From the NCBI GenBank assembly GCA_024278755.1, contig JAJRSO010000048.1, positions 1 to 64,000 of the forward strand: a stretch of 64,000 nt of DNA. The letters run 5' to 3'. The notes beneath the pieces are model-generated. The model saw only the letters and a program-made list of their open reading frames with translations, did no database searches and had not been told where the DNA came from. Positions 1-64,000 of the stretch are shown piece after piece. The position numbers and the translations under genes were made by a program. Each line of letters opens with the position of its first letter. Position 1 is the stretch's first letter. Source of the stretch: Calditrichota bacterium (GTDB lineage Bacteria > Calditrichota > Calditrichia > Calditrichales > Calditrichaceae).

Positions 1-5
1 CCCTT

Positions 6-48
6 CCCGAAATCGGGATTTCCCCTCCCTTCAAAAAAAGGGAGGGGA
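6..48. repeat. Tandem hairpins at the window edge
   Basis: Two adjacent inverted repeats are visible. The first is CCCGA/TCGGG at 6-17. The second is a perfect 11-bp stem (21-31 with 38-48, pyrimidine-rich arm TCCCCTCCCTT) around an A-rich loop. This could be the end of a gene outside the window (terminator-like, but without a clear T tract) or part of a G/C-rich dispersed intergenic palindrome. No second copy occurs in this window, so I cannot choose. Confidence 0.4.
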
Positions 49-208
49 TTAGCCGGAGACGAGGGGTGGGTTTGTACAGGTTTAATTTGAAGTCTCAAAA
101 AACGAATTGGACTTTAAATCCTTGTAAATCATAAAGCCAATTGTGTTTAAATAAAACTTAGCCGAACACTAATGAAAGTGACTAGAATCTTAATTAAAAG
201 GAAAACCT

Positions 209-823
209 ATGTTCAAATTTTCTGGTATCTTACTGCTTTCCGTATTTATTTTGTCCTGTGCATCAAACACGAATCAGACATTCAAAGTATCGGAATTAGA
301 ATACCCCTCTGATCTTAAAATTGTAAAACGCGCCGAATGGGGCTGGAAAGCGCTGACCGATACGCTGCAGCAGCATCAGATCAATCGTATTACCATTCAC
401 CATGGCGGGGTGGAATTTAAAGACAGCGCCGACGTGCCGGCCCATGTCCGGCAGTTACAGGACTGGAGCCGCAGCGAGAAACACTGGATTGACATCCCCT
501 ACCATTTTATGATCGACCTGCAGGGCAACATTTACGAAGCCCGGCCCATCAATTATCCCGGCGACACAAATACAACCTACGATCCGCGCGGACACGCTTT
601 AATTGAAGTAATGGGAAACTATGAAGTGCAAACGCTTAAACCGGTGCAGTTAGAGTCACTGATTCATTTAACGGCTTTCCTTGCCAAAACCTTTGATGTG
701 GATACCACAAACATTCGCGGGCATAAGGATTACGCCGAAACTCTTTGCCCCGGTAAAGATTTATACCGCTACATTCAGGACGGAACGATTCGCCGGGATG
801 TTGCCGGATTAATAGAAAAATGA
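209..823 (+). CDS. N-acetylmuramoyl-L-alanine amidase (Amidase_2/PGRP fold), lipoprotein
   Basis: This is a zinc amidase of the Amidase_2/PGRP family, which cuts the bond between N-acetylmuramic acid and the stem peptide of peptidoglycan. An N-terminal lipoprotein signal (hydrophobic stretch ending LSCAS, lipid-attachment Cys17) places it in the envelope. The expected zinc ligands are visible: His in ITIHHGG (about residues 61-67), His in IRGHKDY (about 172) and Cys in ETLCPG (about 180). At 204 aa it has the usual size of a single-domain member, with no cell-wall-binding repeats. An AAAAGGAAAA ribosome site precedes the ATG. It stands alone on the plus strand, followed by a palindromic intergenic stretch. 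Family assignment is firm; whether it acts in recycling or turnover is inferred. Confidence 0.88.
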   Translation: MFKFSGILLLSVFILSCASNTNQTFKVSELEYPSDLKIVKRAEWGWKALTDTLQQHQINRITIHHGGVEFKDSADVPAHVRQLQDWSRSEKHWIDIPYHFMIDLQGNIYEARPINYPGDTNTTYDPRGHALIEVMGNYEVQTLKPVQLESLIHLTAFLAKTFDVDTTNIRGHKDYAETLCPGKDLYRYIQDGTIRRDVAGLIEK

Positions 824-885
824 GTTGATATCTCTGATACTTAAACTTCTAAAGGGAACTTTAAGAAACACCAAAATACAAGCGC

Positions 886-997
886 CAAATAACAAAGAAA
901 CGCTGAATTCTAAAATATCAACATGTATCTACAAGGTGATTTCTGTTTGAGGTTTAAGCTATTGTTTTTTGATTTTTGTTATTTGTACTTTAGAATT
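886..997. repeat. Intergenic inverted-repeat element
   Basis: In the gap between convergent genes there are two interleaved inverted pairs. CAAATAACAAA (886-896) is matched by TTTGTTATTTG (975-985), and AATTCTAAA (906-914) by TTTAGAATT (989-997). They cannot all pair at once as a nested hairpin. It looks like a decayed palindromic intergenic element. I see no open reading frame in it. Confidence 0.4.
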
Positions 998-1083
998 TAA
1001 AGGGATATATAAATAACGAACTGGCACGGTAAGAGAGTAAAACAGTTAACCGGTTTAGGTAACCGGATGGGGGAATAGCCGCA

Positions 1084-2304
1084 TTACTCTATCTTTAAAC
1101 AGGCGGCAATATCAATATTCCATTTTTCGGGCGGTTCGGTACCGGCGATTTGATGCAAGGCCCCGCTGTCTCCCGATAGATCCAGACGGGTATGCGGGAT
1201 CGCTCGGTTTTTATTTAAATCATAAACTAACTGTACAACCGGCTGCAATAAATTATCTTTGGCCGATTCCACTACAACCGCTAAAAAACCGCTGCTCAGG
1301 CGCACCAGGCTGCCAACCGGATAAATGCCGATAGACTGGATAAATTTCTGTAATAATTCGAGATCAAATTTCTCCGGTGAAGACTCGAATAAATATTTTA
1401 GTACCTCCGTGGGCGAAGATGCTTTTTGATGCGGGCGATCGGAAGTTAATGCATCGTACACATCTAATATTGAAACCATACGTCCGCCGATGCTGATATC
1501 ATGTCCTTTTAATCCGTTTGGATAGCCCGATCCATCCATACGTTCATGATGTTCATATACTACTTCAAGCATCTCCGGATCCACTTTTTCAAGTTTATTT
1601 AAAATCTCCTTTCCGTACTGCGGATGCATTTTAATCCGTTTTATCTCTTCATCCGTGTATGTTGTGGGTTTTAAAAGGATTTCATCGGGAATCCGCGTTT
1701 TACCTAAATCATGAAACAGCGCGCCGGTGGAATAAATGCGAATTTTTCCCGCGTCCATTCCCTGAAATTTACAAAAAGAGGCCATCATAACCGAGACATT
1801 GATGGAATGATTAAAAAGATATTCATCTTTATTTTGGATGGAGATCAGCGATAAAAGCGCATCACGGTTGCGGGCAATGGAACCGACCATTTCATCCACA
1901 ATTTCCGAGGCCATGTCCATATCAAACGAGGCGCCCGTCTTAACGCTCTCGGTTAATTCCTGAACAAAGGAATGCGCCTTGTGTTTTATCTCTTTTGCCT
2001 TTTCCAGTTCCTTTTCATAGGGCACCCAGGGCGAACGTTCCACCGCCAGTTTTTCTCGCAACCCATCGTTTCCGCCAAACGCTTTTTGCCAGTCTGCGAG
2101 GCTTAGCGGCGGTTTTTTAATATCCTTACCCCGGGTTGTATCGATATAAACTTCCGTAATGTCGTATCTGCGGATACGCTCAATCATCCATTCATCTTTA
2201 ATTAACTGCTTTCCCAGGATAAATGGCCGGTTAAGCCAGGTACGGCCAAAATCACAAACAAAGGCGCCCGGAATAAGATCTTCAACACTTACTTTTTTCT
2301 TCAT
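1084..2304 (-). CDS. HD-GYP domain cyclic-di-GMP phosphodiesterase (paralog 2)
   Basis: The N-terminal ~100 residues form a DUF3391-like module (VEDLIPGAFVCDFGRTWL). The rest is an HD-GYP phosphodiesterase, a family that hydrolyses cyclic di-GMP using a bi- or tri-nuclear metal centre. Visible catalytic motifs are HSINV (about 166), FHDLGK (HD at 198-199), MHPQYG (227), EHHERMDGSGYP (251-262, the GYP signature) and a following DVYDALTSDRP. There is no signal peptide or membrane segment, so it is cytosolic. It lies 27 bp downstream of a close paralog on the same strand and is probably co-transcribed. Both copies keep all catalytic residues. Unlike many HD-GYP proteins it has no receiver domain, so its input signal is unclear. 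Confidence 0.9.
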   Translation of the reverse strand: MKKKVSVEDLIPGAFVCDFGRTWLNRPFILGKQLIKDEWMIERIRRYDITEVYIDTTRGKDIKKPPLSLADWQKAFGGNDGLREKLAVERSPWVPYEKELEKAKEIKHKAHSFVQELTESVKTGASFDMDMASEIVDEMVGSIARNRDALLSLISIQNKDEYLFNHSINVSVMMASFCKFQGMDAGKIRIYSTGALFHDLGKTRIPDEILLKPTTYTDEEIKRIKMHPQYGKEILNKLEKVDPEMLEVVYEHHERMDGSGYPNGLKGHDISIGGRMVSILDVYDALTSDRPHQKASSPTEVLKYLFESSPEKFDLELLQKFIQSIGIYPVGSLVRLSSGFLAVVVESAKDNLLQPVVQLVYDLNKNRAIPHTRLDLSGDSGALHQIAGTEPPEKWNIDIAACLKIE

Positions 2305-2331
2305 GCACGTAACGGCTTTCCGCTTTTAAAC

Positions 2332-3588
2332 TCATTTGTTTTCATTTTTATTGCTATTTTCAGCCGGTTCGGGTGTACCTTTCATATAATGTACAATATC
2401 AATTCCCCACTTTACGGCCGATTCGGGCCCGGAAATCTGATGTAAAGTTCCGCCCGGTGCAGCCAAATCCAGCCTGCGAGGTGAAATTTTTCTATCTCTG
2501 TTAGTGTCGTAAACTAACAGTACAACCGGTTTTGTTAGCTCTTCTTTTGCCGTTTTCACCACAATTGCTAAAAATCCGCTTTGCAGGCGAACCAGGCTTC
2601 CCACGGGATAAATACCAATGGACTGAATAAACTGCTGCACCAGAATCGCATCAAAAGCCGAAGAGGATACTTTAAACATGTAGCTCAGTACATTTTTAGG
2701 CGGATCGCCGTCATGATAGGGACGATCCGATGTGAGGGCGTCGTACACATCCGTGATAGAAACCAATCGACCGCCGAAACTTATTTGATCTTCATTCAGG
2801 CCGCGAGGATATCCGGAACCGTCCATACGTTCATGATGTTCGTAAATTACATCTAATATTCTTTGATCCGTATTGGGTTGTGCAGCAAGAATTTCCAATC
2901 CCAGCTCCGGATGGCGCTGCATCAGTTTCATATCTTCTTGGGTAAAATCGTCCGGTTTTGTAATCACTTCGATCGGGATTTTTATTTTTCCCAAATCATG
3001 AAACAGGGCGCCCAGAGCAAAGGTTTTAATATCCTCCGCGTTCATTTCCAGATAGCGGCAGAAGGCAGCGGTTATTATCGCCACATTTATTGAGTGATTA
3101 AACGTGTATTCGTCTTTGTTCTGAATGGATATCAAAGAAAGCAGGGCGTCTCCGTTTCGGGTCAGCGAATCGATCATCTCATCCACAATTTCCGCCGCAA
3201 CATCAGGATCGAAATCGCGGCCCATTTTAATATCATCAATCAGTTGTCGAATATAGTTTTGCGCCTTATCTCGTATTTCCAGCGCCTGCGCCACTTCTGT
3301 TTCGAACGGCACCCATTCCTTTCGTTTAAGCAGCAGTTTATCGCGGGCTTTCTTATTTTCAAACGCTTCCGACCATTCGTTTAGGGGGATGGGCGCCGAA
3401 AGAACATCCAAACCACGGTTTGTATCAATATAAATTTCTTTAATATTATATTCACGAATGCGCTCGATATGCCATTGGGTTGCCAGCATCTTCGAGTTAG
3501 TAATAAACGGATGATCCAGCCATTTTTTACCAAAATCATGGATAAAAACTCCCGGGCGCAGTTGTTCTGTTTTAACTTTCTTGATCAC
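2332..3588 (-). CDS. HD-GYP domain cyclic-di-GMP phosphodiesterase (paralog 1)
   Basis: This 418-aa protein has the same architecture as the next gene downstream: a DUF3391-like N-terminus (VKTEQLRPGVFIHDFGKKWL) and an HD-GYP domain with HSINV, FHDLGK, RHPELG, EHHERMDGSGYP and DVYDALTSDRP. It is predicted to linearise cyclic di-GMP in the cytosol. The two proteins align along their whole length, including the C-terminal segment after the GYP domain, so they come from a tandem duplication. The tail of this copy is longer and Lys/Asn/Glu-rich. It is the first gene of the pair. The divergent gene starts about 130 bp away, so promoters for both directions must lie in 3589-3722. Confidence 0.9.
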   Translation of the reverse strand: MIKKVKTEQLRPGVFIHDFGKKWLDHPFITNSKMLATQWHIERIREYNIKEIYIDTNRGLDVLSAPIPLNEWSEAFENKKARDKLLLKRKEWVPFETEVAQALEIRDKAQNYIRQLIDDIKMGRDFDPDVAAEIVDEMIDSLTRNGDALLSLISIQNKDEYTFNHSINVAIITAAFCRYLEMNAEDIKTFALGALFHDLGKIKIPIEVITKPDDFTQEDMKLMQRHPELGLEILAAQPNTDQRILDVIYEHHERMDGSGYPRGLNEDQISFGGRLVSITDVYDALTSDRPYHDGDPPKNVLSYMFKVSSSAFDAILVQQFIQSIGIYPVGSLVRLQSGFLAIVVKTAKEELTKPVVLLVYDTNRDRKISPRRLDLAAPGGTLHQISGPESAVKWGIDIVHYMKGTPEPAENSNKNENK

Positions 3589-3722
3589 GCTCTGTCGTAC
3601 CCTTTTTCATTTTTTCTAAATTTAATTTTTTTATGCCAACCTTATTCATTTCTCGGATATATTTTGCGAAAGTTAACATTTCATCTTACTTTTTAATAAT
3701 TCTGAAAAACAATGGGGCAGCC

Positions 3723-5582
3723 ATGTACAAGTTTATTCTTTTTATTTCAACCACCCTTCTTTTTATTGCCTGTTCACAAACGGCTTTTTCTCTTAAAGGC
3801 AATTATTATAAAAAGGAATTCCGAATTCCCATGCGTGACGGTGTAAAACTTTTTACCGCGGTGTATATCCCAAAAGACAGCAGCAAATCGTATCCTATTT
3901 TACTCAACCGCACGCCCTACCGGGTGGCGCCTTACGGAGAAGAGACGCTTAAAACGAAGATCGGCCCTTCCAGCCTATTCGCAAAGGAAGGTTTTATTTT
4001 TGCCTATCAGGATGTGCGCGGTCGTTTTATGTCTGAGGGGAAATATGTAAATGTGCGGCCCTATCTCCCAGACAAGCAGGATTCCACACAAATTGATGAG
4101 AGCAGCGACGCCTACGATACCATCGACTGGCTCGTAAAACATATTCCACATAATAACGGGCGGGTTGGCATGTGGGGCATTTCCTATCCCGGATTTTATA
4201 CCGCCATGGGAATGCTGGACGCCCATCCGGCCTTAAAGGCCGTTTCGCCGCAGGCGCCCATTGCCGACTGGTTTATTGGCGACGACATGCACCATAACGG
4301 CGCTTTGAGTTTGGCTATGGGATTTAAATTCTTTTCCGCCTTCGGAAAACCCCGCCCGAAACTTACCACTAAATGGCCTAAACGTTTTGATCCCGGAACG
4401 CCGGACTGCTACCGTTTCTTTTTGGAAATGGGCGCTTTGCCCAACGCAAACACAAACTATTTTAAACACGAAATTCCTGTTTGGGATAATTTAATGCGGC
4501 ATGGCACATATGACGCTTTTTGGCAAAGACGAAACATTCTTCCGCATATAAAAAATATCCGGCCGGCCGTGCTGACAGTCGGCGGCTGGTTTGACGCCGA
4601 AGACCTCTATGGCCCGCTGCATATTTTTAAACAGATTGAATCGCAATCTCCTACCACAAACAATTATCTGGTCATGGGCCCTTGGTCTCACGGCGCCTGG
4701 GCACGCAGCAGCGGTGAATCGCTGGGAGACATCCGCTTTTACAGCAAAACAAGCTCCTACTTTCAGCAACAAATCGAACTGCCTTTTTTCCGGTACCGGC
4801 TAAAAGACGGGCCGCCTCCCACATTTAAAAAAATTACCGCTTTCGATACCGGAAATGATTTATGGAAGTCCTACGCAAACTGGCCGCCGACCAACGCGCA
4901 GGAGGCCTCTGTTTTTCTAAGTGACAATAGCGCGCTTTCATTTACCATTCCCACGAAAGACGGAGTTGACTCCTACATTAGCGATCCGGCTCATCCCGTA
5001 CCTTTTATTAATAAAATCGTTTACGGCTGGGATCGCACCTATATGACGGCCGACCAACGCTTTGCTTCTACCCGGCCGGACGTACTGACATTTAAAACGG
5101 GTCTATTAGACTCGGCCCTTACCTTTGCCGGGCCCTTAAAAGCAGAGTTGTTTGTTTCCTCTTCCACCAATGCGGCCGACTGGATTGTAAAACTTATCGA
5201 CGTCTATCCGGATACCTGCTCCGAAAAGCCCGCTCAGAAAAACGGGCCTCCCATGGCCGGTTATCAGCAACTGGTTCGGGGCGAAATTATGCGCGCAAAA
5301 TTCCGCAACAGTTATAAAAATCCGCAGGCGCTCATTCCGGATAAAGTAACCCAAATCACCATCCCGATGCAGGATGTCCTGCATACCTTTAAAGCGGGAC
5401 ACCGGATTATGATTCAGATTCAGAGCAGTTGGTTCCCACTGTTTGATCGAAATCCCCAACAGTTTTTAGATATCTATTCGGCAAGAAAAGAAGATTTTAT
5501 TAAAGCAGTGTTACGTGTGTACCATTCCAAAGAATATCCGTCGCGGCTGGTTTTCGGGCAACTAAAACAGAACGGTTCTTAA
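3723..5582 (+). CDS. CocE/NonD-family hydrolase (X-Pro dipeptidyl-peptidase S15-like), lipoprotein
   Basis: This is an alpha/beta hydrolase of the CocE/NonD (S15) group, whose members cleave esters, acyl groups or dipeptides from peptides. The nucleophile Ser sits in GMWGISYPG, the likely acid Asp in GGWFDAEDLYG and the catalytic His in GPWSHGAW. A C-terminal jelly-roll domain follows (PLKAELFVSS to RLVFGQL). I chose the ATG at 3723 rather than the upstream in-frame 3633 because it gives a clean lipoprotein signal peptide (FISTTLLFIACSQ). The 30 extra residues would sit before a signal sequence and overlap the divergent promoter region. The product is therefore probably anchored in the envelope. 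The substrate cannot be read from sequence. Confidence 0.85.
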   Translation: MYKFILFISTTLLFIACSQTAFSLKGNYYKKEFRIPMRDGVKLFTAVYIPKDSSKSYPILLNRTPYRVAPYGEETLKTKIGPSSLFAKEGFIFAYQDVRGRFMSEGKYVNVRPYLPDKQDSTQIDESSDAYDTIDWLVKHIPHNNGRVGMWGISYPGFYTAMGMLDAHPALKAVSPQAPIADWFIGDDMHHNGALSLAMGFKFFSAFGKPRPKLTTKWPKRFDPGTPDCYRFFLEMGALPNANTNYFKHEIPVWDNLMRHGTYDAFWQRRNILPHIKNIRPAVLTVGGWFDAEDLYGPLHIFKQIESQSPTTNNYLVMGPWSHGAWARSSGESLGDIRFYSKTSSYFQQQIELPFFRYRLKDGPPPTFKKITAFDTGNDLWKSYANWPPTNAQEASVFLSDNSALSFTIPTKDGVDSYISDPAHPVPFINKIVYGWDRTYMTADQRFASTRPDVLTFKTGLLDSALTFAGPLKAELFVSSSTNAADWIVKLIDVYPDTCSEKPAQKNGPPMAGYQQLVRGEIMRAKFRNSYKNPQALIPDKVTQITIPMQDVLHTFKAGHRIMIQIQSSWFPLFDRNPQQFLDIYSARKEDFIKAVLRVYHSKEYPSRLVFGQLKQNGS

Positions 5583-5656
5583 TATTCTGCGCGGCTTGCC
5601 GATAATGAAAAAATCCGGTATAATAACGCGCATAAAAATTAGTTAAGGAAATAAGT

Positions 5657-8600
5657 ATGAAAAAATTAATCACGTCCTTGTTTGTTTTGTTTGCGAGCGT
5701 TGTTTTTATCCTCTATTCCCCATTCCTCAGACGTTCTGCGACAATTAACGAAAATCAAAAAACAACCCCCTATAAAGCACAGTACGACCATCCCGATCAG
5801 GCGGCTCTCGAAGAGATCATTTTGCGCTCCGAAATAGGAAAATCCTTTTCCTATGGTGAGAGCTACTGGATAAATGCTTTAAAACAGGCAAAGCAATACA
5901 ATCCGCTGCTAAAATCGGCGGACGAACTGGTTTGGCAGGAAAAGGGACCGGGAAATGTAGGCGGACGTACACGCAGCATTGTGGTTCATCCCGACGATGA
6001 AAATACCTGGTGGGCCGGAGCGGTGGGCGGCGGCATCTGGTTCACCAACGATGCCGGAGAAAGCTGGGTTTGCCAGTCCGATGGTTTGCCGGTCTTATCG
6101 GTCTGCACTATGGCCATTTGCCAGGACGGGCCGGATACCTTGTATGCGGGAACGGGCGAAGGATTTTATAATTATGACAGAGTGGTGGGCGACGGGATAT
6201 TTAAAACCACTGACGGGGGAGAAACATGGAAACAACTGTCTTCCACCGCCTCCGACTATGATTTTCGCTACGTTAACCGGCTGGTAGTGCATCCGCAAAA
6301 CGCACAAATTGTACTGGCGGCAACCAAAACGGGTATCTTCCGCACGACAAACGGAGGCGCTTCATGGCAAACGGTTTTTCAGGATGGATCGAATGTTCAG
6401 CAAATCTACGCCAACCCGCTTAACTTTAATACGCTTTTCGCCGCAGCAAACGGAAGCGGTATTTATAAATCGACAGATATGGGACTGACCTGGCGCAAGG
6501 TCAATGAAACGTTAAGCGGATTCGGCCGAATCGAACTGGCGATTTCGAAAGCGGATACCAATTATGTGTACGCCGCCGTGGTGGATGCATCTTCCTACGG
6601 CCTGCTTGGGTTTTATAAATCTGCAAATGCCGGAGAAAACTGGCAGCAGATTTTGGATAATCCCGGCGAAATGAACTGGCTGGGCGGTCAGGGCTGGTAC
6701 GATAACACCCTGTTGGTACATCCGTTTAATCCGTTAAGAATATTCGTAGGCGGAATTGACCTACACCTCGTAGACGCTTCTTCGAATCCGGTTTCCATCG
6801 TTCAGATTAGCAATCGCTATTCCGGTTACAACTATGTTCATGCCGATCAGCATTTTTTAGCCGCTCTTCCCCGTACCGACAGTACCTTTGCACTTATCTC
6901 TGCTAACGACGGCGGTATCTTTTATTCAGCCGATGAAGGAACCAATTGGGAAAGTAAAGATCACAACTATAATGTAACTCAGTTTTACGATGCCGATAAA
7001 AACCCGGCGGCATTTCAGTATCTTGGCGGAACACAGGATAACGGTACCGTAATTTCACAAATAGAACCGACTTTTGCCTCGTTTTGGGATGAAGTGGTTG
7101 GCGGAGACGGTTTCGACTGCGCCTGGGATAAAGAAGACGCCGAACGTGTTTACGCCACATTGTACGATTCCCGTATCTACCGTTCGGCTGACGGCGGCGA
7201 CCATTTTGGCCGGGTGGGCGGCGGCAGCCTGCCGGAAAGTGATGTTTTCCATACACCGCTGGCCATGGATCCGCACAATTCCAAAAAGCTGTTCACGATT
7301 TCAGATAGAAACAAAGTATACGTTAGTTACGACGGCGCCAGTACATGGAGTGCTGTTTATTGTGATCTGGATTCCAGCCGCTGGGTAAAAATTGCCGTTT
7401 CGGAGAAAGACTCCAATATCGTCTGGGCCTGCGGTTCTTCCAAAAGGATAAACGTTTCCACCGACGCCGGGAGAACCTTTTCAACCGTTTTACGGCCGGA
7501 TGGTTCACCCCATGCGCGCGTAACCGGAGTGGCCACATCCCCCTGGGACAGCGCCACCGCTCTGGTTACCTTTGGTGTATACAGCTACGGCAAAGTATTC
7601 CGAACACGTAACCTCGGCGCTTCGTGGGAAGATATTACTTCCAATCTGCCCGACATTCCCGTGCACTGCGCTTTGATTATGCCTTATGATTCTACGGAAA
7701 TCTGGCTGGGAACCGACATCGGACTGTTTATTTCGCAGGATGAGGGACAAAGCTGGCAATACGCCAACCTCAATCTTCCGGCCGCTGCCGTACGACGTTT
7801 AAAAATTGTGGGGAATGAAATAGTGGCCGCCACACACGGCCGGGGAATCTGGTCGGTAGTCAATGAAAAGCTGGATCCGCAGGTCATTCCTACTATTGCC
7901 CCCCTGGTCCACCCGTTGAGTTTACCCAACCCGAATACAAACCTGCTAAACATTTATTTTACGCCACGCGGTATATACGATTCCGTTTCCGTTTACCTAA
8001 ACGGCCTGAAAATTGAAACCACAACGCAAATTACCGCGTATAAAGATACCTTTGTTACCGCATACGCCGAGGCGCCGGGAGTTTTTACGGCGTATGTAAG
8101 CGGCTTTAAAGAAAACGCAACTTATCGTTCGAACTCTGAAGGAGTTGAAGTATTGGCGCCTTTGGATAGCGTTAACGAAAATTTTGACGATGGGTCCAGC
8201 GCGTTTAAAGGTGATTTTATTATTTCCAGGGAAGAGGGATTTAGTTCCCATACTCTGCATACCGGCCATAACTATGCAAACGGGAAAAACCATATCGCCC
8301 TTTTTGCTTCGGCAATAACAATTGAAGAGGACTATCAATTGTTTTATAAAGATGTGGCCCTCGTGGAACCGGGAGACGACGGTTTTGAATATCCGGACAG
8401 CCGCATGTGGGACTTTGCCGCAGTGGAATATAGTATGGACGGCGAACACTGGGTTATACTGAACCAGCCGTATGACGCCCGTTATGATGAACAGTGGCTG
8501 GCCTATTTTAATAATAAAACTGTTGCCGACAGTGGTCTTTTACTGAGTCATAATTTTAACTTAAACAATTCCGTCACGGCCGGACAGGCGGCCTATTTCA

Positions 8601-8974
8601 GGTTTAGGCTATATGCCGATGAGGCGACAAATGGCTGGGGCTGGGCGATTGACGATTTTTATATCGGTTCTAATCCGATTGATGTGATCCTGAGTACAAA
8701 CGAAAAGCCCTTTCGGTTTAAGTTAAATAAAAACTATCCGAATCCTTTTAATCCGACAACAACAATTATGTATCAATTGCCAATGGCCGACAGAGTGGAA
8801 CTAACCGTTTATAACATGTTAGGGCAAAAAGTACGAACGTTGGTAAAGGCGCCGCAGGAGGCGGGAAGCCATACCGCTGTATTTAACGCTTCCGGTCTTG
8901 CAAGCGGGCTTTATTTTTATAAATTAAAAACCGATCGTTTTATAAAAATTCGAAAAATGATCCTTTTACAATAA
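5657..8974 (+). CDS. Secreted Asp-box (VPS10/sialidase-like propeller) protein with T9SS type A sorting domain
   Basis: This 1105-aa secreted protein opens with a signal peptide, followed by about eleven Asp-box repeats (consensus S/T-x-D-x-G-x-T-W), for example [36 protein letters not shown] and ISQDEGQSW. These make one or two beta-propellers like those of VPS10/sortilin and sialidases, spanning roughly residues 85-740. A beta-sandwich region with a jelly-roll look (about 840-1010, [16 protein letters not shown]) comes next. The last ~85 residues are a T9SS type A C-terminal domain: [10 protein letters not shown], then [14 protein letters not shown], then [11 protein letters not shown]. It is therefore probably exported by the type IX system and cleaved or anchored at the surface. 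No catalytic sialidase residues are evident, so an enzymatic role is unproven. Confidence 0.88.
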
Positions 8975-8999
8975 TACATCCATACAGAAAGGAAAATTG

Positions 9000-9509
9000 A
9001 TGTCTGATATTTACGCAACCATTGTTACCAATAAAGGCGATATTCATCTTAAACTGTTTACAAACGAAGCGCCCTATACTACTGCTAATTTCATTAATCT
9101 GGCTAACAGAGGATATTACGATGCGTTAAAATTTCACCGTGTAATCAATGATTTTATGATCCAGGGCGGATGTCCGTTGGGTACCGGCACAGGCGGGCCC
9201 GGCTACCAGTTTGACGATGAATTTCATGCCCATCTGACCCATGATAAACCGGGTAAATTATCGATGGCCAACGCCGGACCCGGCACCAATGGCAGCCAGT
9301 TTTTCATTACCCATGTTCCGACCCCCTGGTTAGATGGCAAACATACTGTTTTTGGCGAAGTATTAAGTGAAAAGGATCAGGCCGTCGTTAACAGCATCGC
9401 ACAAAACGATCAGATTCAGTCCATAAAAATAGAAGGTGACACCAGCGCCTTGTTTGAACAAACAAAAGAAAAAGTTGACGAATGGAACGCCCGGCTGGAT
9501 AGAGCGTAA
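9000..9509 (+). CDS. Cyclophilin-type peptidyl-prolyl cis-trans isomerase
   Basis: This is a single-domain cyclophilin that catalyses cis-trans isomerisation of Xaa-Pro bonds. Diagnostic segments are [13 protein letters not shown] (catalytic Arg in the FHR motif), [10 protein letters not shown] and [12 protein letters not shown], in the right order for a prokaryotic enzyme. There is no signal peptide, so it is cytosolic. The ATG at 9000 is preferred over the in-frame TTG at 8997, because AAAGGA at 8988-8993 gives normal spacing. It starts only 25 bp after the T9SS-sorted protein gene and may be co-transcribed. The C-terminal ~25 residues ([18 protein letters not shown]) extend beyond the core fold. 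Confidence 0.93.
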
Positions 9510-9667
9510 TATAAAACTGCAAATCGTTTCCATTGTGTTAAATATAATGCGATTGAAGAATAGTTAGTTAAATCAAATCTTGTTTTTAGTTTAGTATTCA
9601 CAAAACAGCCCGTAGCTGTAATTCAGAAATCATTTGGCTTAGATACTTACAAGAGTGGGAGAAAACG

Positions 9668-10915
9668 TTGCACATGCAGCTCGTGAAACAGCCAAAAATT
9701 TCCATCCCGGAACGGCACCGGCTTGAACTTTTTTATGACCGGCACCGGCATCAGTATCAGGAAACATTAAATAAGCTATACAAAAAGATTCGTAAAATCC
9801 TGGTAAAAACGAATGTCAATTATAATATTAAATATCGGATTAAGTCGTTTGACAGCTATTTTGAAAAACTTATGCGCATGCGCCGTGAAGGAGAAGATTT
9901 TACCCTGATCAATGATCTGCTGGGCCTGCGTATTGTTCTCCCTTTTTTAGAAGATGTGGAACTGGTGCAAAGCCTTATCTCAAAAAATTTTAAAATTATC
10001 GAAATTGAGTACAAAGGCGCTAAAAATTCCTTCCGGGAATTTAGCTACGACTCTATCCATATTCTTGTGGACATTTCCGACAAACATGTTAAAGATACAA
10101 TTCCCTATATGCGTAAAGTATGCGAAATTCAGGTTCGTACCACATTACAGGACGCCTGGGCTGAAGTGGAACATGAATTAATATACAAATCAAATTTATC
10201 CATGCCCAACGATTCCATTAAACGAAAAATGGCTTCGTTAAACGCCTCTCTTACATTATCGGATATAATCTTTCAGGAAATCCGGGATTATCAAAAAGGG
10301 CTGGCGCAATGGCGTGAACAGCGTCACGATAGTTTTATCGAAAAAGTACAGAGCAACTCTCCGGTATCATTGATCAACTTAATGGAAGAGCCCCCTTTGG
10401 AAGAAAAAGAAAAAATTTCCATTATGCCCCTAAAGCCTAAAAATCGTGTGGAAAAAGATATTTTTGAAGCGTTGGAAGCCCACAGCGCCCGTAAGTATAA
10501 ACAGGCTGCGGCTATCTACTCCCGTATTTTAAAATATAAACTGGAACCACGAATAAGAGCTATTGTATATAATCACCGGGGAATGGCCTATTTTGTACAA
10601 TCCAAGTATGAAAAATCACTAAAAGATTTTAACAAGGCCATTGAGTTTGAGCCGAAAAACCCAAACGGATACAATAACCGCGGCATGGCCTACCGTATTA
10701 TTCAAAATTACGAAAAAGCGCTTTCGGATTTCGAAAAATCACTGGAACTTGACCCATACCAACACGAAACATATCACATGCGGGCTTTAACATTTTATGA
10801 TATCAACGATTTTGCCAGCGCGTTTGATAGTTGCCGGAAAACGCTGGAACTTAAACCCGATTTTAAACCGGCAGAACATTTGAAAAAAATAATTACTTCT
10901 AAGCTGGGCTATTAA
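9668..10915 (+). CDS. RelA/SpoT-type (p)ppGpp synthetase domain fused to TPR repeats
   Basis: Residues ~40-190 form a RelA/SpoT nucleotidyltransferase domain: YRIKSFDSYFEKL (Arg/Lys that bind phosphates), INDLLGLRIV (metal-binding Asp), a YDSIH segment (Tyr, Ser and His of the usual GYxSxH loop, but without the PKPNG part) and CEIQVRT plus AWAEVEHE (catalytic Glu). There is no HD hydrolase, TGS or ACT domain, so this is a small-alarmone-synthetase-like protein. Residues ~265-410 hold about four TPRs (YNHRGMAYFVQSKYEKSLKD and similar), which usually bind proteins. A TTG at 9668 is the likely start: GGGAGA lies six bases upstream. An ATG at 9674 is the alternative. The 3' end overlaps the convergent kinase gene by 17 bp. 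Pyrophosphokinase activity is expected but not certain. Confidence 0.82.
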   Translation: MHMQLVKQPKISIPERHRLELFYDRHRHQYQETLNKLYKKIRKILVKTNVNYNIKYRIKSFDSYFEKLMRMRREGEDFTLINDLLGLRIVLPFLEDVELVQSLISKNFKIIEIEYKGAKNSFREFSYDSIHILVDISDKHVKDTIPYMRKVCEIQVRTTLQDAWAEVEHELIYKSNLSMPNDSIKRKMASLNASLTLSDIIFQEIRDYQKGLAQWREQRHDSFIEKVQSNSPVSLINLMEEPPLEEKEKISIMPLKPKNRVEKDIFEALEAHSARKYKQAAAIYSRILKYKLEPRIRAIVYNHRGMAYFVQSKYEKSLKDFNKAIEFEPKNPNGYNNRGMAYRIIQNYEKALSDFEKSLELDPYQHETYHMRALTFYDINDFASAFDSCRKTLELKPDFKPAEHLKKIITSKLGY

Positions 10916-13900
10916 CAGAGAATAATTGGCTAAGTGTGCGCATTAGCGCTTCCGGAGAGAAAGGTTTTTGCAGAAAACGAATATCTCGTTTTATCATCCC
11001 GCTACGCACAATATTTTCATCGGTATATCCGGACATATAAAGCGCCTTTTGTTGCGGATTAATGGCATATATTTTTTTCATCAGTTCCACCCCATTTAAA
11101 CCAGGCATTACCACATCGCTTAAAACCAGGTCGATTGATTCTCTATTTTCTTCATACACCGATAAAGCGTCCCAGCCGTCTTTTGCCTCCAACGTAGTAT
11201 ATCCGTAAAGTTTTAACATTTTAACGATCATTTTGCGTACCGAAGCCTCGTCTTCAACAATCAGAATGGTTTGGTGCCCATGCGGATATTCCTGTACCGT
11301 ATTCTCCGTTTCTTCGGTTATTACATTTTGGTCTACCGCAGGAAGATACACAAAAAAGGTGCTTCCTTTTTTATACGCACTTTCCACCCAAATATAACCG
11401 CCGCTCTGTTTTACAATTCCAAACACCGTAGACAAACCCAGCCCGGTTCCCCTGCCCGTTTCTTTTGTTGTAAAAAAGGGATCGAATATCTTTTGTTGCA
11501 CTTCCTTCGTCATGCCAATACCGGTATCGGAAACCGATAGAGAAATAAAAATGCTGTCTCTAATTCCTTCATCAATCATCTTTAACTTTTCCGGAAGCTT
11601 TACATTTTCTGTCTTTACAACCAGATGGCCGCCCAAAGGCATTGCATCCCGGGCGTTAACCAGTAAATTTAACAAGATCTGATCCATTTGTCCCGGATCT
11701 GCAAAAATATGATCTAATCCTACGGCCAGTTCATACTTCAATTCTATATTCTCCGGAATAAGCCGGCCAAGCATTGTTTTTGTGGCATTAATCCTGGTAT
11801 TCAGATTCATCACTATTGGTTTAAGCATTTGCTTGCGGCTAAAGGCCAACAGTTGCCGTGTAAGACCCTGTGCCCGTTCACCGGCGGAATCAATTTCTTT
11901 TATGCTTTTATAAATGGTTTCATCCAGATTTTCTTCGGCCAACAATAAAAAACTATATCCCCGAATTACAGATAAAAGATTATTAAAATCATGAGCGATC
12001 CCCCCTGCCAAGTTACCGATAGCTTCCATTTTTTGTGCCTGTCGCAGTTGGTCTTCCAGTTTTACTTTTTCGGACGTATCAACCGCAATATGTAAGGTTA
12101 ATGTGGTTTCGCCGTGTTCATTCTTTAGCGGATGAATACTTACACTGTAATTTTTCTTTGAACCCATGATTTCAATTTCGGTCTCTATTTCTCTGCTTAC
12201 CCCATCCTGAATGACCTTTTTGACCCGTGCCATCAGTGGCTTTACAATATCTTCGGGGAAATATTCATAAATGGAATGGCCACTGAAATCAGCTGGTTTT
12301 CCTCCTATACGCGCTGCGGCCGTTTTATTCATAAAATGAAATATTCCGGTAGCATTAAGCGTATAAATACCATCCCCGATACCTTCCACAAGGGTGCGGT
12401 ATTTTATTTCATTTTCGGTGAGCATATGTTCAATCTGGCGCCGGATATGTATTTGGTCGTTCAGTTTTTTATTGATCGTTTCCAATTCTGCATTTCGGCG
12501 ACGGATAGAAAACACGCGCAGCCTGTATCCGGAAAAAATCAATAATAAAATGGTAAGTAAGCCCCAGATTTGGAACCACCAGGTTTGCCAGAACGGGGGC
12601 AGTATTTCGAATTCGGCTACTGCTTCATTAATGCTCCAAAGTCCCTGTGAATTTTGTCCTTTTATACGCAGTTTGTATTTGCCCGGCGGCAAAGACACAA
12701 ATGAAATGGAATGCCGGCTGCCCAAATCCTGCCATTGGCCGGTACCTCTTTCCAGCATATATTTATAGTGGCTGCGAAAAGGTGAGATAAAATCGGTGAG
12801 CGCAAATTCAAACAAAAAGCCATAGTTATTATAGGGTAATTGTAACGATTTGTTTCTGGCAAAATTTTGCTTAAATAATCCTTTCGTGTTTCTGTTGGCG
12901 TCATTTACATAAATCTCTGATTTTGAAATCATAATGGCCGGCGAACGGGCATGTAAATTAGAATCCGGTTTAAACATCGTAAACCCGTCTTTCCCACCGA
13001 AAAGCAGAGTTCCGTCTTTTGTTTTATAAGATGAATTCTGGCGGAATGAAATGGAAGCGATACCGTCTTTATAGCTAAAACTTTGCCCCTTTTGAACTTC
13101 GGGATCAAAATAAATCAGGCCGGAATTGTAACTCAACCATAAATTACCATCATTATCCGGTAAAACACATAACAGTTTTTCTCCACTAATCCCCTGCTTG
13201 TACGTAAAATGTGCGAGAGAATCGGTTTTTATATTGAGCATAAAAAGGCCGTGATTGGTAGCCATCCATAGTCTGTTCTTAGTATCTTCATATAAATCCT
13301 GAACGGATATGTGCTCTTTCTCTTCAAACCTGTAATATATTTCAAAAATATCACGTACCGGATTGTATTTTAATACTTTTGAACTTTGAATACCGGCGTA
13401 CAAGTCGCCTTTTTCGTTTTCGAAGAGATGCAACACCCGATTATGTATTTTCTTATCATTACTTGTAGCATACAATTTATAGGTTTGCGTTTGAGGATTG
13501 AAGCGCAGAATTCCGCCTTCGATTAAGCCGAACCATAAAATTCCGTTTCTATCTTTAATTCCTGTAAATACCGACAACGACCTTTTGAGCTCAGGAATTT
13601 TTTTCAACAATGGGGAAAACCTGCCGGAAACCGGATCGAAACTCAAAATTCCGTTATACAAACTTCCTAAAACAAAAAAATGCGCATTTATTTTGTGAAT
13701 TGTAGTTATCCGGTTTTTCAAATTTTTCGCAGAGAGCGGTAAATACGTATATCTTTTTATCTCTCTTGTACGGAAATTAATCTGAAGTAACCCATATCGC
13801 TTTGAAGTGGTCCATATGGTTGCCGGTTTATCTTCGACAAAACTAAAAATGCTCTCGGTAAACGAACCGCTATTTCCAAGCAGTTCATTTTGCAGATTGA

Positions 13901-14972
13901 TAAAGAGCGTGGCATTCCCCTGAAAGCGCTCAATTCCATTTTTCCGGGTTCCTATCCAGATAACACCCTGCCTGTCCTGATAAATACAATTCAAAAAGTT
14001 TTCCGATAAAGAATTCGGAGAGGCATTTGTATATCTATAATTTTCATAGGTAGCCGTTTTCGGATCAAATTTTGTCAGTCCTCCCCCTGCGTCGGATACA
14101 AGCCAGATAAAACCATTGGTATCTATCAATACATCTTTAATACTATAGCTTAGAGGATGCAGACCACGGGAAAAATCTTCGAAAATACCGGTCTTGACAT
14201 CGTATTTAATTAACCCTTCCCGCACAGAACCTATCCAAAGAGCACCATTTTTGTCCTCCCGGATTGCGTTATACTTGCTTATTTTTCTCCTTTTTATACT
14301 AATTTCCGGACGTATTTGTACAAAGCGCTCCTCCGAACGATTGTAAATCGCCAGTCCTTTATTGGTACCCAGAAATAAATTATTTTGTGAATCTTCAAAG
14401 ATATCTACTACAATATTAATAGAGAGAGAATCCCGGCCATTAATCATTTTTTTAAATATTTTTACTCCTTTTGTTTCAGGATTGTAGCACACAAGAGAAT
14501 TTGCTCCGTCAAACCAAAGGATTCCGAGATGATCTTTTATAATTTTTTTTACACTTTTTTTATTAAGAATCGCAATGTCTTCCGAAACAATTTTATCCAT
14601 GGAGGGATAATATTTTTTTACGCCCCTGTTTGTCCCCAGCCAGAAAAAACGCGCTTCATCCCAATCTTCAAGGATAGAAGAAACCACTAAACGGCCTTTT
14701 AACGTATCCTCCACCTGGATTGTTTTAAACTCATAGCCGTCAAAGCGTTCCAGGCCGGCGTCGCTTCCAAACCACATAAACCCCACACTATCCTGAATAA
14801 TGCAATTGATGCTATTGCTGGACAGACCGTCTTCTACGGTTAAGTGACGAAAATAGAGCGGAGTGTGCTGCGCCTGAAGGTTAGAAGAAAATACATAAAC
14901 AGATAGAAATAACACAAAAAGCCTGAGCGGGGATTTATATTTTTTAATTAATGAACGGACGACGTTACGCAT
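10899..14972 (-). CDS. Hybrid sensor histidine kinase with Reg_prop beta-propeller sensor and C-terminal receiver
   Basis: This is a 1357-aa membrane hybrid kinase. After a signal/TM segment come many Reg_prop (two-component regulator propeller) repeats, e.g. LWIGSVREGLIKYD and IWIGTRKNGIERF, to about residue 700. A Y_Y_Y domain follows (ending LPPGKYKLRIKGQN), then a single TM helix near 810-830 (WGLLTILLLIFSGYRLRV), PAS (about 880-990), HisKA with GGIAHDFNNLLS, HATPase (NLLVNARDAM, DTGIGM, GTGLGLSTV) and a receiver (ILIVEDE, DLVLSDVVMPG). Unlike Bacteroides hybrid systems it ends at the receiver with no AraC-type HTH, so it must pass phosphate to another protein. Its start overlaps the stop of the upstream channel gene by 8 bp, which implies translational coupling. 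It ends with TAG. Confidence 0.92.
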   Translation of the reverse strand: MRNVVRSLIKKYKSPLRLFVLFLSVYVFSSNLQAQHTPLYFRHLTVEDGLSSNSINCIIQDSVGFMWFGSDAGLERFDGYEFKTIQVEDTLKGRLVVSSILEDWDEARFFWLGTNRGVKKYYPSMDKIVSEDIAILNKKSVKKIIKDHLGILWFDGANSLVCYNPETKGVKIFKKMINGRDSLSINIVVDIFEDSQNNLFLGTNKGLAIYNRSEERFVQIRPEISIKRRKISKYNAIREDKNGALWIGSVREGLIKYDVKTGIFEDFSRGLHPLSYSIKDVLIDTNGFIWLVSDAGGGLTKFDPKTATYENYRYTNASPNSLSENFLNCIYQDRQGVIWIGTRKNGIERFQGNATLFINLQNELLGNSGSFTESIFSFVEDKPATIWTTSKRYGLLQINFRTREIKRYTYLPLSAKNLKNRITTIHKINAHFFVLGSLYNGILSFDPVSGRFSPLLKKIPELKRSLSVFTGIKDRNGILWFGLIEGGILRFNPQTQTYKLYATSNDKKIHNRVLHLFENEKGDLYAGIQSSKVLKYNPVRDIFEIYYRFEEKEHISVQDLYEDTKNRLWMATNHGLFMLNIKTDSLAHFTYKQGISGEKLLCVLPDNDGNLWLSYNSGLIYFDPEVQKGQSFSYKDGIASISFRQNSSYKTKDGTLLFGGKDGFTMFKPDSNLHARSPAIMISKSEIYVNDANRNTKGLFKQNFARNKSLQLPYNNYGFLFEFALTDFISPFRSHYKYMLERGTGQWQDLGSRHSISFVSLPPGKYKLRIKGQNSQGLWSINEAVAEFEILPPFWQTWWFQIWGLLTILLLIFSGYRLRVFSIRRRNAELETINKKLNDQIHIRRQIEHMLTENEIKYRTLVEGIGDGIYTLNATGIFHFMNKTAAARIGGKPADFSGHSIYEYFPEDIVKPLMARVKKVIQDGVSREIETEIEIMGSKKNYSVSIHPLKNEHGETTLTLHIAVDTSEKVKLEDQLRQAQKMEAIGNLAGGIAHDFNNLLSVIRGYSFLLLAEENLDETIYKSIKEIDSAGERAQGLTRQLLAFSRKQMLKPIVMNLNTRINATKTMLGRLIPENIELKYELAVGLDHIFADPGQMDQILLNLLVNARDAMPLGGHLVVKTENVKLPEKLKMIDEGIRDSIFISLSVSDTGIGMTKEVQQKIFDPFFTTKETGRGTGLGLSTVFGIVKQSGGYIWVESAYKKGSTFFVYLPAVDQNVITEETENTVQEYPHGHQTILIVEDEASVRKMIVKMLKLYGYTTLEAKDGWDALSVYEENRESIDLVLSDVVMPGLNGVELMKKIYAINPQQKALYMSGYTDENIVRSGMIKRDIRFLQKPFSPEALMRTLSQLFSVNSPA

Positions 14973-15987
14973 TCAGTAAATTCCGTAGTTTTTCAATTTT
15001 TTCCGGCTCCCCCAAAACAATCATTGTGTCGTCTCGTGTTAAAACGTACGAGGGCCCGGGATTGAAATTCCATTTTTTTTCTTTAATATGCCGCACCGCC
15101 AAAACAATGAGTCCCGTATGCTGCGGAATGCCTGCTTCGGCCAGAGTTTTTCCTGAAAAGGCCGAGTTTTCCGGAATATCAATTTCTTCCATTTGTATGG
15201 ATAAGCCCTCCCCACGGGTCATAACCTCCAAAAAATTAACCACCGTGGGGCGCAGGATTACCGAAGCCATGCGCATCCCTTCCACCATATTGGGCGAAAT
15301 AACGTAACTGGCGCCGGCATTGTATAGCTTGCTTTCCGTGTTTTTTTCCACCGCCCGCGATATAATATTTAATTTAGGATTAAGCGTGCGCGCCGAAACA
15401 ACCACAAATAAATTGTCGGCATCGAGAGAAAGTGCCGTAATTAGCCCTGCGGCATTGCGGATATTAGCTTCTTCCAGAATTTCATCCTTTGTGGCATTTC
15501 CTTCAATGACAAATATTTCCGGATATTTTTCCAATAATTCATTGACGATTTCAGCCTTTTCTTCAATTACTACAAATGCTTTTTTTGCCTGCTGAAATTC
15601 ACGAATAATGGTTAACCCGGTATCGCCGGCGCCGCAGATAATAATATGATTTTTAAGACGGGAAATTTTCTGTTTCATCTTTACCATCTTCCTTTTAATT
15701 AGTAGTTCATTGCGTACAAACCAACTAGTAACGCTGGCCGACAACATGGCAATGACAACCATTCCCATTAAAATCAGCAGCATGGTAAAAAAACGGCTAC
15801 TGGTATGCAGCGGCCCGATTTCATTAAATCCCACGGTGGAAAAGGAGATAAAAGTCATATAAAGCGCATCAAACCAGTTCCATCCTTCTAACCAGCTATA
15901 GCCAAAAGTACCGATCATTAGCAAAAGGACAAGAGACAAAACAACAGTGATAAGGTGCTGAAAAAAATGATCTTCGCGGTGCGCCAT
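14965..15987 (-). CDS. Two-TM potassium-channel-like protein with RCK (TrkA_N/TrkA_C) domains
   Basis: This protein has the MthK-like plan. TM1 is at about residues 11-30. A pore helix and filter follow (FISFSTVGFNE, 46-56), then TM2 (about 67-90), an RCK/TrkA_N Rossmann domain (IIICGAGDTG, acidic VVIEEKAE) and a TrkA_C domain (about 250-340). It should be a ligand-gated cation channel in the inner membrane. The filter reads T-V-G-F-N-E, with Asn where K+-selective channels have the second Gly of GYG, so selectivity is doubtful. The gene is first in a two-gene unit: its last codons overlap the hybrid kinase start. The reading frame and length are normal for the family. Confidence 0.88.
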   Translation of the reverse strand: MAHREDHFFQHLITVVLSLVLLLMIGTFGYSWLEGWNWFDALYMTFISFSTVGFNEIGPLHTSSRFFTMLLILMGMVVIAMLSASVTSWFVRNELLIKRKMVKMKQKISRLKNHIIICGAGDTGLTIIREFQQAKKAFVVIEEKAEIVNELLEKYPEIFVIEGNATKDEILEEANIRNAAGLITALSLDADNLFVVVSARTLNPKLNIISRAVEKNTESKLYNAGASYVISPNMVEGMRMASVILRPTVVNFLEVMTRGEGLSIQMEEIDIPENSAFSGKTLAEAGIPQHTGLIVLAVRHIKEKKWNFNPGPSYVLTRDDTMIVLGEPEKIEKLRNLLNA

Positions 15988-16114
15988 AGTTATTTTCCCG
16001 GGATTCCCTGAAATATAGGATTTATTGAATAAAAATGAAAGCGCTTAAACGGTGTGAAAAAACGTTCCCTGCCATATCAGTTCCATCTTAAAGACAGAAA
16101 CTGTAAAAAATATA

Positions 16115-16504
16115 TCAGGCTTCAAAATCATTTTGTAAGTTTTCGAGAATATCGTCCCGAATGATTAGTAAAATGGCCGCCTGTGGAACAATTAAATATT
16201 TTATATTCTCAAATTCAATTTCCAGAGCGGCTTTGCGTACAAACAAGGCATAATCGCCTTCCTGCACCTGTAAAGGTAAATATCTGGGTTCAACCTGCTC
16301 CTGATTCCATGGATCGTCGCTCACATCACCCGGAGCGGGCATTGGATAACCGGGACCTACTTTTTCGATATATCCGCCCTGGATACTTTCTTTGGATTCT
16401 ACCCCCTGCGGAAGATAGAGCCCCAGAGAGGTGCGCGTGCGCGCTTCGTCCGGTTTTACTAAAACTCGATCGCCAACAACAATAATTTTACGGTTATTTT
16501 TCAT
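16115..16504 (-). CDS. GroES-like (Cpn10-family) co-chaperone, extended form
   Basis: This 129-aa protein shows the Cpn10 outline: VGDRVLVKPDE near the N-terminus, a GLYLP mobile-loop segment, then GGYIEKVGPGYP and a C-terminal hydrophobic strand (YLIVPQAAILLII). It is longer than a classical 95-residue GroES because of an insert (PGDVSDDPWNQEQVEPRYLPLQ). Such extended GroES-like proteins occur in Bacteroidetes-type genomes beside the standard groES. No groEL is adjacent, so this is probably an accessory copy. Whether it caps GroEL is unknown. It is the only gene between two intergenic stretches on the minus strand. Confidence 0.75.
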   Translation of the reverse strand: MKNNRKIIVVGDRVLVKPDEARTRTSLGLYLPQGVESKESIQGGYIEKVGPGYPMPAPGDVSDDPWNQEQVEPRYLPLQVQEGDYALFVRKAALEIEFENIKYLIVPQAAILLIIRDDILENLQNDFEA

Positions 16505-16783
16505 AAAATATATTTTACCTCTGTTACCTCTTAAACCGTAATTTATTACAGCCTCTTATCATTCGCAAACCCTATTTACCTCTTGCAAGAATCCGATTAA
16601 CACGATTTTAAACGGAACAATTTACTAAACGAAACGTAGCAAATTTTAGTCCCCGCTGATACTAATTGACCAAACCAGCTTCATCACAAGGTAATTGATT
16701 CGGCGGGGATTTTTACTAAATATAGTGGATACAACTTTTGAAAGCGCTTTCGAACACTGGCAAACTTTCAAAGTTCGGAGGGA

Positions 16784-17329
16784 TTATTCATCTGCAGAAA
16801 ATTCCTTTTCTAAAATACCATACATCTCAATATCTTCAAACCGACCCCATTTGCGGATATGCTGCCGCAAACGGCCTTCGCGCCGCATACCAATTTTTTG
16901 AAGCACTCTGCCGGAAACCGGATTGCGGCTTAAATGGTGGGCATGAATACGGTGTAAATTCAAATCTTTAAACCCAAAGACTAAAATCGCTTTTGCCGCT
17001 TCGGAAGCATAGCCCTTATTCCAGTACGGTTTGCCAATCCAATAGCTCATCTCCGCCTGCTCAAATGCCATTGTTAAAATCAGACCGATGGACCCGATAA
17101 GCAGATTCTTTTCGCGAATAGTTACAGCCCAGGTTAACTCGCGCTGTTCTTGCACCGCTTTTGGCTGCCCGGCTATCCATTCTTCGGCCATGGACAATTC
17201 ATAGGGATGCGGAATGCGCAGGGTATTCGCGGCAATTTCATATTCGGAAGCCAATTGCTGTACGCGCGGCGCGTCTTTCATTGTAAAAGGACGCATCAGC
17301 AGGCGTTTTGTTTGTATCGATTGTAACAT
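16784..17329 (-). CDS. GNAT-family N-acetyltransferase (RimJ/RimL-like)
   Basis: This is a RimJ/RimL-type GNAT enzyme, which transfers acetyl from acetyl-CoA to an amino group (ribosomal protein N-termini, amino acids or small molecules). Visible family segments are TKRLLMRPFTMKDAPRV at the N-terminus, ELTWAVTIREKNLLIGSIGL, MSYWIGKPYWNKGYASEAAKAIL (acetyl-CoA-binding loop) and LHRIHAHHLSRNPVSGRVLQKIGM. I place the start at 17329. The longer open frame to 17389 begins inside the 3' end of the upstream tex gene, and its extra 20 residues do not resemble the family. The substrate is not predictable. Confidence 0.82.
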   Translation of the reverse strand: MLQSIQTKRLLMRPFTMKDAPRVQQLASEYEIAANTLRIPHPYELSMAEEWIAGQPKAVQEQRELTWAVTIREKNLLIGSIGLILTMAFEQAEMSYWIGKPYWNKGYASEAAKAILVFGFKDLNLHRIHAHHLSRNPVSGRVLQKIGMRREGRLRQHIRKWGRFEDIEMYGILEKEFSADE

Positions 17330-17363
17330 TTTGGCCGGGGAAATTCCGGCGTCTCCATTTGTA

Positions 17364-19529
17364 TTAATCCGGCAGCATCGATAATCCAATGCGGCCGCGT
17401 TCCAGATCTATCTTTAGCACTTTTACTTCCACCACATCGCCGGCGGAAACCACCGCGGTGGGATTTTTAACATATTTCTTCGCCATATGGCTCACATGCA
17501 CCAGGCCGTCCTGTTTAACGCCAATATCCACAAAGGCGCCAAAATCGACCACATTGCGTACCGTTCCGCGTAAAACCATACCCTCTTTTAAATCTTCCAT
17601 TTTCAGAACTTCACTTTTAAAGATGGGTTTGGGCAGCGCGTCCCTGGGGTCCAGTCCCGGCTTTTCAAGATTATCCAGAATATCGTTAAATGTGGGTTCC
17701 CCGATGCCTAACTCTTGCAGCAAGGCATCCAGTTCTATTTGCGCCTCTTTTAATTTTTTTCGGACCTGTTTACCCTCTTCGTTCACATCGTCAATTTGCA
17801 GTTTTTGCAGCAAGGTTCTGGCTGCCCGGTACGATTCCGGATGAATGGCGGTATTGTCCAGCGGATCATTCCCCTGCGGGATACGTAAAAATCCGGCCGC
17901 CTGCTGAAAGGCGATTGCGCCCAGACCGGATACGTTTTTTAATTCTTCGCGATTTTTAAACGCGCCGTTTTCGTCCCGGTATTCAACCACACTTGTGGCG
18001 GTGCGCGACGTAAATCCCGAAACATATTTCAGCAACGAAGCCGAAGCCGTATTCAGGTTTACACCGACCCGATTCACCACCGACTCTACAACCTGCTGCA
18101 GCGATTGCGCCAGACTGCGCTGATTAACATCGTGCTGGTACAGACCGACGCCGATACTTTTGGGGTCGATTTTTACCAGCTCTGCCAGCGGGTCCAACAG
18201 GCGGCGGGCAATGGAAATATTTCCGCGCATAGCAGCGTCCAGATCGGGAAATTCCTGCTGAGCTGTTTTGGAAGCAGAATACACCGAAGCGCCCGCTTCG
18301 CTGACAATAATGTACTGCACTTCCCGCTCTTTTTTCATTTCGCTGATGACTTCGGCGACCATCTGCTCGGTTTCGCGGCTGGCGGTGCCGTTGCCGATGG
18401 CAATTACATCCACCTTAAATTTATTGCACATACCGCGGACGACGGATTTTGCCTCAAAATATTTCTTTTGCGGCGGATGGGGATAAATGGTATTCCCTTC
18501 TAAATACTTCCCGGTCTGATCGATAACGGCTACTTTACAACCGGAACGGAATCCGGGATCGATTCCTAAAATTATCTTTCCGCGCAAGGGCGGCTGCAGC
18601 AGCAGATTTTTTAGATTTTCAGCAAATATAGAAATCGCATGGCTATCGGCTGTTTCGGTTAAGGCATTGCGGACTTCACGAAAAATAGAAGGCGCAATCA
18701 AACGCTGCCAACTCGCATGAATCGCTTCCACTAACCAGGGTGTGAAAATGGAACTCTTATTTGTAAGCACTGCCTGTTCCATTAAAGCGGTCATCCTGTC
18801 ATTGTCTACCTCAACTCCAACTTTTAACACCCCTTCGGATTCTCCGCGATTTACGGCCAATACTCGGTGGGGCGGAATGCGATTCACCGCTTCGCTAAAA
18901 TCGTAATACATTTCATAGGCGGTGCGGCCTTCCGCTTTTTTAAGCGCGGTACGCAGTACCCCTCTTTTAAAGGTCTCTTCACGAGTGATTTTACGAATAT
19001 CCGCATTATCGCTGATGATTTCGGCAACGATATCAACCGCTCCCCGAAAGGCCTCTTCGATGGTCGTAACTTCCTTTTCGGCATTGATAAAATCAGACGC
19101 TGTTTTTTCGGGATCGCCGGCGGTTATTTCCTGTTTTAAAATCAGTTCGGCCAACGGTTCCAGTCCCTTTTCTTTGGCAATGGTGGCCCGGGTACGTTTT
19201 TTGGGTTTATAGGGCAGGTAAAGGTCTTCCACTTCCTGTAATTTTACAGCTTTCTGTATTTTATTTTTTAGTTCGGGGGTCAGCTTACCCTGCTCTTCAA
19301 TGGATTTTAAAATAGTTTCTTTACGCGCTTCCAATGCCCGCAGATAATGCATCCGTTCTTCAATTGCACGGATCTGGTTTTCATCGAGGGAACCGGTCAC
19401 CTCCTTGCGGTACCGGGCAATAAAAGGAACCGTATTGCCGTCGTCTAATAAATCAATGGTGTTTTGCACCTGAATTGCTTTTAAAGCAAGCTCTTCCGCG
19501 GTCAGGCGGATCATTTCAATTTCGTTCAT
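17364..19529 (-). CDS. tex: Tex-family RNA-binding protein
   Basis: This is a full-length Tex protein (721 aa), a conserved transcription-associated factor that binds nucleic acid. In order it shows the helical Tex_N region (IRAIEERMHYLRALEARKETIL), the YqgF/RNase-H-like core (ILGIDPGFRSGCKVAVID), helix-hairpin-helix segments (NRVGVNLNTASASLL, LKNVSGLGAIAFQQ) and a C-terminal S1 domain (EGMVLRGTVRNVVDFGAFVDIG to GRIGLSML). The frame is intact. The GNAT gene begins 34 bp after its stop, so the two may be co-transcribed. Its precise role in the cell is not settled even in studied bacteria. Confidence 0.95.
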   Translation of the reverse strand: MNEIEMIRLTAEELALKAIQVQNTIDLLDDGNTVPFIARYRKEVTGSLDENQIRAIEERMHYLRALEARKETILKSIEEQGKLTPELKNKIQKAVKLQEVEDLYLPYKPKKRTRATIAKEKGLEPLAELILKQEITAGDPEKTASDFINAEKEVTTIEEAFRGAVDIVAEIISDNADIRKITREETFKRGVLRTALKKAEGRTAYEMYYDFSEAVNRIPPHRVLAVNRGESEGVLKVGVEVDNDRMTALMEQAVLTNKSSIFTPWLVEAIHASWQRLIAPSIFREVRNALTETADSHAISIFAENLKNLLLQPPLRGKIILGIDPGFRSGCKVAVIDQTGKYLEGNTIYPHPPQKKYFEAKSVVRGMCNKFKVDVIAIGNGTASRETEQMVAEVISEMKKEREVQYIIVSEAGASVYSASKTAQQEFPDLDAAMRGNISIARRLLDPLAELVKIDPKSIGVGLYQHDVNQRSLAQSLQQVVESVVNRVGVNLNTASASLLKYVSGFTSRTATSVVEYRDENGAFKNREELKNVSGLGAIAFQQAAGFLRIPQGNDPLDNTAIHPESYRAARTLLQKLQIDDVNEEGKQVRKKLKEAQIELDALLQELGIGEPTFNDILDNLEKPGLDPRDALPKPIFKSEVLKMEDLKEGMVLRGTVRNVVDFGAFVDIGVKQDGLVHVSHMAKKYVKNPTAVVSAGDVVEVKVLKIDLERGRIGLSMLPD

Positions 19530-19678
19530 TTTGACCTTTAGTATTTATTAACGATTGTTTTAGTGGCAGGAAATTTACACAATACACGATAAGATGCAAC
19601 GGCGAGATGAAAAAGTTTTTTGGATTGTATCGGCTGTGTCGATACGGAATTGACGCCGTTAATTCCGTCCAAATAATT

Positions 19679-20410
19679 TTAAAGAAGGGCGCGCAGTTTT
19701 TTGTAGCCGCTCTTACTTACCGGCACCACATTGCCGTTTTTCAGATAGGCCAGCCGGCTGTCTCTGGAATAGGGTTCCATTTTCTCCAGATAGTCCAGGT
19801 TTAACAGAAAGGACCGATGCACACGGATAAACGCACTGCCATCCAACAATTCTTCCAGTCGCCCGAGCCGTTCGTATTTGAGAAAGGAACCCTGCCCGGT
19901 ATGCACTTCAACAAAATCATCCTGCGCTTCAAAATACATTATTTCTTCGACGGGAATCACTTTAACGCTACTGCCCGTGCGGATCAAAATCCGGCGCAAC
20001 GGCGGCTGCGTTTTACGGTATAAATCCAAGACTTCCATCGTTTCATTTGGCGGTAGTTCCCGCGCCCGCTCAATTGCCAGACGCAGCCGTTCTACCCGCA
20101 CCGGTTTAAGCAGATAATCAAGGGCGTGCGCCTCGAAGGCTTTTACGGCGTATTCATCATAAGCGGTTACAAAAATGACCGGCGGCGCATTTTCTCCCAA
20201 CAGCTCCAGAACATCAAATCCGCTCAGCCCCGGCATTTGAATATCCAGAAAGAGCAGATCCGGGTTCCGTTCCCGTACCGCTTTCAGCGCTTCATAACCG
20301 TCGCTGCATTCGGCGACAACTTCCACTTTTTCCAGGTCTTTCAGGTTAAGTTTCAGCGCTTCCCTGGCCAGCGGTTCATCGTCAACAATAATGACGCGTT
20401 TTTTCTTCAT
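19679..20410 (-). CDS. LytTR-family response regulator
   Basis: This is a 243-aa transcription regulator. The N-terminal receiver domain has the acidic pocket (IVDDEP), the phospho-acceptor in LLFLDIQMPG and the conserved Lys in YLLKPVRVERL. The C-terminal LytTR DNA-binding domain (about 140-243) has EEIMYFEAQDDFVEVHT and FIRVHRSFLLNLDYLEKM. Such regulators normally act with a LytS/YpdA-type membrane kinase, but none is adjacent. The upstream gap of about 290 bp holds no gene that I can support. A small palindrome (TTTGCC/GGCAAA) lies in it. Confidence 0.93.
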   Translation of the reverse strand: MKKKRVIIVDDEPLAREALKLNLKDLEKVEVVAECSDGYEALKAVRERNPDLLFLDIQMPGLSGFDVLELLGENAPPVIFVTAYDEYAVKAFEAHALDYLLKPVRVERLRLAIERARELPPNETMEVLDLYRKTQPPLRRILIRTGSSVKVIPVEEIMYFEAQDDFVEVHTGQGSFLKYERLGRLEELLDGSAFIRVHRSFLLNLDYLEKMEPYSRDSRLAYLKNGNVVPVSKSGYKKLRALL

Positions 20411-20703
20411 ACATTCGAATTATTTTTTATTCCTCTTTAAGTAGAAACAGCGATAGAGATAAAGGCCGCTATATCATCCCCTGTTCAGACGGTTCCCGTT
20501 TGGGCCCTTTGGGGCAGCTTCTAATTAAACAAGTTTTGCCGGGCAAAGCTAAAACAGGGGGCATATCCTTGCTCGTTCTCTTTAATTGTTTTTTCTTTGC
20601 GCTCTCTGCGTTTCGTCCTTCATTTTACAGTAGCCTGTTCTAAGAGGAGAAAAGTCTGATTTACCACAACTAAGTGTTGCGTTTATCAATTAAATCCACG
20701 CTA

Positions 20704-21596
20704 CTAAAATCCCAGCCGCTTTAATTTAATCTCATTCTTGCGCCAGTCTTCCTGCACCTTTACCCGTAGTTCCAAAAACACGTCCCGTTTTAAAAACTTT
20801 TCAATTTCCCGGCGGGCATCAGAGCCAATCTTCTTTAAGGTCTCTCCGTTTTTGCCGATTAAAATACCCTTTTGCGAACGCTTTTCCACAACGATGGTGG
20901 CCGCAATAAAATCCTTGCCTTTTTTACGTTCTTTAAATTCTTCTATTTGCACTTCGGTAGAATACGGCACTTCCTGGTAAAAGGATCGGAAAATCCGTTC
21001 GCGAATCAGCTCCGCCACAAAAAAGCGTTCCGGCTGATCGGTTAAGATATCGGGCGGATAGTAGGGCGGCGCAAAGGGCATGCGCTTAACCAGACTGTCT
21101 TTCAGGTTTTGCAATCCGTCTTCTTTTAGGGCCGAAATAGGAATAATTTCTTCAAAAGGATAATACGCCTGATACTTATCAATCAAGGGCAGCAAATCCG
21201 GCTTGGGCAGTAAATCCACTTTATTCAGCAGCAAAATAACCGGCATTTTTTTGGATTCATTTTTTTTAGATCGATATCCTGCGGATGGATTTTAGCCGTC
21301 ACATCGATCAAAAGCAGCAGCAGATCGGCGTCGTTCAGAGCCGTATCCACATATTCCATCATTTTTTTTTGCAGCTTGTATTTGGGTTTCAGCAAACCGG
21401 GCGTATCGATAAATACGATTTGCGCCGCATCCGAATTTAAAATGCCAAATACTCGGCGGCGGGTGGTTTGCGGCCGGGGCGAAATGATGGACAGCTTGAT
21501 GTCAAGCAAACTGTTCATTAAGGTGGATTTACCGGCATTGGGCCGGCCAATTAACGCCGCGTAACCGGCGCGAAACTCTTTAGGAATATCCTGCAT
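20704..21596 (-). pseudogene. era: GTPase Era, split by a one-base frameshift in a poly-A tract
   Basis: Era is the essential-type GTPase that assists 30S assembly by binding 16S rRNA. The N-terminal part (21596 down to about 21250) carries G1 GRPNAGKS, the switch region and G3 DTPG. The second part (to 20704) carries G4 NKVD and the KH domain (EKRSQKGILIGKNGETLKKIG). The two halves lie in different frames. The break falls at two adjacent homopolymers (A8, plus-strand 21260-21267, and A7, 21246-21252). Adding one A to either restores a 297-residue protein of normal length reading ...DIDLKK...KKMPVILLLNKVD. Sequencing error, slippage rescue or true mutation are all possible. The start codon overlaps the upstream stop (TAATG). 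Confidence 0.9.
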
Positions 21597-22189
21597 TATA
21601 AAACCTCTCTCAGGTTATCGAGCATCGTAAGCCGTGCCAGCAGCTGATCCGGCTCTGTTGATTTGATAACTTCTTCCGTGATGTATTCGTACAGCAGGCC
21701 GCTGGGGCCGGCAAAAATATAGGCCATATCCGGTTGCGCATTCAGTATATTACGAAAGGCTTCTTTTTCCGATAGCATTTTTACCCCTTTGGCAGAAGCC
21801 GGACGAAGGATCATAGTTTGACCGCTTTCGGTCTGCACTTCCAAAAAATCTTCCAACGGGCCGGCCTGCTGTTCCGTTAGCCAGCTTTTTTCGCTAACCG
21901 AAAACGAAACAGGGCTGGCAGCGGAATAACTGATATCGATATAGGTGCGGCGTTTATCGGCGGTTTTTTCTGAGCTGAAATTGACGGTCACTTCCGTGTC
22001 CCTGAAACGGCCATGAAAAAAAGGCCTTCCGGCAAAACCGCGCCGTTGTACCCGGCCCTCTATGCGGTCTTCCAAATCCAGCAAATTGCGATGCACGGCG
22101 TCCCACATGGTTTTACGAATCCAGACCATAAAAAACCAGAGGGCCATGATTATTAAAAGGAAAATAAAAAAATAAAATACAATCTGCAT
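21596..22189 (-). CDS. Membrane-anchored protein of unknown function
   Basis: I do not recognise this 197-aa protein. Its N-terminus is one strong transmembrane helix (IVFYFFIFLLIIMALWFFMVW) followed by a basic stretch, so most of the chain is probably cytoplasmic-side or periplasmic soluble domain tethered to the membrane. The soluble part alternates strands and helices (TEVTVNFSSEK, RTYIDISYSAAS, AYIFAGPSGLLYEYITEEV) with no catalytic signature. It overlaps era by one base (TAATG), so translation is probably coupled to era. The order M50 protease, this protein, Era may reflect a shared operon, although 147 bp separate it from the protease gene. Confidence 0.65.
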   Translation of the reverse strand: MQIVFYFFIFLLIIMALWFFMVWIRKTMWDAVHRNLLDLEDRIEGRVQRRGFAGRPFFHGRFRDTEVTVNFSSEKTADKRRTYIDISYSAASPVSFSVSEKSWLTEQQAGPLEDFLEVQTESGQTMILRPASAKGVKMLSEKEAFRNILNAQPDMAYIFAGPSGLLYEYITEEVIKSTEPDQLLARLTMLDNLREVL

Positions 22190-22336
22190 ATTTGCGCCTG
22201 TTTCATTAAATTCATTTAACTAAATTTACCACTTATTACCACAGAGCGAAAAAAAGCGTTTGATAAGGCCTCTTTCTGTCTTCTGATCTCAGTCCTCTGT
22301 ATTCTCTTCCGCCTGAAATCTTAACTCTTGTCCGGG

Positions 22337-23461
22337 CTATTTTAAATAAATAGGAATCGCCGAAAAGCAGAGTATAAAAATAATAAAACTCAGCCATCCT
22401 AAAATTTTCCGCGGAAGCCCCAACACCAGGTCATCGTCCATTGTGGGCGGATGACGGAAACGGATAAAAATTAAAATCAGCGCTTCCCAGCCCAGCCAAA
22501 GATAGGAATTAAAATCAACCGTCAAATAATAGGAGATTGGTACAAACAGGGCAAATCCGGTCAGCGCCGCCTTGCGCGCCCGATCGCCAAACAGGGCATA
22601 CACCAGGTGACCGCCGTCTAATTGGCCGATGGGCAGCAAATTAAACGCCGTTACCAAAAGCCCAATCCATCCGGCAAAAATATATGGAAAGTGGTACAAT
22701 TCATTCATGGGCAGTTGTTGCGCATCAAAAACCCGGATAAAAAAATCAAACAGAAAACCGTGTCCTAAAAACAAATTGGAAATTTGTCCGCCGTCTTGAA
22801 TTTTGCTGATTACCCTCAGTAATTCCGCTGTTCCCGGAAGCCGGTTAAATCCGATAAACAAAAATATCAGACTCGCCGCAAAACCCGCCAAAGGACCGGC
22901 AATGCCAATATCAAACAACGCCTTCATGCCGGGCATGGACGAACGTGTTTTTAAAAAGGTTCCCAGGGTGCCCGGATGAAAGGCCGGCAGGAAAAGCGGC
23001 ACAAAATAAGGTAACGTTACCTGCACTTTGTAATGGCGGGCCACAAAATAATGCCCCATTTCATGAAAAAGCAAGATGGTAAGCAGAGCAAACGAATACT
23101 CGTACCCGTACGATAGTTCATCCCATGAAAGAAAGGGGTCCCTTCCGCGCAGCAAAGCGCCGGTGGCTGAAGTGGAGGCGATGGTCGCTATGAACAACAG
23201 GAGGTTAAAAAACCAGCCGGACTTTTTATCGGCAGCGGTTCCGCGTAAAACTTTAAGTATAATTTTTTTGGAAGATATTTGTACCTGTGAATAAATTTGC
23301 CGCGCGGCCAGTTCTTCCTGAATGGCGCGTACCTCTTCTTCCGTAATTTTTTTCGTCGATTGTCTGAAAACCGGCGATTTGTAAAAACGGCTGAAATGGT
23401 CAAACTTCAAACGGCCTTTTACTATTGTTTTTGTTGTTTTTATAAGTTCGTTTAAGGTCAT
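22337..23461 (-). CDS. Site-2-protease-family (M50) intramembrane metalloprotease
   Basis: This 374-aa polytopic membrane protein has the S2P zinc site: LLFHEMGHYFVARH (HExxH in a TM helix) and the distal ligand motif LLPIGQLDGGHLVYAL. About six to seven hydrophobic helices are evident (e.g. GWFFNLLLFIATIASTS, AGPLAGFAASLIFLFIG). A cytosolic N-terminal segment of ~75 residues has no PDZ or CBS domain, which resembles the plant EGY/bacterial long-type group. S2P proteases release membrane-bound regulators such as anti-sigma factors, but no obvious substrate gene is adjacent. It starts 10 bp after the isoaspartyl-methyltransferase gene, so it belongs to that operon. Confidence 0.87.
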   Translation of the reverse strand: MTLNELIKTTKTIVKGRLKFDHFSRFYKSPVFRQSTKKITEEEVRAIQEELAARQIYSQVQISSKKIILKVLRGTAADKKSGWFFNLLLFIATIASTSATGALLRGRDPFLSWDELSYGYEYSFALLTILLFHEMGHYFVARHYKVQVTLPYFVPLFLPAFHPGTLGTFLKTRSSMPGMKALFDIGIAGPLAGFAASLIFLFIGFNRLPGTAELLRVISKIQDGGQISNLFLGHGFLFDFFIRVFDAQQLPMNELYHFPYIFAGWIGLLVTAFNLLPIGQLDGGHLVYALFGDRARKAALTGFALFVPISYYLTVDFNSYLWLGWEALILIFIRFRHPPTMDDDLVLGLPRKILGWLSFIIFILCFSAIPIYLK

Positions 23462-23471
23462 CTAAATCCGT

Positions 23472-24191
23472 CTATTTCCTTATCTCTCCGGTCATGGGTA
23501 CAAATCGTACCGGCAGTATATTCTGCATTTCCATTCCCCGTTCCGTTTTATGAACCACTACCAATTCCTGCACATATTCGCCCACGGGCAGGATCATTTT
23601 CCCGCCATTCTCAAGCTGTTCCAGCAGTAACGGTGGAATTTTAGGCGGCGCTGCCGTAACGATGATGGCGTCAAACGGCGCCTTTTCTTTCCAACCGTGG
23701 TAACCGTCTCCACTGCGTACAATGATATTTTTGTAATTTAGTTCCGTTAAAGTTTCCTGCGCCTTTTTTGCCAGTTCCGGAATAATTTCGATGGTAAAAA
23801 CAGAATCGGCAATCTGCGCCAGAACGGCGGCCTGGTAGCCCGAACCGGTACCGATTTCCAAAACCCGGTCGCCCGGTTTCACACCGAGTTGCTCGGTCAT
23901 AAAGGCCACGATATAAGGCTGGCTGATAGTCTGTTCCCAGCCGATGGACAGGGGCCGGTCGTCATAGGCTTTATTACGCTGCGCCTCGGGCACAAACAGG
24001 TGACGCGGTACCGCTTGCATGGCGGCAAGGACCTTTGGATCTTTAACGCCGCGAGCCTGAATCTGCCGTTGAACCATTGTTTTTCGCAACTTTTTATAGG
24101 TTTCTGTTTGCACTGAATTATCCTGGTTTCGGGTACATGATAAAACAAACAATATTAAGACCGAAGAAATAGCTATCTTTAAAAACTTCAT
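23472..24191 (-). CDS. pcm: Protein-L-isoaspartate O-methyltransferase with lipoprotein signal
   Basis: This is a PIMT-family enzyme that methylates isoaspartyl residues in damaged proteins using S-adenosylmethionine. Family segments are VPRHLFVPEAQRNKAYDDRPLSIG, QTISQPYIVAFM and the SAM motif VLEIGTGSGYQAAVLA, followed by IIVTAAPPKIPPLLL. The first ~20 residues form a lipoprotein signal peptide (KIAISSVLILFVLSCTRN), so the mature enzyme would sit outside the cytoplasm, where SAM is not normally present. Downstream of the signal the protein has normal PIMT length. It is 13 bp from the HDAC-like gene and 10 bp from the M50 gene, in one operon. Function is certain at family level; periplasmic activity is not shown. 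Confidence 0.9.
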   Translation of the reverse strand: MKFLKIAISSVLILFVLSCTRNQDNSVQTETYKKLRKTMVQRQIQARGVKDPKVLAAMQAVPRHLFVPEAQRNKAYDDRPLSIGWEQTISQPYIVAFMTEQLGVKPGDRVLEIGTGSGYQAAVLAQIADSVFTIEIIPELAKKAQETLTELNYKNIIVRSGDGYHGWKEKAPFDAIIVTAAPPKIPPLLLEQLENGGKMILPVGEYVQELVVVHKTERGMEMQNILPVRFVPMTGEIRK

Positions 24192-24204
24192 TTTAAACTC
24201 GCGG

Positions 24205-25149
24205 CTAATGTTTTAGAAGACACTGTAAATGCCTGGAAACACTGGACGGCAACGCGGACAAATGGTACCCGCCTTCGAGAAAAGAGATAACTCGTCCGTT
24301 GGCATGACGCTGTGCAAACCGCGCCGTCAGTTCTGTTATTTTATAGAATCCCTCTTCCGTCAACAGCATTCCTCCAATGGGATCATCCCGATGGGCATCG
24401 AATCCGGCGGAAATTAAAACCAAATCCGGTGTAAAAAACGGTTCGATTTTTAAGAACGCCTTTTCCAATGCCTGAACATATTCCTCATTCCCACAACCGG
24501 AGGACAGCGGGATATTCATCGTGAAGTCCATTCCTTTTCCTGTGCCGGTTTCTTCCGCCCGGCCGCTCATGGGATAAAACGGCCACTGGTGCAGACTCAG
24601 ATAAAACACGTACGGATTATCATAAAAAGCCGCCTGGGTGCCGTTGCCGTGATGTACATCCCAGTCCACTATCAGCACTTTTTTTACCATTCTGTTTTTC
24701 AGGGCATAGGCGGCGCATAAGGCAATATTATTAAATACGCAAAACCCCATGGCGCTGTCCCGCAGGGCATGATGGCCGGGGGGACGAACCGCCGCAAACA
24801 CTTTATCATATTGCTGCTCAAAAACAAGATCCACCGCTTTTATGGCGGCGCCGGCCGCCAACAGGGCCGCATCCACTGAATCGGCGCTAAGCCGCGTATC
24901 GCCGCTGTCGAGAAGCGCTTCCTCTTTTCCCCGAAAGGATAGTACAAAGTCAATATATTCCGCCGAGTGGGCCAGCATCAGTTGCTCCCGAGTCGCCGGC
25001 AGACAATTCATTAAATCCGCCCGATTAAAAAAGCCCTGTTTTTTTAGATACCCCTGAATATGTTGCAACCGTTTTGGGGATTCCGGATGCCCCGCCCCCG
25101 GATCGTGCTGCGTAAACAGCGTATCGTAAATGTAAGCAAGGCGGGCCAT
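24205..25149 (-). CDS. Histone-deacetylase-family (class II/AcuC-like) deacetylase
   Basis: This is a zinc-dependent deacetylase of the arginase/HDAC fold. Key motifs are RPPGHHALRDSAMGFCVFNN (charge-relay His pair), VLIVDWDVHHGNGTQ (zinc-binding Asp and His) and LISAGFDAHRDDPIGG (zinc-binding Asp). Bacterial relatives deacetylate acetylpolyamines, acetylated proteins such as acetyl-CoA synthetase, or other small amides. I use the ATG at 25149: the in-frame TTG just before it abuts the upstream stop. The start lies one codon after the TGA of the GAF-domain kinase gene, so the two are tightly coupled. No signal peptide is present. Confidence 0.92.
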   Translation of the reverse strand: MARLAYIYDTLFTQHDPGAGHPESPKRLQHIQGYLKKQGFFNRADLMNCLPATREQLMLAHSAEYIDFVLSFRGKEEALLDSGDTRLSADSVDAALLAAGAAIKAVDLVFEQQYDKVFAAVRPPGHHALRDSAMGFCVFNNIALCAAYALKNRMVKKVLIVDWDVHHGNGTQAAFYDNPYVFYLSLHQWPFYPMSGRAEETGTGKGMDFTMNIPLSSGCGNEEYVQALEKAFLKIEPFFTPDLVLISAGFDAHRDDPIGGMLLTEEGFYKITELTARFAQRHANGRVISFLEGGYHLSALPSSVSRHLQCLLKH

Positions 25150-25152
25150 CAA

Positions 25153-26886
25153 TCAGAGCCTCTTAAGATAGATTTTAAATGTTGTTCCTTTGTTCTTTTC
25201 CGATTCCACTTCGATACGGCCCTTGTGCTGGTCAATTACTTTTTTAACAATAGCCAGCCCCAAGCCGGTTCCGCCTTCCTTGCCGCTGGTTACAAAAGAA
25301 TCGAACAATTTATCGCGAATTTCTTCGGGAATGCCGCTGCCCGTGTCGGATAAGCTGAATAGGATCTCGCCATTCTCCTCGGTCGCCCGAATGGAAAATT
25401 TTCCACCGGCGGGCATGGCTTCCAGCGCGTTTTTCATAATATTCATAAAAACACGGCCCATCTTTTCGGGATCCACATAGACCATCGATACCGCTTCGCA
25501 AGCCGCCTCGTATTCAAATCCTTTTTTCTTAATCTGTTCTTCGTACAATTTGCTAAACTGACCGATCAGTTTATCCACCGGATACTTAATCGGCAGGATG
25601 CTTGTTTTACCCTTGGCAAAATCCAGGACGTCTTTGATCATACTGGTGAGTGTATTCACCTGTTCCATAACGATTCCGGCAAACTCGTCCCGCATCTCCT
25701 GGTCGTCTTCTTCCTGCATCAGTTCCACAAATCCCTGAATATTGTTCACCGGAGTGCGCAGATCGTGGACGATGGTACTCATCATATTTCCGATGGAAGC
25801 CAGATGCTCGGCGTTTTCCTTTTCCTTACGCAAACGATATGTTTCCAGGCTTCGGGCAGTCTGTCCGCTAATCGATTTTAACAGTTGTAAATCTTCATTG
25901 CGGAAAAAATCATTTTTTTCTTTTTTATTAAAAAGCGCCATTACGCCGATGGTTTTATTTTCAAATTTCAAAGGCACAATCACCAGATGGCGGACATTGA
26001 TACCAATTGTTTTAAAAATATCGGTCTCGGCGGTTTTGCTTTGATCGAAATCGTTAAGAACGGAAATTTCACCGCCGTAAACCGCTTCGGCAATAAGCGG
26101 GACATCGTACATTTGTTTAAAATGCTCATTCTTTTTCGCATCGATATTACAGGAAATAATGGCGCTGAACATGTCTTCGTTACCGTCAAAAAGGGCTGCC
26201 ACGGCAGATTCCACCAGCAGGGTATCGGTGATCTTTTTCAACACCCAGTTCAGCATTTCTTCGCGGCTTTGCGCCTTGTTCAATTCCTGCTCAATATCAA
26301 ACAATAAATTCAGCTCGGATACTTTTTTCTCGAGCGATGCATACAGCCGGGCGTTAATTAATGCGATGGCCACCTGCGAAGCCATGCTGGCCAGCAGCTC
26401 TTCATCCTCTTTATCGAACACTCCGTCAATACGATTGAGTACCTGAAGCACACCGATGATAGCCGGCGTATCGCTTTCATTTTTAAGCGGTTCAAAGATG
26501 GGCATACACAAAATGCTGCGAGTGTGATAGCCGGTTTTTTTATCCGTAGTCGGATCGAACCGATCGTCGTTATAGGCGTCTTCGATATTTATTATTTCCC
26601 CGGTCTTGGCCACATACCCGGCAATGCCGGTTCCGATTTTTAAACGAATTTCCAGGATTTCCGCCTTTTGCGCAATCTGCGACCAGAGTTCGCCTCGTTC
26701 CTGATCCACAATGTAAAAAGTACTGCGTTCGGCATGCATCAGCCGGGTTACTTCGGTCATAATCAACGGAAGCAGGCGGGCTGTCCGTAGCTCCGAACTG
26801 AGTGATTTTCCAATCTGCTGAATGGAGTTCATTTCGATCTGTTTGCGTCTGAGCTTTTTCTGTAGGGAAGCAATGGTCTCTTGCAT
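25153..26886 (-). CDS. Soluble sensor histidine kinase with two GAF domains
   Basis: This 577-aa kinase has no membrane segment. A short coiled coil (LQKKLRRKQIEMNSIQQIG) leads to GAF1 (about 30-185: TEVTRLMHAERSTFYIVD to VLNRIDGVFDKEDEELL) and GAF2 (about 200-350: VESAVAALFDGNEDM to MALFNKKEKNDFF). HisKA follows (MSTIVHDLRTPVNNIQGF, phospho-acceptor His), then HATPase_c (NIMKNALEAM, DTGSGIP, GGTGLGLAIV). GAF domains often bind cyclic nucleotides, haem or small ligands; the ligand here is unknown. No receiver gene is adjacent. Its stop is three bases from the ATG of the HDAC-like gene. It is the first gene of the cluster that runs to the M50 protease. Confidence 0.93.
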   Translation of the reverse strand: MQETIASLQKKLRRKQIEMNSIQQIGKSLSSELRTARLLPLIMTEVTRLMHAERSTFYIVDQERGELWSQIAQKAEILEIRLKIGTGIAGYVAKTGEIINIEDAYNDDRFDPTTDKKTGYHTRSILCMPIFEPLKNESDTPAIIGVLQVLNRIDGVFDKEDEELLASMASQVAIALINARLYASLEKKVSELNLLFDIEQELNKAQSREEMLNWVLKKITDTLLVESAVAALFDGNEDMFSAIISCNIDAKKNEHFKQMYDVPLIAEAVYGGEISVLNDFDQSKTAETDIFKTIGINVRHLVIVPLKFENKTIGVMALFNKKEKNDFFRNEDLQLLKSISGQTARSLETYRLRKEKENAEHLASIGNMMSTIVHDLRTPVNNIQGFVELMQEEDDQEMRDEFAGIVMEQVNTLTSMIKDVLDFAKGKTSILPIKYPVDKLIGQFSKLYEEQIKKKGFEYEAACEAVSMVYVDPEKMGRVFMNIMKNALEAMPAGGKFSIRATEENGEILFSLSDTGSGIPEEIRDKLFDSFVTSGKEGGTGLGLAIVKKVIDQHKGRIEVESEKNKGTTFKIYLKRL

Positions 26887-27028
26887 ACGAAAAACCTTTT
26901 TTATATGAATAATAGTTCGCGCCCGATACGGACTAAAGGCAAATATACTTCGGAAGGGGCGAATAAATCAACATTCCCGTAATTTTCCTTTTACCAAAAC
27001 AGAGACAGCCGTTTGCCATATAAATAAA

Positions 27029-27059
27029 AAAGCCGGAATCCTGCAAAGATTCCGGCTTT
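27029..27059 (-). terminator. Rho-independent terminator after the STAS gene
   Basis: On the minus strand a 12-bp perfect stem (AAAGCCGGAATC with GATTCCGGCTTT, 7-base loop) runs into a T-rich tract, about 20 bases after the STAS stop codon. It separates that gene from the GAF kinase operon downstream. Confidence 0.9.
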
Positions 27060-27077
27060 GTATAATATCTGTTTTTT

Positions 27078-27416
27078 CTATGACAATTTAGCGACGGCGC
27101 GCTCAACGGTTTCGTATGTTTCAAAAACCTTGATTAACTGTGTAATCACGAGCAAACTCTGTACTTTTTCGGAAACCCGGGCTAAGACCAGATGCCCCTT
27201 TGCATTTTTCAGGGTAGTTGTACAAGCCATCAAAACGCCCATACCAGAGCTGTTCATCCATTTTACTTCACCGAGATCAATCACAACTTTGGTAATACCG
27301 TCGTTGATTAGACCGCGTATATGGTCATGCAATGCTGTTGTTTCCGGCCCTCCCATCATTTTTCCAGACAGGGTTAAAACAGCAACATGGCTCTCAATTT
27401 TTTCTTTAATCTTCAT
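27078..27416 (-). CDS. STAS-domain anti-sigma-factor antagonist
   Basis: This is a single STAS domain of 112 aa, like SpoIIAA/RsbV. Such proteins bind and neutralise anti-sigma kinases when unphosphorylated. The phospho-acceptor region is intact (WMNSSGMGVL, about 58-67), and the N-terminal strand (VAVLTLSGKMMGG) and C-terminal helix (VFETYETVERAVAKL) match the fold. No RsbW-type kinase or PP2C phosphatase lies next to it, so its partner is elsewhere. A strong terminator follows at once, so it ends a transcript that may begin with the amidohydrolase 80 bp upstream or at its own promoter. A second STAS protein occurs at the far end of the window. Confidence 0.92.
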   Translation of the reverse strand: MKIKEKIESHVAVLTLSGKMMGGPETTALHDHIRGLINDGITKVVIDLGEVKWMNSSGMGVLMACTTTLKNAKGHLVLARVSEKVQSLLVITQLIKVFETYETVERAVAKLS

Positions 27417-27496
27417 GGATACTCCTTGTATTTTATACAGCGTATACGCTGTAAAATAGGACTTTATGCCGAATGAGTCAATATATATATTCAGTT

Positions 27497-29065
27497 TTAT
27501 TCAGCGTTAAAAACTACTTTTCCGCCCACAATCGTTTTATCTATTTTTACCGAAGGCAACTCCTCCGAGGGAATGGAAAATATATCCCGGTCCAGTACGA
27601 TAAAATCAGCGACCTTTCCCGGCTCAAGGCTTCCTGCAATAGTTTCCCGGCCGACAGCGCGGACAGCTCCCATCGTATAAGCCGTAAGCGCCTCATGCAA
27701 AGTAACCGTCTGACGCGGATACCAACTTTTTTCATTGGAGTCAAGATGATATTTACGTTCTAAGGCCGAATACAAACCTTTAAACGGATCAATCCCCGCC
27801 ACCGGCGTGTCACTGCCAAAGGTTAAATTAATTCCGGCATCCGCTAATTGCCGGAAGGGATAGGCCTGCGTGCAACGCTCCCCCCAATATTTGTCGGCAG
27901 TTTTTACATCATCGGCAATATGTACCGGCTGCATGGATGCCGTAATATTTAAGCGGGCAATGCGTTCAATTTGATCGGCGGGAACCAGTTGGGCATGTTC
28001 AATGCGGTTGCGAATCAACGGATTTTTAACCTTGTTCTGAACCGCTTCAAACACATTAACCGTTTTAAGAACAGCCGCATCGCCGATGGCATGAACGGCC
28101 GCGCTTAATCCGTGTTGATTAAAAAAAAGCACTTCTTCCTTTAACTGCGCTTCGCTGATATGCGCAATTCCTGTACTTTGGGAATTTTCATACGGTTGAA
28201 GCATATGAGCGGTCTGAGAGCCCAACGAACCATCGGTAAAAAACTTTACGCCTGCAATGCTCAATTTATCCAAACCAAAACCCGACTGAATACCGGAATC
28301 GATGAGAGGAGCCGCTTCATCTTTGGGAATATAAAAATGAACCCGCATTTTCAGCGCATCCTGCTGCTGTATTTTTTGCAGCGCTTTAAACTCCGCGATT
28401 CCTTCCATTGTATGTACCGTGGTAATTCCAAAGGCCAGAAACTGCCGGGTCCGTTCTCTTACCGCCGCGGCGATTCTTTCATTGGCAGGAAGGAGAATTT
28501 TATCATAAACCAGATTCAGGGCGTTTTCATATAAAAGACCATTTAAGGCGCCGTCGCCGTCCCGGCCTATTTTTCCACCCTCCGGGTCGGTCGTATGGCG
28601 ATGGATACCGGCCATTTTCAGTGCGCGGCTGTTAACCCATAGTGAGTGATAGTCTTTCGATTCCAGCGCTACCGGCGTATCGGGAAAAAGTGCATCCAGA
28701 TGTCTCTTATGGGGAACCCCGTCCGGCCAGATATTTTTATTGAACCCGCCGCCGCGCACCCATTCGTTCGGCTCCGCTTTTTGTTTATGTTGTTTAATAA
28801 TAGCAAGAGCTTCCGCAAGCGAAGCCGCATCATCCAGATTGATACGGGTTAAATGTAGCGCCGACAAGGTAAAATGGGTATGCGCATCGGTAAAGGCAGG
28901 AAGAACGGTTTTCCCGTTTAAATTGGTGGAAGCCGTAAAAAAATCAGGTCGGTTGTCTTTTGCGCCTGAAGCAATAATCTTTCCCGCGGCACAAAGCAGC
29001 CAGTCTGCCCTCTCCCCGGAAATAGAGGTGTGGATTTTTCCGTTGAAATAGAGATGTATTTGCAT
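27497..29065 (-). CDS. Amidohydrolase 3 (YtcJ-like) metal-dependent hydrolase
   Basis: This 522-aa enzyme belongs to the amidohydrolase superfamily, YtcJ/Amidohydro_3 branch. Motifs are the metal-binding DAHTHF (about 58-63), the HAIGDAAV strand, NRIEHAQLVPADQI and FGSDTPVAGIDPF, with a C-terminal composite beta domain (LEPGKVADFIVLDRD). The substrate of this branch is poorly defined (amides, formamides, cyclic ureas). There is no signal peptide. The gene begins 37 bp after the rpoZ stop, but a strong terminator lies between them, so it probably has its own promoter. The frame is complete. Confidence 0.9.
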   Translation of the reverse strand: MQIHLYFNGKIHTSISGERADWLLCAAGKIIASGAKDNRPDFFTASTNLNGKTVLPAFTDAHTHFTLSALHLTRINLDDAASLAEALAIIKQHKQKAEPNEWVRGGGFNKNIWPDGVPHKRHLDALFPDTPVALESKDYHSLWVNSRALKMAGIHRHTTDPEGGKIGRDGDGALNGLLYENALNLVYDKILLPANERIAAAVRERTRQFLAFGITTVHTMEGIAEFKALQKIQQQDALKMRVHFYIPKDEAAPLIDSGIQSGFGLDKLSIAGVKFFTDGSLGSQTAHMLQPYENSQSTGIAHISEAQLKEEVLFFNQHGLSAAVHAIGDAAVLKTVNVFEAVQNKVKNPLIRNRIEHAQLVPADQIERIARLNITASMQPVHIADDVKTADKYWGERCTQAYPFRQLADAGINLTFGSDTPVAGIDPFKGLYSALERKYHLDSNEKSWYPRQTVTLHEALTAYTMGAVRAVGRETIAGSLEPGKVADFIVLDRDIFSIPSEELPSVKIDKTIVGGKVVFNAE

Positions 29066-29073
29066 ATTCAGCT

Positions 29074-29102
29074 AAAAAAAAAGCTCCTACAAATGTAAGA
29101 GC
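29074..29102 (-). terminator. Rho-independent terminator of rpoZ
   Basis: On the minus strand a 9-bp stem (GCTCTTACA with TGTAGGAGC, one wobble pair, 2-base loop drawn, in practice a slightly larger one) is followed by nine Ts. It begins directly after the rpoZ TAG codon, which shows that TAG is a real stop in this genome. Confidence 0.88.
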
Positions 29103-29408
29103 CTATTCGTCAAATTCTTCTTTATCCGTTTCGGGATAATTCGCTCTGATTTTTCCTTCAAAAAATTCTTCCTGAGCAATAACCGTCGGATTTATCTCCT
29201 TTTCGAACTTCATATCTTTCATCAGTTCGCGGTCATAAATATCGGTTTCATCATACATATCCATATCGTCCAGCATTTCATTTTCTCGTTTTTCGGCAAG
29301 ACGTTTGGCATTGATACGACGTGCCTGTGCCGCCACGACAAGACACATTTCATATATATTTACTTTGTCTTCACGAATTTTTTTCATATCCAAAGTTTGG
29401 ATGGACAT
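29103..29408 (-). CDS. rpoZ: RNA polymerase omega subunit
   Basis: Omega is a small core subunit that helps assemble RNA polymerase through the beta' chain. The conserved first helix reads NIYEMCLVVAAQARRINAKR and the second part reads NPTVIAQEEFFEGKI. Between them lies an acidic, Met/Asp-rich insert (about residues 45-72, EMLDDMDMYDETDIYDRE) that makes this protein (101 aa) longer than the compact E. coli form. Similar inserted omegas occur in Bacteroidetes-type genomes. The usual neighbours gmk and coaBC are absent. It ends in TAG followed immediately by a terminator. The divergent yTxH-like gene starts about 165 bp away. Confidence 0.88.
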   Translation of the reverse strand: MSIQTLDMKKIREDKVNIYEMCLVVAAQARRINAKRLAEKRENEMLDDMDMYDETDIYDRELMKDMKFEKEINPTVIAQEEFFEGKIRANYPETDKEEFDE

Positions 29409-29572
29409 TCAGGACTCCTCGTTAATAAATTGAGCCGTTAAATTTAAAGATTGAAGATAGGAATGTCAAATTAAATTAAACTTCATAATCTTCTTTTATA
29501 TATTGAAATACAAGTACCTATTCAGTATTTTAAACAGAAATTATTATTGAAATTTTTATTCGGGAGGGCGAT

Positions 29573-29932
29573 ATGTCAGATAATAGTGGTAATACTTTTA
29601 AGGGATTCGTACTGGGCGGTCTGGTTGGGCTGGCAGCCGGAATTTTGTTTGCGCCGAAAAGCGGAGAAGATATCCGCAAAGAACTGAAAGACGAAGGCGA
29701 CGATTTAATGGATAAAGCCAAAGAAGAACTGGATAAAATCAAAGACGATTTAACCGAACTTCGTGATAAGATCAATAAAACAATTGATCATGGTAAAACT
29801 GTTTTCGAACAGCCCCATACTTCGGAAGAGCGTGATTTTGAGGCAGAAATCAGCGATGTGGAAGATGAAAAACCGGCTCCTAAAAAGACAACCCGCCGTA
29901 AAAAGTCTGCTAAAAAATCTGATGACGAATAA
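29573..29932 (+). CDS. YtxH-like (gas-vesicle-protein-annotated) small envelope/stress protein
   Basis: This 119-aa protein has a short hydrophobic glycine-rich N-terminal helix (GFVLGGLVGLAAGILFAPKSG) followed by a long charged helix of heptads (DDLMDKAKEELDKIKDDLTELRDKI). Its tail is acidic then Lys/Arg-rich (KTTRRKKSAKKS). That is the YtxH-family pattern, often mislabelled as a gas vesicle protein and linked to general stress. A GGGAGGGCGAT ribosome site precedes the start. It is paired with the next gene, 27 bp away, another small single-TM coiled-coil protein. A direct role is not known. Confidence 0.8.
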   Translation: MSDNSGNTFKGFVLGGLVGLAAGILFAPKSGEDIRKELKDEGDDLMDKAKEELDKIKDDLTELRDKINKTIDHGKTVFEQPHTSEERDFEAEISDVEDEKPAPKKTTRRKKSAKKSDDE

Positions 29933-29959
29933 ATAAATTCCAATTTTATGGAGAACGTT

Positions 29960-30313
29960 ATGCCCTGGGAAATAGCCTTAGTTATTCTTTTGCTCTCACT
30001 GGTAGTGCTCATTTATATGGCCATTCCGGTTTTACTGAGATTACGCGAAACGTTAAAAAAACTTAACCGGTCGCTGGAAATTTTAAATTCCAACCTGCCA
30101 GAGGTGATGGAGAATGTTCAGGAGATCAGCGGTACCGTCAATTCAATTTCTAAAAAAGTAGAAAATACGGTGGAAGATATTGTAGAACTGGAACAACTGT
30201 TCAGCAAGGAGATAAAAGATCCGCTGCAGAATATCGCCAATTCCATCGGCACTCTGCTGACCATTGTAAATAAACTGTTTGATATAAAAAAGAAAAACAA
30301 AGATAAAAAATAA
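29960..30313 (+). CDS. DUF948-like single-TM coiled-coil protein
   Basis: This is a 117-aa protein with an N-terminal membrane helix (WEIALVILLLSLVVLIYMAIPVLL, under twenty residues truly buried) and then an amphipathic helical region (LKKLNRSLEILNSNLPEVM, VNSISKKVENTVEDIVELEQL). It resembles DUF948/YtxG proteins that often travel with YtxH. I use the ATG at 29960: GGAGAA within the preceding codons forms a good ribosome site, whereas the earlier in-frame ATG at 29948 lacks one. It is co-transcribed with the YtxH-like gene, and a strong terminator follows 27 bp after its stop. Confidence 0.75.
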   Translation: MPWEIALVILLLSLVVLIYMAIPVLLRLRETLKKLNRSLEILNSNLPEVMENVQEISGTVNSISKKVENTVEDIVELEQLFSKEIKDPLQNIANSIGTLLTIVNKLFDIKKKNKDKK

Positions 30314-30340
30314 ACCGTTCGGAAAATTTTGACCCAATAA

Positions 30341-30376
30341 AAAAGAAGGCCGTTCCGGTTGGAACGGCCTTCTTTT
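30341..30376. terminator. Bidirectional terminator between convergent genes
   Basis: A perfect 16-bp stem (AAAAGAAGGCCGTTCC with its complement, loop GGTT) has A-rich and T-rich flanks on both sides. It can therefore stop transcripts from both the DUF948-like gene and ilvE, whose stops lie on either side. Confidence 0.93.
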
Positions 30377-30393
30377 ATTAATCCCAACAGGCA

Positions 30394-31422
30394 TCAGTCC
30401 ATTTTGACAATATGGTTCCAACCATGCTTATCTTCGGCGTCTCCATTTTGGATGGATGTCAGCAGATGGTACAGTTCCATCGATTTAGGCCCCGGTTCAT
30501 CGCTTTGGCAATACAATTTTGTTTTTCCCTGATACACCAGACTTTTAATGGGCGAAATCACCGCCGCCGTCCCACAGCATCCGGCCTCGGCAAAATCAAA
30601 AATTTCAGTAACATGCACCTGCCGCCGTTCGACACCCATTCCCAAATCTTCGGCCAGAGTCATTAACGATTTATTGGTAATGCTTGGCAAAATAGTATCC
30701 GATTGTGGCGTAACATATTTACCATCCGGCGTAATGCCAAAAAAATTAGCCGGCCCGGATTCATCGAGATATTCGCTCTTTTCATTATCCAGATAAATCA
30801 CTTCGGTGTACCCTTCGTCATGGGCTTTTTTAGTAACGCGTAAACTGGCGGCGTAATTGCCCCCCACTTTCACGTCGCCGGTGCCACCGATTGCGGCGCG
30901 TTTCATTTTCTCTTCTATTCGAAATTTTAGCGGTTTGATTCCTTCTTTAAAATAGGGTCCCACGGGAGAGGCAAAAACAAGAAACAGGTATTCGTCGGCG
31001 GGTTTTACTCCGAGCAGTCCGCTAATACCGATAAGCAAGGGGCGGATATAAAGCGACGCGCCGGTGCCATACGGCGGGATAAAACGGCGGTTTGCCCGCA
31101 CCGTTTTCTCTACCGCCTCCATAAAAAGTTCTTCGGGCACTTCCTGCATCAATAATTTTCGCGCCGAACTTTGCAGACGTTTTGCATTTTCATCGGGGCG
31201 AAATAATGAGACGCTTCCGTCTTTATGTTCATAGGCTTTTAAGCCTTCAAAGGCTTCCTGTCCATAATGCAGGCAGGATGCGGCCATGCTTAGTTCGATG
31301 GTGTCTTTTTCTACCACTTTACCTTCGGACCATTTCCCGTCTTTAAAATAGTATTCCAGATGCGCATCCGTTTTCATATAACCAAAGGGGAGTTTACTCC
31401 AATCCAGGTTCACTTTTTCCAT
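30394..31422 (-). CDS. ilvE: Branched-chain amino acid aminotransferase
   Basis: This is a PLP fold-type IV aminotransferase that interconverts Leu, Ile and Val with their 2-oxo acids. At 342 aa it is of the longer BCAT type. Recognisable segments are SCLHYGQEAFEGLKAYEHKDG, GASLYIRPLLIGISG, KVGGNYAASL (PLP-binding Lys region), EVIYLDNEKSEYLDESGPANFF and RRQVHVTEIFDFAEAGCCGTAAVI. These make it a branched-chain rather than a D-amino-acid transaminase. It is monocistronic, with a bidirectional terminator at its 3' end and about 200 bp of leader without a recognisable leader peptide. Confidence 0.95.
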   Translation of the reverse strand: MEKVNLDWSKLPFGYMKTDAHLEYYFKDGKWSEGKVVEKDTIELSMAASCLHYGQEAFEGLKAYEHKDGSVSLFRPDENAKRLQSSARKLLMQEVPEELFMEAVEKTVRANRRFIPPYGTGASLYIRPLLIGISGLLGVKPADEYLFLVFASPVGPYFKEGIKPLKFRIEEKMKRAAIGGTGDVKVGGNYAASLRVTKKAHDEGYTEVIYLDNEKSEYLDESGPANFFGITPDGKYVTPQSDTILPSITNKSLMTLAEDLGMGVERRQVHVTEIFDFAEAGCCGTAAVISPIKSLVYQGKTKLYCQSDEPGPKSMELYHLLTSIQNGDAEDKHGWNHIVKMD

Positions 31423-31623
31423 CGTATCTCCTTCTATAATTGTATCTATTAAACAGATAAATATGTAAAAATATCAGAATTGTGCGATCAGTTTACACTA
31501 TAAAAAAGGTAGGACTAATTTATGAAAAACTCAAGTTTTAAAATTTATTTTATACCGGAATTTAACGTTTTTTTTGTACATTAGTAAAAGAAAAATACGA
31601 ACTCCCATAGATACGAGGTCATC

Positions 31624-32235
31624 ATGCGTACAATACTTTTTCCGGCTTTCCTTCTGCTCTTTAGTTCCGTTCAGGCGCAAACCGATACCAGTTTTGTGGA
31701 AATTATCAAACTTAATCCGCATATCCGGCTGGATATCCGTTATGCCACACCCAATAATTTTTTGCATCAAACGGTATATCCGCAGGCGCGCTGCTTCTTA
31801 CGCCACGACGCTGCCGTTGCCATCGACGCCGTTCAAGAAGAATTGGAGACAATTGGACTGGGTTTGAAAATATTTGACGGCTACCGGCCCTTGCGTGTGC
31901 AGAAAAAGATGTGGCAGATTATGCCCGACGCTCACTATGTGGCCAACCCGGTTAAGGGTTCGCGCCATAATCGGGGAATGGCCGTAGATTTAACCCTGGT
32001 TGATGCGGAAGGAAACGCCCTGCCCATGCCCACTGAATTTGATTCATTTAAAAAAGAAGCGCATCAGGATTATTTTAATCTGCCACCTGAAATTTTACGC
32101 AACCGCTGGATTTTACGAACGGTAATGGAAAAGTACGGATTTAGCCCCATCCGTACCGAATGGTGGCATTATGATTATAAAGGGTGGAAAGCATATAACG
32201 TGTTGGACAAATCGTTTGAAGCCATAAATGAATAA
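31624..32235 (+). CDS. D-alanyl-D-alanine dipeptidase (VanX/DdpX family), exported
   Basis: This is a zinc dipeptidase of the VanX/DdpX (M15D) family, which splits D-Ala-D-Ala or related murein dipeptides. Motifs are FDGYRPLRVQKKMW (essential Arg), SRHNRGMAVDLTLVD (zinc-binding His and Asp) and EWWHYDY (catalytic Glu and zinc His). It has a cleavable signal peptide (FPAFLLLFSSVQAQ), so it works in the periplasm, unlike cytosolic VanX of resistance operons. There is no vanH/vanA ligase nearby. The convergent neighbours are a dipeptide epimerase and an NlpC/P60 endopeptidase, so a role in murein-peptide breakdown is more likely than vancomycin resistance. Confidence 0.9.
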   Translation: MRTILFPAFLLLFSSVQAQTDTSFVEIIKLNPHIRLDIRYATPNNFLHQTVYPQARCFLRHDAAVAIDAVQEELETIGLGLKIFDGYRPLRVQKKMWQIMPDAHYVANPVKGSRHNRGMAVDLTLVDAEGNALPMPTEFDSFKKEAHQDYFNLPPEILRNRWILRTVMEKYGFSPIRTEWWHYDYKGWKAYNVLDKSFEAINE

Positions 32236-32251
32236 TCCCGGTTTCCCGGAA

Positions 32252-32380
32252 TTATTCATTTGTATTTTCCGGGTCCTCCGTATCCTTCTGCATTAAAGTA
32301 CGAAACATAAAATAAATCCCGGCAATTACATGCCCGACTAATACAAAAACAACGATGGATACAAAAAGACTGTTATTCAT
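32252..32380 (-). CDS. Small 42-residue membrane protein
   Basis: A short open frame encodes one predicted transmembrane helix (SLFVSIVVFVLVGHVIAGIY) followed by a charged tail ending EDPENTNE. It begins about 15 bp after the full-length stop of the epimerase gene on the same strand and ends 16 bp before the convergent VanX-like gene's stop. I see no strong ribosome site. The membrane helix plus charged tail is typical of real small membrane proteins and not of random frame. I cannot assign a family. Confidence 0.5.
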   Translation of the reverse strand: MNNSLFVSIVVFVLVGHVIAGIYFMFRTLMQKDTEDPENTNE

Positions 32381-32395
32381 AATTATTTATTTAGG

Positions 32396-33541
32396 TTAGA
32401 AATTGCCTTCGACGCCCAAACCGGGTTTATCATTAAAGACAAACTTTCCGTGGTCTACTTTTACCCCCGTAAACGGGTCATTTTTAATAAGCAGATTGCC
32501 GTCCAAATCGGCCCAGTCTACGTAAGGTGTTAAATGCGCTGCCGCCTAGATGGCGACCGAGCTTTCAATCATACAGCCCAGCATTATCTTCATACCCAGG
32601 GCTTTGGCCATGCCGATCATACGCAGGGCTTCCTGAATACCGCCCGATTTCATTAATTTTATATTGATGCCGTCATACGCTTTGGCCAGCTTGGGTATAT
32701 CGGCCGCTGTTTTAACCGCTTCGTCGGCGACAATGGGGATACCGGCCCGTTCGCGCAGCCAGGCGGTTTCTTCAATCATTTCCGAAGGCATGGGCTGTTC
32801 GATAAATTCCACACCCTGCGATTTTAACCACAGTATTTTTTCCAGCGCTTCTTCTTTGGTTTTCCAGCCTTCATTGGCATCCACACGAATGGGTTTATCG
32901 GTTATGCTGCGCACTGCGCCGATGATCTCTTCATCATTAGGCTTGCCCACTTTTACTTTTAACAGCGGGTATTGCTCTGCTTCGCGTACTTTCTGTTTGA
33001 TTACTTCCGGCGTGTCGATACCAATGGAAAAAGAGGTGAGCGGCGAATCGGCCGGATTTAATCCGAACATCTGATAGAGCGGTACGTTTAACGCTTTGCC
33101 CACCCAGTCCATCAGGGCAATATCCAACGCCGCTTTGGCACAGCTTTGTTTGATAATGTTTGAATCCACCGCCTCTTTGATATTGGCAAAATGAAACAGT
33201 TCGTTCTCTTTAAAGATAGAACGGGCGTCGTTTATTTTTTGGGTAGTCAATTCGGCATTTTCCCCGTAACGCACATTGGGCGCCGCTTCACCGTAACCGG
33301 TAATCCCGTCCCGCTCAATCTTTACGAAGACATTATTTTTAAAATCGCTGGAATTTCGCGAGATCGTCCAGGTATGCGCCAACTGCAATTTTTTTGTTTT
33401 CACTTCGATGCTCATGGCTCCGCTTCCTTTTTTTGGGCTTTCCGAGGATCCTGTTCCACATCCGGTAATGGAATTAAACAGGGAAAATCCCAGAATGGAT
33501 GAACCGGATACGGCCAGAAACTGTTTTCGTGTTAAACTCAT
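32396..33541 (-). pseudogene. Exported dipeptide (L-Ala-D/L-Glu-type) epimerase interrupted by an in-frame TAG
   Basis: This is an enolase-superfamily muconate-lactonising-type epimerase. It shows the KxK base pair (LLKVKVGKP), metal ligands in RVDANEGW, IEQPMP and VADEAV, the second Lys in INIKLMKSGG, and GCMIESS. A TAG at 32546-32548 stops it after 331 residues. Translation of the same frame beyond it continues perfectly: AAAHLTPYVDWADLDGNLLI, ending 50 codons later at 32396 with TAA. The lost part includes a DLD motif, and in L-Ala-D/L-Glu epimerases a DxD motif binds the substrate's amino group. The start at 33541 (ATG, GGAG eight bases upstream) gives a lipoprotein-like signal (FLAVSGSSIL to TGCG), so the enzyme appears exported, which is unusual. 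Confidence 0.85.
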
Positions 33542-33555
33542 AAGACACACTCCGT

Positions 33556-34680
33556 TTATTTTAAAATACGTTTGATTAGTTTTAAAGATTTTTTACGAAA
33601 GGCATTAAAGTTTTCCGCCCGCTCATCAAAACTGTTTATGTGTACATCGCTGTCCTGATGAATAAATTTATAACCGCCCAGACTAATCCCCACATGGGTA
33701 ATGCGTTTTCCAACGCCAAAGAATAGCAGATCGCCCGGTTGTACATTGGAAAAATCTTCGTTGGGAACAATGGTTTTCCCCAATAACGCCTGCTGGCGGG
33801 CGTCCCGCGGCAACTGAATGCCGTTGGCCCGGAAAACGGTTTGCGTGAAACCGGAACAATCATTGGCCTTGCTGGATTTTCCACCCCAAAGATAGGGAAT
33901 CCCCAGCATTCGTTTCGCACTGCGGATAATAGCGGCGGCCGGAACTTTCCCCGGATCCTTTTTCTCCACCAACGGGCCCAAATCCGCAGCCGGTACAAAT
34001 CCTTTTTCGCCGTCGGCCAGTTCCACCTTAATCCATTTCCCTTTGCGGCCGCTCTTTTTTAGCGTGGCATTTAACACTAAATCGGCCAGATGCAGCGCTT
34101 TAAAATCCGGTTTCTGATAGACAAAAGACGAAAGCGTCGTAACCTGCAGGCGATTGGAATTAATCCAGTTTTCCAGTCCGCTCTTATCCATACGTTGAAT
34201 TGCGGTCTTATTAACCCAGCCGATATAGCCATAGTGGTTTTGGGCCCGGTACCAGCCGCCTTTTTTTTCCAGTAATTGTAAAGAATTTCCCATAATTACC
34301 TGGTCCAGCATTTCACTGGCATGCCGCGCTTCCCTACGTAATGGCGTAACGCTTACAATCACCACGGCAAAAATCGAATCACCCAGCGCCGCATCGGGCA
34401 ACAGGCGGGTTTCATCCTGATAAGCGCTTCCTCCAAGTAGGCTGTCCGCCAAACGACGCACACGGTCTGCCGCTTCGGGAAGGGTTGTTTCCCCTTTTAA
34501 AATCCACCCGGGGTCTTTTGATAATTGAAATTCGTACACATCCAGCGTTTTGTCCGGAATTGTTTGCGCGGCAATTTTTTTACTGCCCTGTTCGAATTTT
34601 TTAATCAAGGTTTCCGGAGACTCCGAACAGAAAAATACTAAAAATAAAGCAAGTGAAATTAAAAACAGGCGCCTGGTCAT
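33556..34680 (-). CDS. NlpC/P60 endopeptidase with SH3b domains, lipoprotein
   Basis: This 374-aa protein has a lipoprotein signal (LISLALFLVFFCSES), two bacterial SH3-like modules (about 105-165 ARHASEMLDQVIMGNSLQLLEKKGGWYRAQ; about 175-235) and a C-terminal NlpC/P60 cysteine peptidase (about 245-374). The catalytic Cys is in NDCSGFTQTVF and His in THVGISLGGYKFIH. This plan matches YkfC-like gamma-D-Glu-diamino-acid endopeptidases that trim murein peptides. It is 14 bp upstream of the epimerase gene on the same strand, and in Bacillus the pair YkfC/YkfB acts on the same peptides. It should therefore release L-Ala-D-Glu for the epimerase. The frame is complete. Confidence 0.9.
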   Translation of the reverse strand: MTRRLFLISLALFLVFFCSESPETLIKKFEQGSKKIAAQTIPDKTLDVYEFQLSKDPGWILKGETTLPEAADRVRRLADSLLGGSAYQDETRLLPDAALGDSIFAVVIVSVTPLRREARHASEMLDQVIMGNSLQLLEKKGGWYRAQNHYGYIGWVNKTAIQRMDKSGLENWINSNRLQVTTLSSFVYQKPDFKALHLADLVLNATLKKSGRKGKWIKVELADGEKGFVPAADLGPLVEKKDPGKVPAAAIIRSAKRMLGIPYLWGGKSSKANDCSGFTQTVFRANGIQLPRDARQQALLGKTIVPNEDFSNVQPGDLLFFGVGKRITHVGISLGGYKFIHQDSDVHINSFDERAENFNAFRKKSLKLIKRILK

Positions 34681-35121
34681 ATAAAGTCCTTTCGAAAAAC
34701 GCAGTTAATTTAAGGAGTGAACAAACTTTTATCAATAAAAGAATCGCATTGTCAAAAATGTCCTTTGTACACAGGTTGTTGCGAATAGAACCCTTTGCCG
34801 CGACAGCGCGCCAATGAATGCGAATAAATTTAAACAAACGGAAGGATGATTAGTAAATATCTGTGTTCACCCGTAGCTAAAGAGAAACGACAAAAGCCTG
34901 TACAAAGGGCTTGTTTTATCTTTTTTTACAGAATAGCAGAATACATTGAATCTTTATTGCGACCCAAGGATCACGGAATAGAATCCATCGGATGGGATTC
35001 AACCCAACGAAAAAAAATAAACCTATCGCAAAAGTGTTTGTTTAAGATAACATTTCAATGCGTTCTTGCTTTTCAAATGGTGCGCAGTTAGATTCGAGTC
35101 AGGAAAAACCTTTGGGAAAAA
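34681..35121. other. Divergent intergenic region, 441 bp
   Basis: This gap separates the divergent NlpC/P60 and gluconate-dehydrogenase-like genes and must hold both promoters. A short stem AAGCC/GGCTT lies near 34895-34915. The 3' part contains a conserved element that recurs before mutY (annotated separately). An 81-codon frame at 34846-35091 crosses the repeat and has no protein-like features. Confidence 0.5.
34946..35005 (+). ncRNA. Copy 1 of a conserved intergenic leader element (possible structured RNA)
   Basis: About 58 bp here match 54042-54099 at roughly 76% identity (44 positions, one gap), starting with TTGAATCTTTAT. Both lie in the 5' region of plus-strand genes (117 bp and 80 bp before the start codons). 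The 3' half folds as a hairpin (GAATCC/GGATTC), and the second copy keeps the stem with different bases (CCC/GGG core). RNA function is inferred. Confidence 0.45.
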
Positions 35122-35730
35122 ATGGATCAGCTTCTCCAAAACAAAATCGAACAATTTATTTCGGCCCGTTTAACTAGGCGCCGCTTTCTAGGCGCGGCAG
35201 CGGGCGCTTCCGTTTTAACATTGCTTCCCTTTAGCGGCTGTTCGACGGATTCTTCATCGAAACGGAATTTTTTATTTTCGAAGGAACAAAAACGCACCCT
35301 TACCGCCGTTCAGGAACATCTTCTGCCACACGAGGAAAACAGTCCCGGCGCCAAGGACATCAACGCGGCCAACTATCTCGAGATGGTTTTAAATCAACCG
35401 GGATTTGATCCCGAAATCCGTGATTTTATTGCAGACGGCTTAAAACGGCTGGCCGAGTTTACTACAAAAAAACGGCTGTCTCCGTTTGAAAAAATGATTA
35501 CGGAGGAAAGGGAACACACGCTCAAAGCGCTTCAGGACTTAAGCTGGGGCCAAACATGGACTTCATTAATCCTGCTCTATATTTTTGAAGCGCTGCTTAG
35601 CGATCCGGTATATGGCGGCAATCCGGACGGCATCGGCTGGATCTGGCTGGAACACACACCCGGTTTACCCCGGCCTGTCGAAAGTACCCGTTACGGCGCT
35701 ACCTTCCGAAAGGAGAATGTAAAACGATAA
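35122..35730 (+). CDS. Gluconate 2-dehydrogenase subunit 3-family protein with Tat signal
   Basis: This 202-aa protein starts with a twin-arginine signal (RLTRRRFLGAAAGASVLTLL, followed by FSGC, a possible lipobox). The mature part matches the small subunit of gluconate/fructose dehydrogenase-type enzymes: LTAVQEHLLPHEENSPGAKD, ANYLEMVLNQPGFDPEIRDFI and a C-terminal DPVYGGNPDGIGWIWLEH. The small subunit carries the Tat signal and is thought to bring the folded flavin subunit across the membrane. Its stop overlaps the start of the flavoprotein gene by one base (TAATG), so the two are made together. Confidence 0.9.
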   Translation: MDQLLQNKIEQFISARLTRRRFLGAAAGASVLTLLPFSGCSTDSSSKRNFLFSKEQKRTLTAVQEHLLPHEENSPGAKDINAANYLEMVLNQPGFDPEIRDFIADGLKRLAEFTTKKRLSPFEKMITEEREHTLKALQDLSWGQTWTSLILLYIFEALLSDPVYGGNPDGIGWIWLEHTPGLPRPVESTRYGATFRKENVKR

Positions 35731-37406
35731 TGAATGATTTTGATATTTGCATCATCGGCAGCGGCGCCGGCGCCGGACCCATTGCTTACGAACTTTCCCT
35801 CGCTAAAAAGCAGGTGCTGGTTCTGGAAAAAGGCCCCTGGTTTACCGATAAAGAATTTACAAAAGACGAAATTACCGCCACACGTCGCAGTTTTTACACC
35901 CCTAACCTGATGGATGAACCGCAGGTTTTGGAACAACAAAATGAAAACGGCCAATGGGAGAGTGAATCCAATTACGATTCAGGATACGATTTTTGGAACG
36001 GAAGTCTCGTGGGCGGTTCCAGTAATTTTATGAGCGGTTTTTTCCACCGCATGAAACCGGAAGATTTTCGATTGCTGTCCGAATTCGGCCCCATCGAAGG
36101 CGCCAATATTGTGGACTGGCCCATTACGTACGACGATCTGGAACCGTATTACGCCAAGGTAGAATCGGTTGTCGGCGTTTCAGGCAGAATCATTGATCAC
36201 CCCAATCAGGAGCCGCGTTCCACCAAAGATTTCCCCTTTCCGCCCACACAGGAACATCCCATTTCCCAATGGTTTGATAAAGCCTGCAGCAAGATGGGGT
36301 TGTATTCCCTGCCGGTTCCGCGGGCCATTCTTTCGCAGCCGGCCATGGATCGTTTTTCCTGCGCTTACACCAATTATTGCGGCAGTTACGGCTGTACCAC
36401 CGGCGCCAAGGGAAGCGCCCGGGCCGCCCTGCTCAACCACGCTATCAAAACCGGTTATTGTGAAATTCGTCCCCATTCCAAAGTATATCAATTGGAAAAC
36501 GGCCGCGACGGTTCGATTTCCGCCGTGCATTATTTTGATAAACAGGGAAACAAAAAAAAGGTTACGGCGAAAATTTATATCACCGCCTGCAGCGCCATCG
36601 AAAGCGCGCGGCTACTGCTGCTCTCTACGGGACCCAAGCATCCCAACGGTTTGGCAAACAGCAACAACCTCGTCGGTAAAAATTTAATCTTCTCGGCCGG
36701 TGGTTCCGGTGGAGGCGATCTGCTTTACAGCGATCATTCCGAAGATGAAATTGCGAATATGAAGATCCGCGGCTTATTTGTGAACCGCGCCCTACATGAT
36801 TATTATTTTATAAATGATAAAACCTTCGGCGGACGGGCCAAGGGCGGCATCGTGGAATTCATGTTCCGCCACGCCAACCCAATCGCCCGGGCCAATGCCT
36901 TAAAATGGGGCGCTGAGGGCCTGGTTTGGGGAAAACCGCTGAAGCGGAAGCTGGAATCCTATTTTACCGAATCGCGTCATTTCCGCTTCGAAATTTTTAA
37001 TGACTGGCTGCCCACCGATAATTGTTTCGTTAGTTTAGATGGAAAAGTAAAAGATAAATGGGGGACGCCGGTTGCTAAAATTCGCCTCGGCTACCACGAA
37101 CACGATTTAAAAGTGGGACGCTATATCGCCGAAAAAAGCGAAGCGGTTCTGCGTCAGATGGGCGCTAAGCAGGTCTATTCTTCTGTCAGTGGCGATCCGC
37201 CGTCCAATCTTACCGCCGGAGGCTGCCGCTTTGGAAACGATCCGCAGACGTCTGTTTTAAACGCCGATTGCCGCGCCCACGACGTGGAAAACCTGTATGT
37301 AACCGACGGCAGTTTTATGCCCACCGGCGGCAGCGTTCCCTACACCTGGACCATCTACGCCAATTCTTTCCGCGTAGCCGATAAAATTAAAGCGCGATTA
37401 AGCTGA
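35730..37406 (+). CDS. GMC-family FAD-dependent oxidoreductase (dehydrogenase large subunit)
   Basis: This is a 558-aa flavoprotein that oxidises an alcohol or sugar acid. The N-terminal dinucleotide fold reads CIIGSGAGAGPIAYELS, with VLVLEKGPW as the second strand. A GMC signature follows (WNGSLVGGSSNFMSG). The C-terminal GMC_C domain reads AGGCRFGNDPQTSVLN, then DVENLYVTDGSFMPTGGSVPYTW, with the active-site region near VPYTWTIYAN. It has no signal of its own and is probably exported bound to the Tat-signal small subunit encoded just upstream. A cytochrome c subunit, the third partner in many such dehydrogenases, is absent here, so the electron acceptor is unknown. The substrate cannot be named. 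Confidence 0.92.
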   Translation: MNDFDICIIGSGAGAGPIAYELSLAKKQVLVLEKGPWFTDKEFTKDEITATRRSFYTPNLMDEPQVLEQQNENGQWESESNYDSGYDFWNGSLVGGSSNFMSGFFHRMKPEDFRLLSEFGPIEGANIVDWPITYDDLEPYYAKVESVVGVSGRIIDHPNQEPRSTKDFPFPPTQEHPISQWFDKACSKMGLYSLPVPRAILSQPAMDRFSCAYTNYCGSYGCTTGAKGSARAALLNHAIKTGYCEIRPHSKVYQLENGRDGSISAVHYFDKQGNKKKVTAKIYITACSAIESARLLLLSTGPKHPNGLANSNNLVGKNLIFSAGGSGGGDLLYSDHSEDEIANMKIRGLFVNRALHDYYFINDKTFGGRAKGGIVEFMFRHANPIARANALKWGAEGLVWGKPLKRKLESYFTESRHFRFEIFNDWLPTDNCFVSLDGKVKDKWGTPVAKIRLGYHEHDLKVGRYIAEKSEAVLRQMGAKQVYSSVSGDPPSNLTAGGCRFGNDPQTSVLNADCRAHDVENLYVTDGSFMPTGGSVPYTWTIYANSFRVADKIKARLS

Positions 37407-37721
37407 TTTTTTAAGGACTATTTTTAGCTGTGAATACATCTTAATTGGTTCTATGGCAATCCGTATGGGTAAGAGAAAGTACAAAAAAAATAAAACCACT
37501 AATTACCGCCGCGCCAGAAACGAACAGGCTGAAAAAATACCAATTTAAAAAGACTACCGTTTTTTCGTTTTCTTATATTTGCAGAGTTCACTCTTTTTTT
37601 TAAATCTTACGACACAATTGTTTTGTATCTGTTTATAAACAGGCATTGAAAGAGTTTGGTAAATACGCGCATCCATAATAAAAGACGCTGTTTTTATAAC
37701 GGCTGTTTTATCGCTTTTATC
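37407..37721. other. Convergent intergenic region, 315 bp
   Basis: This gap lies between the GMC oxidoreductase and pgeF stops. It is A/T-rich with several poly-A/T runs. A 31-codon, very basic plus-strand frame (37453-37548; MGKRKYKKNKTTNYRRAR core) is the only candidate coding sequence. It lacks a ribosome site and is listed only as a possibility. No clear terminator hairpin is visible. Confidence 0.4.
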
Positions 37722-38489
37722 TTATGTCTTTCGTCTTGATACTTCCTCCCGCATCCCAATTACGCCCATCATCCGCCCGCTCTGTTTTCCATCCCTGCGG
37801 TAGGAATAGTAACGATCCGCCGCGCAATGGGTGCAGGTTTTATCAACTTCCAGATTCTCCCGCTTCAGGCCCGCTTTCAGCAACTGATCCGCAACAGCGC
37901 TCTGCACATCCAGTTTAAAATGGCCTGGGCCGTCCGGCTGACAATATGTTTCATCAAAATGAGAGGCGGTTTCTGTATCCACCTGGTAGCAGGATTGCTG
38001 CACACCCGGACCAAGGGCGGCCATCATATTTTCCGCCCGACCGTTTAATTTTTCTTCCATAAGTGCAATGGTTTTCGGTACGATATGCGCCGCCGTACCG
38101 CGCCAGCCGGAATGTACAATTCCAATTGCTTCTGCCACCGGATCAAATAGAAACACAGGAAAACAATCCGCCGTCTGAATGGTAAGGAACAGATTTTTTT
38201 CGGGCGTAATCAGCGCGTCGCATTCCGGTACAATTCCGGGATTCATTACCAACTGCACATTGGCGGAATGTACCTGCTCCGGAAAGACCAGGCGCCCCTC
38301 GGGAATTCGGAGTTCTTGAAAAAAGAGGCGGCGGTTTTGGACAACCGATTGCTTATCGTCCCCGCTGTGCATGCCCAGATTCAGACCGTCGTAAGGCGCT
38401 TTACTGAATCCGCCGCGCCGGGTAGAAAAAAACTGTAACAGATTTTGATATTTTGAAAACAGGGAAAACGTTTTAAAAATAGGTTTCAT
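37722..38489 (-). CDS. pgeF: Peptidoglycan editing factor / multicopper-laccase-fold protein (PgeF, YfiH)
   Basis: This is a YfiH/DUF152 protein of 255 aa. Family members act on purine nucleosides and, in E. coli, PgeF removes wrongly incorporated amino acids such as L-Ser from UDP-MurNAc intermediates. Metal and active-site motifs are ADCFPVFLFD, VHSGWRGTAAHIV and CTHCAADRYYSYRRDG, in the expected order. LGMHSGDD near the N-terminus also matches. It is monocistronic in a region otherwise rich in envelope genes. A MITE-like element lies 100 bp upstream. Confidence 0.93.
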   Translation of the reverse strand: MKPIFKTFSLFSKYQNLLQFFSTRRGGFSKAPYDGLNLGMHSGDDKQSVVQNRRLFFQELRIPEGRLVFPEQVHSANVQLVMNPGIVPECDALITPEKNLFLTIQTADCFPVFLFDPVAEAIGIVHSGWRGTAAHIVPKTIALMEEKLNGRAENMMAALGPGVQQSCYQVDTETASHFDETYCQPDGPGHFKLDVQSAVADQLLKAGLKRENLEVDKTCTHCAADRYYSYRRDGKQSGRMMGVIGMREEVSRRKT

Positions 38490-38591
38490 GTATGGTACTA
38501 ATACTTGTTAATCATATTTCACAAAATGAGCAAAATTCTAAAATAAAGCTGCCACTACTGGGATTCTTAGGAAAAAGGTGTTGTATAGAAT

Positions 38592-38703
38592 GAGTTCACT
38601 ATAAAAGCCACGAATTTACACGAATCTATTCAATGTAATTTCAACGAAAACAATCCGTGTCTTTCTATGGAAATCAGTGGCTATGCCTATTTAGACTGGA
38701 CTC
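38592..38703. mobile_element. MITE-like palindromic element, copy 1
   Basis: This 112-bp element begins GAGTTCACTATAAAA and ends with an imperfect inverse (GGACTC). It is flanked on both sides by ATAGAAT (38585-38591 and 38704-38710), a direct repeat as expected from a target-site duplication. It is about 93% identical to 49058-49178 but lacks a 9-bp CCACGAATT unit. It encodes nothing, so mobility would need a transposase supplied elsewhere. Confidence 0.8.
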
Positions 38704-38759
38704 ATAGAATTCTTCAGAAAAAAAATTCTTAAGCACATAAATCCCAGCAAAACCATAAG

Positions 38760-40604
38760 CTAATTCAGCGGCAGAATCTGGCCGTAGGTATATTTTAAGA
38801 TACGAGCCGCATCATTAAAACGCTTTTTACCGATTTCAAAATTACGATATACCCCATTATACACAGACGCTTCTTTCACACGTTCGAAAAACGCTTTGCG
38901 GCTAATGGTCTTGGGCGCGCCTTCCAGTGCGGAGAGGATAAAATTAAAACTATCGAACCCGACCATCTCATATTTTTCCGGCGTCCGTTTAAAGGTATCG
39001 CGGAAACTGTTACGAAATTTCCGGTAATCCCAGCTCTGCTTATTCAGATAACCGCCGGTCACAAAAATCAGTCCGTTTAGATAATTTTTATTCTTCTTCA
39101 GAATCTCCGGATCATACCAGTCTGCATTTCCCAGAATCTGTCCCTGAATATTCCAGTAAGCGTATTGTGAAGCAATGGAGCTAATATCATCCGTGAATAG
39201 CGGCATAAACAAGCCATGAATGCTTTTAACGGGAATATCCGCAGAATCTATTTTCGTATGCGTTTCTTCGTTATACTCAGCCTGTTCTTGCCGATAGAGC
39301 GCATACAGGGAATCAATCGTGGTTTGGGTTAAAGAAGGATCCCCATTTAATACGGAATCCTGAAACGTGAGTTTTATCCCGACCCGTTTCAGCGCCTTAA
39401 ACTTTGGCGTAATATCCTGAACGCCCGGATAGTACCATTGCTGCGATACGATGGAATTGCCCAGCAATTCTTCTTTCTGTTTAAAAATCTTAATCATACG
39501 AATAAAATAATCATCAATGGGCGCAACGGTGGCAAAGCGTTTGAGTTGCAGTGAATCCTGTGCATAGCGCACCAGCTTCTGCACGGAAATATCCATTGGA
39601 ACGGATAACTGCACAATACTGGACGAGAGAATTCGTAAATCCGATTCGGTAGCCGTTGGCGTAATGAGCGGAATGTGTTCGTACTCGGCCACCACCGCAC
39701 AGGCGGCGGCAATATCATTTTCAACCGGGCCATAAACCGCGCTAATGGATAAATCACGGGCAATTTCTTTAAATTTTAAAAGGGCGGTCGGAAGCCGTGT
39801 TTCATAATCAAAGGGGATTAATTCCAGAGTGGGACCATTCTCACGATTAAATTTATCTACGGCCATACGGGCGCCGTCGTATAGCGCCTGACCGATTTCG
39901 GCATTGGCTCCGCTAAAAGGCAAAAGCGCGGCAATGCGGATGGCATTACTTTTTTTATCATTCAGATAATCAAATAACCGCTGCGCTTTCTTTTCGTAGG
40001 CCGTATTATGGCCTTTTAAGCGTAATACGGTTTGCAAAGCAGCCAAAGCCGGCGGGAAGTTCCCGTTTTCATAATCCCGTTCCGCCATATGGTAATACAC
40101 AAACTGCAAAGCAAAATCACTTTTTAATTCCGTTTTCAGATAAGCCAATCCCTGATCGTCGAGGCGAAAACGTACCGTTTCGTCGGCCAGTTGCAGCGCC
40201 TTTTCCGACAGCCGTTTTTCCGCGGATTCCTCTGCCGCCGTCAGCCAGGTTTCCACCGCCGATTGCAAACGATCCAGACGATAGTAGTTTTCCCCTTCGA
40301 GAAAACGGATATAGGGCTTATAGCGGCTGTTTGGAAATTTTTTAATAAAATCACGGCATTCCCGCAGAGATGCTTTATATTTCCCGGTTTTATAATAACT
40401 TTTAGCCAGCATCAGCCGATGGGCCGTAAGCAGATGGTTGTCTTTTATCTTTGAAAGCACCAGTTTAAAATCTTTTAAGGCCAGTTCATAATGTCCGGTT
40501 TTGTACTCCTGAACGCCTTTTTGAAAAATGGTCCATTCGCGCTTAGTCGCTTTTTGCCCAAGCACAAGAGCGGCCAATAAAAATATGGTAAAAACAATAC
40601 GCAC
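38760..40604 (-). CDS. TPR plus periplasmic-binding-fold protein, LpoA-like (penicillin-binding-protein-activator type)
   Basis: This protein of 614 aa has a signal peptide (IVFTIFLLAALVLG), then about five TPR-like helical repeats (residues ~20-210: FQKGVQEYKTGHYELALKDF and others), and then a type I periplasmic-binding (Leu/Ile/Val-like) fold (IRIAALLPFSGANAEIGQALYDGARMAV, AVYGPVENDIAAACAVVAEY). That two-part plan resembles LpoA/LppC, the outer-membrane activator of a peptidoglycan synthase. I choose the GTG at 40604: it lies 15 bp after the glmS stop and gives a clean signal peptide; the longer frame reads back into glmS. It is the last gene of the porX-to-glmS run. An amino-acid-binding receptor is the alternative. 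Confidence 0.72.
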   Translation of the reverse strand: MRIVFTIFLLAALVLGQKATKREWTIFQKGVQEYKTGHYELALKDFKLVLSKIKDNHLLTAHRLMLAKSYYKTGKYKASLRECRDFIKKFPNSRYKPYIRFLEGENYYRLDRLQSAVETWLTAAEESAEKRLSEKALQLADETVRFRLDDQGLAYLKTELKSDFALQFVYYHMAERDYENGNFPPALAALQTVLRLKGHNTAYEKKAQRLFDYLNDKKSNAIRIAALLPFSGANAEIGQALYDGARMAVDKFNRENGPTLELIPFDYETRLPTALLKFKEIARDLSISAVYGPVENDIAAACAVVAEYEHIPLITPTATESDLRILSSSIVQLSVPMDISVQKLVRYAQDSLQLKRFATVAPIDDYFIRMIKIFKQKEELLGNSIVSQQWYYPGVQDITPKFKALKRVGIKLTFQDSVLNGDPSLTQTTIDSLYALYRQEQAEYNEETHTKIDSADIPVKSIHGLFMPLFTDDISSIASQYAYWNIQGQILGNADWYDPEILKKNKNYLNGLIFVTGGYLNKQSWDYRKFRNSFRDTFKRTPEKYEMVGFDSFNFILSALEGAPKTISRKAFFERVKEASVYNGVYRNFEIGKKRFNDAARILKYTYGQILPLN

Positions 40605-40618
40605 GTTGTTGTATCCTC

Positions 40619-42445
40619 TTATTCTACGGTTACACTTTTGGCAAGATTGCGGGGTTGATCCACATCGCACCCGCGCAACACCGCCACATGATAGGCCAGC
40701 AACTGCAACGGAATAACCGTAAGCAGCGGCGATAACGCGTGGTAGGTTCTGGGAATATAAATGACATGATCCGCATACTTTTCAATATTCGTATCCCCTT
40801 CGTTGGCGATACAGATTACCCGGCCTTTACGGGCGCGCACCTCTTCGATATTGCTGATAACTTTATCGTAAATGGCGTCGTGGGTGGCAATAAAGACCAC
40901 CGGCATATTTTCATCGATCAGAGCGATGGGACCGTGTTTCATCTCGGCCGCAGGATAGCCTTCGGCGTGAATATAGGAAATTTCTTTTAATTTTAAAGCG
41001 CCTTCGAGAGCGGTAGGGAAATTAAAACCCCGACCGAGATAAAGAAAATTACGCTCGTCTTTATAGGCTTCGGCAATTTCTTTAATCAAATCGTCCTTAT
41101 CCAGAATCTGTTTCACCTTTTCCGGAATGGCTAGCAATTCATCGATTAGTTGTTTTCCCTGCACAACCGACATATAACGCTTACGGGCAATCATAATCGT
41201 AATCAGCACCATGGCCGTTACCTGCGAAGTAAACGCCTTGGTACTGGCCACGCCAATTTCGGGTCCGGCGTGAATATAAATTCCGGCCTGAGTTTCTCGG
41301 GCGATAGTGGAACCGACCGTATTGACAATCCCCACCACCGCGGCGCCTTTGTGCCGGCCTTCGCGCAGAGCGGCCAGCGTGTCGGCTGTTTCGCCGGATT
41401 GGGAAACGGCAATGACCACTTCGTTTTTCTTAATCACCGGATTGCGATAGCGGAATTCCGAAGCATATTCCACTTCCACCGGAATGCGGCAGTATTCTTC
41501 GATCAGATATTAGCCAATCAGCGCCGCATGCCAGGACGTGCCGGAAGCGGTAATGTAAATCTTTTCGGCATTCATCAGCAGATCTTCCACTTCGGCCAGA
41601 CCGCCCAGCTTTACCAATCCTTCTTCGCGGATCAGCCGTCCGCGCATGGCATCCATTATGGTTTTTGGCTGTTCAAATATTTCTTTGAGCATGTAATGGT
41701 CGTAGCCGGCCTTATCAATATCATCAATATCAAAATTCACTTTTTCCACGGTTTTTTCGGTCGGCATATTGTAAATGGTTTTGGTAATGATACCGGTATG
41801 GGAAATTACGGCCATTTCATCGTCATCCAGATAAAAGACATTACGCGTATGCGGAATCAACGGCGTAACATCCGAAGCGACAAAAAATTCATTTTCCCCC
41901 ACGCCAATGACAATGGGGCTTCCTTTTCGGGCGATATACATTTTTTCGGGATCGTGTTTGGTGATAATCACCAGTCCAAAGGTGCCTTCTAGTTGTAGCA
42001 GGGCCTGACGAAAGGCTTGTTCAAAATTGCCGTCATATAATTCTTCTATCAGATGAGCGATGATCTCCGTATCCGTTTCGGATTTGAAGGTGTGCCCGTT
42101 TTTTATCAGCGCCTTTTTTAAGATGGAATAGTTTTCGATGATACCGTTGTGAATAACGGCAATATTTCCATCGCAATCCGTATGAGGGTGCGCATTGTCT
42201 TTGCTCGGTTCACCATGCGTTGCCCAGCGGGTATGCCCTATCCCGATGGTTCCGGCCGGAAAGCTACCCGCGAGCGCATCTTCGAGATTCCGTATTTTGC
42301 CGACTTCCCTCGCCGTTTCGATGGACCTGTTATTCATAATAGCAATACCGGCCGAATCATACCCCCGGTATTCCAAACGGCGCAAACCGTTAATTAATAT
42401 GGATGCTGCTTCTTTGTTTCCTAAATAAGCGACGATACCGCACAT
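40619..42445 (-). pseudogene. glmS: Glucosamine-6-phosphate synthase (glutamine-dependent) with in-frame TAA
   Basis: GlmS makes glucosamine-6-phosphate from fructose-6-phosphate and glutamine, the first step to UDP-GlcNAc for peptidoglycan and lipid A. The glutaminase domain starts with the catalytic Cys (MCGIVAYLG). Two SIS domains follow (AVSQSGETADTLAALREG, LYLGRGFNFPTALEGALKLKE) and the end is DQPRNLAKSVTVE. A TAA at 41510-41512 replaces one residue after SGTSWHAALIG. The same frame then continues YLIEEYCRIPVEVEYASEF, giving a perfect 608-codon gene apart from this codon. The TAA could arise from AAA (Lys, common there in homologs) by one change. Without readthrough only the glutaminase half is made. 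Confidence 0.92.
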
Positions 42446-42459
42446 ATTCTTCCCCTAAA

Positions 42460-44013
42460 TTATTCCCATTCGATTGTTGCCGGCGGTTTGGAACTGACGT
42501 CATAAACCACACGGTTGATGCCCCGCACCTCGTTAATAATCCGGTTCGATACCGCAGCCAGCACTTTATACGGCATTTCGTACCAGTCTGCCGTCATTCC
42601 ATCGGTACTGGTGACCGCGCGTAAAGCGAGCACGTTTTCGTAGGTACGCTGATCGCCCATTACGCCAACGGATTGCACAGGAAGCAGTACGGCGAAGGCC
42701 TGCCAGATGTCATCGTAAATCCCGGCCTTATGTAATTCCCGGATAAAAATGGCGTCTGCTTTTTGCAGAATTTCCACCCGCTCCTGCGAAACCGAACCCA
42801 AAATGCGTACCGCCAGACCCGGTCCCGGGAAGGGATGCCGACCGATAATTAATTCCGGCAGACCCAGTTCGCGGCCTACTTCCCGCACTTCGTCTTTAAA
42901 CAATTCGCGCAGCGGTTCCAGCAGTTCAAAATCAAAATGTTCCGGCAGCCCGCCTACATTGTGGTGGGATTTAATAACCGCCGAAGGCCCTTTGAACGAT
43001 ACGCTTTCGATGACATCCGGGTATAAGGTGCCTTGTGCTAAAAAGTCGAACGACCCTAAATCTTCGGCCTGTTCTTCAAAAACTCGAATGAATTCCGTAC
43101 CGATGATTTTTCTTTTTTGTTCCGGATCAATAACATCGCTTAATTTATCATAAAATAACTGCCGTTTGTTGACCACTGTCAAATTGATGTTAAAATTTTC
43201 CGTAAATACTTTCTCTACTTCTTCGGCTTCCTCGTAACGCAATAAACCATTATCCACAAAGACACAATGCAATTGCGGCCCAATGGCCTTTTGCAGAAGC
43301 GCCGCCACCACTGATGAATCAACGCCTCCGCTTAAGCCGCAGAGCACCTGCCGTTTTCCAACCCGCTGCCGGATTTGCTGAATACTCTCTTCCACAAAAG
43401 AAGCGGGCGACCAGTCACCGGCACAGCCGCAAACAGGAAAAAGAAAGTTATGAAAAATCTGGCTGCCCATAGGCGTATGGGTTACTTCGGGATGAAACTG
43501 CAAACCAAAAAGTCGCCGGTTTTGATGCTGAATGGCGGCAAAGGGGGCGTTGTCCGTTCTGGCAATGGCTTTAAACCCATCCGGCAAGGTGAGCACTTTA
43601 TCGCCGTGGCTCATCCAGACGCCGCTGCCGGACGGGACGCCGGAGAACAGCGGACTCTCTTCGGAAATCTCTATCTGTGCGGGTCCGTACTCTTTTTCTT
43701 CCGCCTGTACCACTTCGCCGCCGTTCAAAAAGGTAATTAACTGCAATCCGTAGCAAATGCCGAGGATGGGCAGGTTCAGCTCAAATAGTTCTTTACCGAT
43801 ACGCGGCGCCTCTTCTTCGTACACCGAAGACGGGCCACCCGATAAAATGACCCCTTTGAGCCGGCGATTTTTAAACAGTTCCAGATTGACGTTATACGGA
43901 TGAATTTCCGAAAACACATTTTGCTCGCGCACCCGGCGGGCGATGAGCTGGGTATATTGCGAACCAAAATCGAGAATGAGAATAACTTCGTGGTTCAGCG
44001 CCTGAGATTCCAT
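42460..44013 (-). CDS. guaA: GMP synthase (glutamine-hydrolysing)
   Basis: GuaA aminates XMP to GMP. The class I glutamine amidotransferase domain (1-195) has [20 protein letters not shown], the nucleophile elbow GICYGLQL and FHPEVTHT. The ATP pyrophosphatase domain has [15 protein letters not shown], and the C-terminal dimerisation domain ends TIEWE. At 517 aa it is complete. Its start overlaps surE by 19 bp, and its stop is 14 bp from the glmS start, so it lies in the middle of the operon. The alternative gene in this position, guaB, is not present. Confidence 0.98.
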
Positions 44014-44762
44014 TGTTTCAATTCCTTTAAAAATTTCTGATCGGTTAAATCGTAGCGCACCGGCGTAATGGAAACATAATTATCCATTACGGCCGAATCG
44101 TCCACATCGGTGCCGCTATCCAAAATCATCTTTTTTCCGGTTAACCAGTAATAAACACGCTGATTGGGATCGACTCGTTTATCATAGGCTTCTTCGTAGC
44201 GCCCTCTGCCCTGCCTGGTAATGCGGACGCCTTTAATCTCTTTTCTGGGAAGAGCGGGAACATTGATATTTAGCAGCGTACCGGCAGGCAGCCCGTTTTC
44301 CAAAACCTTTTTTGCCGTTTTTACAGTAATTTCAGCGGCGTATTTATATTCGTGTTTATGGAAGGAAGCGATGGAAACCGCAATGGACGGAATGCCCATA
44401 ATCGTTACTTCCGCCGCGGCCGAAACCGTTCCGGAGTAAATAATATTCACCGCCGTATTCGGACCGAGGTTGATTCCGCTGACCACCAGATCCGGTTCCC
44501 GTTCGCACAGGCAGCGGATTCCCAGTTTCACACAGTCGGCCGGGGTGCCGTTGACGGCATAGCCAAAGAAGGCGCCGTCCCGCTCTACTTCCTGCACACG
44601 TAAGGGATCGGATAAGGTGATGGCATGTCCCACCGCGCTTTTCTCGGCCAGCGGCGCGGCAACCGTTACCGTGCCAATCTCTTGCAGAGCCGATTTAAGC
44701 GCTTTGATTCCCGGTGCGTAAATGCCATCGTCATTGGTAACTAAAATTAAAAACTCAGACAT
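43995..44762 (-). CDS. surE: 5'/3'-nucleotidase SurE
   Basis: SurE is a metal-dependent nucleotidase active on nucleoside monophosphates and is linked to stationary-phase survival. The N-terminal metal-binding motif is [26 protein letters not shown] and [11 protein letters not shown] are the other signatures, and [11 protein letters not shown] is typical of the C-terminal part. It is complete at 255 aa. It overlaps guaA by 19 bp on the same strand, and about 130 bp separate it from accD upstream. Co-location with guaA fits nucleotide metabolism. Confidence 0.97.
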
Positions 44763-44891
44763 AGTAGAAAAACCTTACCGGCGTCAAAGACAACGAACCT
44801 TTGGAATGTAATATAAACTATTCAGCCGAAAATCTCCGCTTGTTTTCTCTGTAAAAATCCGTAGCTATTTACTAATGCGTATCAGAGGGAC

Positions 44892-45737
44892 TCAATTTGT
44901 ATGCGCAAAAAATTCCAGCAGTTTGGCAATGCGTTGTTTTAGCTCGTGCCGGTGTACAATGATATCCACAAAACCGTGCTCCTGTAAAAACTCGGAGCGC
45001 TGAAATCCCGGAGGCAAATCCTGCCCGATGGTTTGTTTAATCACGCGGGGCCCGGCAAAGCCGATTAAGGCGCCCGGCTCGGCGATATGCACATCGCCCA
45101 GCATGGCATAACTTGCGGTGGTGCCGCCGGTGGTCGGATTGGTAAGCAACGAAATATACGGGATATGATTTTTGGCCAGGCGGGCCAGTTTGGCACTGGT
45201 TTTGGCCATCTGCATCAAGCTTAAAATACCCTCATGCATTCGGGCGCCGCCGGAAGAAGATAAAATAATCAGCGGGGATTTTGTTTCCAGCGCCTTATCG
45301 GCTGCCCGGGAAATTTTTTCACCCACCACAGAGCCCATACTGCCGCCGAGAAATTTAAAATCCATCAGGGCCATAACCACATTATTCTTCTCAATTTTTC
45401 CGGTTCCGGTTACAACCGCTTCGTTCATGCCGGTTTTTTTAACCGTTGCCTTGTATTTATCACTATATTTTTTTGAGTCCTTGAAATTCAGAGGATCGGC
45501 GGCGGTAATATTTGCGTTGAATTCCTCGAAGGTATCTTTGTCAAACAGCAGATCGATATATTGTTCACTGCCTATTCTAAAATGGTAATCACATTTGGGA
45601 CAGACATAGAGCCTTTTTTCCAGCTCTTTTTTGTAAATTATTTCGCCGCAGCTTTCGCATTTTATCCATAATCCGTCCGGAAGCTCTTTTTTATCCGCTG
45701 GTTTGAGCGCTTCTTTTTTACGTTTAAACCAATCCAT
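44892..45737 (-). CDS. accD: Acetyl-CoA carboxylase carboxyltransferase beta subunit
   Basis: AccD forms the carboxyltransferase with AccA and transfers the carboxyl from biotin to acetyl-CoA, the first step in fatty acid synthesis. The N-terminal C4 zinc finger (CESCGEIIYKKELEKRLYVC then PKC) is intact. The carboxyltransferase core shows GGSMGSVVGEKISRA, SSSGGARMHEGILSLMQMAK and LTNPTTGGTTASYAMLGD. AAGGAG lies five bases before the ATG. It is 9 bp from rimI. accA is not in the window. Confidence 0.98.
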   Translation of the reverse strand: MDWFKRKKEALKPADKKELPDGLWIKCESCGEIIYKKELEKRLYVCPKCDYHFRIGSEQYIDLLFDKDTFEEFNANITAADPLNFKDSKKYSDKYKATVKKTGMNEAVVTGTGKIEKNNVVMALMDFKFLGGSMGSVVGEKISRAADKALETKSPLIILSSSGGARMHEGILSLMQMAKTSAKLARLAKNHIPYISLLTNPTTGGTTASYAMLGDVHIAEPGALIGFAGPRVIKQTIGQDLPPGFQRSEFLQEHGFVDIIVHRHELKQRIAKLLEFFAHTN

Positions 45738-45746
45738 ACAATCTCC

Positions 45747-46196
45747 TTATCCTTTTTCCAAGGCAGATACTCTTCGCATAACCAGCGCATCCTCACCATC
45801 ACCGTAATACGCTTTGCGAAGGTAAACACGTTCAAAATTAAATTTCTCATATAGGCGGATTGCCGCCGTATTGGATCTTCGCACTTCCAGATACATTTCC
45901 GAAGTATCCGAAAACTTGTTGAGAATATGCTGCATCATTTTTTTACCGTAGCCTTGGCGTCTATACTCCGGCACAACGGCAATGTTATTAATATGTAGTT
46001 CACCGGGTAGATGCAAAACCACCCCGTAACCGACTATCTTGTTTTCTTGCGTCATTAAAAACGGGTACGAACGGTGCCTGTTTTCAATTTCATTTATAAA
46101 ACTTTCCGGGGGCCAGGCATCTGCAAAAATCTGCTTTTCCAAATCATACACCTGCTGCAGATCTTTATACTCCATCCGCCGCAAGATTACACTCAT
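45747..46196 (-). CDS. rimI: Ribosomal-protein-S18-alanine N-acetyltransferase
   Basis: RimI is a GNAT enzyme that acetylates the N-terminal Ala of ribosomal protein S18. Its position next to tsaB, overlapping by 4 bp, is the usual one for RimI. Family segments are YKDLQQVYDLEKQIFADAWPPESF, HINNIAVVPEYRRQGYGKKMM (acetyl-CoA loop) and LEVRRSNTAAIRLYEKFNF, followed by RVYLRKAYYGDGEDALVM. It is 149 aa, the normal size. In some lineages RimI has a wider substrate range, so S18 specificity is inferred. Confidence 0.94.
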   Translation of the reverse strand: MSVILRRMEYKDLQQVYDLEKQIFADAWPPESFINEIENRHRSYPFLMTQENKIVGYGVVLHLPGELHINNIAVVPEYRRQGYGKKMMQHILNKFSDTSEMYLEVRRSNTAAIRLYEKFNFERVYLRKAYYGDGEDALVMRRVSALEKG

Positions 46197-46879
46197 GTCG
46201 CGCCCGCAAACGAGCGAATGTACATGGGTTCCAGCTCCGCCGGATTATCCGCGCCTTCGTGTTTTATTTTTTCTACAGCCAGCGCCGCCAGAAAAGAGGC
46301 GGAAAAACGCGCTGAATCGATTAAAATAATCCCCTTATCCTGCATACGGTCGATACTGGACGGTTTCAGAGATAAATCCTTTGAAGCAATCAGTTGCGCC
46401 CCCGCGGGAATAATATCCCACAATTCTTCTTTCGCCGCAATTTTATGTTCCCGGATATTTGTATAGGCATCGGATATGATTTGGTGCTCCGCCAAATAAA
46501 CCTCGTTACGCCGCGCCTCAATAATCGTAAACACGGGATTAATATTTTTAATCCGCTGAGCGGCAAGCATCTGATGATTGGATATTCCAACAATTGGGGT
46601 TTGCTTCGCCGCACAATAACCCAGGGCAAAACTGAGCCCGATACGCGAACCGGTAAAAGAGCCGGGACCTGTAGAGGCCGCCAGCAATTGCAAATCTTTA
46701 CGGGAATAACGTTTAACACACTCCGGATCGGCTAAAAAGGTAAGGCCCTTTTCAACCAGGCTTCCAACAAGAGCGGCATGCTGCTGGGGCAGTTCCAAAT
46801 CATATTCCAAAATAGTCCGGCCATTATCCCAAAAGGCGATACTGCATAAAATGTCCGATGTTTCGATGGCCAAAACCAT
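46193..46879 (-). CDS. tsaB: tRNA t6A biosynthesis protein TsaB
   Basis: TsaB is the inactive TsaD paralog that, with TsaD and TsaE, makes the N6-threonylcarbamoyladenosine modification at position 37 of ANN-reading tRNAs. The N-terminus MVLAIETSDILCSIAFWDNG matches the family, as does LLAASTGPGSFTGSRIGLSFALGY. It overlaps rimI by 4 bp and is 14 bp from tsaE, a conserved cluster. It is 228 aa and complete. TsaD itself is not in the window. Confidence 0.97.
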   Translation of the reverse strand: MVLAIETSDILCSIAFWDNGRTILEYDLELPQQHAALVGSLVEKGLTFLADPECVKRYSRKDLQLLAASTGPGSFTGSRIGLSFALGYCAAKQTPIVGISNHQMLAAQRIKNINPVFTIIEARRNEVYLAEHQIISDAYTNIREHKIAAKEELWDIIPAGAQLIASKDLSLKPSSIDRMQDKGIILIDSARFSASFLAALAVEKIKHEGADNPAELEPMYIRSFAGAT

Positions 46880-46893
46880 ATTTATCCGTTTGC

Positions 46894-47316
46894 TTAACTG
46901 TATTTGTAAAGTTCAAAAATCCGCTGACTGCCCCGGATTTCGATTTTTATTTTATAGTACCGGTCCAGTTGCGGTTCCAGGATTTCCGGCCATTCGATAA
47001 AGGTAACCGCAACCGTTTCCAGAAATTCTTCCCAGCCGAGGTTGTCCAGTTCATTGACGTCTTCGATACGATACAAATCAAAATGATTGACCGGCTTTGT
47101 GCCGCGGTACTGGTGAATAATGGCAAATGTGGGACTGGCCGCTTCGTCGATGGTTTCCCATATCCGGCACAGGGCTTTCACCAAAAATGTTTTACCGGTC
47201 CCTAAATCGCCTTCCAGTAAAACGACATCGCCGGCGGAAAATATTTTAGCCAGTTCCGCCGCAACCCGAACCGTTTCCTGCTCTGTTTCTGTTTTAAATG
47301 TTTGTATTAATTCCAT
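46894..47316 (-). CDS. tsaE: tRNA t6A biosynthesis ATPase TsaE
   Basis: TsaE is the ATPase that cycles the TsaB-TsaD complex. The Walker A motif reads EGDLGTGKTFLV, and ASPTFAIIHQY and FDLYRIEDVNELDNLGWEEF are family hallmarks. VTFIEWPE completes the core. I start it at the ATG at 47316 (140 aa, the family's usual length), with GAGAAG upstream. The open frame continues 35 codons to 47421, but those residues are hydrophobic/aromatic and unlike any TsaE. The gene begins about 130 bp after porX. Confidence 0.95.
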   Translation of the reverse strand: MELIQTFKTETEQETVRVAAELAKIFSAGDVVLLEGDLGTGKTFLVKALCRIWETIDEAASPTFAIIHQYRGTKPVNHFDLYRIEDVNELDNLGWEEFLETVAVTFIEWPEILEPQLDRYYKIKIEIRGSQRIFELYKYS

Positions 47317-47448
47317 CGTCTTCTCGAAACGGTCGAAGTTAATGGAAAATGAGTTGGAAAACAAGAAGAACCGCCACAGATCCTTTGCGATAACCAACGA
47401 CACACCGAATTCAAAACACATAACCCGGTTATTCGTAATTCGTAATTA

Positions 47449-49002
47449 CTATTTTCCTTCCAGCTTAACAATGGGCAGTAGCATTTCTTCCAGCGAAATC
47501 CCGCCGTGCTGAAAACTGTCTTTATAATGATTTACAAATTTATTGTAATTGGTGGGATAGACAAAATAGTAGTCTTCCTTGGCAATGAGCGTGGTTGTAT
47601 TGATACCCTGTTGCGGTAGTTTCCACTCCGACGGTTCTTTTAAATACACGGCCTGCTTGGTATCGGCCTTTAAACTGCGCCCGAATTTATAACGCAAATT
47701 GGTGGATGCTTCGCGATCGGCAATAACCTTTGCCGGCCGTAGGCCGCGTACGCTGCCATGGTCGGAAGTGATAAACAGATCGGCGCCGGATTGGGCGATA
47801 GCCCGCATCACCCCACGAATAGGCGAATGCATAAACCAGGATTTGGTCAGCGTGCGGAAAGCCGCTTCGTCGGGCGCAATCTCCCTGAGGATGGGCAGAT
47901 CCGATCGGCTGTGTACGAGAATATCCACAAAATTAACGACGATAGCCAGAAGCGGGGAATTTAAACTGTCGTGCATGTTTTTTTCAAGCGTACGCATACC
48001 GTTGGAATTCATAATTTTTACATATTTTAACCCGTTCTTCAAATCAAGCCCGTGCCGTTTTAGCTGTAAATCAAGCAGCTCTTTTTCATAGCGGTTCAGG
48101 CTTTCATCGTCTTCATCCAGAGACCAGAGCTCCGGATACATCCTTTCAATTTCTTGGGGAAAAAGTCCGCTGAAGAGCGCGTTGCGCGAAAAAGGGGTCG
48201 CGGTAGGGAGAATGGAATAATAGTATTTACGCTCCACCCGGAACAGATCGTAAAACATCTCTTCCAGCACAAACCACTGATCCATACGCATACAGTCGAT
48301 AACCATGAAAACCGTTTTTCTGTTTTTTTTAAGATTGGGCACAATATATTTTGACACAATGTCCGTGGAAAACAGGGGGCGTTTTTCGGTATCTTCCTCA
48401 CGCAGCCAGCCGGAGTATTGGCGTTCCACATATTTGCCAAATTCCACATTCATCTCTCTACGCTGTTCATACAAAATTTGGCGCATGCCCTCATCGTTTT
48501 CACTGTCCAGTTCAATATCCATATGAAACACTTTTAAAGCCTGCTCTATCCATTGATTAAAATCCAGCCCGTTCATCAGCGCCAATGAAATGCGGGAAAG
48601 TTCCTGAGAAAACTGGCTGGTGCGTTTTTCCGAAAGGATCTCTTTTTTATCTAAGATGCGCTTGCAGGCCATTAAAATCTGGCTTGGATTAACCGGTTTA
48701 GTCAGGTAATCATCTATACGCCGGCCAACCGCCTCTTCCATCAAACTCTCTTCCTCGCTTTTGGTAATCATAATGACCGGCAGCGAAGGGAACAGATCCT
48801 TCATTTCATTCAGCGTGCTCAGGCCGTCTTTTCCGCTCATCATTTCATCCAGCAGCACAATATCGTAATGCTTGTTTTTAACCTTATACAGGGCGTCGTC
48901 GCCGTTGGTTACCGTATCCACTTCATAGTCTTTTTTGCGCAGAAACAGAACGTGCGCCTGTAATAAATCAATTTCGTCATCGGCCCATAAAATTTTATGC
49001 AT
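47449..49002 (-). CDS. porX: PorX-type response regulator: receiver plus PglZ (alkaline-phosphatase-fold) domain
   Basis: This 517-aa protein pairs an N-terminal receiver domain (KILWADDEIDLL, phospho-acceptor Asp52 in DIVLLDEMMSG, YLTKPVNPSQIL) with a PglZ domain in the C-terminal ~300 residues. The PglZ part has the metal-site motifs VIDCMRMDQW, the Thr region TATPFSRNALFSG and FITSDHGSVRG. This is the architecture of PorX, which in Bacteroidetes regulates the T9SS and hydrolyses phosphodiesters such as (oligo)nucleotides. The partner kinase PorY and sigma factor SigP are not in the window. It heads the operon that continues with tsaE. A MITE-like element lies 55 bp upstream. The T9SS-sorted protein at the start of the window makes the functional link plausible. 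Confidence 0.9.
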   Translation of the reverse strand: MHKILWADDEIDLLQAHVLFLRKKDYEVDTVTNGDDALYKVKNKHYDIVLLDEMMSGKDGLSTLNEMKDLFPSLPVIMITKSEEESLMEEAVGRRIDDYLTKPVNPSQILMACKRILDKKEILSEKRTSQFSQELSRISLALMNGLDFNQWIEQALKVFHMDIELDSENDEGMRQILYEQRREMNVEFGKYVERQYSGWLREEDTEKRPLFSTDIVSKYIVPNLKKNRKTVFMVIDCMRMDQWFVLEEMFYDLFRVERKYYYSILPTATPFSRNALFSGLFPQEIERMYPELWSLDEDDESLNRYEKELLDLQLKRHGLDLKNGLKYVKIMNSNGMRTLEKNMHDSLNSPLLAIVVNFVDILVHSRSDLPILREIAPDEAAFRTLTKSWFMHSPIRGVMRAIAQSGADLFITSDHGSVRGLRPAKVIADREASTNLRYKFGRSLKADTKQAVYLKEPSEWKLPQQGINTTTLIAKEDYYFVYPTNYNKFVNHYKDSFQHGGISLEEMLLPIVKLEGK

Positions 49003-49057
49003 TACCTGCTCCGCTGATAAAGGTGAAGGTTTTAATCAATAATGATAATCAAACAAT

Positions 49058-49178
49058 GAGTTCACTATAAAAACCACGAATTCCACGAATTTACACGAAT
49101 CTATTCAATGTAATTTCAATAAAAACAATCCGTGTCTTTCTGTGGAAATCAGTGGCTATGCCTTTTTAGACGGAACTC
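49058..49178. mobile_element. MITE-like palindromic element, copy 2
   Basis: This 121-bp non-coding element has inverted ends (GAGTTC/GAACTC; 14 of 17 terminal positions pair when extended) and is flanked by AACAAT on both sides (49052-49057 and 49179-49184), a target-site duplication. Its centre is also palindromic (CCACGAATTCCACGAATTT against a complementary arm near 49130-49155). It matches the copy at 38592 in the same orientation. Confidence 0.8.
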
Positions 49179-49264
49179 AACAATAGTTTAAAATTTATGA
49201 AATTTTTTAACAGAGCCATTCCCGTCTTATTTGCCCTTCGACTACACTCAGGGCGCTATGCACT

Positions 49265-50086
49265 CTATGGTTTGCTGTGTCGCTGCCGCACCGTTTCGTA
49301 CAGAAGCACCGCGGTAGAAACCGAAGCATTGAGCGACTGTATCTTTCCGAATTGCGGAATATACACCGTTTCATCGCAAAAAGGCAGTAAATTCCGGCGT
49401 ACCCCCTGCCCTTCGTTGCCAACCAAAATTGCACAGGGTTTGCCAAAATCGACCTGGTACATAGAGCGCTCGCTATACGGTAGCGCGGCCACAATTTTTA
49501 TGTTCATACTCTGCAGGGTGCCAAAAGTTTCCATCAGACTTTCACAGCGGTATACCGGCACATGAAACAGGGCCCCGGCCGAGGTTTTGGCCGCCGCTGC
49601 GGTAATTTCCGGACTGCCTTTAAACGGCATAATCACCGCGTCCACTCCGCTGATTTCGGCCGTACGCAGAATGGCGCCAAGATTATGTAAATCCTGCACC
49701 TGATCTAAAATCAGTACAAACGGATTTTTCTTTGATTGTAATAATTCGGAAAGCGCTTTTTCGTCACGAATCAAATTTATAATCACGGAAGCAGCCACAC
49801 CCTGGTGCACCACCGGACCGGTTATCTTTTGAATATCATTTTTCTGTACGGTTTGCACCGGGATTTCATTGCGGCGGATAAGGCCGGTAATGCGGGATAC
49901 CGAAGCGCCCTGCAATCCTTCCGCCAGCCAGACCTGTTCCACTTCGATTCCGGAGCGCAATGCTTCTATTAGCGGTTGGCGGCCGTAAATATTCAGTTTA
50001 ATGCGTGAGGTCCGGTTCTTTTCTTTGGCCCATTTCTTCCCTGTCTCCGGCTTACTACCTCTTTTTTCCGTATTTTCTTTATGCAC
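49265..50086 (-). CDS. rlmB: 23S rRNA (guanosine-2'-O-)-methyltransferase RlmB-like (TrmH/SPOUT family)
   Basis: This is a SPOUT methyltransferase that adds a 2'-O-methyl to rRNA or tRNA from SAM. The N-terminal substrate-binding domain is L30e-like (NIYGRQPLIEALRSGIEVEQV). The knotted domain has FVLILDQVQDLHNLGAILRTAEI, AILVGNEGQGVRRNLL and YIPQFGKIQSLNASVSTAVLLYE, which match motifs 1-3. It starts with GTG at 50086, overlapping the DUF190 stop by 8 bp. An unrelated basic N-terminal tail of ~30 residues precedes the domain. The exact target (G2251 in E. coli) is inferred. Confidence 0.92.
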   Translation of the reverse strand: MHKENTEKRGSKPETGKKWAKEKNRTSRIKLNIYGRQPLIEALRSGIEVEQVWLAEGLQGASVSRITGLIRRNEIPVQTVQKNDIQKITGPVVHQGVAASVIINLIRDEKALSELLQSKKNPFVLILDQVQDLHNLGAILRTAEISGVDAVIMPFKGSPEITAAAAKTSAGALFHVPVYRCESLMETFGTLQSMNIKIVAALPYSERSMYQVDFGKPCAILVGNEGQGVRRNLLPFCDETVYIPQFGKIQSLNASVSTAVLLYETVRQRHSKP

Positions 50087-50435
50087 CCGTCCCGCCTTTT
50101 TTATAATGCAAAATCTCTACGTTTTCCATTGTCATCAGCACGCCTTTTCCGCCCTCGTCGATCATTTGTTCAAATTCATCCAGGGCATGTTGAATACGCT
50201 CTTCCGTATCCACAATTTCGATCAACAGGGGTAAATTCTCGGATAAACGCAGAATGCGCGCTTTAGAAATATCATGACTGGCGCCAAAGCCCTGAATACC
50301 GCGAATAATCGTACAACCGGCAAGGCCCATTTCCTTCGCACGCTGAATCAGCGCTTCGTACATAGGCACATTTCCGTAACGGTCGTTGGAGCCGATATAA
50401 ATACGCAGCAGTTTTCCGCTTCCTTCGATTTTCAT
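50079..50435 (-). CDS. DUF190 (PII-like) protein
   Basis: This is a 118-aa DUF190 protein with a PII-like ferredoxin fold: LLRIYIGSNDRYGNVPMYEAL, GCTIIRGIQGFGASHD, ILRLSENLPLLIEIVDTEERI. Its 13-bp distance from crcB is a well-known pairing, and DUF190 proteins are thought to act with fluoride channels, although their biochemical role is not settled. The final residues are KKGGTGA. It overlaps rlmB by 8 bp, forming a three-gene operon crcB-DUF190-rlmB. Confidence 0.93.
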   Translation of the reverse strand: MKIEGSGKLLRIYIGSNDRYGNVPMYEALIQRAKEMGLAGCTIIRGIQGFGASHDISKARILRLSENLPLLIEIVDTEERIQHALDEFEQMIDEGGKGVLMTMENVEILHYKKGGTGA

Positions 50436-50448
50436 AGAGCCGCCTTTC

Positions 50449-50823
50449 TTATACTATTCTTGCGCTGATGATGCCCAGCCAAACGGCAAAAAGGCCAAGC
50501 AGAACATTTAGCCCGATATTTAGCAAAGCTTGTTTTATAAGGTTTACCTGCAGCAGGGAAATGGTTTCGAACGAAAAGGTAGAAAACGTGGTAAAGGCGC
50601 CCAGCAAACCAATGGCAATTAAATTTTTATACGCATCGGGAATGATGAGTTTTGTATCGGCAAGCACGAGGAAAAAACCGAGGAAGAAACTTCCCAGTAC
50701 ATTAACGCTAAGCGTACCAAAAGGAAAGCTGCCGCCCAGCCATTTATGTATCCACCCGGATACTTCATAACGCAGAACCGCGCCGACAAATCCGCCGGTT
50801 CCTATAATCAATAGTTTTATCAT
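50449..50823 (-). CDS. crcB: Fluoride exporter CrcB/Fluc
   Basis: CrcB is a dual-topology fluoride channel with four membrane helices. Visible signatures are GTGGFVGAVLRYEVSGWI near the N-terminus, GTLSVNVLGSFFLGF and GLLGAFTTFSTFSFET, which contain the conserved Asn and Phe residues lining the pore. The length, 124 aa, is typical. No fluoride riboswitch consensus is visible in the upstream 365 bp, so control is unknown. The gene heads the operon with DUF190 and rlmB. Confidence 0.95.
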   Translation of the reverse strand: MIKLLIIGTGGFVGAVLRYEVSGWIHKWLGGSFPFGTLSVNVLGSFFLGFFLVLADTKLIIPDAYKNLIAIGLLGAFTTFSTFSFETISLLQVNLIKQALLNIGLNVLLGLFAVWLGIISARIV

Positions 50824-51188
50824 CTTTATCTCTAAACAGTCAATTAGCTAAAGAACTATTTTAAACAAAAATATCTGTTTTTACAATTTTGAAATCGGGC
50901 CGTAAAGCAATCCGCCGGATTATCTTTTCTTTTTAACAATCATAGTGTTTTAATTCATTTTCGAATCGGTAATTTGGGGTACACGCAACTGTTCTAATTT
51001 CGAACCGGCGGTTCGGTTTACCGTTCTCCGTTTTGCATTGTCTTTGATAACTGTTTCAAGATTGCGTAACTTTATAAATGAATACAAAACAACAAACACA
51101 ATCTCATTTGTGTTTACCCGCGTTAATCCGCGGCCTAACGAAACGGTAATTTTAATATGCAAAACGTTTATTATTTTAAGGAGCAATA
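50824..51188. other. Divergent intergenic region, 365 bp
   Basis: This gap separates the divergent crcB and ychF genes. It contains a short palindrome (AATCC GGC GGATT, on the minus strand near 50911-50923) and otherwise A/T-rich sequence. The ychF ribosome site AAGGAG is at 51178-51183. No fluoride-riboswitch-like consensus or coding frame is visible. Confidence 0.5.
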
Positions 51189-52268
51189 ATGGAAATCGGA
51201 ATTATCGGACTTCCCTATTCCGGAAAAGCAACCGTCTTTTCAACCCTGTTAAAACATAAATCAAACACCCCTTCCGGTGGAAAACAGAGCGCGGAACACG
51301 GTATTGTGAAAGTACCGGATGAACGGCTTGATAAACTGACGGCCATGTTTAATCCCAAAAAACAGGTGCATGCCGTCATCGACTATGTAAAGGTTTCGGG
51401 GTTGGAAAGCGGTGGAGGCACACAGGGTTTGCCGGCTCAGTTTTTAGCAAACCTTAAAAATGTGGACGCCCTGTTGATTATGGTTCGTGATTTTGAAAAT
51501 GAATTTTACCCGCATCCCCTGGACCGCATTGATCCCAAAGCGGATATCACCTATATCAATTCCGAGTTTCTGTTAAGCGATTTAATGATTGTGGAAACCC
51601 GATTCGAAAAACTACAAAAACTCATCCTCAAAACACAGGATGAAAACGATAAAAAGGAATTTGCATTAATGACCCGCTTAAAAGCACAGCTCGAAGAAGA
51701 GAAGCCCTTACGCGAGCTGGACTTTTCGGAACACGAGCAGACTATTCTGAAAGGGTACCAGTTTTTATCGGCCAAACCGGTTTTATATGTGCTTAATATT
51801 CCCGAAGACCGGATCGCCGATTCCGAAACATACGAAGCGGATTTTTCTGAATTTACCGGAAAATTCTCTGCCGTTACCACTATCAGCGCTGAAATTGAAA
51901 AAGAGATTTCGGATTTAAGCGCAGAAGACGCCGCTATTTTTATGGAAGACCTGGGCATCGCCGAACCGGCGCTGCATAAGCTGATCCGCAAATCATACGA
52001 GCTGTTAGGCCTTATTTCCTTCTTTACCGTGGGCGAAGACGAATGCCGCTCCTGGCCTATTCGCCGGGGTACAAAGGCGCAAAAGGCCGCCGGTGTTATT
52101 CATTCCGATTTGGAAAAAGGATTTATCCGAGCCGAAACCGTTTCTTATACAGAACTGATAGAACAGGGCAGCCTGACCGTCTGCAAAGAAAAAGGATTGC
52201 TTCGGTTGGAAGGGAAAGAATACGAAGTGAAGGACGGCGATATTTTGAATATCCGCTTTAATGTTTAG
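51189..52268 (+). CDS. ychF: YchF/OLA1-family GTP/ATP-binding protein
   Basis: This is a 359-aa YchF-like P-loop protein, a family that binds ATP in preference to GTP and is tied to translation and stress. The P-loop region reads IGIIGLPYSGKATVFSTLL, where the common form is GLPNVGKST; it keeps Gly-Lys but has Ala-Thr instead of Ser-Thr. The rest is typical: VPDERLDKLTAMFNPKK, VIDYVKVSG, then the TGS domain (LGLISFFTVGEDECRSWPI to VKDGDILNIRFNV). AAGGAG sits five bases before the ATG. It ends in TAG. The changed P-loop could alter nucleotide preference. Confidence 0.9.
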   Translation: MEIGIIGLPYSGKATVFSTLLKHKSNTPSGGKQSAEHGIVKVPDERLDKLTAMFNPKKQVHAVIDYVKVSGLESGGGTQGLPAQFLANLKNVDALLIMVRDFENEFYPHPLDRIDPKADITYINSEFLLSDLMIVETRFEKLQKLILKTQDENDKKEFALMTRLKAQLEEEKPLRELDFSEHEQTILKGYQFLSAKPVLYVLNIPEDRIADSETYEADFSEFTGKFSAVTTISAEIEKEISDLSAEDAAIFMEDLGIAEPALHKLIRKSYELLGLISFFTVGEDECRSWPIRRGTKAQKAAGVIHSDLEKGFIRAETVSYTELIEQGSLTVCKEKGLLRLEGKEYEVKDGDILNIRFNV

Positions 52269-52427
52269 CGCGGTTTATGCCGAATATAACCCCATCCGTT
52301 TTTCAGGTTTCTATTTTAGTAGCCGCAAAGCATCACAGAGAAAATATAGAACGGATTTTAAGGTTATTTGTGGCAAAAAAACAGAATTTGTTTATAAAGC
52401 CCTTCGCCCCAAACAAAGGATTTGTGT

Positions 52428-53846
52428 ATGCATCCTGAAATCAATTTAAATCCCGTGGATAAAGACGACCACCGTTCTGCCTACGTGTTGGATACCAATG
52501 TTTTGCTGCACGACACGTCGTCGATTTACCGCTTCGATGAGCATCTGGTACTGATTCCCATGTTAGTTCTGGAAGAAATTGACAGTAAAAAGAAGGATCC
52601 ACAAATCGGTTTTAACGCCCGGGACATCAGCCAAAAATTAGAAGCCCTGTTGCTGCGCGCCGAACACCCGAATAAAGGCATCCCCATTCCCAACGGGAAA
52701 GACAGCCTGTTGTTCTTTACTCAGGGGCTTTCTTCAAAAAAATTTCCGCCGGAGCTTTCCCTTTCGTATAAAGATAACGCCATTCTATCTCAGATTATGG
52801 GGTTAAAAGAAAAGTTTCCGGACCGTAATTTTATCCTCGTGACAAAAGACCGCAATCTGCGCATTAAAAGCGGGGCGCTGAATATTCCCAACGAGGATTA
52901 TCTGCACGACAAAATTTCCGAAGAATACCTGGCCAGTTTTTTTAAACCGGTACAGGAGCTGCATCTCGAAGAGAGTGAAATCAACCTGCTTTTTAAATCT
53001 AAAACCGCCGAAAGCTGGGATATTCCCTACCGTAAAAAATGGCATCTTGCCGAAAACGAGGGGGTTGCCCTATACGACCCCAACGGCCAGTTTTTTGGCA
53101 TGGGCATACGCAAAGGCAACCAGTTGGCCTATTTTGATTACTATTCTACCAAAGTTCTGGACATGCCGCCCAAGGTGTTGGATACGGACAATTATAAATT
53201 TAATCTGGAGCAGGCCGTCTGCATGCAGCAAGCAATGGACGATGATATTAAAATTCAGATTATTATCGGCAAAGCCGGAACGGGCAAAACCCATATCGCT
53301 ATGGCAGCCGGGCTGGAAAAAGTTTTTAAAGAACGCAAATACGATTCCATTAAGCTGATTAAACCGGTAATCACCAAGAGTCGCCTCGGGGAAGATATTG
53401 GATTCTTGCCGGGCTCGGTTAAGCGCAAATTGCTTCCTAAAATGCGCCCCTTTGTAGATAAGCTGCGCCAGTTTACCAACGATACGGAATCGGAAGAGGG
53501 CTACCGCAAACTGCTCGATTCGGGTGTGATCGAAATTTTAAACCTGGCCGATATCCGTGGTTCCGATCTGGCCAATTCTTTTGTTATTTTTGATGAAGCA
53601 CAAAACGCCAACCCGTTTCAGATGCGTACCCTCGGCACCCGTTTGGGCGAAGATTCCAAACTGATCGTTTTGGGCGATCCCACGCAAATCGACAGCATCT
53701 ATCTCGATAAATACAGCAACGCCTTAATCAACCTGTATGAAAACGCCGTTAAAAACGCCACCGCTTTTACGGCGCAGATTTGCCTGGTTCAGGTGGTGCG
53801 TTCCATTACGTCCGAATGGTTCGAAAACACCATTCAGACCCGCTGA
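52428..53846 (+). CDS. PIN domain plus PhoH-like ATPase
   Basis: This 472-aa protein joins an N-terminal PIN ribonuclease domain (AYVLDTNVLLHD, VLEEIDSKKKDP, FILVTKDRNLRIK; the acidic triad looks intact) to a C-terminal PhoH-type P-loop ATPase (IIIGKAGTGKTHIAMAAG, FVIFDEAQNANPFQMRTLG, VLGDPTQID). Such PIN-PhoH fusions, of which YlaK is a member, are suggested to unwind and cleave RNA. ATG 52428 is preferred, with AAAGGA seven bases upstream; the TTG at 52422 is too close. Its leader (52269-52427) holds no other gene. A hairpin at 53924-53955 follows about 80 bp downstream. Confidence 0.93.
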   Translation: MHPEINLNPVDKDDHRSAYVLDTNVLLHDTSSIYRFDEHLVLIPMLVLEEIDSKKKDPQIGFNARDISQKLEALLLRAEHPNKGIPIPNGKDSLLFFTQGLSSKKFPPELSLSYKDNAILSQIMGLKEKFPDRNFILVTKDRNLRIKSGALNIPNEDYLHDKISEEYLASFFKPVQELHLEESEINLLFKSKTAESWDIPYRKKWHLAENEGVALYDPNGQFFGMGIRKGNQLAYFDYYSTKVLDMPPKVLDTDNYKFNLEQAVCMQQAMDDDIKIQIIIGKAGTGKTHIAMAAGLEKVFKERKYDSIKLIKPVITKSRLGEDIGFLPGSVKRKLLPKMRPFVDKLRQFTNDTESEEGYRKLLDSGVIEILNLADIRGSDLANSFVIFDEAQNANPFQMRTLGTRLGEDSKLIVLGDPTQIDSIYLDKYSNALINLYENAVKNATAFTAQICLVQVVRSITSEWFENTIQTR

Positions 53847-54178
53847 TTTTTATAAAGCATTTCCGCTTTGTTCTGAGTGGGAAACTAATTAGCCGTAGAT
53901 TTACACAGATTGATTTTCAATCGGAAAGCAGAACAGTAACTTCTGTCCTGCTTTCATTTAACATAGAAAAGAAATGAATGAACACCCCCGTCGCAAGTTA
54001 AAAATACCGATTTATCGGAGCAACGGGGTATCCGGGATAACTTGAATCTTTATCACTATCCAAGAGTCGGGAAATAAAACCCATCTGGAAGGGATTTAAT
54101 TTTAATCTGTATCCTTCCGTGAAAAGCAGCGGCAAAACAAATATTCCTATTAACTATCTAAGGAGCAACTTAACGCCA
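53847..54178. other. Intergenic region between phoH-like and mutY genes, 332 bp
   Basis: A 12-bp stem with one mismatch (GAAAGCAG arm at 53924-53931, CTGCTTTC arm at 53948-53955) could end the upstream transcript, although no T tract follows. Further on, ACCCC/GGGGT and CAAGTTA/TAACTTG pairs interleave in an arrangement that would be a pseudoknot. The conserved leader element lies at 54042-54099. No coding frame is convincing. Confidence 0.5.
54042..54099 (+). ncRNA. Copy 2 of a conserved intergenic leader element (possible structured RNA)
   Basis: This segment matches 34946-35005 (about 76% identity over 58 bp, same strand), beginning TTGAATCTTTAT and ending GGGATTTAA. It keeps the small 3' hairpin. 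Its 5' side (from 54038) can pair with an upstream CAAGTTA segment. It lies about 80 bp before the mutY start codon. Whether it is RNA, a repeat or a regulator-binding region is open. Confidence 0.45.
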
Positions 54179-55249
54179 ATGAAACAATTATTTCGGCAAA
54201 AACTCATCGTCTGGTTTAAAGAAAATAAACGGGATTTCCCTTGGCGCGAACAGGCAAACTGGTATAAAACCTATCTCTCCGAAATGCTGCTGCAACAAAC
54301 ACAGGCCGTGCAGGCGCTGCCTTATTTCCATAAATTCATTTCCCGCTATCCCGATATTGCTTCCCTCGCCGCCGCCAAAGAAGATGATATTTTAACCTTG
54401 TGGGCCGGACTTGGCTACTATGCCCGTGCCCGCAATATGCACAAAGCGGCCAGAATAATACTCGAAAAATATAATGGAAATTTTCCTCAAAAATGGAACG
54501 AAACGCTTGCGCTTCCCGGAATCGGGGCCTACAGCGCGGCGGCTATTCTATCCATTGCCTTTAACAAACCCTTTGCCGTGGTGGACGGCAACGTATTGCG
54601 CGTGTTAAGCCGCATCTACGCCATCGGAGACGATATTCGCAAAGCGGCGGTTATTAAAGAATTTCAGCGTCTGGCCGACGAACTGCTGGACACAAAGCAG
54701 CCGGGTGATTTTAATGAAGGGATGATGGAACTGGGCGCTACGGTTTGCCTGCCAGCAACACCCAAATGCGACGACTGCCCCTTACGGGAATTATGCAGGG
54801 CCTTTAAAGATAAACGGCAACCGAATTTTCCATTTAAATCGCCGCCTGCGCCGAAGAAAAATATAAAACAATTCGTCCTGCTTTTTAAAAACGGGCAACG
54901 CTTATTTGTCCGGCGGCGGCCCGCCAACGGTCTGCTGGCCCGCATGTGGGAATTTCCGGTTCTGGAAACAGAAAAACTCTCTCTTACTAAAAAAGAGCTG
55001 CAAAAACTACTTCGGAAGGAAATTAAATTGGAAACAGAGATTTCCGTTATTCTAAATAAAATGACGCATATTTACAGCCACATAAAACTGGAATATGTAC
55101 CCGTTTTAATTACGGCCGAGAAGGGAGAAACAGAATGGAGTGAAACGCCGCAAAAAAAATGGTTAAGCGTCCCGGCCCTCGAAGAAAGCGCTCTACATGG
55201 CGCGCATAAAAAAATACTGACACTGCCTGCGTTTAAAAAACTTATGTAA
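54179..55249 (+). CDS. mutY: A/G-specific adenine DNA glycosylase
   Basis: MutY removes adenine paired with 8-oxoguanine. The 356-aa protein has the HhH-GPD core (SEMLLQQTQAVQALPYF with the catalytic Glu, LPGIGAYSAAAILSIAF hairpin and the Asp in VVDGNVLRVLSRI). The 4Fe-4S cluster motif is C-x6-C-x2-C-x5-C (CLPATPKCDDCPLRELC). The C-terminal Nudix-like domain reads RPANGLLARMWEFPVLE. I use the ATG at 54179, with AAGGAG at 54160-54165; the upstream GTG at 54119 adds 20 residues before the fold. It is monocistronic. Confidence 0.95.
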   Translation: MKQLFRQKLIVWFKENKRDFPWREQANWYKTYLSEMLLQQTQAVQALPYFHKFISRYPDIASLAAAKEDDILTLWAGLGYYARARNMHKAARIILEKYNGNFPQKWNETLALPGIGAYSAAAILSIAFNKPFAVVDGNVLRVLSRIYAIGDDIRKAAVIKEFQRLADELLDTKQPGDFNEGMMELGATVCLPATPKCDDCPLRELCRAFKDKRQPNFPFKSPPAPKKNIKQFVLLFKNGQRLFVRRRPANGLLARMWEFPVLETEKLSLTKKELQKLLRKEIKLETEISVILNKMTHIYSHIKLEYVPVLITAEKGETEWSETPQKKWLSVPALEESALHGAHKKILTLPAFKKLM

Positions 55250-55392
55250 GAACAAGGTGTTACCGTTTCTTTTTTTGCTGCGGATGAACATGGATTTTCA
55301 AAGATTAATCTCTTTCGGTGGTTATGGTTTCGGTGGCTAAATTTATTTAGGCCGAATGCGATAAGTTACCCAAAAAATTCAGGGGATGTTCG

Positions 55393-58044
55393 CTAATAAT
55401 TAAATCCAAGTGAGAAATAAAACGCACTTTGTTCTTCCGAAGTTCGGCCGTAAGCGATGTGCATGGGGCCAAACAGCGTTTCGACCCCAAGATTGATACC
55501 GACGCCGGAAAAGAAATCCTCGGATGAAAAAACCACAGATGGATTCTTCCAGATACCGCCAAAATCGTAACGCATAGAAATATAGCTATTTTTAAGGATG
55601 AAGTTTTTACGGTTAAAATGCAACGGTAGTTTATAGCGGTATTCCACATTCAGATTCACCAGTTGCCTTCCAAATAATTGGTTTTCGTGCAGGCCGTAAA
55701 AATCATTTAAACCGCCCAGACGGAAATTTTCGGAGAAGGGCATTGTTTTATCGCCAATCCCCACGAACAGACGCAGATGCCAGTTGTGCACACGGGCAAA
55801 ATTATAATAGGCCTCAAGATTGACCAGGGCTTTTGTGTAGGATTCCTTCGTCTCCAGTACAAAACGATTTCCCGTTTCCCATGCCCAGTGGTTATAAATT
55901 CCTTTCGTGGGGAAATCCACCCGATCCAGCCGATCGGTTAAGGCACGCACAGCGAACGTGCGCAGTTCGATGTTCTGTTCGTTGGAAAAGCGCCCGCGCA
56001 GGGTTTTATCAATAATGTTTTCATTACGCAATTCAAATACAAGCTGTCCGATGCGCCGCACCTGCCGGCCGATTCGAAAACGTACCCCGCGTCGTTCTTC
56101 ACGATAGGAGCCTTTACGCGCTTCGAGAGGGTTGATTTGCCAATTATAATAACCGTTTAAATCGTATGTAAAATTACTAAAGAAAATCTTGTCATCGCGA
56201 ATCCTGATTCCCAAATATCCGTCACGCTGACCAAACCGGCTTTGAAACATGGTTTTAATACCAAACCCAAAAATACTCTCATCCCCCATTTCCAGATAGG
56301 CCTGCGCCCCCCGCTCACTGTCATATTTCCCGCCGATGCGCAGCAGTTGCGAAGACTTTTCGATAACTTTAATAATCAAAATATTTTCGCCGCTTTCTTC
56401 TACTAAATTGGTATTTACCCGTTCATAAAGCTGCGAAGCGTACACATTCTGAATGGCTTTTTTTATCTTTTTCCAGTTAAATACAGAACCTCTCTGTTTC
56501 GAGAATTCTCGTAAAATGACAAATTTCTTTGTTTTTCTATTCCCTTTAATACGGATATTTCCAATACGTCCTTCATCAATATCAATTTTTAATAGACCCG
56601 ACTCCTCCTGCCAGTCGAGTCTTTTTATACGCATATAGGAATATCCCCGATTCCGGTAAAACTCGGTTAACTGCTTTAGATCTTTGCTCAGTATGTTACT
56701 GTTAAATAAATAATTTTGCCGGGATTTCATTAAATGTTTGAGGGTCAGCGAATCAAAAAGAGTATTTCCCGTAAATTCAATCTTCCGCAGGAGACCGAAA
56801 CAATCATTCTTCAGTCGTGCGGTACCTGCGCTGTCGATGCTTACTTCCACCCGCTGATAACGTCCGCTATCCATAAAAATCTGTAAATCCGCATCCAGTT
56901 CCTGAGTGGTCAGCATTTTTGATTTATATAAAAACAACTGTTTAAACTGTTCCCGAGAAAGCGCCTCCAAGCCGTTGGATACCACGCGGTCGATATAAAC
57001 CGGAACCGTTTCTTTGCAAGGGCAGTTTGTAATTTCCCGCTGAATTTGTTCGATCTTATCTCCGGCTGTGACCAGTCCAATTTGCATAAGATTTCCGGTC
57101 TGACTGAAATCATCGCTCAGCAAACCGGTTAAATCCGGTTTAATCAGCACATTGGCCGAAAGTTGTTCAATCTCTTTTGTCATCTGGGTCATAATAGTCG
57201 TCGCCTGATCTACGATTTCCCAGGGTACGTTGATACGATCTTTTCCGCGCAATCCCGAAGTAACATCCACCGCAATAATAATATCCATCCCTTCGGCTCG
57301 AGCCGCTTCCACCGGCAGGTTGGAACGCAGACCGCCATCCACTAAAAGTTTGTCACCAATTTGAACAGGGGAGAAAAGTAGCGGGAAAGCCATCGAGGCG
57401 TTAATACATTCCGCAAGATTGCCCTGAGACAGAACAACCTGTTTTCCACTTACCAGATCGGTAGCAATGGAACGGAAGGGAATGCGCAGATCATCAAAAT
57501 TATTACGGGTATGAAAACGCGCTTTTAAAATCAAGTCGGATAAAATACTCAGCAGCTTCTGTCCCGGTGAATATCCGCGGGGAATGAAGGGCATGCCTCT
57601 GTTAAAACGTACCGTTAAAAGATAGCGATCCTGCTCGGTTTTTTGCCCGAAAAAGAGTGTCCGGCGGCTGGCTTCATCTTTATACAGATCCTGCCATTTT
57701 ATAGTGTTCATCAGGCTTTGCAGTTCGTCGGGCGTGTAGCCGGAAGCATATAAACCGCCAATCATGCTACCGATGCTTGTACCGGCGATTAAATCGATAG
57801 GAATATTATTTTCTTCTAAGGCCTTTAGCACACCGATATGTACAACACCTCTTGAACCGCCGCCGCTTAACACCAGCCCGATTTTGGGTTTCTGCGGCAA
57901 GGAAGCGCAGGATTCAATTGTAATTTTCCCACCCGAAAATTTTACGGTTTTAGAAAATTTGCTGTCCCCAAATGCAGAACAGACAAAAAAAAGGCCGATA
58001 ATAAATATCAACTGCCATTGTATTTTTTGAGGTTTGTTTTTCAT
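55393..58044 (-). CDS. Patatin-like phospholipase with POTRA and BamA-like barrel (type Vd-like)
   Basis: This 883-aa outer-membrane protein has a signal peptide (WQLIFIIGLFFVCSAFG) and a patatin domain (about 40-330). The patatin domain has the oxyanion motif LSGGGSRGVVHIGVLKAL, nucleophile GTSIGSMIGG and catalytic Asp in DGGLRSNLPVEAA. Then come two or so POTRA-like repeats (LLRKIEFTGNTLF, IGNIRIKGNRKTKKFVI) and a BamA/Omp85 beta-barrel that ends in an aromatic residue (AFYFSLGFNY). This is the plan of PlpD-like type Vd autotransporters, in which a lipase is displayed or released at the surface. Catalytic residues are intact. The downstream DUF4175-like gene lies upstream on the same strand by 60 bp. 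Confidence 0.92.
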   Translation of the reverse strand: MKNKPQKIQWQLIFIIGLFFVCSAFGDSKFSKTVKFSGGKITIESCASLPQKPKIGLVLSGGGSRGVVHIGVLKALEENNIPIDLIAGTSIGSMIGGLYASGYTPDELQSLMNTIKWQDLYKDEASRRTLFFGQKTEQDRYLLTVRFNRGMPFIPRGYSPGQKLLSILSDLILKARFHTRNNFDDLRIPFRSIATDLVSGKQVVLSQGNLAECINASMAFPLLFSPVQIGDKLLVDGGLRSNLPVEAARAEGMDIIIAVDVTSGLRGKDRINVPWEIVDQATTIMTQMTKEIEQLSANVLIKPDLTGLLSDDFSQTGNLMQIGLVTAGDKIEQIQREITNCPCKETVPVYIDRVVSNGLEALSREQFKQLFLYKSKMLTTQELDADLQIFMDSGRYQRVEVSIDSAGTARLKNDCFGLLRKIEFTGNTLFDSLTLKHLMKSRQNYLFNSNILSKDLKQLTEFYRNRGYSYMRIKRLDWQEESGLLKIDIDEGRIGNIRIKGNRKTKKFVILREFSKQRGSVFNWKKIKKAIQNVYASQLYERVNTNLVEESGENILIIKVIEKSSQLLRIGGKYDSERGAQAYLEMGDESIFGFGIKTMFQSRFGQRDGYLGIRIRDDKIFFSNFTYDLNGYYNWQINPLEARKGSYREERRGVRFRIGRQVRRIGQLVFELRNENIIDKTLRGRFSNEQNIELRTFAVRALTDRLDRVDFPTKGIYNHWAWETGNRFVLETKESYTKALVNLEAYYNFARVHNWHLRLFVGIGDKTMPFSENFRLGGLNDFYGLHENQLFGRQLVNLNVEYRYKLPLHFNRKNFILKNSYISMRYDFGGIWKNPSVVFSSEDFFSGVGINLGVETLFGPMHIAYGRTSEEQSAFYFSLGFNY

Positions 58045-58103
58045 TGGTTATTTTATTGATTATTGTTTCCTGATTACCTGTTACTCGCTACTTGAACAAA
58101 ATA

Positions 58104-61100
58104 CTAATTTCCGGCGTCATTTGCCCGTAATAATTTTTCAAAATAGATTTCTATTAATTTTTGATAATCCCGGCTGTATCCCTGCTTTAAGGCCCGCCGC
58201 ATTGCTTCTTCGATAATTTTTTTATCCGGCACTTCGCCGCCGTCCGCTTCACTCGGATCTTTTACCCCATATTGTTTCGCCTGTTCGGCTTTTCTTTTTT
58301 TAGAATACTTTCGCTGCTCGAGAGAGCGCTGGGCGTCCAGCATCCGTGATAAAATTCGCCGCTGGCGTTCCACCGTAGTACGATCAAAGCGGCCGCGCAG
58401 CAGGTCTTTTTCCACCCGTTCCATATCTTTTCCAATCTGGCTCAATTCACCGAGAATATCTTCGCGCTTTCCGGTTTTTCCGCCAAGCTCCTGCAAAGCC
58501 TGACGCAATGCCGCCTGCCGGCCGCCCAGCCGTTTGGCCTTTGCCGCCTGTTCGCCGCTAAGCATTCCCTCGTTTCCTTGTCCCTGCATCAGATTCATCG
58601 ATTCGGAATTAAGCTGCCCCTGCTGCCCGGCCATCTGCTGCATCTGTTTCATAAATTCGTCAAATCCGGTACCGGATTGCGACTGCATCATCTGCGACAG
58701 CGCCCGGCTCATACCCAATACGCTTGCATTTAACGAGCTCATGGCCTCTCCCTGGCTGCGCAGGGCTGCATTTTTATTCCGTTCGGAAAGCTGTTGCAGA
58801 CTCTGCTGCATTTTGTTTTGCACTTGCCGCAGAGATTTGCTTATCTGAGGCTGGATAAAAAAAGTCTTTTGTGCAAGAGCAGCCGTTTTCTTTACAATTG
58901 TCTGAAAATTTCGCAACGCTTCACCCTGCGCCTTTAGAATTGAACTGAAATTATTGCCAAGGGGCGACGTCTTTTGTGTTTTCCGGGAAATCTGTTCCTC
59001 TTTAAACGAGAGTTCCAGCATACGCCTGCCGATATTGCGCATTTCTTTAGCCGTATCGTCCTTACTTTTTTGCCGCATCATTTGTTGCGCCTGCTGCATT
59101 TGTCTGCTTAAATTGTTCAATTGCCGTTGCAGTTGCTTCGAATTTTGCGCGGCCTGCGACCTCCTGCCGGTAGCTAATTGCCGCTCTATTTTCTCCATTT
59201 TTTTTCCGACTGTTCCCTTTTGCAGAGCGGAAGAGACAGAATCGGTTATCTGTTGTGTTTTAGCAAACTGTTCCAGCAACTCTTCTTTTAAAAACCGCTG
59301 TAAATCGGCGGTTAAGTTTTCCAACTGTTTTTTTTGCTGCTTCTGCATCTGGCGGGTTTGTTCGATGTTTTCATCTGATTTTGTTTTTGGAGCATCAATT
59401 TCTTTGCTTATTTTTTCCTGTTGTCGAGCCAGTTTTTCCGCTTTTTTTACAAGCCGGTCCAGGTGTTGCTCGAACTGCACGCGCTTTAACAATTCCATAG
59501 TGCGTTCGATACTTTTTTCAAAAGCCTCCTGGTTCAGCTTCAGTTTTGCCAGCGCCTGCCGGACTTCCTGTGGATTTGATTTCTGAAGTGAATCTTGCAG
59601 TTTTTGCAGCGCTTGCATCAGTTCCGGACTCAGCGTTTCACGAAACATCTCCTGTAATTTGGTATATTTTTCCAGCAACTCCGGACTTATTAAATTATTT
59701 TGTTCTAATTTTTTAACGGCTTCGTCTAATTCTTTTCGAATTTGCTCTAATTTCTTTTGCAGTTCTTTCTGTTTTTGAACGGTTTTTTCGATAGCCTGTT
59801 TTTTCTCCCAGTCCATCTTTTCGGCCCGCTTCATCTGCCGGTCTATTTTTTCCAAATCCTTTTTTAGTTTTCCACTCTCTTCGCGCACCTCGTCCAGAGC
59901 GCTTATCTCCCGCTGCTGTTGTTTATCCATAGATTCAAACAATTCTTCAATGGACGGAAATCGTATACTGTATATTTTGCTGCGCGCAGAAGAACCGCCG
60001 TTAAGGGTATTATTATCCACAGCACGGGCAAAATATTTTAAGGTGTCGCCAAAGGTAAGCGGCAGTTTGTTAAAATCCAGCAGATAGGCGCTCTGCCCGT
60101 TACGACCCTTAATATTTTTCATAGGCAACGAAATTTTTATAGTATCGCTTTTTGAAGGCTGTTCATTAACAATCATATAATGCAAACTTAAAGCCCTTAT
60201 TCCAAAATCATCTTCCGCCTCAATTTTTAATGCCAGATTGCCGTCAATGGGACTTTCCACATCAATTCCCGGTTCCGTTACATCCACAAACGGGGCGTTG
60301 TCTTCGGCGACGGCAATCCGGTAAGAAATTGGGTTTTGATTGCTAATGCCGCTGGTATCTTCCAAAATAATTTGGTAGGAATCGTTTTGATTAACGGTAA
60401 AAACACCGTCTAACTGTTCCCTCCGTAAACGCAACGGCAGTTTTTTCCCGGAAGCAAACAGCAATTGCCCGGCACGTACGGTTTTATTTAGTTTGATTTC
60501 GATATTTACCCGGCTGCCGCGCAGCGCGCTCACATCGCCGATGTTCCGCTCCTGCTGAAACTCGGATAGCCCGGTGTAAAGAGGCGGCTGAACACGAATA
60601 TCCAGTTGCTCTACCCGCGGCGGTATCAAAACAACTACTTTAAATTCTTCGGATAAAAGGCGCCCGGAATAGGTTTCGGTAACCGGAATCCCGCTTAACC
60701 GGTATATGAAACCCGATCGTATATCGTTTAGTGTTAACCTGTAAAAACCTTCTTGTTTTTGTAATGGCATTTGCTGTTTTTCTTCGCCCGTTTGCCGAAT
60801 CAGAAAGCAGCCTTCCAGCAAAGGCCCCGAATAAAACGCTTTTATTGTAAGCGGCGAACCTTTTAGTAGTTTGATGTTTCCGGGTTCTACACTAAAATTA
60901 TACGCCGGTATTTGTAAATATTCGTTGGTTGGATTTAGTAAACGTAACCCGGAATGACCAAGCGTTTCCCACTGAATAGCCGTTAAAAGAATAAGCGCGG
61001 TAAAAACCGGCACCAATAGTTTGGTTGGTGGAAGAAAAGATTGCAATGACAGGCGGGCGGCAAAATCTTCCTGTATATAGGCCGATAAAATATGATCGAT

Positions 61101-61502
61101 TGCCGCCTGTCGTAACGCATCCGAGCCGGCCGTTTTACCTTTTTCTTCGGTAATCAACTGGCAGGCAATTATAAACGCATCGCCGGTTTCCGGATAATAG
61201 CGCGCGGTCTCCTTTGCATCCGTAATCAGGCGCAACGCTTTATTATCACGAAAGTAACGTAAAAAGGGTTTTACCAATAAAAGATAAGCGGCTGCGCCAA
61301 AAATCAGCGCATTAATCAGCAATAATCCCCAGCGGCTGGTTTCGGAAAAAGAGAACACCTGATCGGCCAGAGCCGCACTCATCCAGACAGAAAGAATCAG
61401 CATGATAAAATGGATCGCCGCTCCCATCGCCTGCAGGCGCCGTTTCTTTTTGGAAAAGCGAGAGATATTATTTAAAAAGGATTGCTGTTTTTGATTTATC
61501 AT
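58104..61502 (-). CDS. DUF4175-like membrane protein with long coiled-coil region
   Basis: This is a 1132-aa protein with two to three TM helices near the N-terminus (IHFIMLILSVWMSAALADQ, LLLINALIFGAAAYLLLV, about 25-80) and another at ~165-180. A beta-rich periplasmic-looking segment (about 190-500) follows. It ends in a very long Gln/Lys/Glu-rich coiled coil (about 515-1130: KKQKELQKKLEQIRKELDE and repeated QQ tracts). This matches DUF4175-like proteins, whose function is not known. Its start overlaps the stop of the DUF4159-like gene by four bases (ATGA). The Gln-rich coil suggests a structural or scaffold role in the envelope; this is inference. Confidence 0.75.
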   Translation of the reverse strand: MINQKQQSFLNNISRFSKKKRRLQAMGAAIHFIMLILSVWMSAALADQVFSFSETSRWGLLLINALIFGAAAYLLLVKPFLRYFRDNKALRLITDAKETARYYPETGDAFIIACQLITEEKGKTAGSDALRQAAIDHILSAYIQEDFAARLSLQSFLPPTKLLVPVFTALILLTAIQWETLGHSGLRLLNPTNEYLQIPAYNFSVEPGNIKLLKGSPLTIKAFYSGPLLEGCFLIRQTGEEKQQMPLQKQEGFYRLTLNDIRSGFIYRLSGIPVTETYSGRLLSEEFKVVVLIPPRVEQLDIRVQPPLYTGLSEFQQERNIGDVSALRGSRVNIEIKLNKTVRAGQLLFASGKKLPLRLRREQLDGVFTVNQNDSYQIILEDTSGISNQNPISYRIAVAEDNAPFVDVTEPGIDVESPIDGNLALKIEAEDDFGIRALSLHYMIVNEQPSKSDTIKISLPMKNIKGRNGQSAYLLDFNKLPLTFGDTLKYFARAVDNNTLNGGSSARSKIYSIRFPSIEELFESMDKQQQREISALDEVREESGKLKKDLEKIDRQMKRAEKMDWEKKQAIEKTVQKQKELQKKLEQIRKELDEAVKKLEQNNLISPELLEKYTKLQEMFRETLSPELMQALQKLQDSLQKSNPQEVRQALAKLKLNQEAFEKSIERTMELLKRVQFEQHLDRLVKKAEKLARQQEKISKEIDAPKTKSDENIEQTRQMQKQQKKQLENLTADLQRFLKEELLEQFAKTQQITDSVSSALQKGTVGKKMEKIERQLATGRRSQAAQNSKQLQRQLNNLSRQMQQAQQMMRQKSKDDTAKEMRNIGRRMLELSFKEEQISRKTQKTSPLGNNFSSILKAQGEALRNFQTIVKKTAALAQKTFFIQPQISKSLRQVQNKMQQSLQQLSERNKNAALRSQGEAMSSLNASVLGMSRALSQMMQSQSGTGFDEFMKQMQQMAGQQGQLNSESMNLMQGQGNEGMLSGEQAAKAKRLGGRQAALRQALQELGGKTGKREDILGELSQIGKDMERVEKDLLRGRFDRTTVERQRRILSRMLDAQRSLEQRKYSKKRKAEQAKQYGVKDPSEADGGEVPDKKIIEEAMRRALKQGYSRDYQKLIEIYFEKLLRANDAGN

Positions 61503-62149
61503 TTGTTTGTTAACGCAAAATATAAAATATTAACCGCCATACGCAAAGCCGCTTCACGCAGGGCCGGCGGATCATCATGGATTCCGGCATCTTCACAGCC
61601 GTCGCTTATATCCGTATTAAAACTATAAAAACAGACTACCCGGCCGTGATATACCAAAGCGAGTCCTTTTGGCGGCCCGCCGGCATGTTCGTGAATTTTG
61701 GGAAGGCCTTTTTTAAAATCATATACCGTATGATAAATCGGATGCGAAAAAGGCAGTTCTACAAAACGTAGTTCGGGAAAGACCTTTTTCATTTCCCGGC
61801 GAAACGATTTATCCATCCCGTAATCATCGTCTGCCCATAAAAACCCGCCGGAAATCATCCAGCGCCGCAGGATACCGACTTCCGTATCTGAAAAATGAAT
61901 ATTGCCATGTCCGGAAATATAGGCCAGCGGATACTGAATAAATTCGGGATCGCTGATTTTATAGGCCACTTCCCGTTTACCTGTGGCTAAAGCCAGTTCG
62001 CGGTGTGCGCGTGTTAAAATATTTTTCCAGATGGTTTTATTGCCGTACCAGTCGCCGCCGCCCTGGTAGTGAATACGAACGGGCATAATTTCTGCGGCAT
62101 AAAGCATTTGCAAAAAAAGCAGGATAAAAACTGGCAACCATTTTTTCAT
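61499..62149 (-). CDS. DUF4159-like exported protein
   Basis: This 216-aa protein has a signal peptide (LPVFILLFLQMLYAAE) and a DUF4159-type core: MPVRIHYQGGGDWYGNKTIWKNIL, SDPEFIQYPLAYISGHGNIHF, FLWADDDYGMDKSFRREM, FVELPFSHPIYHTVYDF. DUF4159 domains adopt a glutamine-amidotransferase-like fold and usually travel with DUF58, MoxR and DUF4175-type genes, but the activity is not known. It overlaps the DUF4175-like gene by four bases and should be co-expressed. The typical MoxR and DUF58 partners are not seen downstream in this window. Confidence 0.8.
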   Translation of the reverse strand: MKKWLPVFILLFLQMLYAAEIMPVRIHYQGGGDWYGNKTIWKNILTRAHRELALATGKREVAYKISDPEFIQYPLAYISGHGNIHFSDTEVGILRRWMISGGFLWADDDYGMDKSFRREMKKVFPELRFVELPFSHPIYHTVYDFKKGLPKIHEHAGGPPKGLALVYHGRVVCFYSFNTDISDGCEDAGIHDDPPALREAALRMAVNILYFALTNK

Positions 62150-62216
62150 TGTGCGTTTTCGCTTTTAAGATTAAGCCGGTTATAAACCGTTGGGTTCTGG
62201 CACTCTATAAACGGGA

Positions 62217-62251
62217 CAAAAAAAATCCCGGAACGAAAATTCATTCCGGGA
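62217..62251 (-). terminator. Rho-independent terminator after the STAS-HTH gene
   Basis: On the minus strand, TCCCGGAA with TTCCGGGA forms an 8-bp stem (extendable by flanking pairs) around a 10-base loop, followed by a run of Ts (plus-strand As at 62217-62225). It lies about 40 bases past the STAS-HTH stop. Confidence 0.88.
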
Positions 62252-62292
62252 AAAATAACCGTTAAAGCTAAAAATAACAAGTTTTATCTTGC

Positions 62293-62976
62293 TTATGCAG
62301 AGGTGGCAAATTTATAGCGACGGGCACGGGTGTTCAGGTTCATTTTTGCCAGTTCGGAACGCACTTCAAACCAGCCCGCTTTAGTGTAACCGTATTTGGA
62401 AGAATTCAGTTCTTTTTTAATTTTAAATGCGCCAAAAGAAGGGTTGCTTTTGATAATGGCTTTAATTTTATCCTGAAGGCTTAAATCGGTCAGGCTTTTT
62501 TGTTGTTCTCTGGTTAGCGGAGCGGCTGCCGGTTCTACTGTTTCAGCGGAATCTTCCATAGTTGCTTCTTCCGGTTTTGGCAATGTAATTTCTTTTGCCA
62601 CCGGTTGTCCGGCCGCCTGCAACATTTCAAATTTATTAACCGCTTCATCAATGGTATCATAAACATCCAGGATATGATGAAATTCCAGTAATTCAAAAAT
62701 CTCGTACACATCCGGCACCATACGCACCAGTTTCAGATCGCCGCCGTTTTCACGAATGGATTTAATTTCACTAATAAAAATACCCCATCCCGCGCTGCTG
62801 ATGTAGTCTACATTCCCCAAATCAACAATAATAAAAAAGCGGCCTTGTTTCAGAAGCGAATCCAGAGACCGTTCCAATTCCGACGAGGTGGTTGTATCTA
62901 TGTATCCGCCCACCTTTATTATCGATATGTGATTCCGGCTGCCGGCAATTTCGGTCGAGACTTGAATACCTTCCAT
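62293..62976 (-). CDS. STAS-domain protein with C-terminal HTH-like extension
   Basis: Residues 1-115 form a STAS domain (ISIIKVGGYIDTTTSSELERS, SSAGWGIFISEI with the usual phospho-acceptor Ser, LLEFHHILDVYDTIDEAV). After a Pro/Glu linker (about 120-150) comes an ~75-residue basic domain with helix-turn-helix character: LQDKIKAIIKSNPSFGAFKI, KKELNSSKYGYTKAGWFEVR, SELAKMNLNTRARRYKFA. A lone anti-sigma antagonist does not normally carry a DNA-binding-like tail, so this looks like a fusion. No kinase, phosphatase or sigma gene is adjacent. It lies 35 bp downstream of the partial gene at the window edge and is followed by a terminator. Confidence 0.8.
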   Translation of the reverse strand: MEGIQVSTEIAGSRNHISIIKVGGYIDTTTSSELERSLDSLLKQGRFFIIVDLGNVDYISSAGWGIFISEIKSIRENGGDLKLVRMVPDVYEIFELLEFHHILDVYDTIDEAVNKFEMLQAAGQPVAKEITLPKPEEATMEDSAETVEPAAAPLTREQQKSLTDLSLQDKIKAIIKSNPSFGAFKIKKELNSSKYGYTKAGWFEVRSELAKMNLNTRARRYKFATSA

Positions 62977-63011
62977 TGAATCCTCCCTTTCAGGATTTTC
63001 GTATATGCTGT

Positions 63012-64000
63012 TTAAGCGTTTTTCTTTTTATCCTCGGATAACAATTCTAAAAGCGATGTATTTTCGATCATATTTTTATTTAAAATCTTCTCGCGAATTT
63101 TATCGAATTGATTTTCAGACCCGGTTTTTGTTGTTTTTAAACTCTGCTCGAGGCTGCGCTGGATCAATCCTATCTTATTTATGGATTCGAACAACTTGCC
63201 GTAATCTTTAAATTTATTGTCTTTTTCGATATATTTCAACAAATCTTTGACATTTGTTAAGATGATTTCTTTATCCAGCTCCTTAATATGTTCATCCATA
63301 AAATTAAAAGCCGTGAATAACTGTTCAAATACCTGTTTGATTTCCGGTAATTTTTTTAAGCTCGGATGGCGCCCCACAATTTTCATTACAATTGCTGCCT
63401 TGCGGATATCCTGGTCAAATGACGGACTTTGGGGCAATTTATTTATCAATTCCTGAACCTGTTTTAAATCGCCTTTTACATTCTGATAAAAATTTGAAAC
63501 CTCATCCTGCTTCACTTTTGTTTTTACTTTTTTAAGCAATTCCTCTTTGGTCGTCGGCTGAACGGCTGCTTTTTTTGGCGTTGCTTCTTTTTTAGCAGAA
63601 GCGGCAATGGGTTCCGGTGCAGGCGTGGGGGCCGCCGAAGCCGGTTTCTCTTTGACAACCGGCGCATAGGGTTTGGCTGTTTTATGAATATAGGTTGGTT
63701 TACTTTTTTCTTCCCCGTCGCTGGAGTATATATTGATTCTTCGAATGGGTTTCTTTTCGGCTGTATCGGAACGCAATGTTTCCATCTGTTTGTCGACACC
63801 AGTATTCTGTTGTTTGGCCACTTCCATTTCGGCCGACTCAAAATTAAGAATAACCTTTCCGTCCAGAGTCATCAGTGGCGTACCCGGTTGTTTCAGACGC
63901 TTTTTCTTACCGCCCTTTTGCACAAAACGCTCACGCAGTTCCTGTGTATTTAATCGCAGTTTTTGCAGTTCGCTATATATAAGATCCGGATCTACTTTTT
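63012..64000 (-). CDS. Uncharacterised protein, 5' end beyond the window
   Basis: The open frame has no stop up to the window edge, so the protein continues beyond 64000 and its true start is not visible. The GTG at 63923 is only an internal codon: upstream codons read KVDPDLIYSELQKLRLNTQE in the same frame. The visible part has a basic start, a Pro/Ala/Glu-rich linker (about 118-158 in the numbering from 63923) and a C-terminal helical domain (ELLKKVKTKVKQDEVSNFYQ, then VKDLLKYIEKDNKF and a short charged end). I do not recognise the family. It is probably co-transcribed with the STAS-HTH gene, 35 bp downstream. Confidence 0.7.
   Translation of the reverse strand, partial: KVDPDLIYSELQKLRLNTQELRERFVQKGGKKKRLKQPGTPLMTLDGKVILNFESAEMEVAKQQNTGVDKQMETLRSDTAEKKPIRRINIYSSDGEEKSKPTYIHKTAKPYAPVVKEKPASAAPTPAPEPIAASAKKEATPKKAAVQPTTKEELLKKVKTKVKQDEVSNFYQNVKGDLKQVQELINKLPQSPSFDQDIRKAAIVMKIVGRHPSLKKLPEIKQVFEQLFTAFNFMDEHIKELDKEIILTNVKDLLKYIEKDNKFKDYGKLFESINKIGLIQRSLEQSLKTTKTGSENQFDKIREKILNKNMIENTSLLELLSEDKKKNA

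What the first reader, a model, noticed from the sequence alone, without database searches (positions are those of the whole stretch)
9668..10915. RelA/SpoT synthetase domain fused to TPR repeats, without a hydrolase domain
Catalytic signatures are present, but the guanine-binding loop is shortened to FSYDSIH, and TPRs replace the usual C-terminal domains. This is uncommon among small alarmone synthetases. The TPRs could tie activity to a protein partner, or the enzyme could be a toxin-like synthetase or use a different nucleotide.
Basis: partly seen in the sequence, partly recalled or inferred. Interest (0 to 1): 0.5.

Follow-up and report, generated by a model that had tools for sequence, protein, structure and literature searches.

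The report
Known TPR-fused small alarmone synthetase
This gene encodes a stress-signal (ppGpp) synthase with a protein-binding tail, an ordinary member of an already described enzyme family found in spirochetes and sulfur- and metal-cycling bacteria, here carried by a poorly studied phylum.

Summary
The gene is real: a 415-aa protein (window 9668-10915, +) with a RelA/SpoT synthetase domain, no hydrolase domain, a flexible linker and four C-terminal TPRs plus a final helix. It belongs to a known family, DsRel or 'SAS-TPR'. The one characterised member, Tde-SAS of Treponema denticola (410 aa), makes mainly ppGpp, and its TPR domain brakes catalysis (PMC10434055). In my tree the window protein falls in a 45-row clade with SAS-TPR proteins of Desulfuromonadales, spirochetes, Hydrogenedentes and KSB1 (support 99/98), apart from RelP/RelQ, long Rel and CapRelSJ46. 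The guanine loop is not shortened: catalytic Asp to loop Tyr is 44 residues, as in RelP, RelQ and long Rel. Core catalytic residues are kept, and the predicted catalytic fold is nearest RelQ/RelP, with toxSAS structures lower. No antitoxin-like neighbour was seen, and the genome also has a full-length Rel with an HD domain. A toxin-like or different-nucleotide reading has little support, though some unnamed plasmid and phage synthetases are closer in sequence than RelP/RelQ. New here: the family in Calditrichota, and a TPR2 groove conserved across phyla that may bind an unknown partner. Ordinary; low interest.

The parts
9668..10915 (+). SAS-TPR (DsRel-type) gene, 415 aa, TTG start, stop included
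   Evidence: Open frame; Pfam RelA_SpoT plus TPR; full-length alignment with 12 orthologs from Calditrichota genomes
9836..10195 (+). RelA/SpoT synthetase domain, residues 57-176
   Evidence: PF04607, 74.7 bits; predicted fold nearest RelQ/RelP, Z 16.5-18.5
9914..9931 (+). DLLGLR motif, residues 83-88 (catalytic Asp D83)
   Evidence: D83 and R88 invariant in 36 of 36
10037..10060 (+). Guanine-binding loop EFSYDSIH, residues 124-131; normal length
   Evidence: E124, F125, Y127, H131 invariant in 36 of 36; Asp-to-Tyr spacing 44 as in RelP, RelQ and long Rel
10124..10141 (+). EIQVRT motif, residues 153-158 (catalytic Glu E153)
   Evidence: E153, Q155, R157, T158 invariant in 36 of 36
10211..10357 (+). 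Long helix after the catalytic core, residues 182-230; its first part (182-215) is the most conserved of the regions compared
   Evidence: Mean column entropy 0.93 bits for 182-215 against 1.53 for 57-176
10358..10444 (+). Variable, probably flexible linker, residues 231-259
   Evidence: pLDDT under 50 for residues 231-251; entropy 3.26
10451..10912 (+). Four TPRs (about 262-294, 298-331, 332-365, 366-399) and C-terminal helix (400-414)
   Evidence: Pfam TPR in 36 of 36 members scanned; predicted helix pairs; fold match to CTPR, MamA and OGT TPRs, Z 19-23
10574..10594 (+). Conserved TPR2 helix A segment HRGMAYF, residues 303-309
   Evidence: H303, R304, G305 in 36 of 36, M306 in 35, F309 in 34; concave positions nearly as conserved as the TPR core

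Best explanation
A small alarmone synthetase of the DsRel (SAS-TPR) family. The N-terminal domain transfers pyrophosphate from ATP to the 3'-OH of a guanine nucleotide, most likely GDP, giving ppGpp. The C-terminal TPR domain, on a flexible linker, holds this activity low and probably senses a protein partner whose binding relieves the brake. The alarmone is probably removed by the genome's bifunctional long Rel, which has an HD hydrolase domain. Shown here: family membership, intact catalytic residues, normal loop length, four TPRs, and a long Rel in the same genome. Inferred from the T. denticola relative: product, brake, tetramer. Speculative: the partner and its signal.
For: Tree: a 45-row clade with SAS-TPR proteins of Desulfuromonadales, spirochetes and others, 99/98 of 70 rows, and the same split, 24 of 43 rows, at 98/97. 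37% identity over 380 aa, TPRs included, to a 410-aa protein from a 2.8-Mb genome of the Treponema family that has no other RelA_SpoT match. Length, architecture and absence of long Rel fit Tde-SAS as published (PMC10434055: abstract, section 8, section 13 part 1 and passages); the tool does not name the genome, so the identity is my inference. 36 of 36 members scanned carry TPRs. Catalytic residues invariant in those 36. Loop spacing normal. A profile of 13 Calditrichota catalytic domains scores RelP 64-77 bits, RelQ 59-65, CapRel 34 and long Rel at most 24 among solved chains. Fold: RelQ/RelP Z 16.5-18.5, long RSH proteins 9.4-14.2, CapRel 11.7-12.9, Tas1 11.5, FaRel2 7.9-8.4. Long Rel with HD, synthetase, TGS and ACT in the same genome.
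Against: No biochemistry on this protein or, to my knowledge, on any Calditrichota member. The family has one characterised protein, at 37% identity. In my reference set (itself picked by similarity to the window) the closest sequences outside the family are unnamed phage and plasmid SAS (98-82 bits), ahead of RelQ and RelP (about 60), and F-G-Y in the guanine loop is shared with three such proteins, not with RelP/RelQ, which have (N/S)-G-Y. PADLOC's candidate defence model PDC-S33 matches residues 23-165 at E 6e-16. The window has F-S-Y, so nucleotide preference could differ in degree. Interdomain arrangement is undefined (pTM 0.50), so a docked, braking TPR is not shown.
Confidence: 0.87

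Rival explanations
1. [quoted passage not shown]
For: Synthetase with a C-terminal inhibitory domain resembles the CapRel layout. PADLOC's candidate defence model PDC-S33 matches residues 23-165 (56.8 bits, E 6e-16). The closest non-family sequences in my set are unnamed phage and plasmid SAS, some of which may be toxSAS, and three share F-G-Y in the loop. Forcing the window with CapRelSJ46 alone into a two-row clade was not rejected at 0.05 (p-AU 0.057).
Against: Apart from CapRelSJ46 in both trees, and in a supported clade of its own family. Best structural matches are RelQ/RelP, with FaRel2 far lower. No room for an antitoxin gene in the 158-base upstream gap, a convergent gene downstream, and no neighbour family shared across phyla except large superfamilies (frames under 90 aa in relatives not looked at). 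Near-universal presence in the family of a Treponema genome, 133 of 145. The characterised relative restored growth of an E. coli strain without toxic effects and made ppApp about 160- to 360-fold more slowly than ppGpp (PMC10434055).
Confidence: 0.06
2. A TPR-regulated synthetase with a shifted acceptor preference (pGpp, ppApp or another 3'-diphosphate nucleotide) caused by the EFSY loop.
For: Ser in place of Gly before the loop Tyr occurs in Calditrichaceae relatives and few others (7 of 71 measured have Ser or Ala).
Against: The loop Tyr, the loop length and the other core residues are unchanged. Tde-SAS, whose inferred sequence has FGY, makes mainly ppGpp (PMC10434055).
Confidence: 0.06
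3. A degenerate or inactive synthetase kept for its TPR adaptor function.
For: The genome has a long Rel that could supply all alarmone.
Against: The catalytic residues are invariant in 36 of 36 and the catalytic core is at least as conserved as any TPR.
Confidence: 0.02

Closest known systems
DsRel / SAS-TPR family; Tde-SAS (TDE1711) of Treponema denticola, PMC10434055
   Same: Length (415 v 410 aa), N-terminal synthetase without HD, four C-terminal TPRs plus a final helix, intact catalytic motifs, EF(G/S)Y(D/E)S loop, same clade
   Different: 37% identity to the inferred Tde-SAS; here a full-length Rel is also present, which T. denticola lacks; loop Gly replaced by Ser; phylum Calditrichota, which I did not see named for this family in the parts read
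RelQ and RelP (SAS1/YjbM, SAS2/YwaC)
   Same: Catalytic fold (Z 16.5-18.5), catalytic residues, loop spacing
   Different: No TPR; (N/S)-G-Y loop; separate clade
CapRelSJ46 and other toxSAS
   Same: Shared synthetase fold and a C-terminal regulatory part
   Different: TPR instead of an antitoxin domain; only 26% identity over 122 aa to CapRelSJ46; no TA operon seen

Membership tests
DsRel (SAS-TPR) | Synthetase domain without HD hydrolase domain | tested here: met
   Pfam: RelA_SpoT and TPR-type families only
DsRel (SAS-TPR) | C-terminal TPR domain of about 180 aa, four repeats | tested here: met
   Pfam; predicted four helix pairs plus a final helix; TPR in 36 of 36 members scanned
DsRel (SAS-TPR) | Falls in one clade with spirochete and deltaproteobacterial SAS-TPR proteins | tested here: met
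   45-row clade 99/98; 24-row split 98/97
DsRel (SAS-TPR) | Catalytic (Syn) motifs intact | tested here: met
   R57, K59, K67, D83, Y127, H131, E153, Q155, R157 invariant in 36 of 36; that these are the catalytic residues is recalled from RelSeq work
DsRel (SAS-TPR) | Makes mainly ppGpp; TPR acts as brake; homotetramer | not testable with these tools
   Known to me only for Tde-SAS (PMC10434055)
toxSAS (toxin-antitoxin SAS) | Adjacent or fused antitoxin | tested here: not met
   Adjacent: 158-base gap upstream after a cyclophilin gene, convergent histidine kinase downstream. In relatives no neighbour family shared across phyla except large superfamilies, 77 of 81 loci examined, frames of 90 aa or more only. 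A TPR acting as fused antitoxin cannot be excluded by sequence
toxSAS (toxin-antitoxin SAS) | Groups with named toxSAS in a tree | tested here: inconclusive
   Only CapRelSJ46 was a named toxSAS in the trees, and its branch is very long; separate from the window in both, but p-AU 0.057 for forcing them together
toxSAS (toxin-antitoxin SAS) | Toxic on expression | not testable with these tools
   Needs an expression test
RelP/RelQ | Falls in the RelP/RelQ clade, synthetase only | tested here: not met
   RelP/RelQ-type rows form their own 11-row clade, 99/89; the window has TPRs

The most novel reading that the evidence does not exclude
SAS-TPR proteins are partner-gated alarmone synthetases. 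The concave face of TPR2 and neighbouring TPR3 (H303, R304, M306, F309, R343) binds one conserved protein or peptide across spirochetes, Desulfuromonadales and Calditrichota, and the unusually conserved helix 182-215 passes that signal to the active site. They would form a second ppGpp channel beside long Rel that reads something other than ribosome stalling.
Probability: 0.3. Interest if true: 0.45.

Novelty: new member of a known kind. Interest (0 to 1): 0.15.

Why it matters
It extends a described but barely studied alarmone synthetase family to Calditrichota and indicates that TPR fusion is the family's standing architecture, not an oddity. The cross-phylum conservation of one TPR groove and of the helix leading to the linker gives specific residues with which to look for the unknown signal that relieves the brake.

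Tried and rejected
Rejected: 'shortened guanine loop' (spacing as in RelP, RelQ and long Rel); 'uncommon'; a TA operon. A conserved partner gene next door: among 499 neighbouring frames of 90 aa or more from 77 of 81 loci (L044, L065, L071, L074 dropped by the script), I looked at the 25 largest clusters. They are clade-local (SprT-like and cobalt-transport genes in some Desulfuromonadales-type loci, an SDR in others, an amidase in Treponema) or large superfamilies (ABC ATPase 15 of 77 loci, response regulators 13 of 77, a TrkA-type protein 4 of 77) (names other than by Pfam are my reading of the sequences). The upstream cyclophilin is shared with only two other Calditrichaceae loci (3 of 77). 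Promoter-like sites around the gene were about as frequent as in shuffles (7 v mean 6.0); terminator-like sites (5 v mean 1.9) all lie inside the coding region; no Rfam family reached its cut-off in the window. Whole-protein fold search was filled mainly by TPR rows, so the catalytic domain was folded alone. AlphaFold gave no trustworthy domain arrangement (pTM 0.50), so TPR docking could not be examined.

Limits: FaRel, FaRel2, PhRel and PhRel2 sequences were not in my trees. RelQ rows are named from operon context (NAD kinase, RluA) and similarity to PDB chains, RelP-type rows from similarity to YwaC; the other plasmid and phage SAS references are of unnamed families, and by sequence several are closer to the window than RelP/RelQ. 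That the DsRel name comes from Jimmy et al. 2020 is recalled; that paper is not held and I did not see it. Forcing window plus CapRelSJ46 into a clade gave p-AU 0.057, which does not reject it at 0.05; CapRel's very long branch makes this weak. I dropped L171 and L173 (fragments) from both trees, and L124, L019 and the long Rel rows from the second.

Full report
The observation. The window holds an open frame of 415 aa at 9668-10915 (+), with a TTG start and GGGAG at 9657-9661, 6 nt upstream. Pfam finds RelA_SpoT at residues 57-176 (74.7 bits, cut-off 27) and TPR families towards the C-terminus, and no HD domain.

What is wrong in it. The guanine-binding loop is not shortened. From the Asp of DxxGxR to the loop Tyr there are 44 residues in the window protein, and the same 44 in the five RelQ and four RelP-type references and in both long Rel proteins measured; three unnamed SAS references have 45 or 46. 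In the family 69 of 71 measurable members (of 80) have 44 and two have 45. FSYDSIH is a variant of the family's FGYDSVH; 7 of those 71 have Ser or Ala where the rest have Gly. The residues R57, K59, K67, D83, Y127, H131, E153, Q155 and R157 are invariant in the 36 aligned members (their catalytic roles are recalled from RelSeq and RelQ work).

What it is. Relatives with the same architecture are common. In the window's phylum 13 of 40 genomes, its own included, have a full-length copy, and one more has a fragment at a contig end. In the family of a Treponema genome (145 genomes drawn from a larger group) 142 match the catalytic profile at E <= 0.001, and by my count of the listing 133 at E <= 7e-56. 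All 36 members that I chose for a Pfam scan carry TPRs (26, 6, 3, and the window). This is the DsRel or SAS-TPR family described in PMC10434055 (abstract, section 8, section 13 part 1 and passages read).

Placement. A maximum-likelihood tree of 70 catalytic domains puts the window in a 45-row clade with these proteins at 99/98, apart from RelP/RelQ, long Rel, CapRelSJ46 and assorted plasmid and phage SAS. A second tree of 43 rows, without long Rel, gives the same split at 98/97. Against: in my reference set, which was picked by similarity to the window, unnamed phage and plasmid SAS score higher against the window (98-82 bits for the best, including a second SAS of another Calditrichaceae genome) than RelQ and RelP (about 60), and three of them share F-G-Y in the loop. 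PADLOC's candidate defence model PDC-S33 matches residues 23-165 at E 6e-16. Forcing the window and CapRelSJ46 together was not rejected (p-AU 0.057), and other toxSAS families were not in the trees as named rows.

Structure. The full-length model (mean pLDDT 85.3, pTM 0.50) has a catalytic domain, a long helix, a linker with pLDDT under 50 at 231-251, and four TPR helix pairs with a final helix. The TPR part matches designed TPRs, MamA and OGT. The catalytic domain folded alone (pLDDT 86.9, pTM 0.82) is nearest RelQ and RelP (Z 16.5-18.5), then long RSH proteins (9.4-14.2), CapRel (11.7-12.9), an exported SAS (12.0), Tas1 (11.5) and FaRel2 (7.9-8.4). A profile search of PDB sequences ranks RelP and RelQ first, then CapRel, then long Rel.

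Surroundings. Upstream on the same strand is a cyclophilin (8997-9509); downstream and convergent is a hybrid histidine kinase (10899-14972, -), whose stop end overlaps the gene's end by 17 bases. No antitoxin-like neighbour was seen: the upstream gap is 158 bases. In the 77 of 81 loci examined, no neighbour family (frames of 90 aa or more, 25 largest clusters) is shared across phyla except large superfamilies. The genome has one other RelA_SpoT protein, a 734-aa Rel with HD, synthetase, TGS, RIS and ACT domains. Each of 6 other SAS-TPR genomes that I searched also has a long-Rel-type match (frames of 610-775 aa; HD not checked), and all 40 genomes of the phylum set have a RelA_SpoT match.

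How it works. In Tde-SAS the synthetase prefers GDP and makes ppGpp; removing the TPR domain raises catalytic efficiency for ppGpp about 18-fold, and ppApp is made about 160- to 360-fold more slowly than ppGpp (PMC10434055). I infer the same for the window protein: a ppGpp synthetase held low by its TPR domain, beside a bifunctional Rel that can degrade the product. In what I read, nothing is known of what lifts the brake. Conservation gives a lead: H303, R304 and G305 of TPR2 are in 36 of 36 members, M306 in 35 and F309 in 34. The concave TPR2 positions (mean entropy 0.90) are nearly as conserved as its structural core (0.74); for TPR1, TPR3 and TPR4 the concave means are 1.88, 1.57 and 2.12. 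Of 20000 random sets of four TPR positions 418 are as conserved, a modest result that I looked at after seeing the alignment. Helix 182-215 is more conserved than the catalytic core (0.93 against 1.53).

Literature. The searches 'alarmone synthetase' + 'tetratricopeptide', 'DsRel' and 'TPR domain' with synthetase terms (first 10 of 1,290 listed) gave one relevant paper, PMC10434055. 'Caldithrix' + 'ppGpp' gave none. Atkinson 2011 (PMC3153485, passages) lists a divRel for T. denticola, divRel being its group of unplaced sequences.

Verdict. An ordinary member of a known family, in a phylum for which I found no mention of it in those searches.

Noticed in passing
window 1084-2304 and 2332-3588 (-): Two adjacent proteins with the same DUF3391 + HD_5 layout (HD-GYP-like, probably c-di-GMP phosphodiesterases), perhaps a tandem duplication.
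   Followed up: no
window 10899-14972 (-): 1357-aa hybrid sensor: two-component propeller, Y_Y_Y, PAS, HisKA, HATPase and receiver domain in one protein.
   Followed up: no
window 16115-16504 (-): 129-aa protein whose first part matches only the first half of Cpn10 (profile 1-47 of 93).
   Followed up: no
window 58104-61502 (-): 1132-aa DUF4175 protein; the block 58001-60000 has the strongest AT skew of the window (-0.327).
   Followed up: no
L023 (G001, 1450-2541): A second, TPR-free SAS of 363 aa in a Calditrichaceae genome, 33% identical over 184 aa to the window's catalytic domain, on a long branch among unnamed plasmid and phage SAS.
   Followed up: partly
G156 and G161 (family of a Treponema genome): In two genomes the match to the catalytic profile splits in two within one open frame of 461-470 aa, as if there were an insertion between the guanine loop and the next motif.
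   Followed up: no
L113 (Mycobacterium phage prophi68-1, gene 42): Prophage-encoded 339-aa synthetase without a Pfam TPR hit, the best phage match to the window's catalytic domain (31% over 207 aa).
   Followed up: partly
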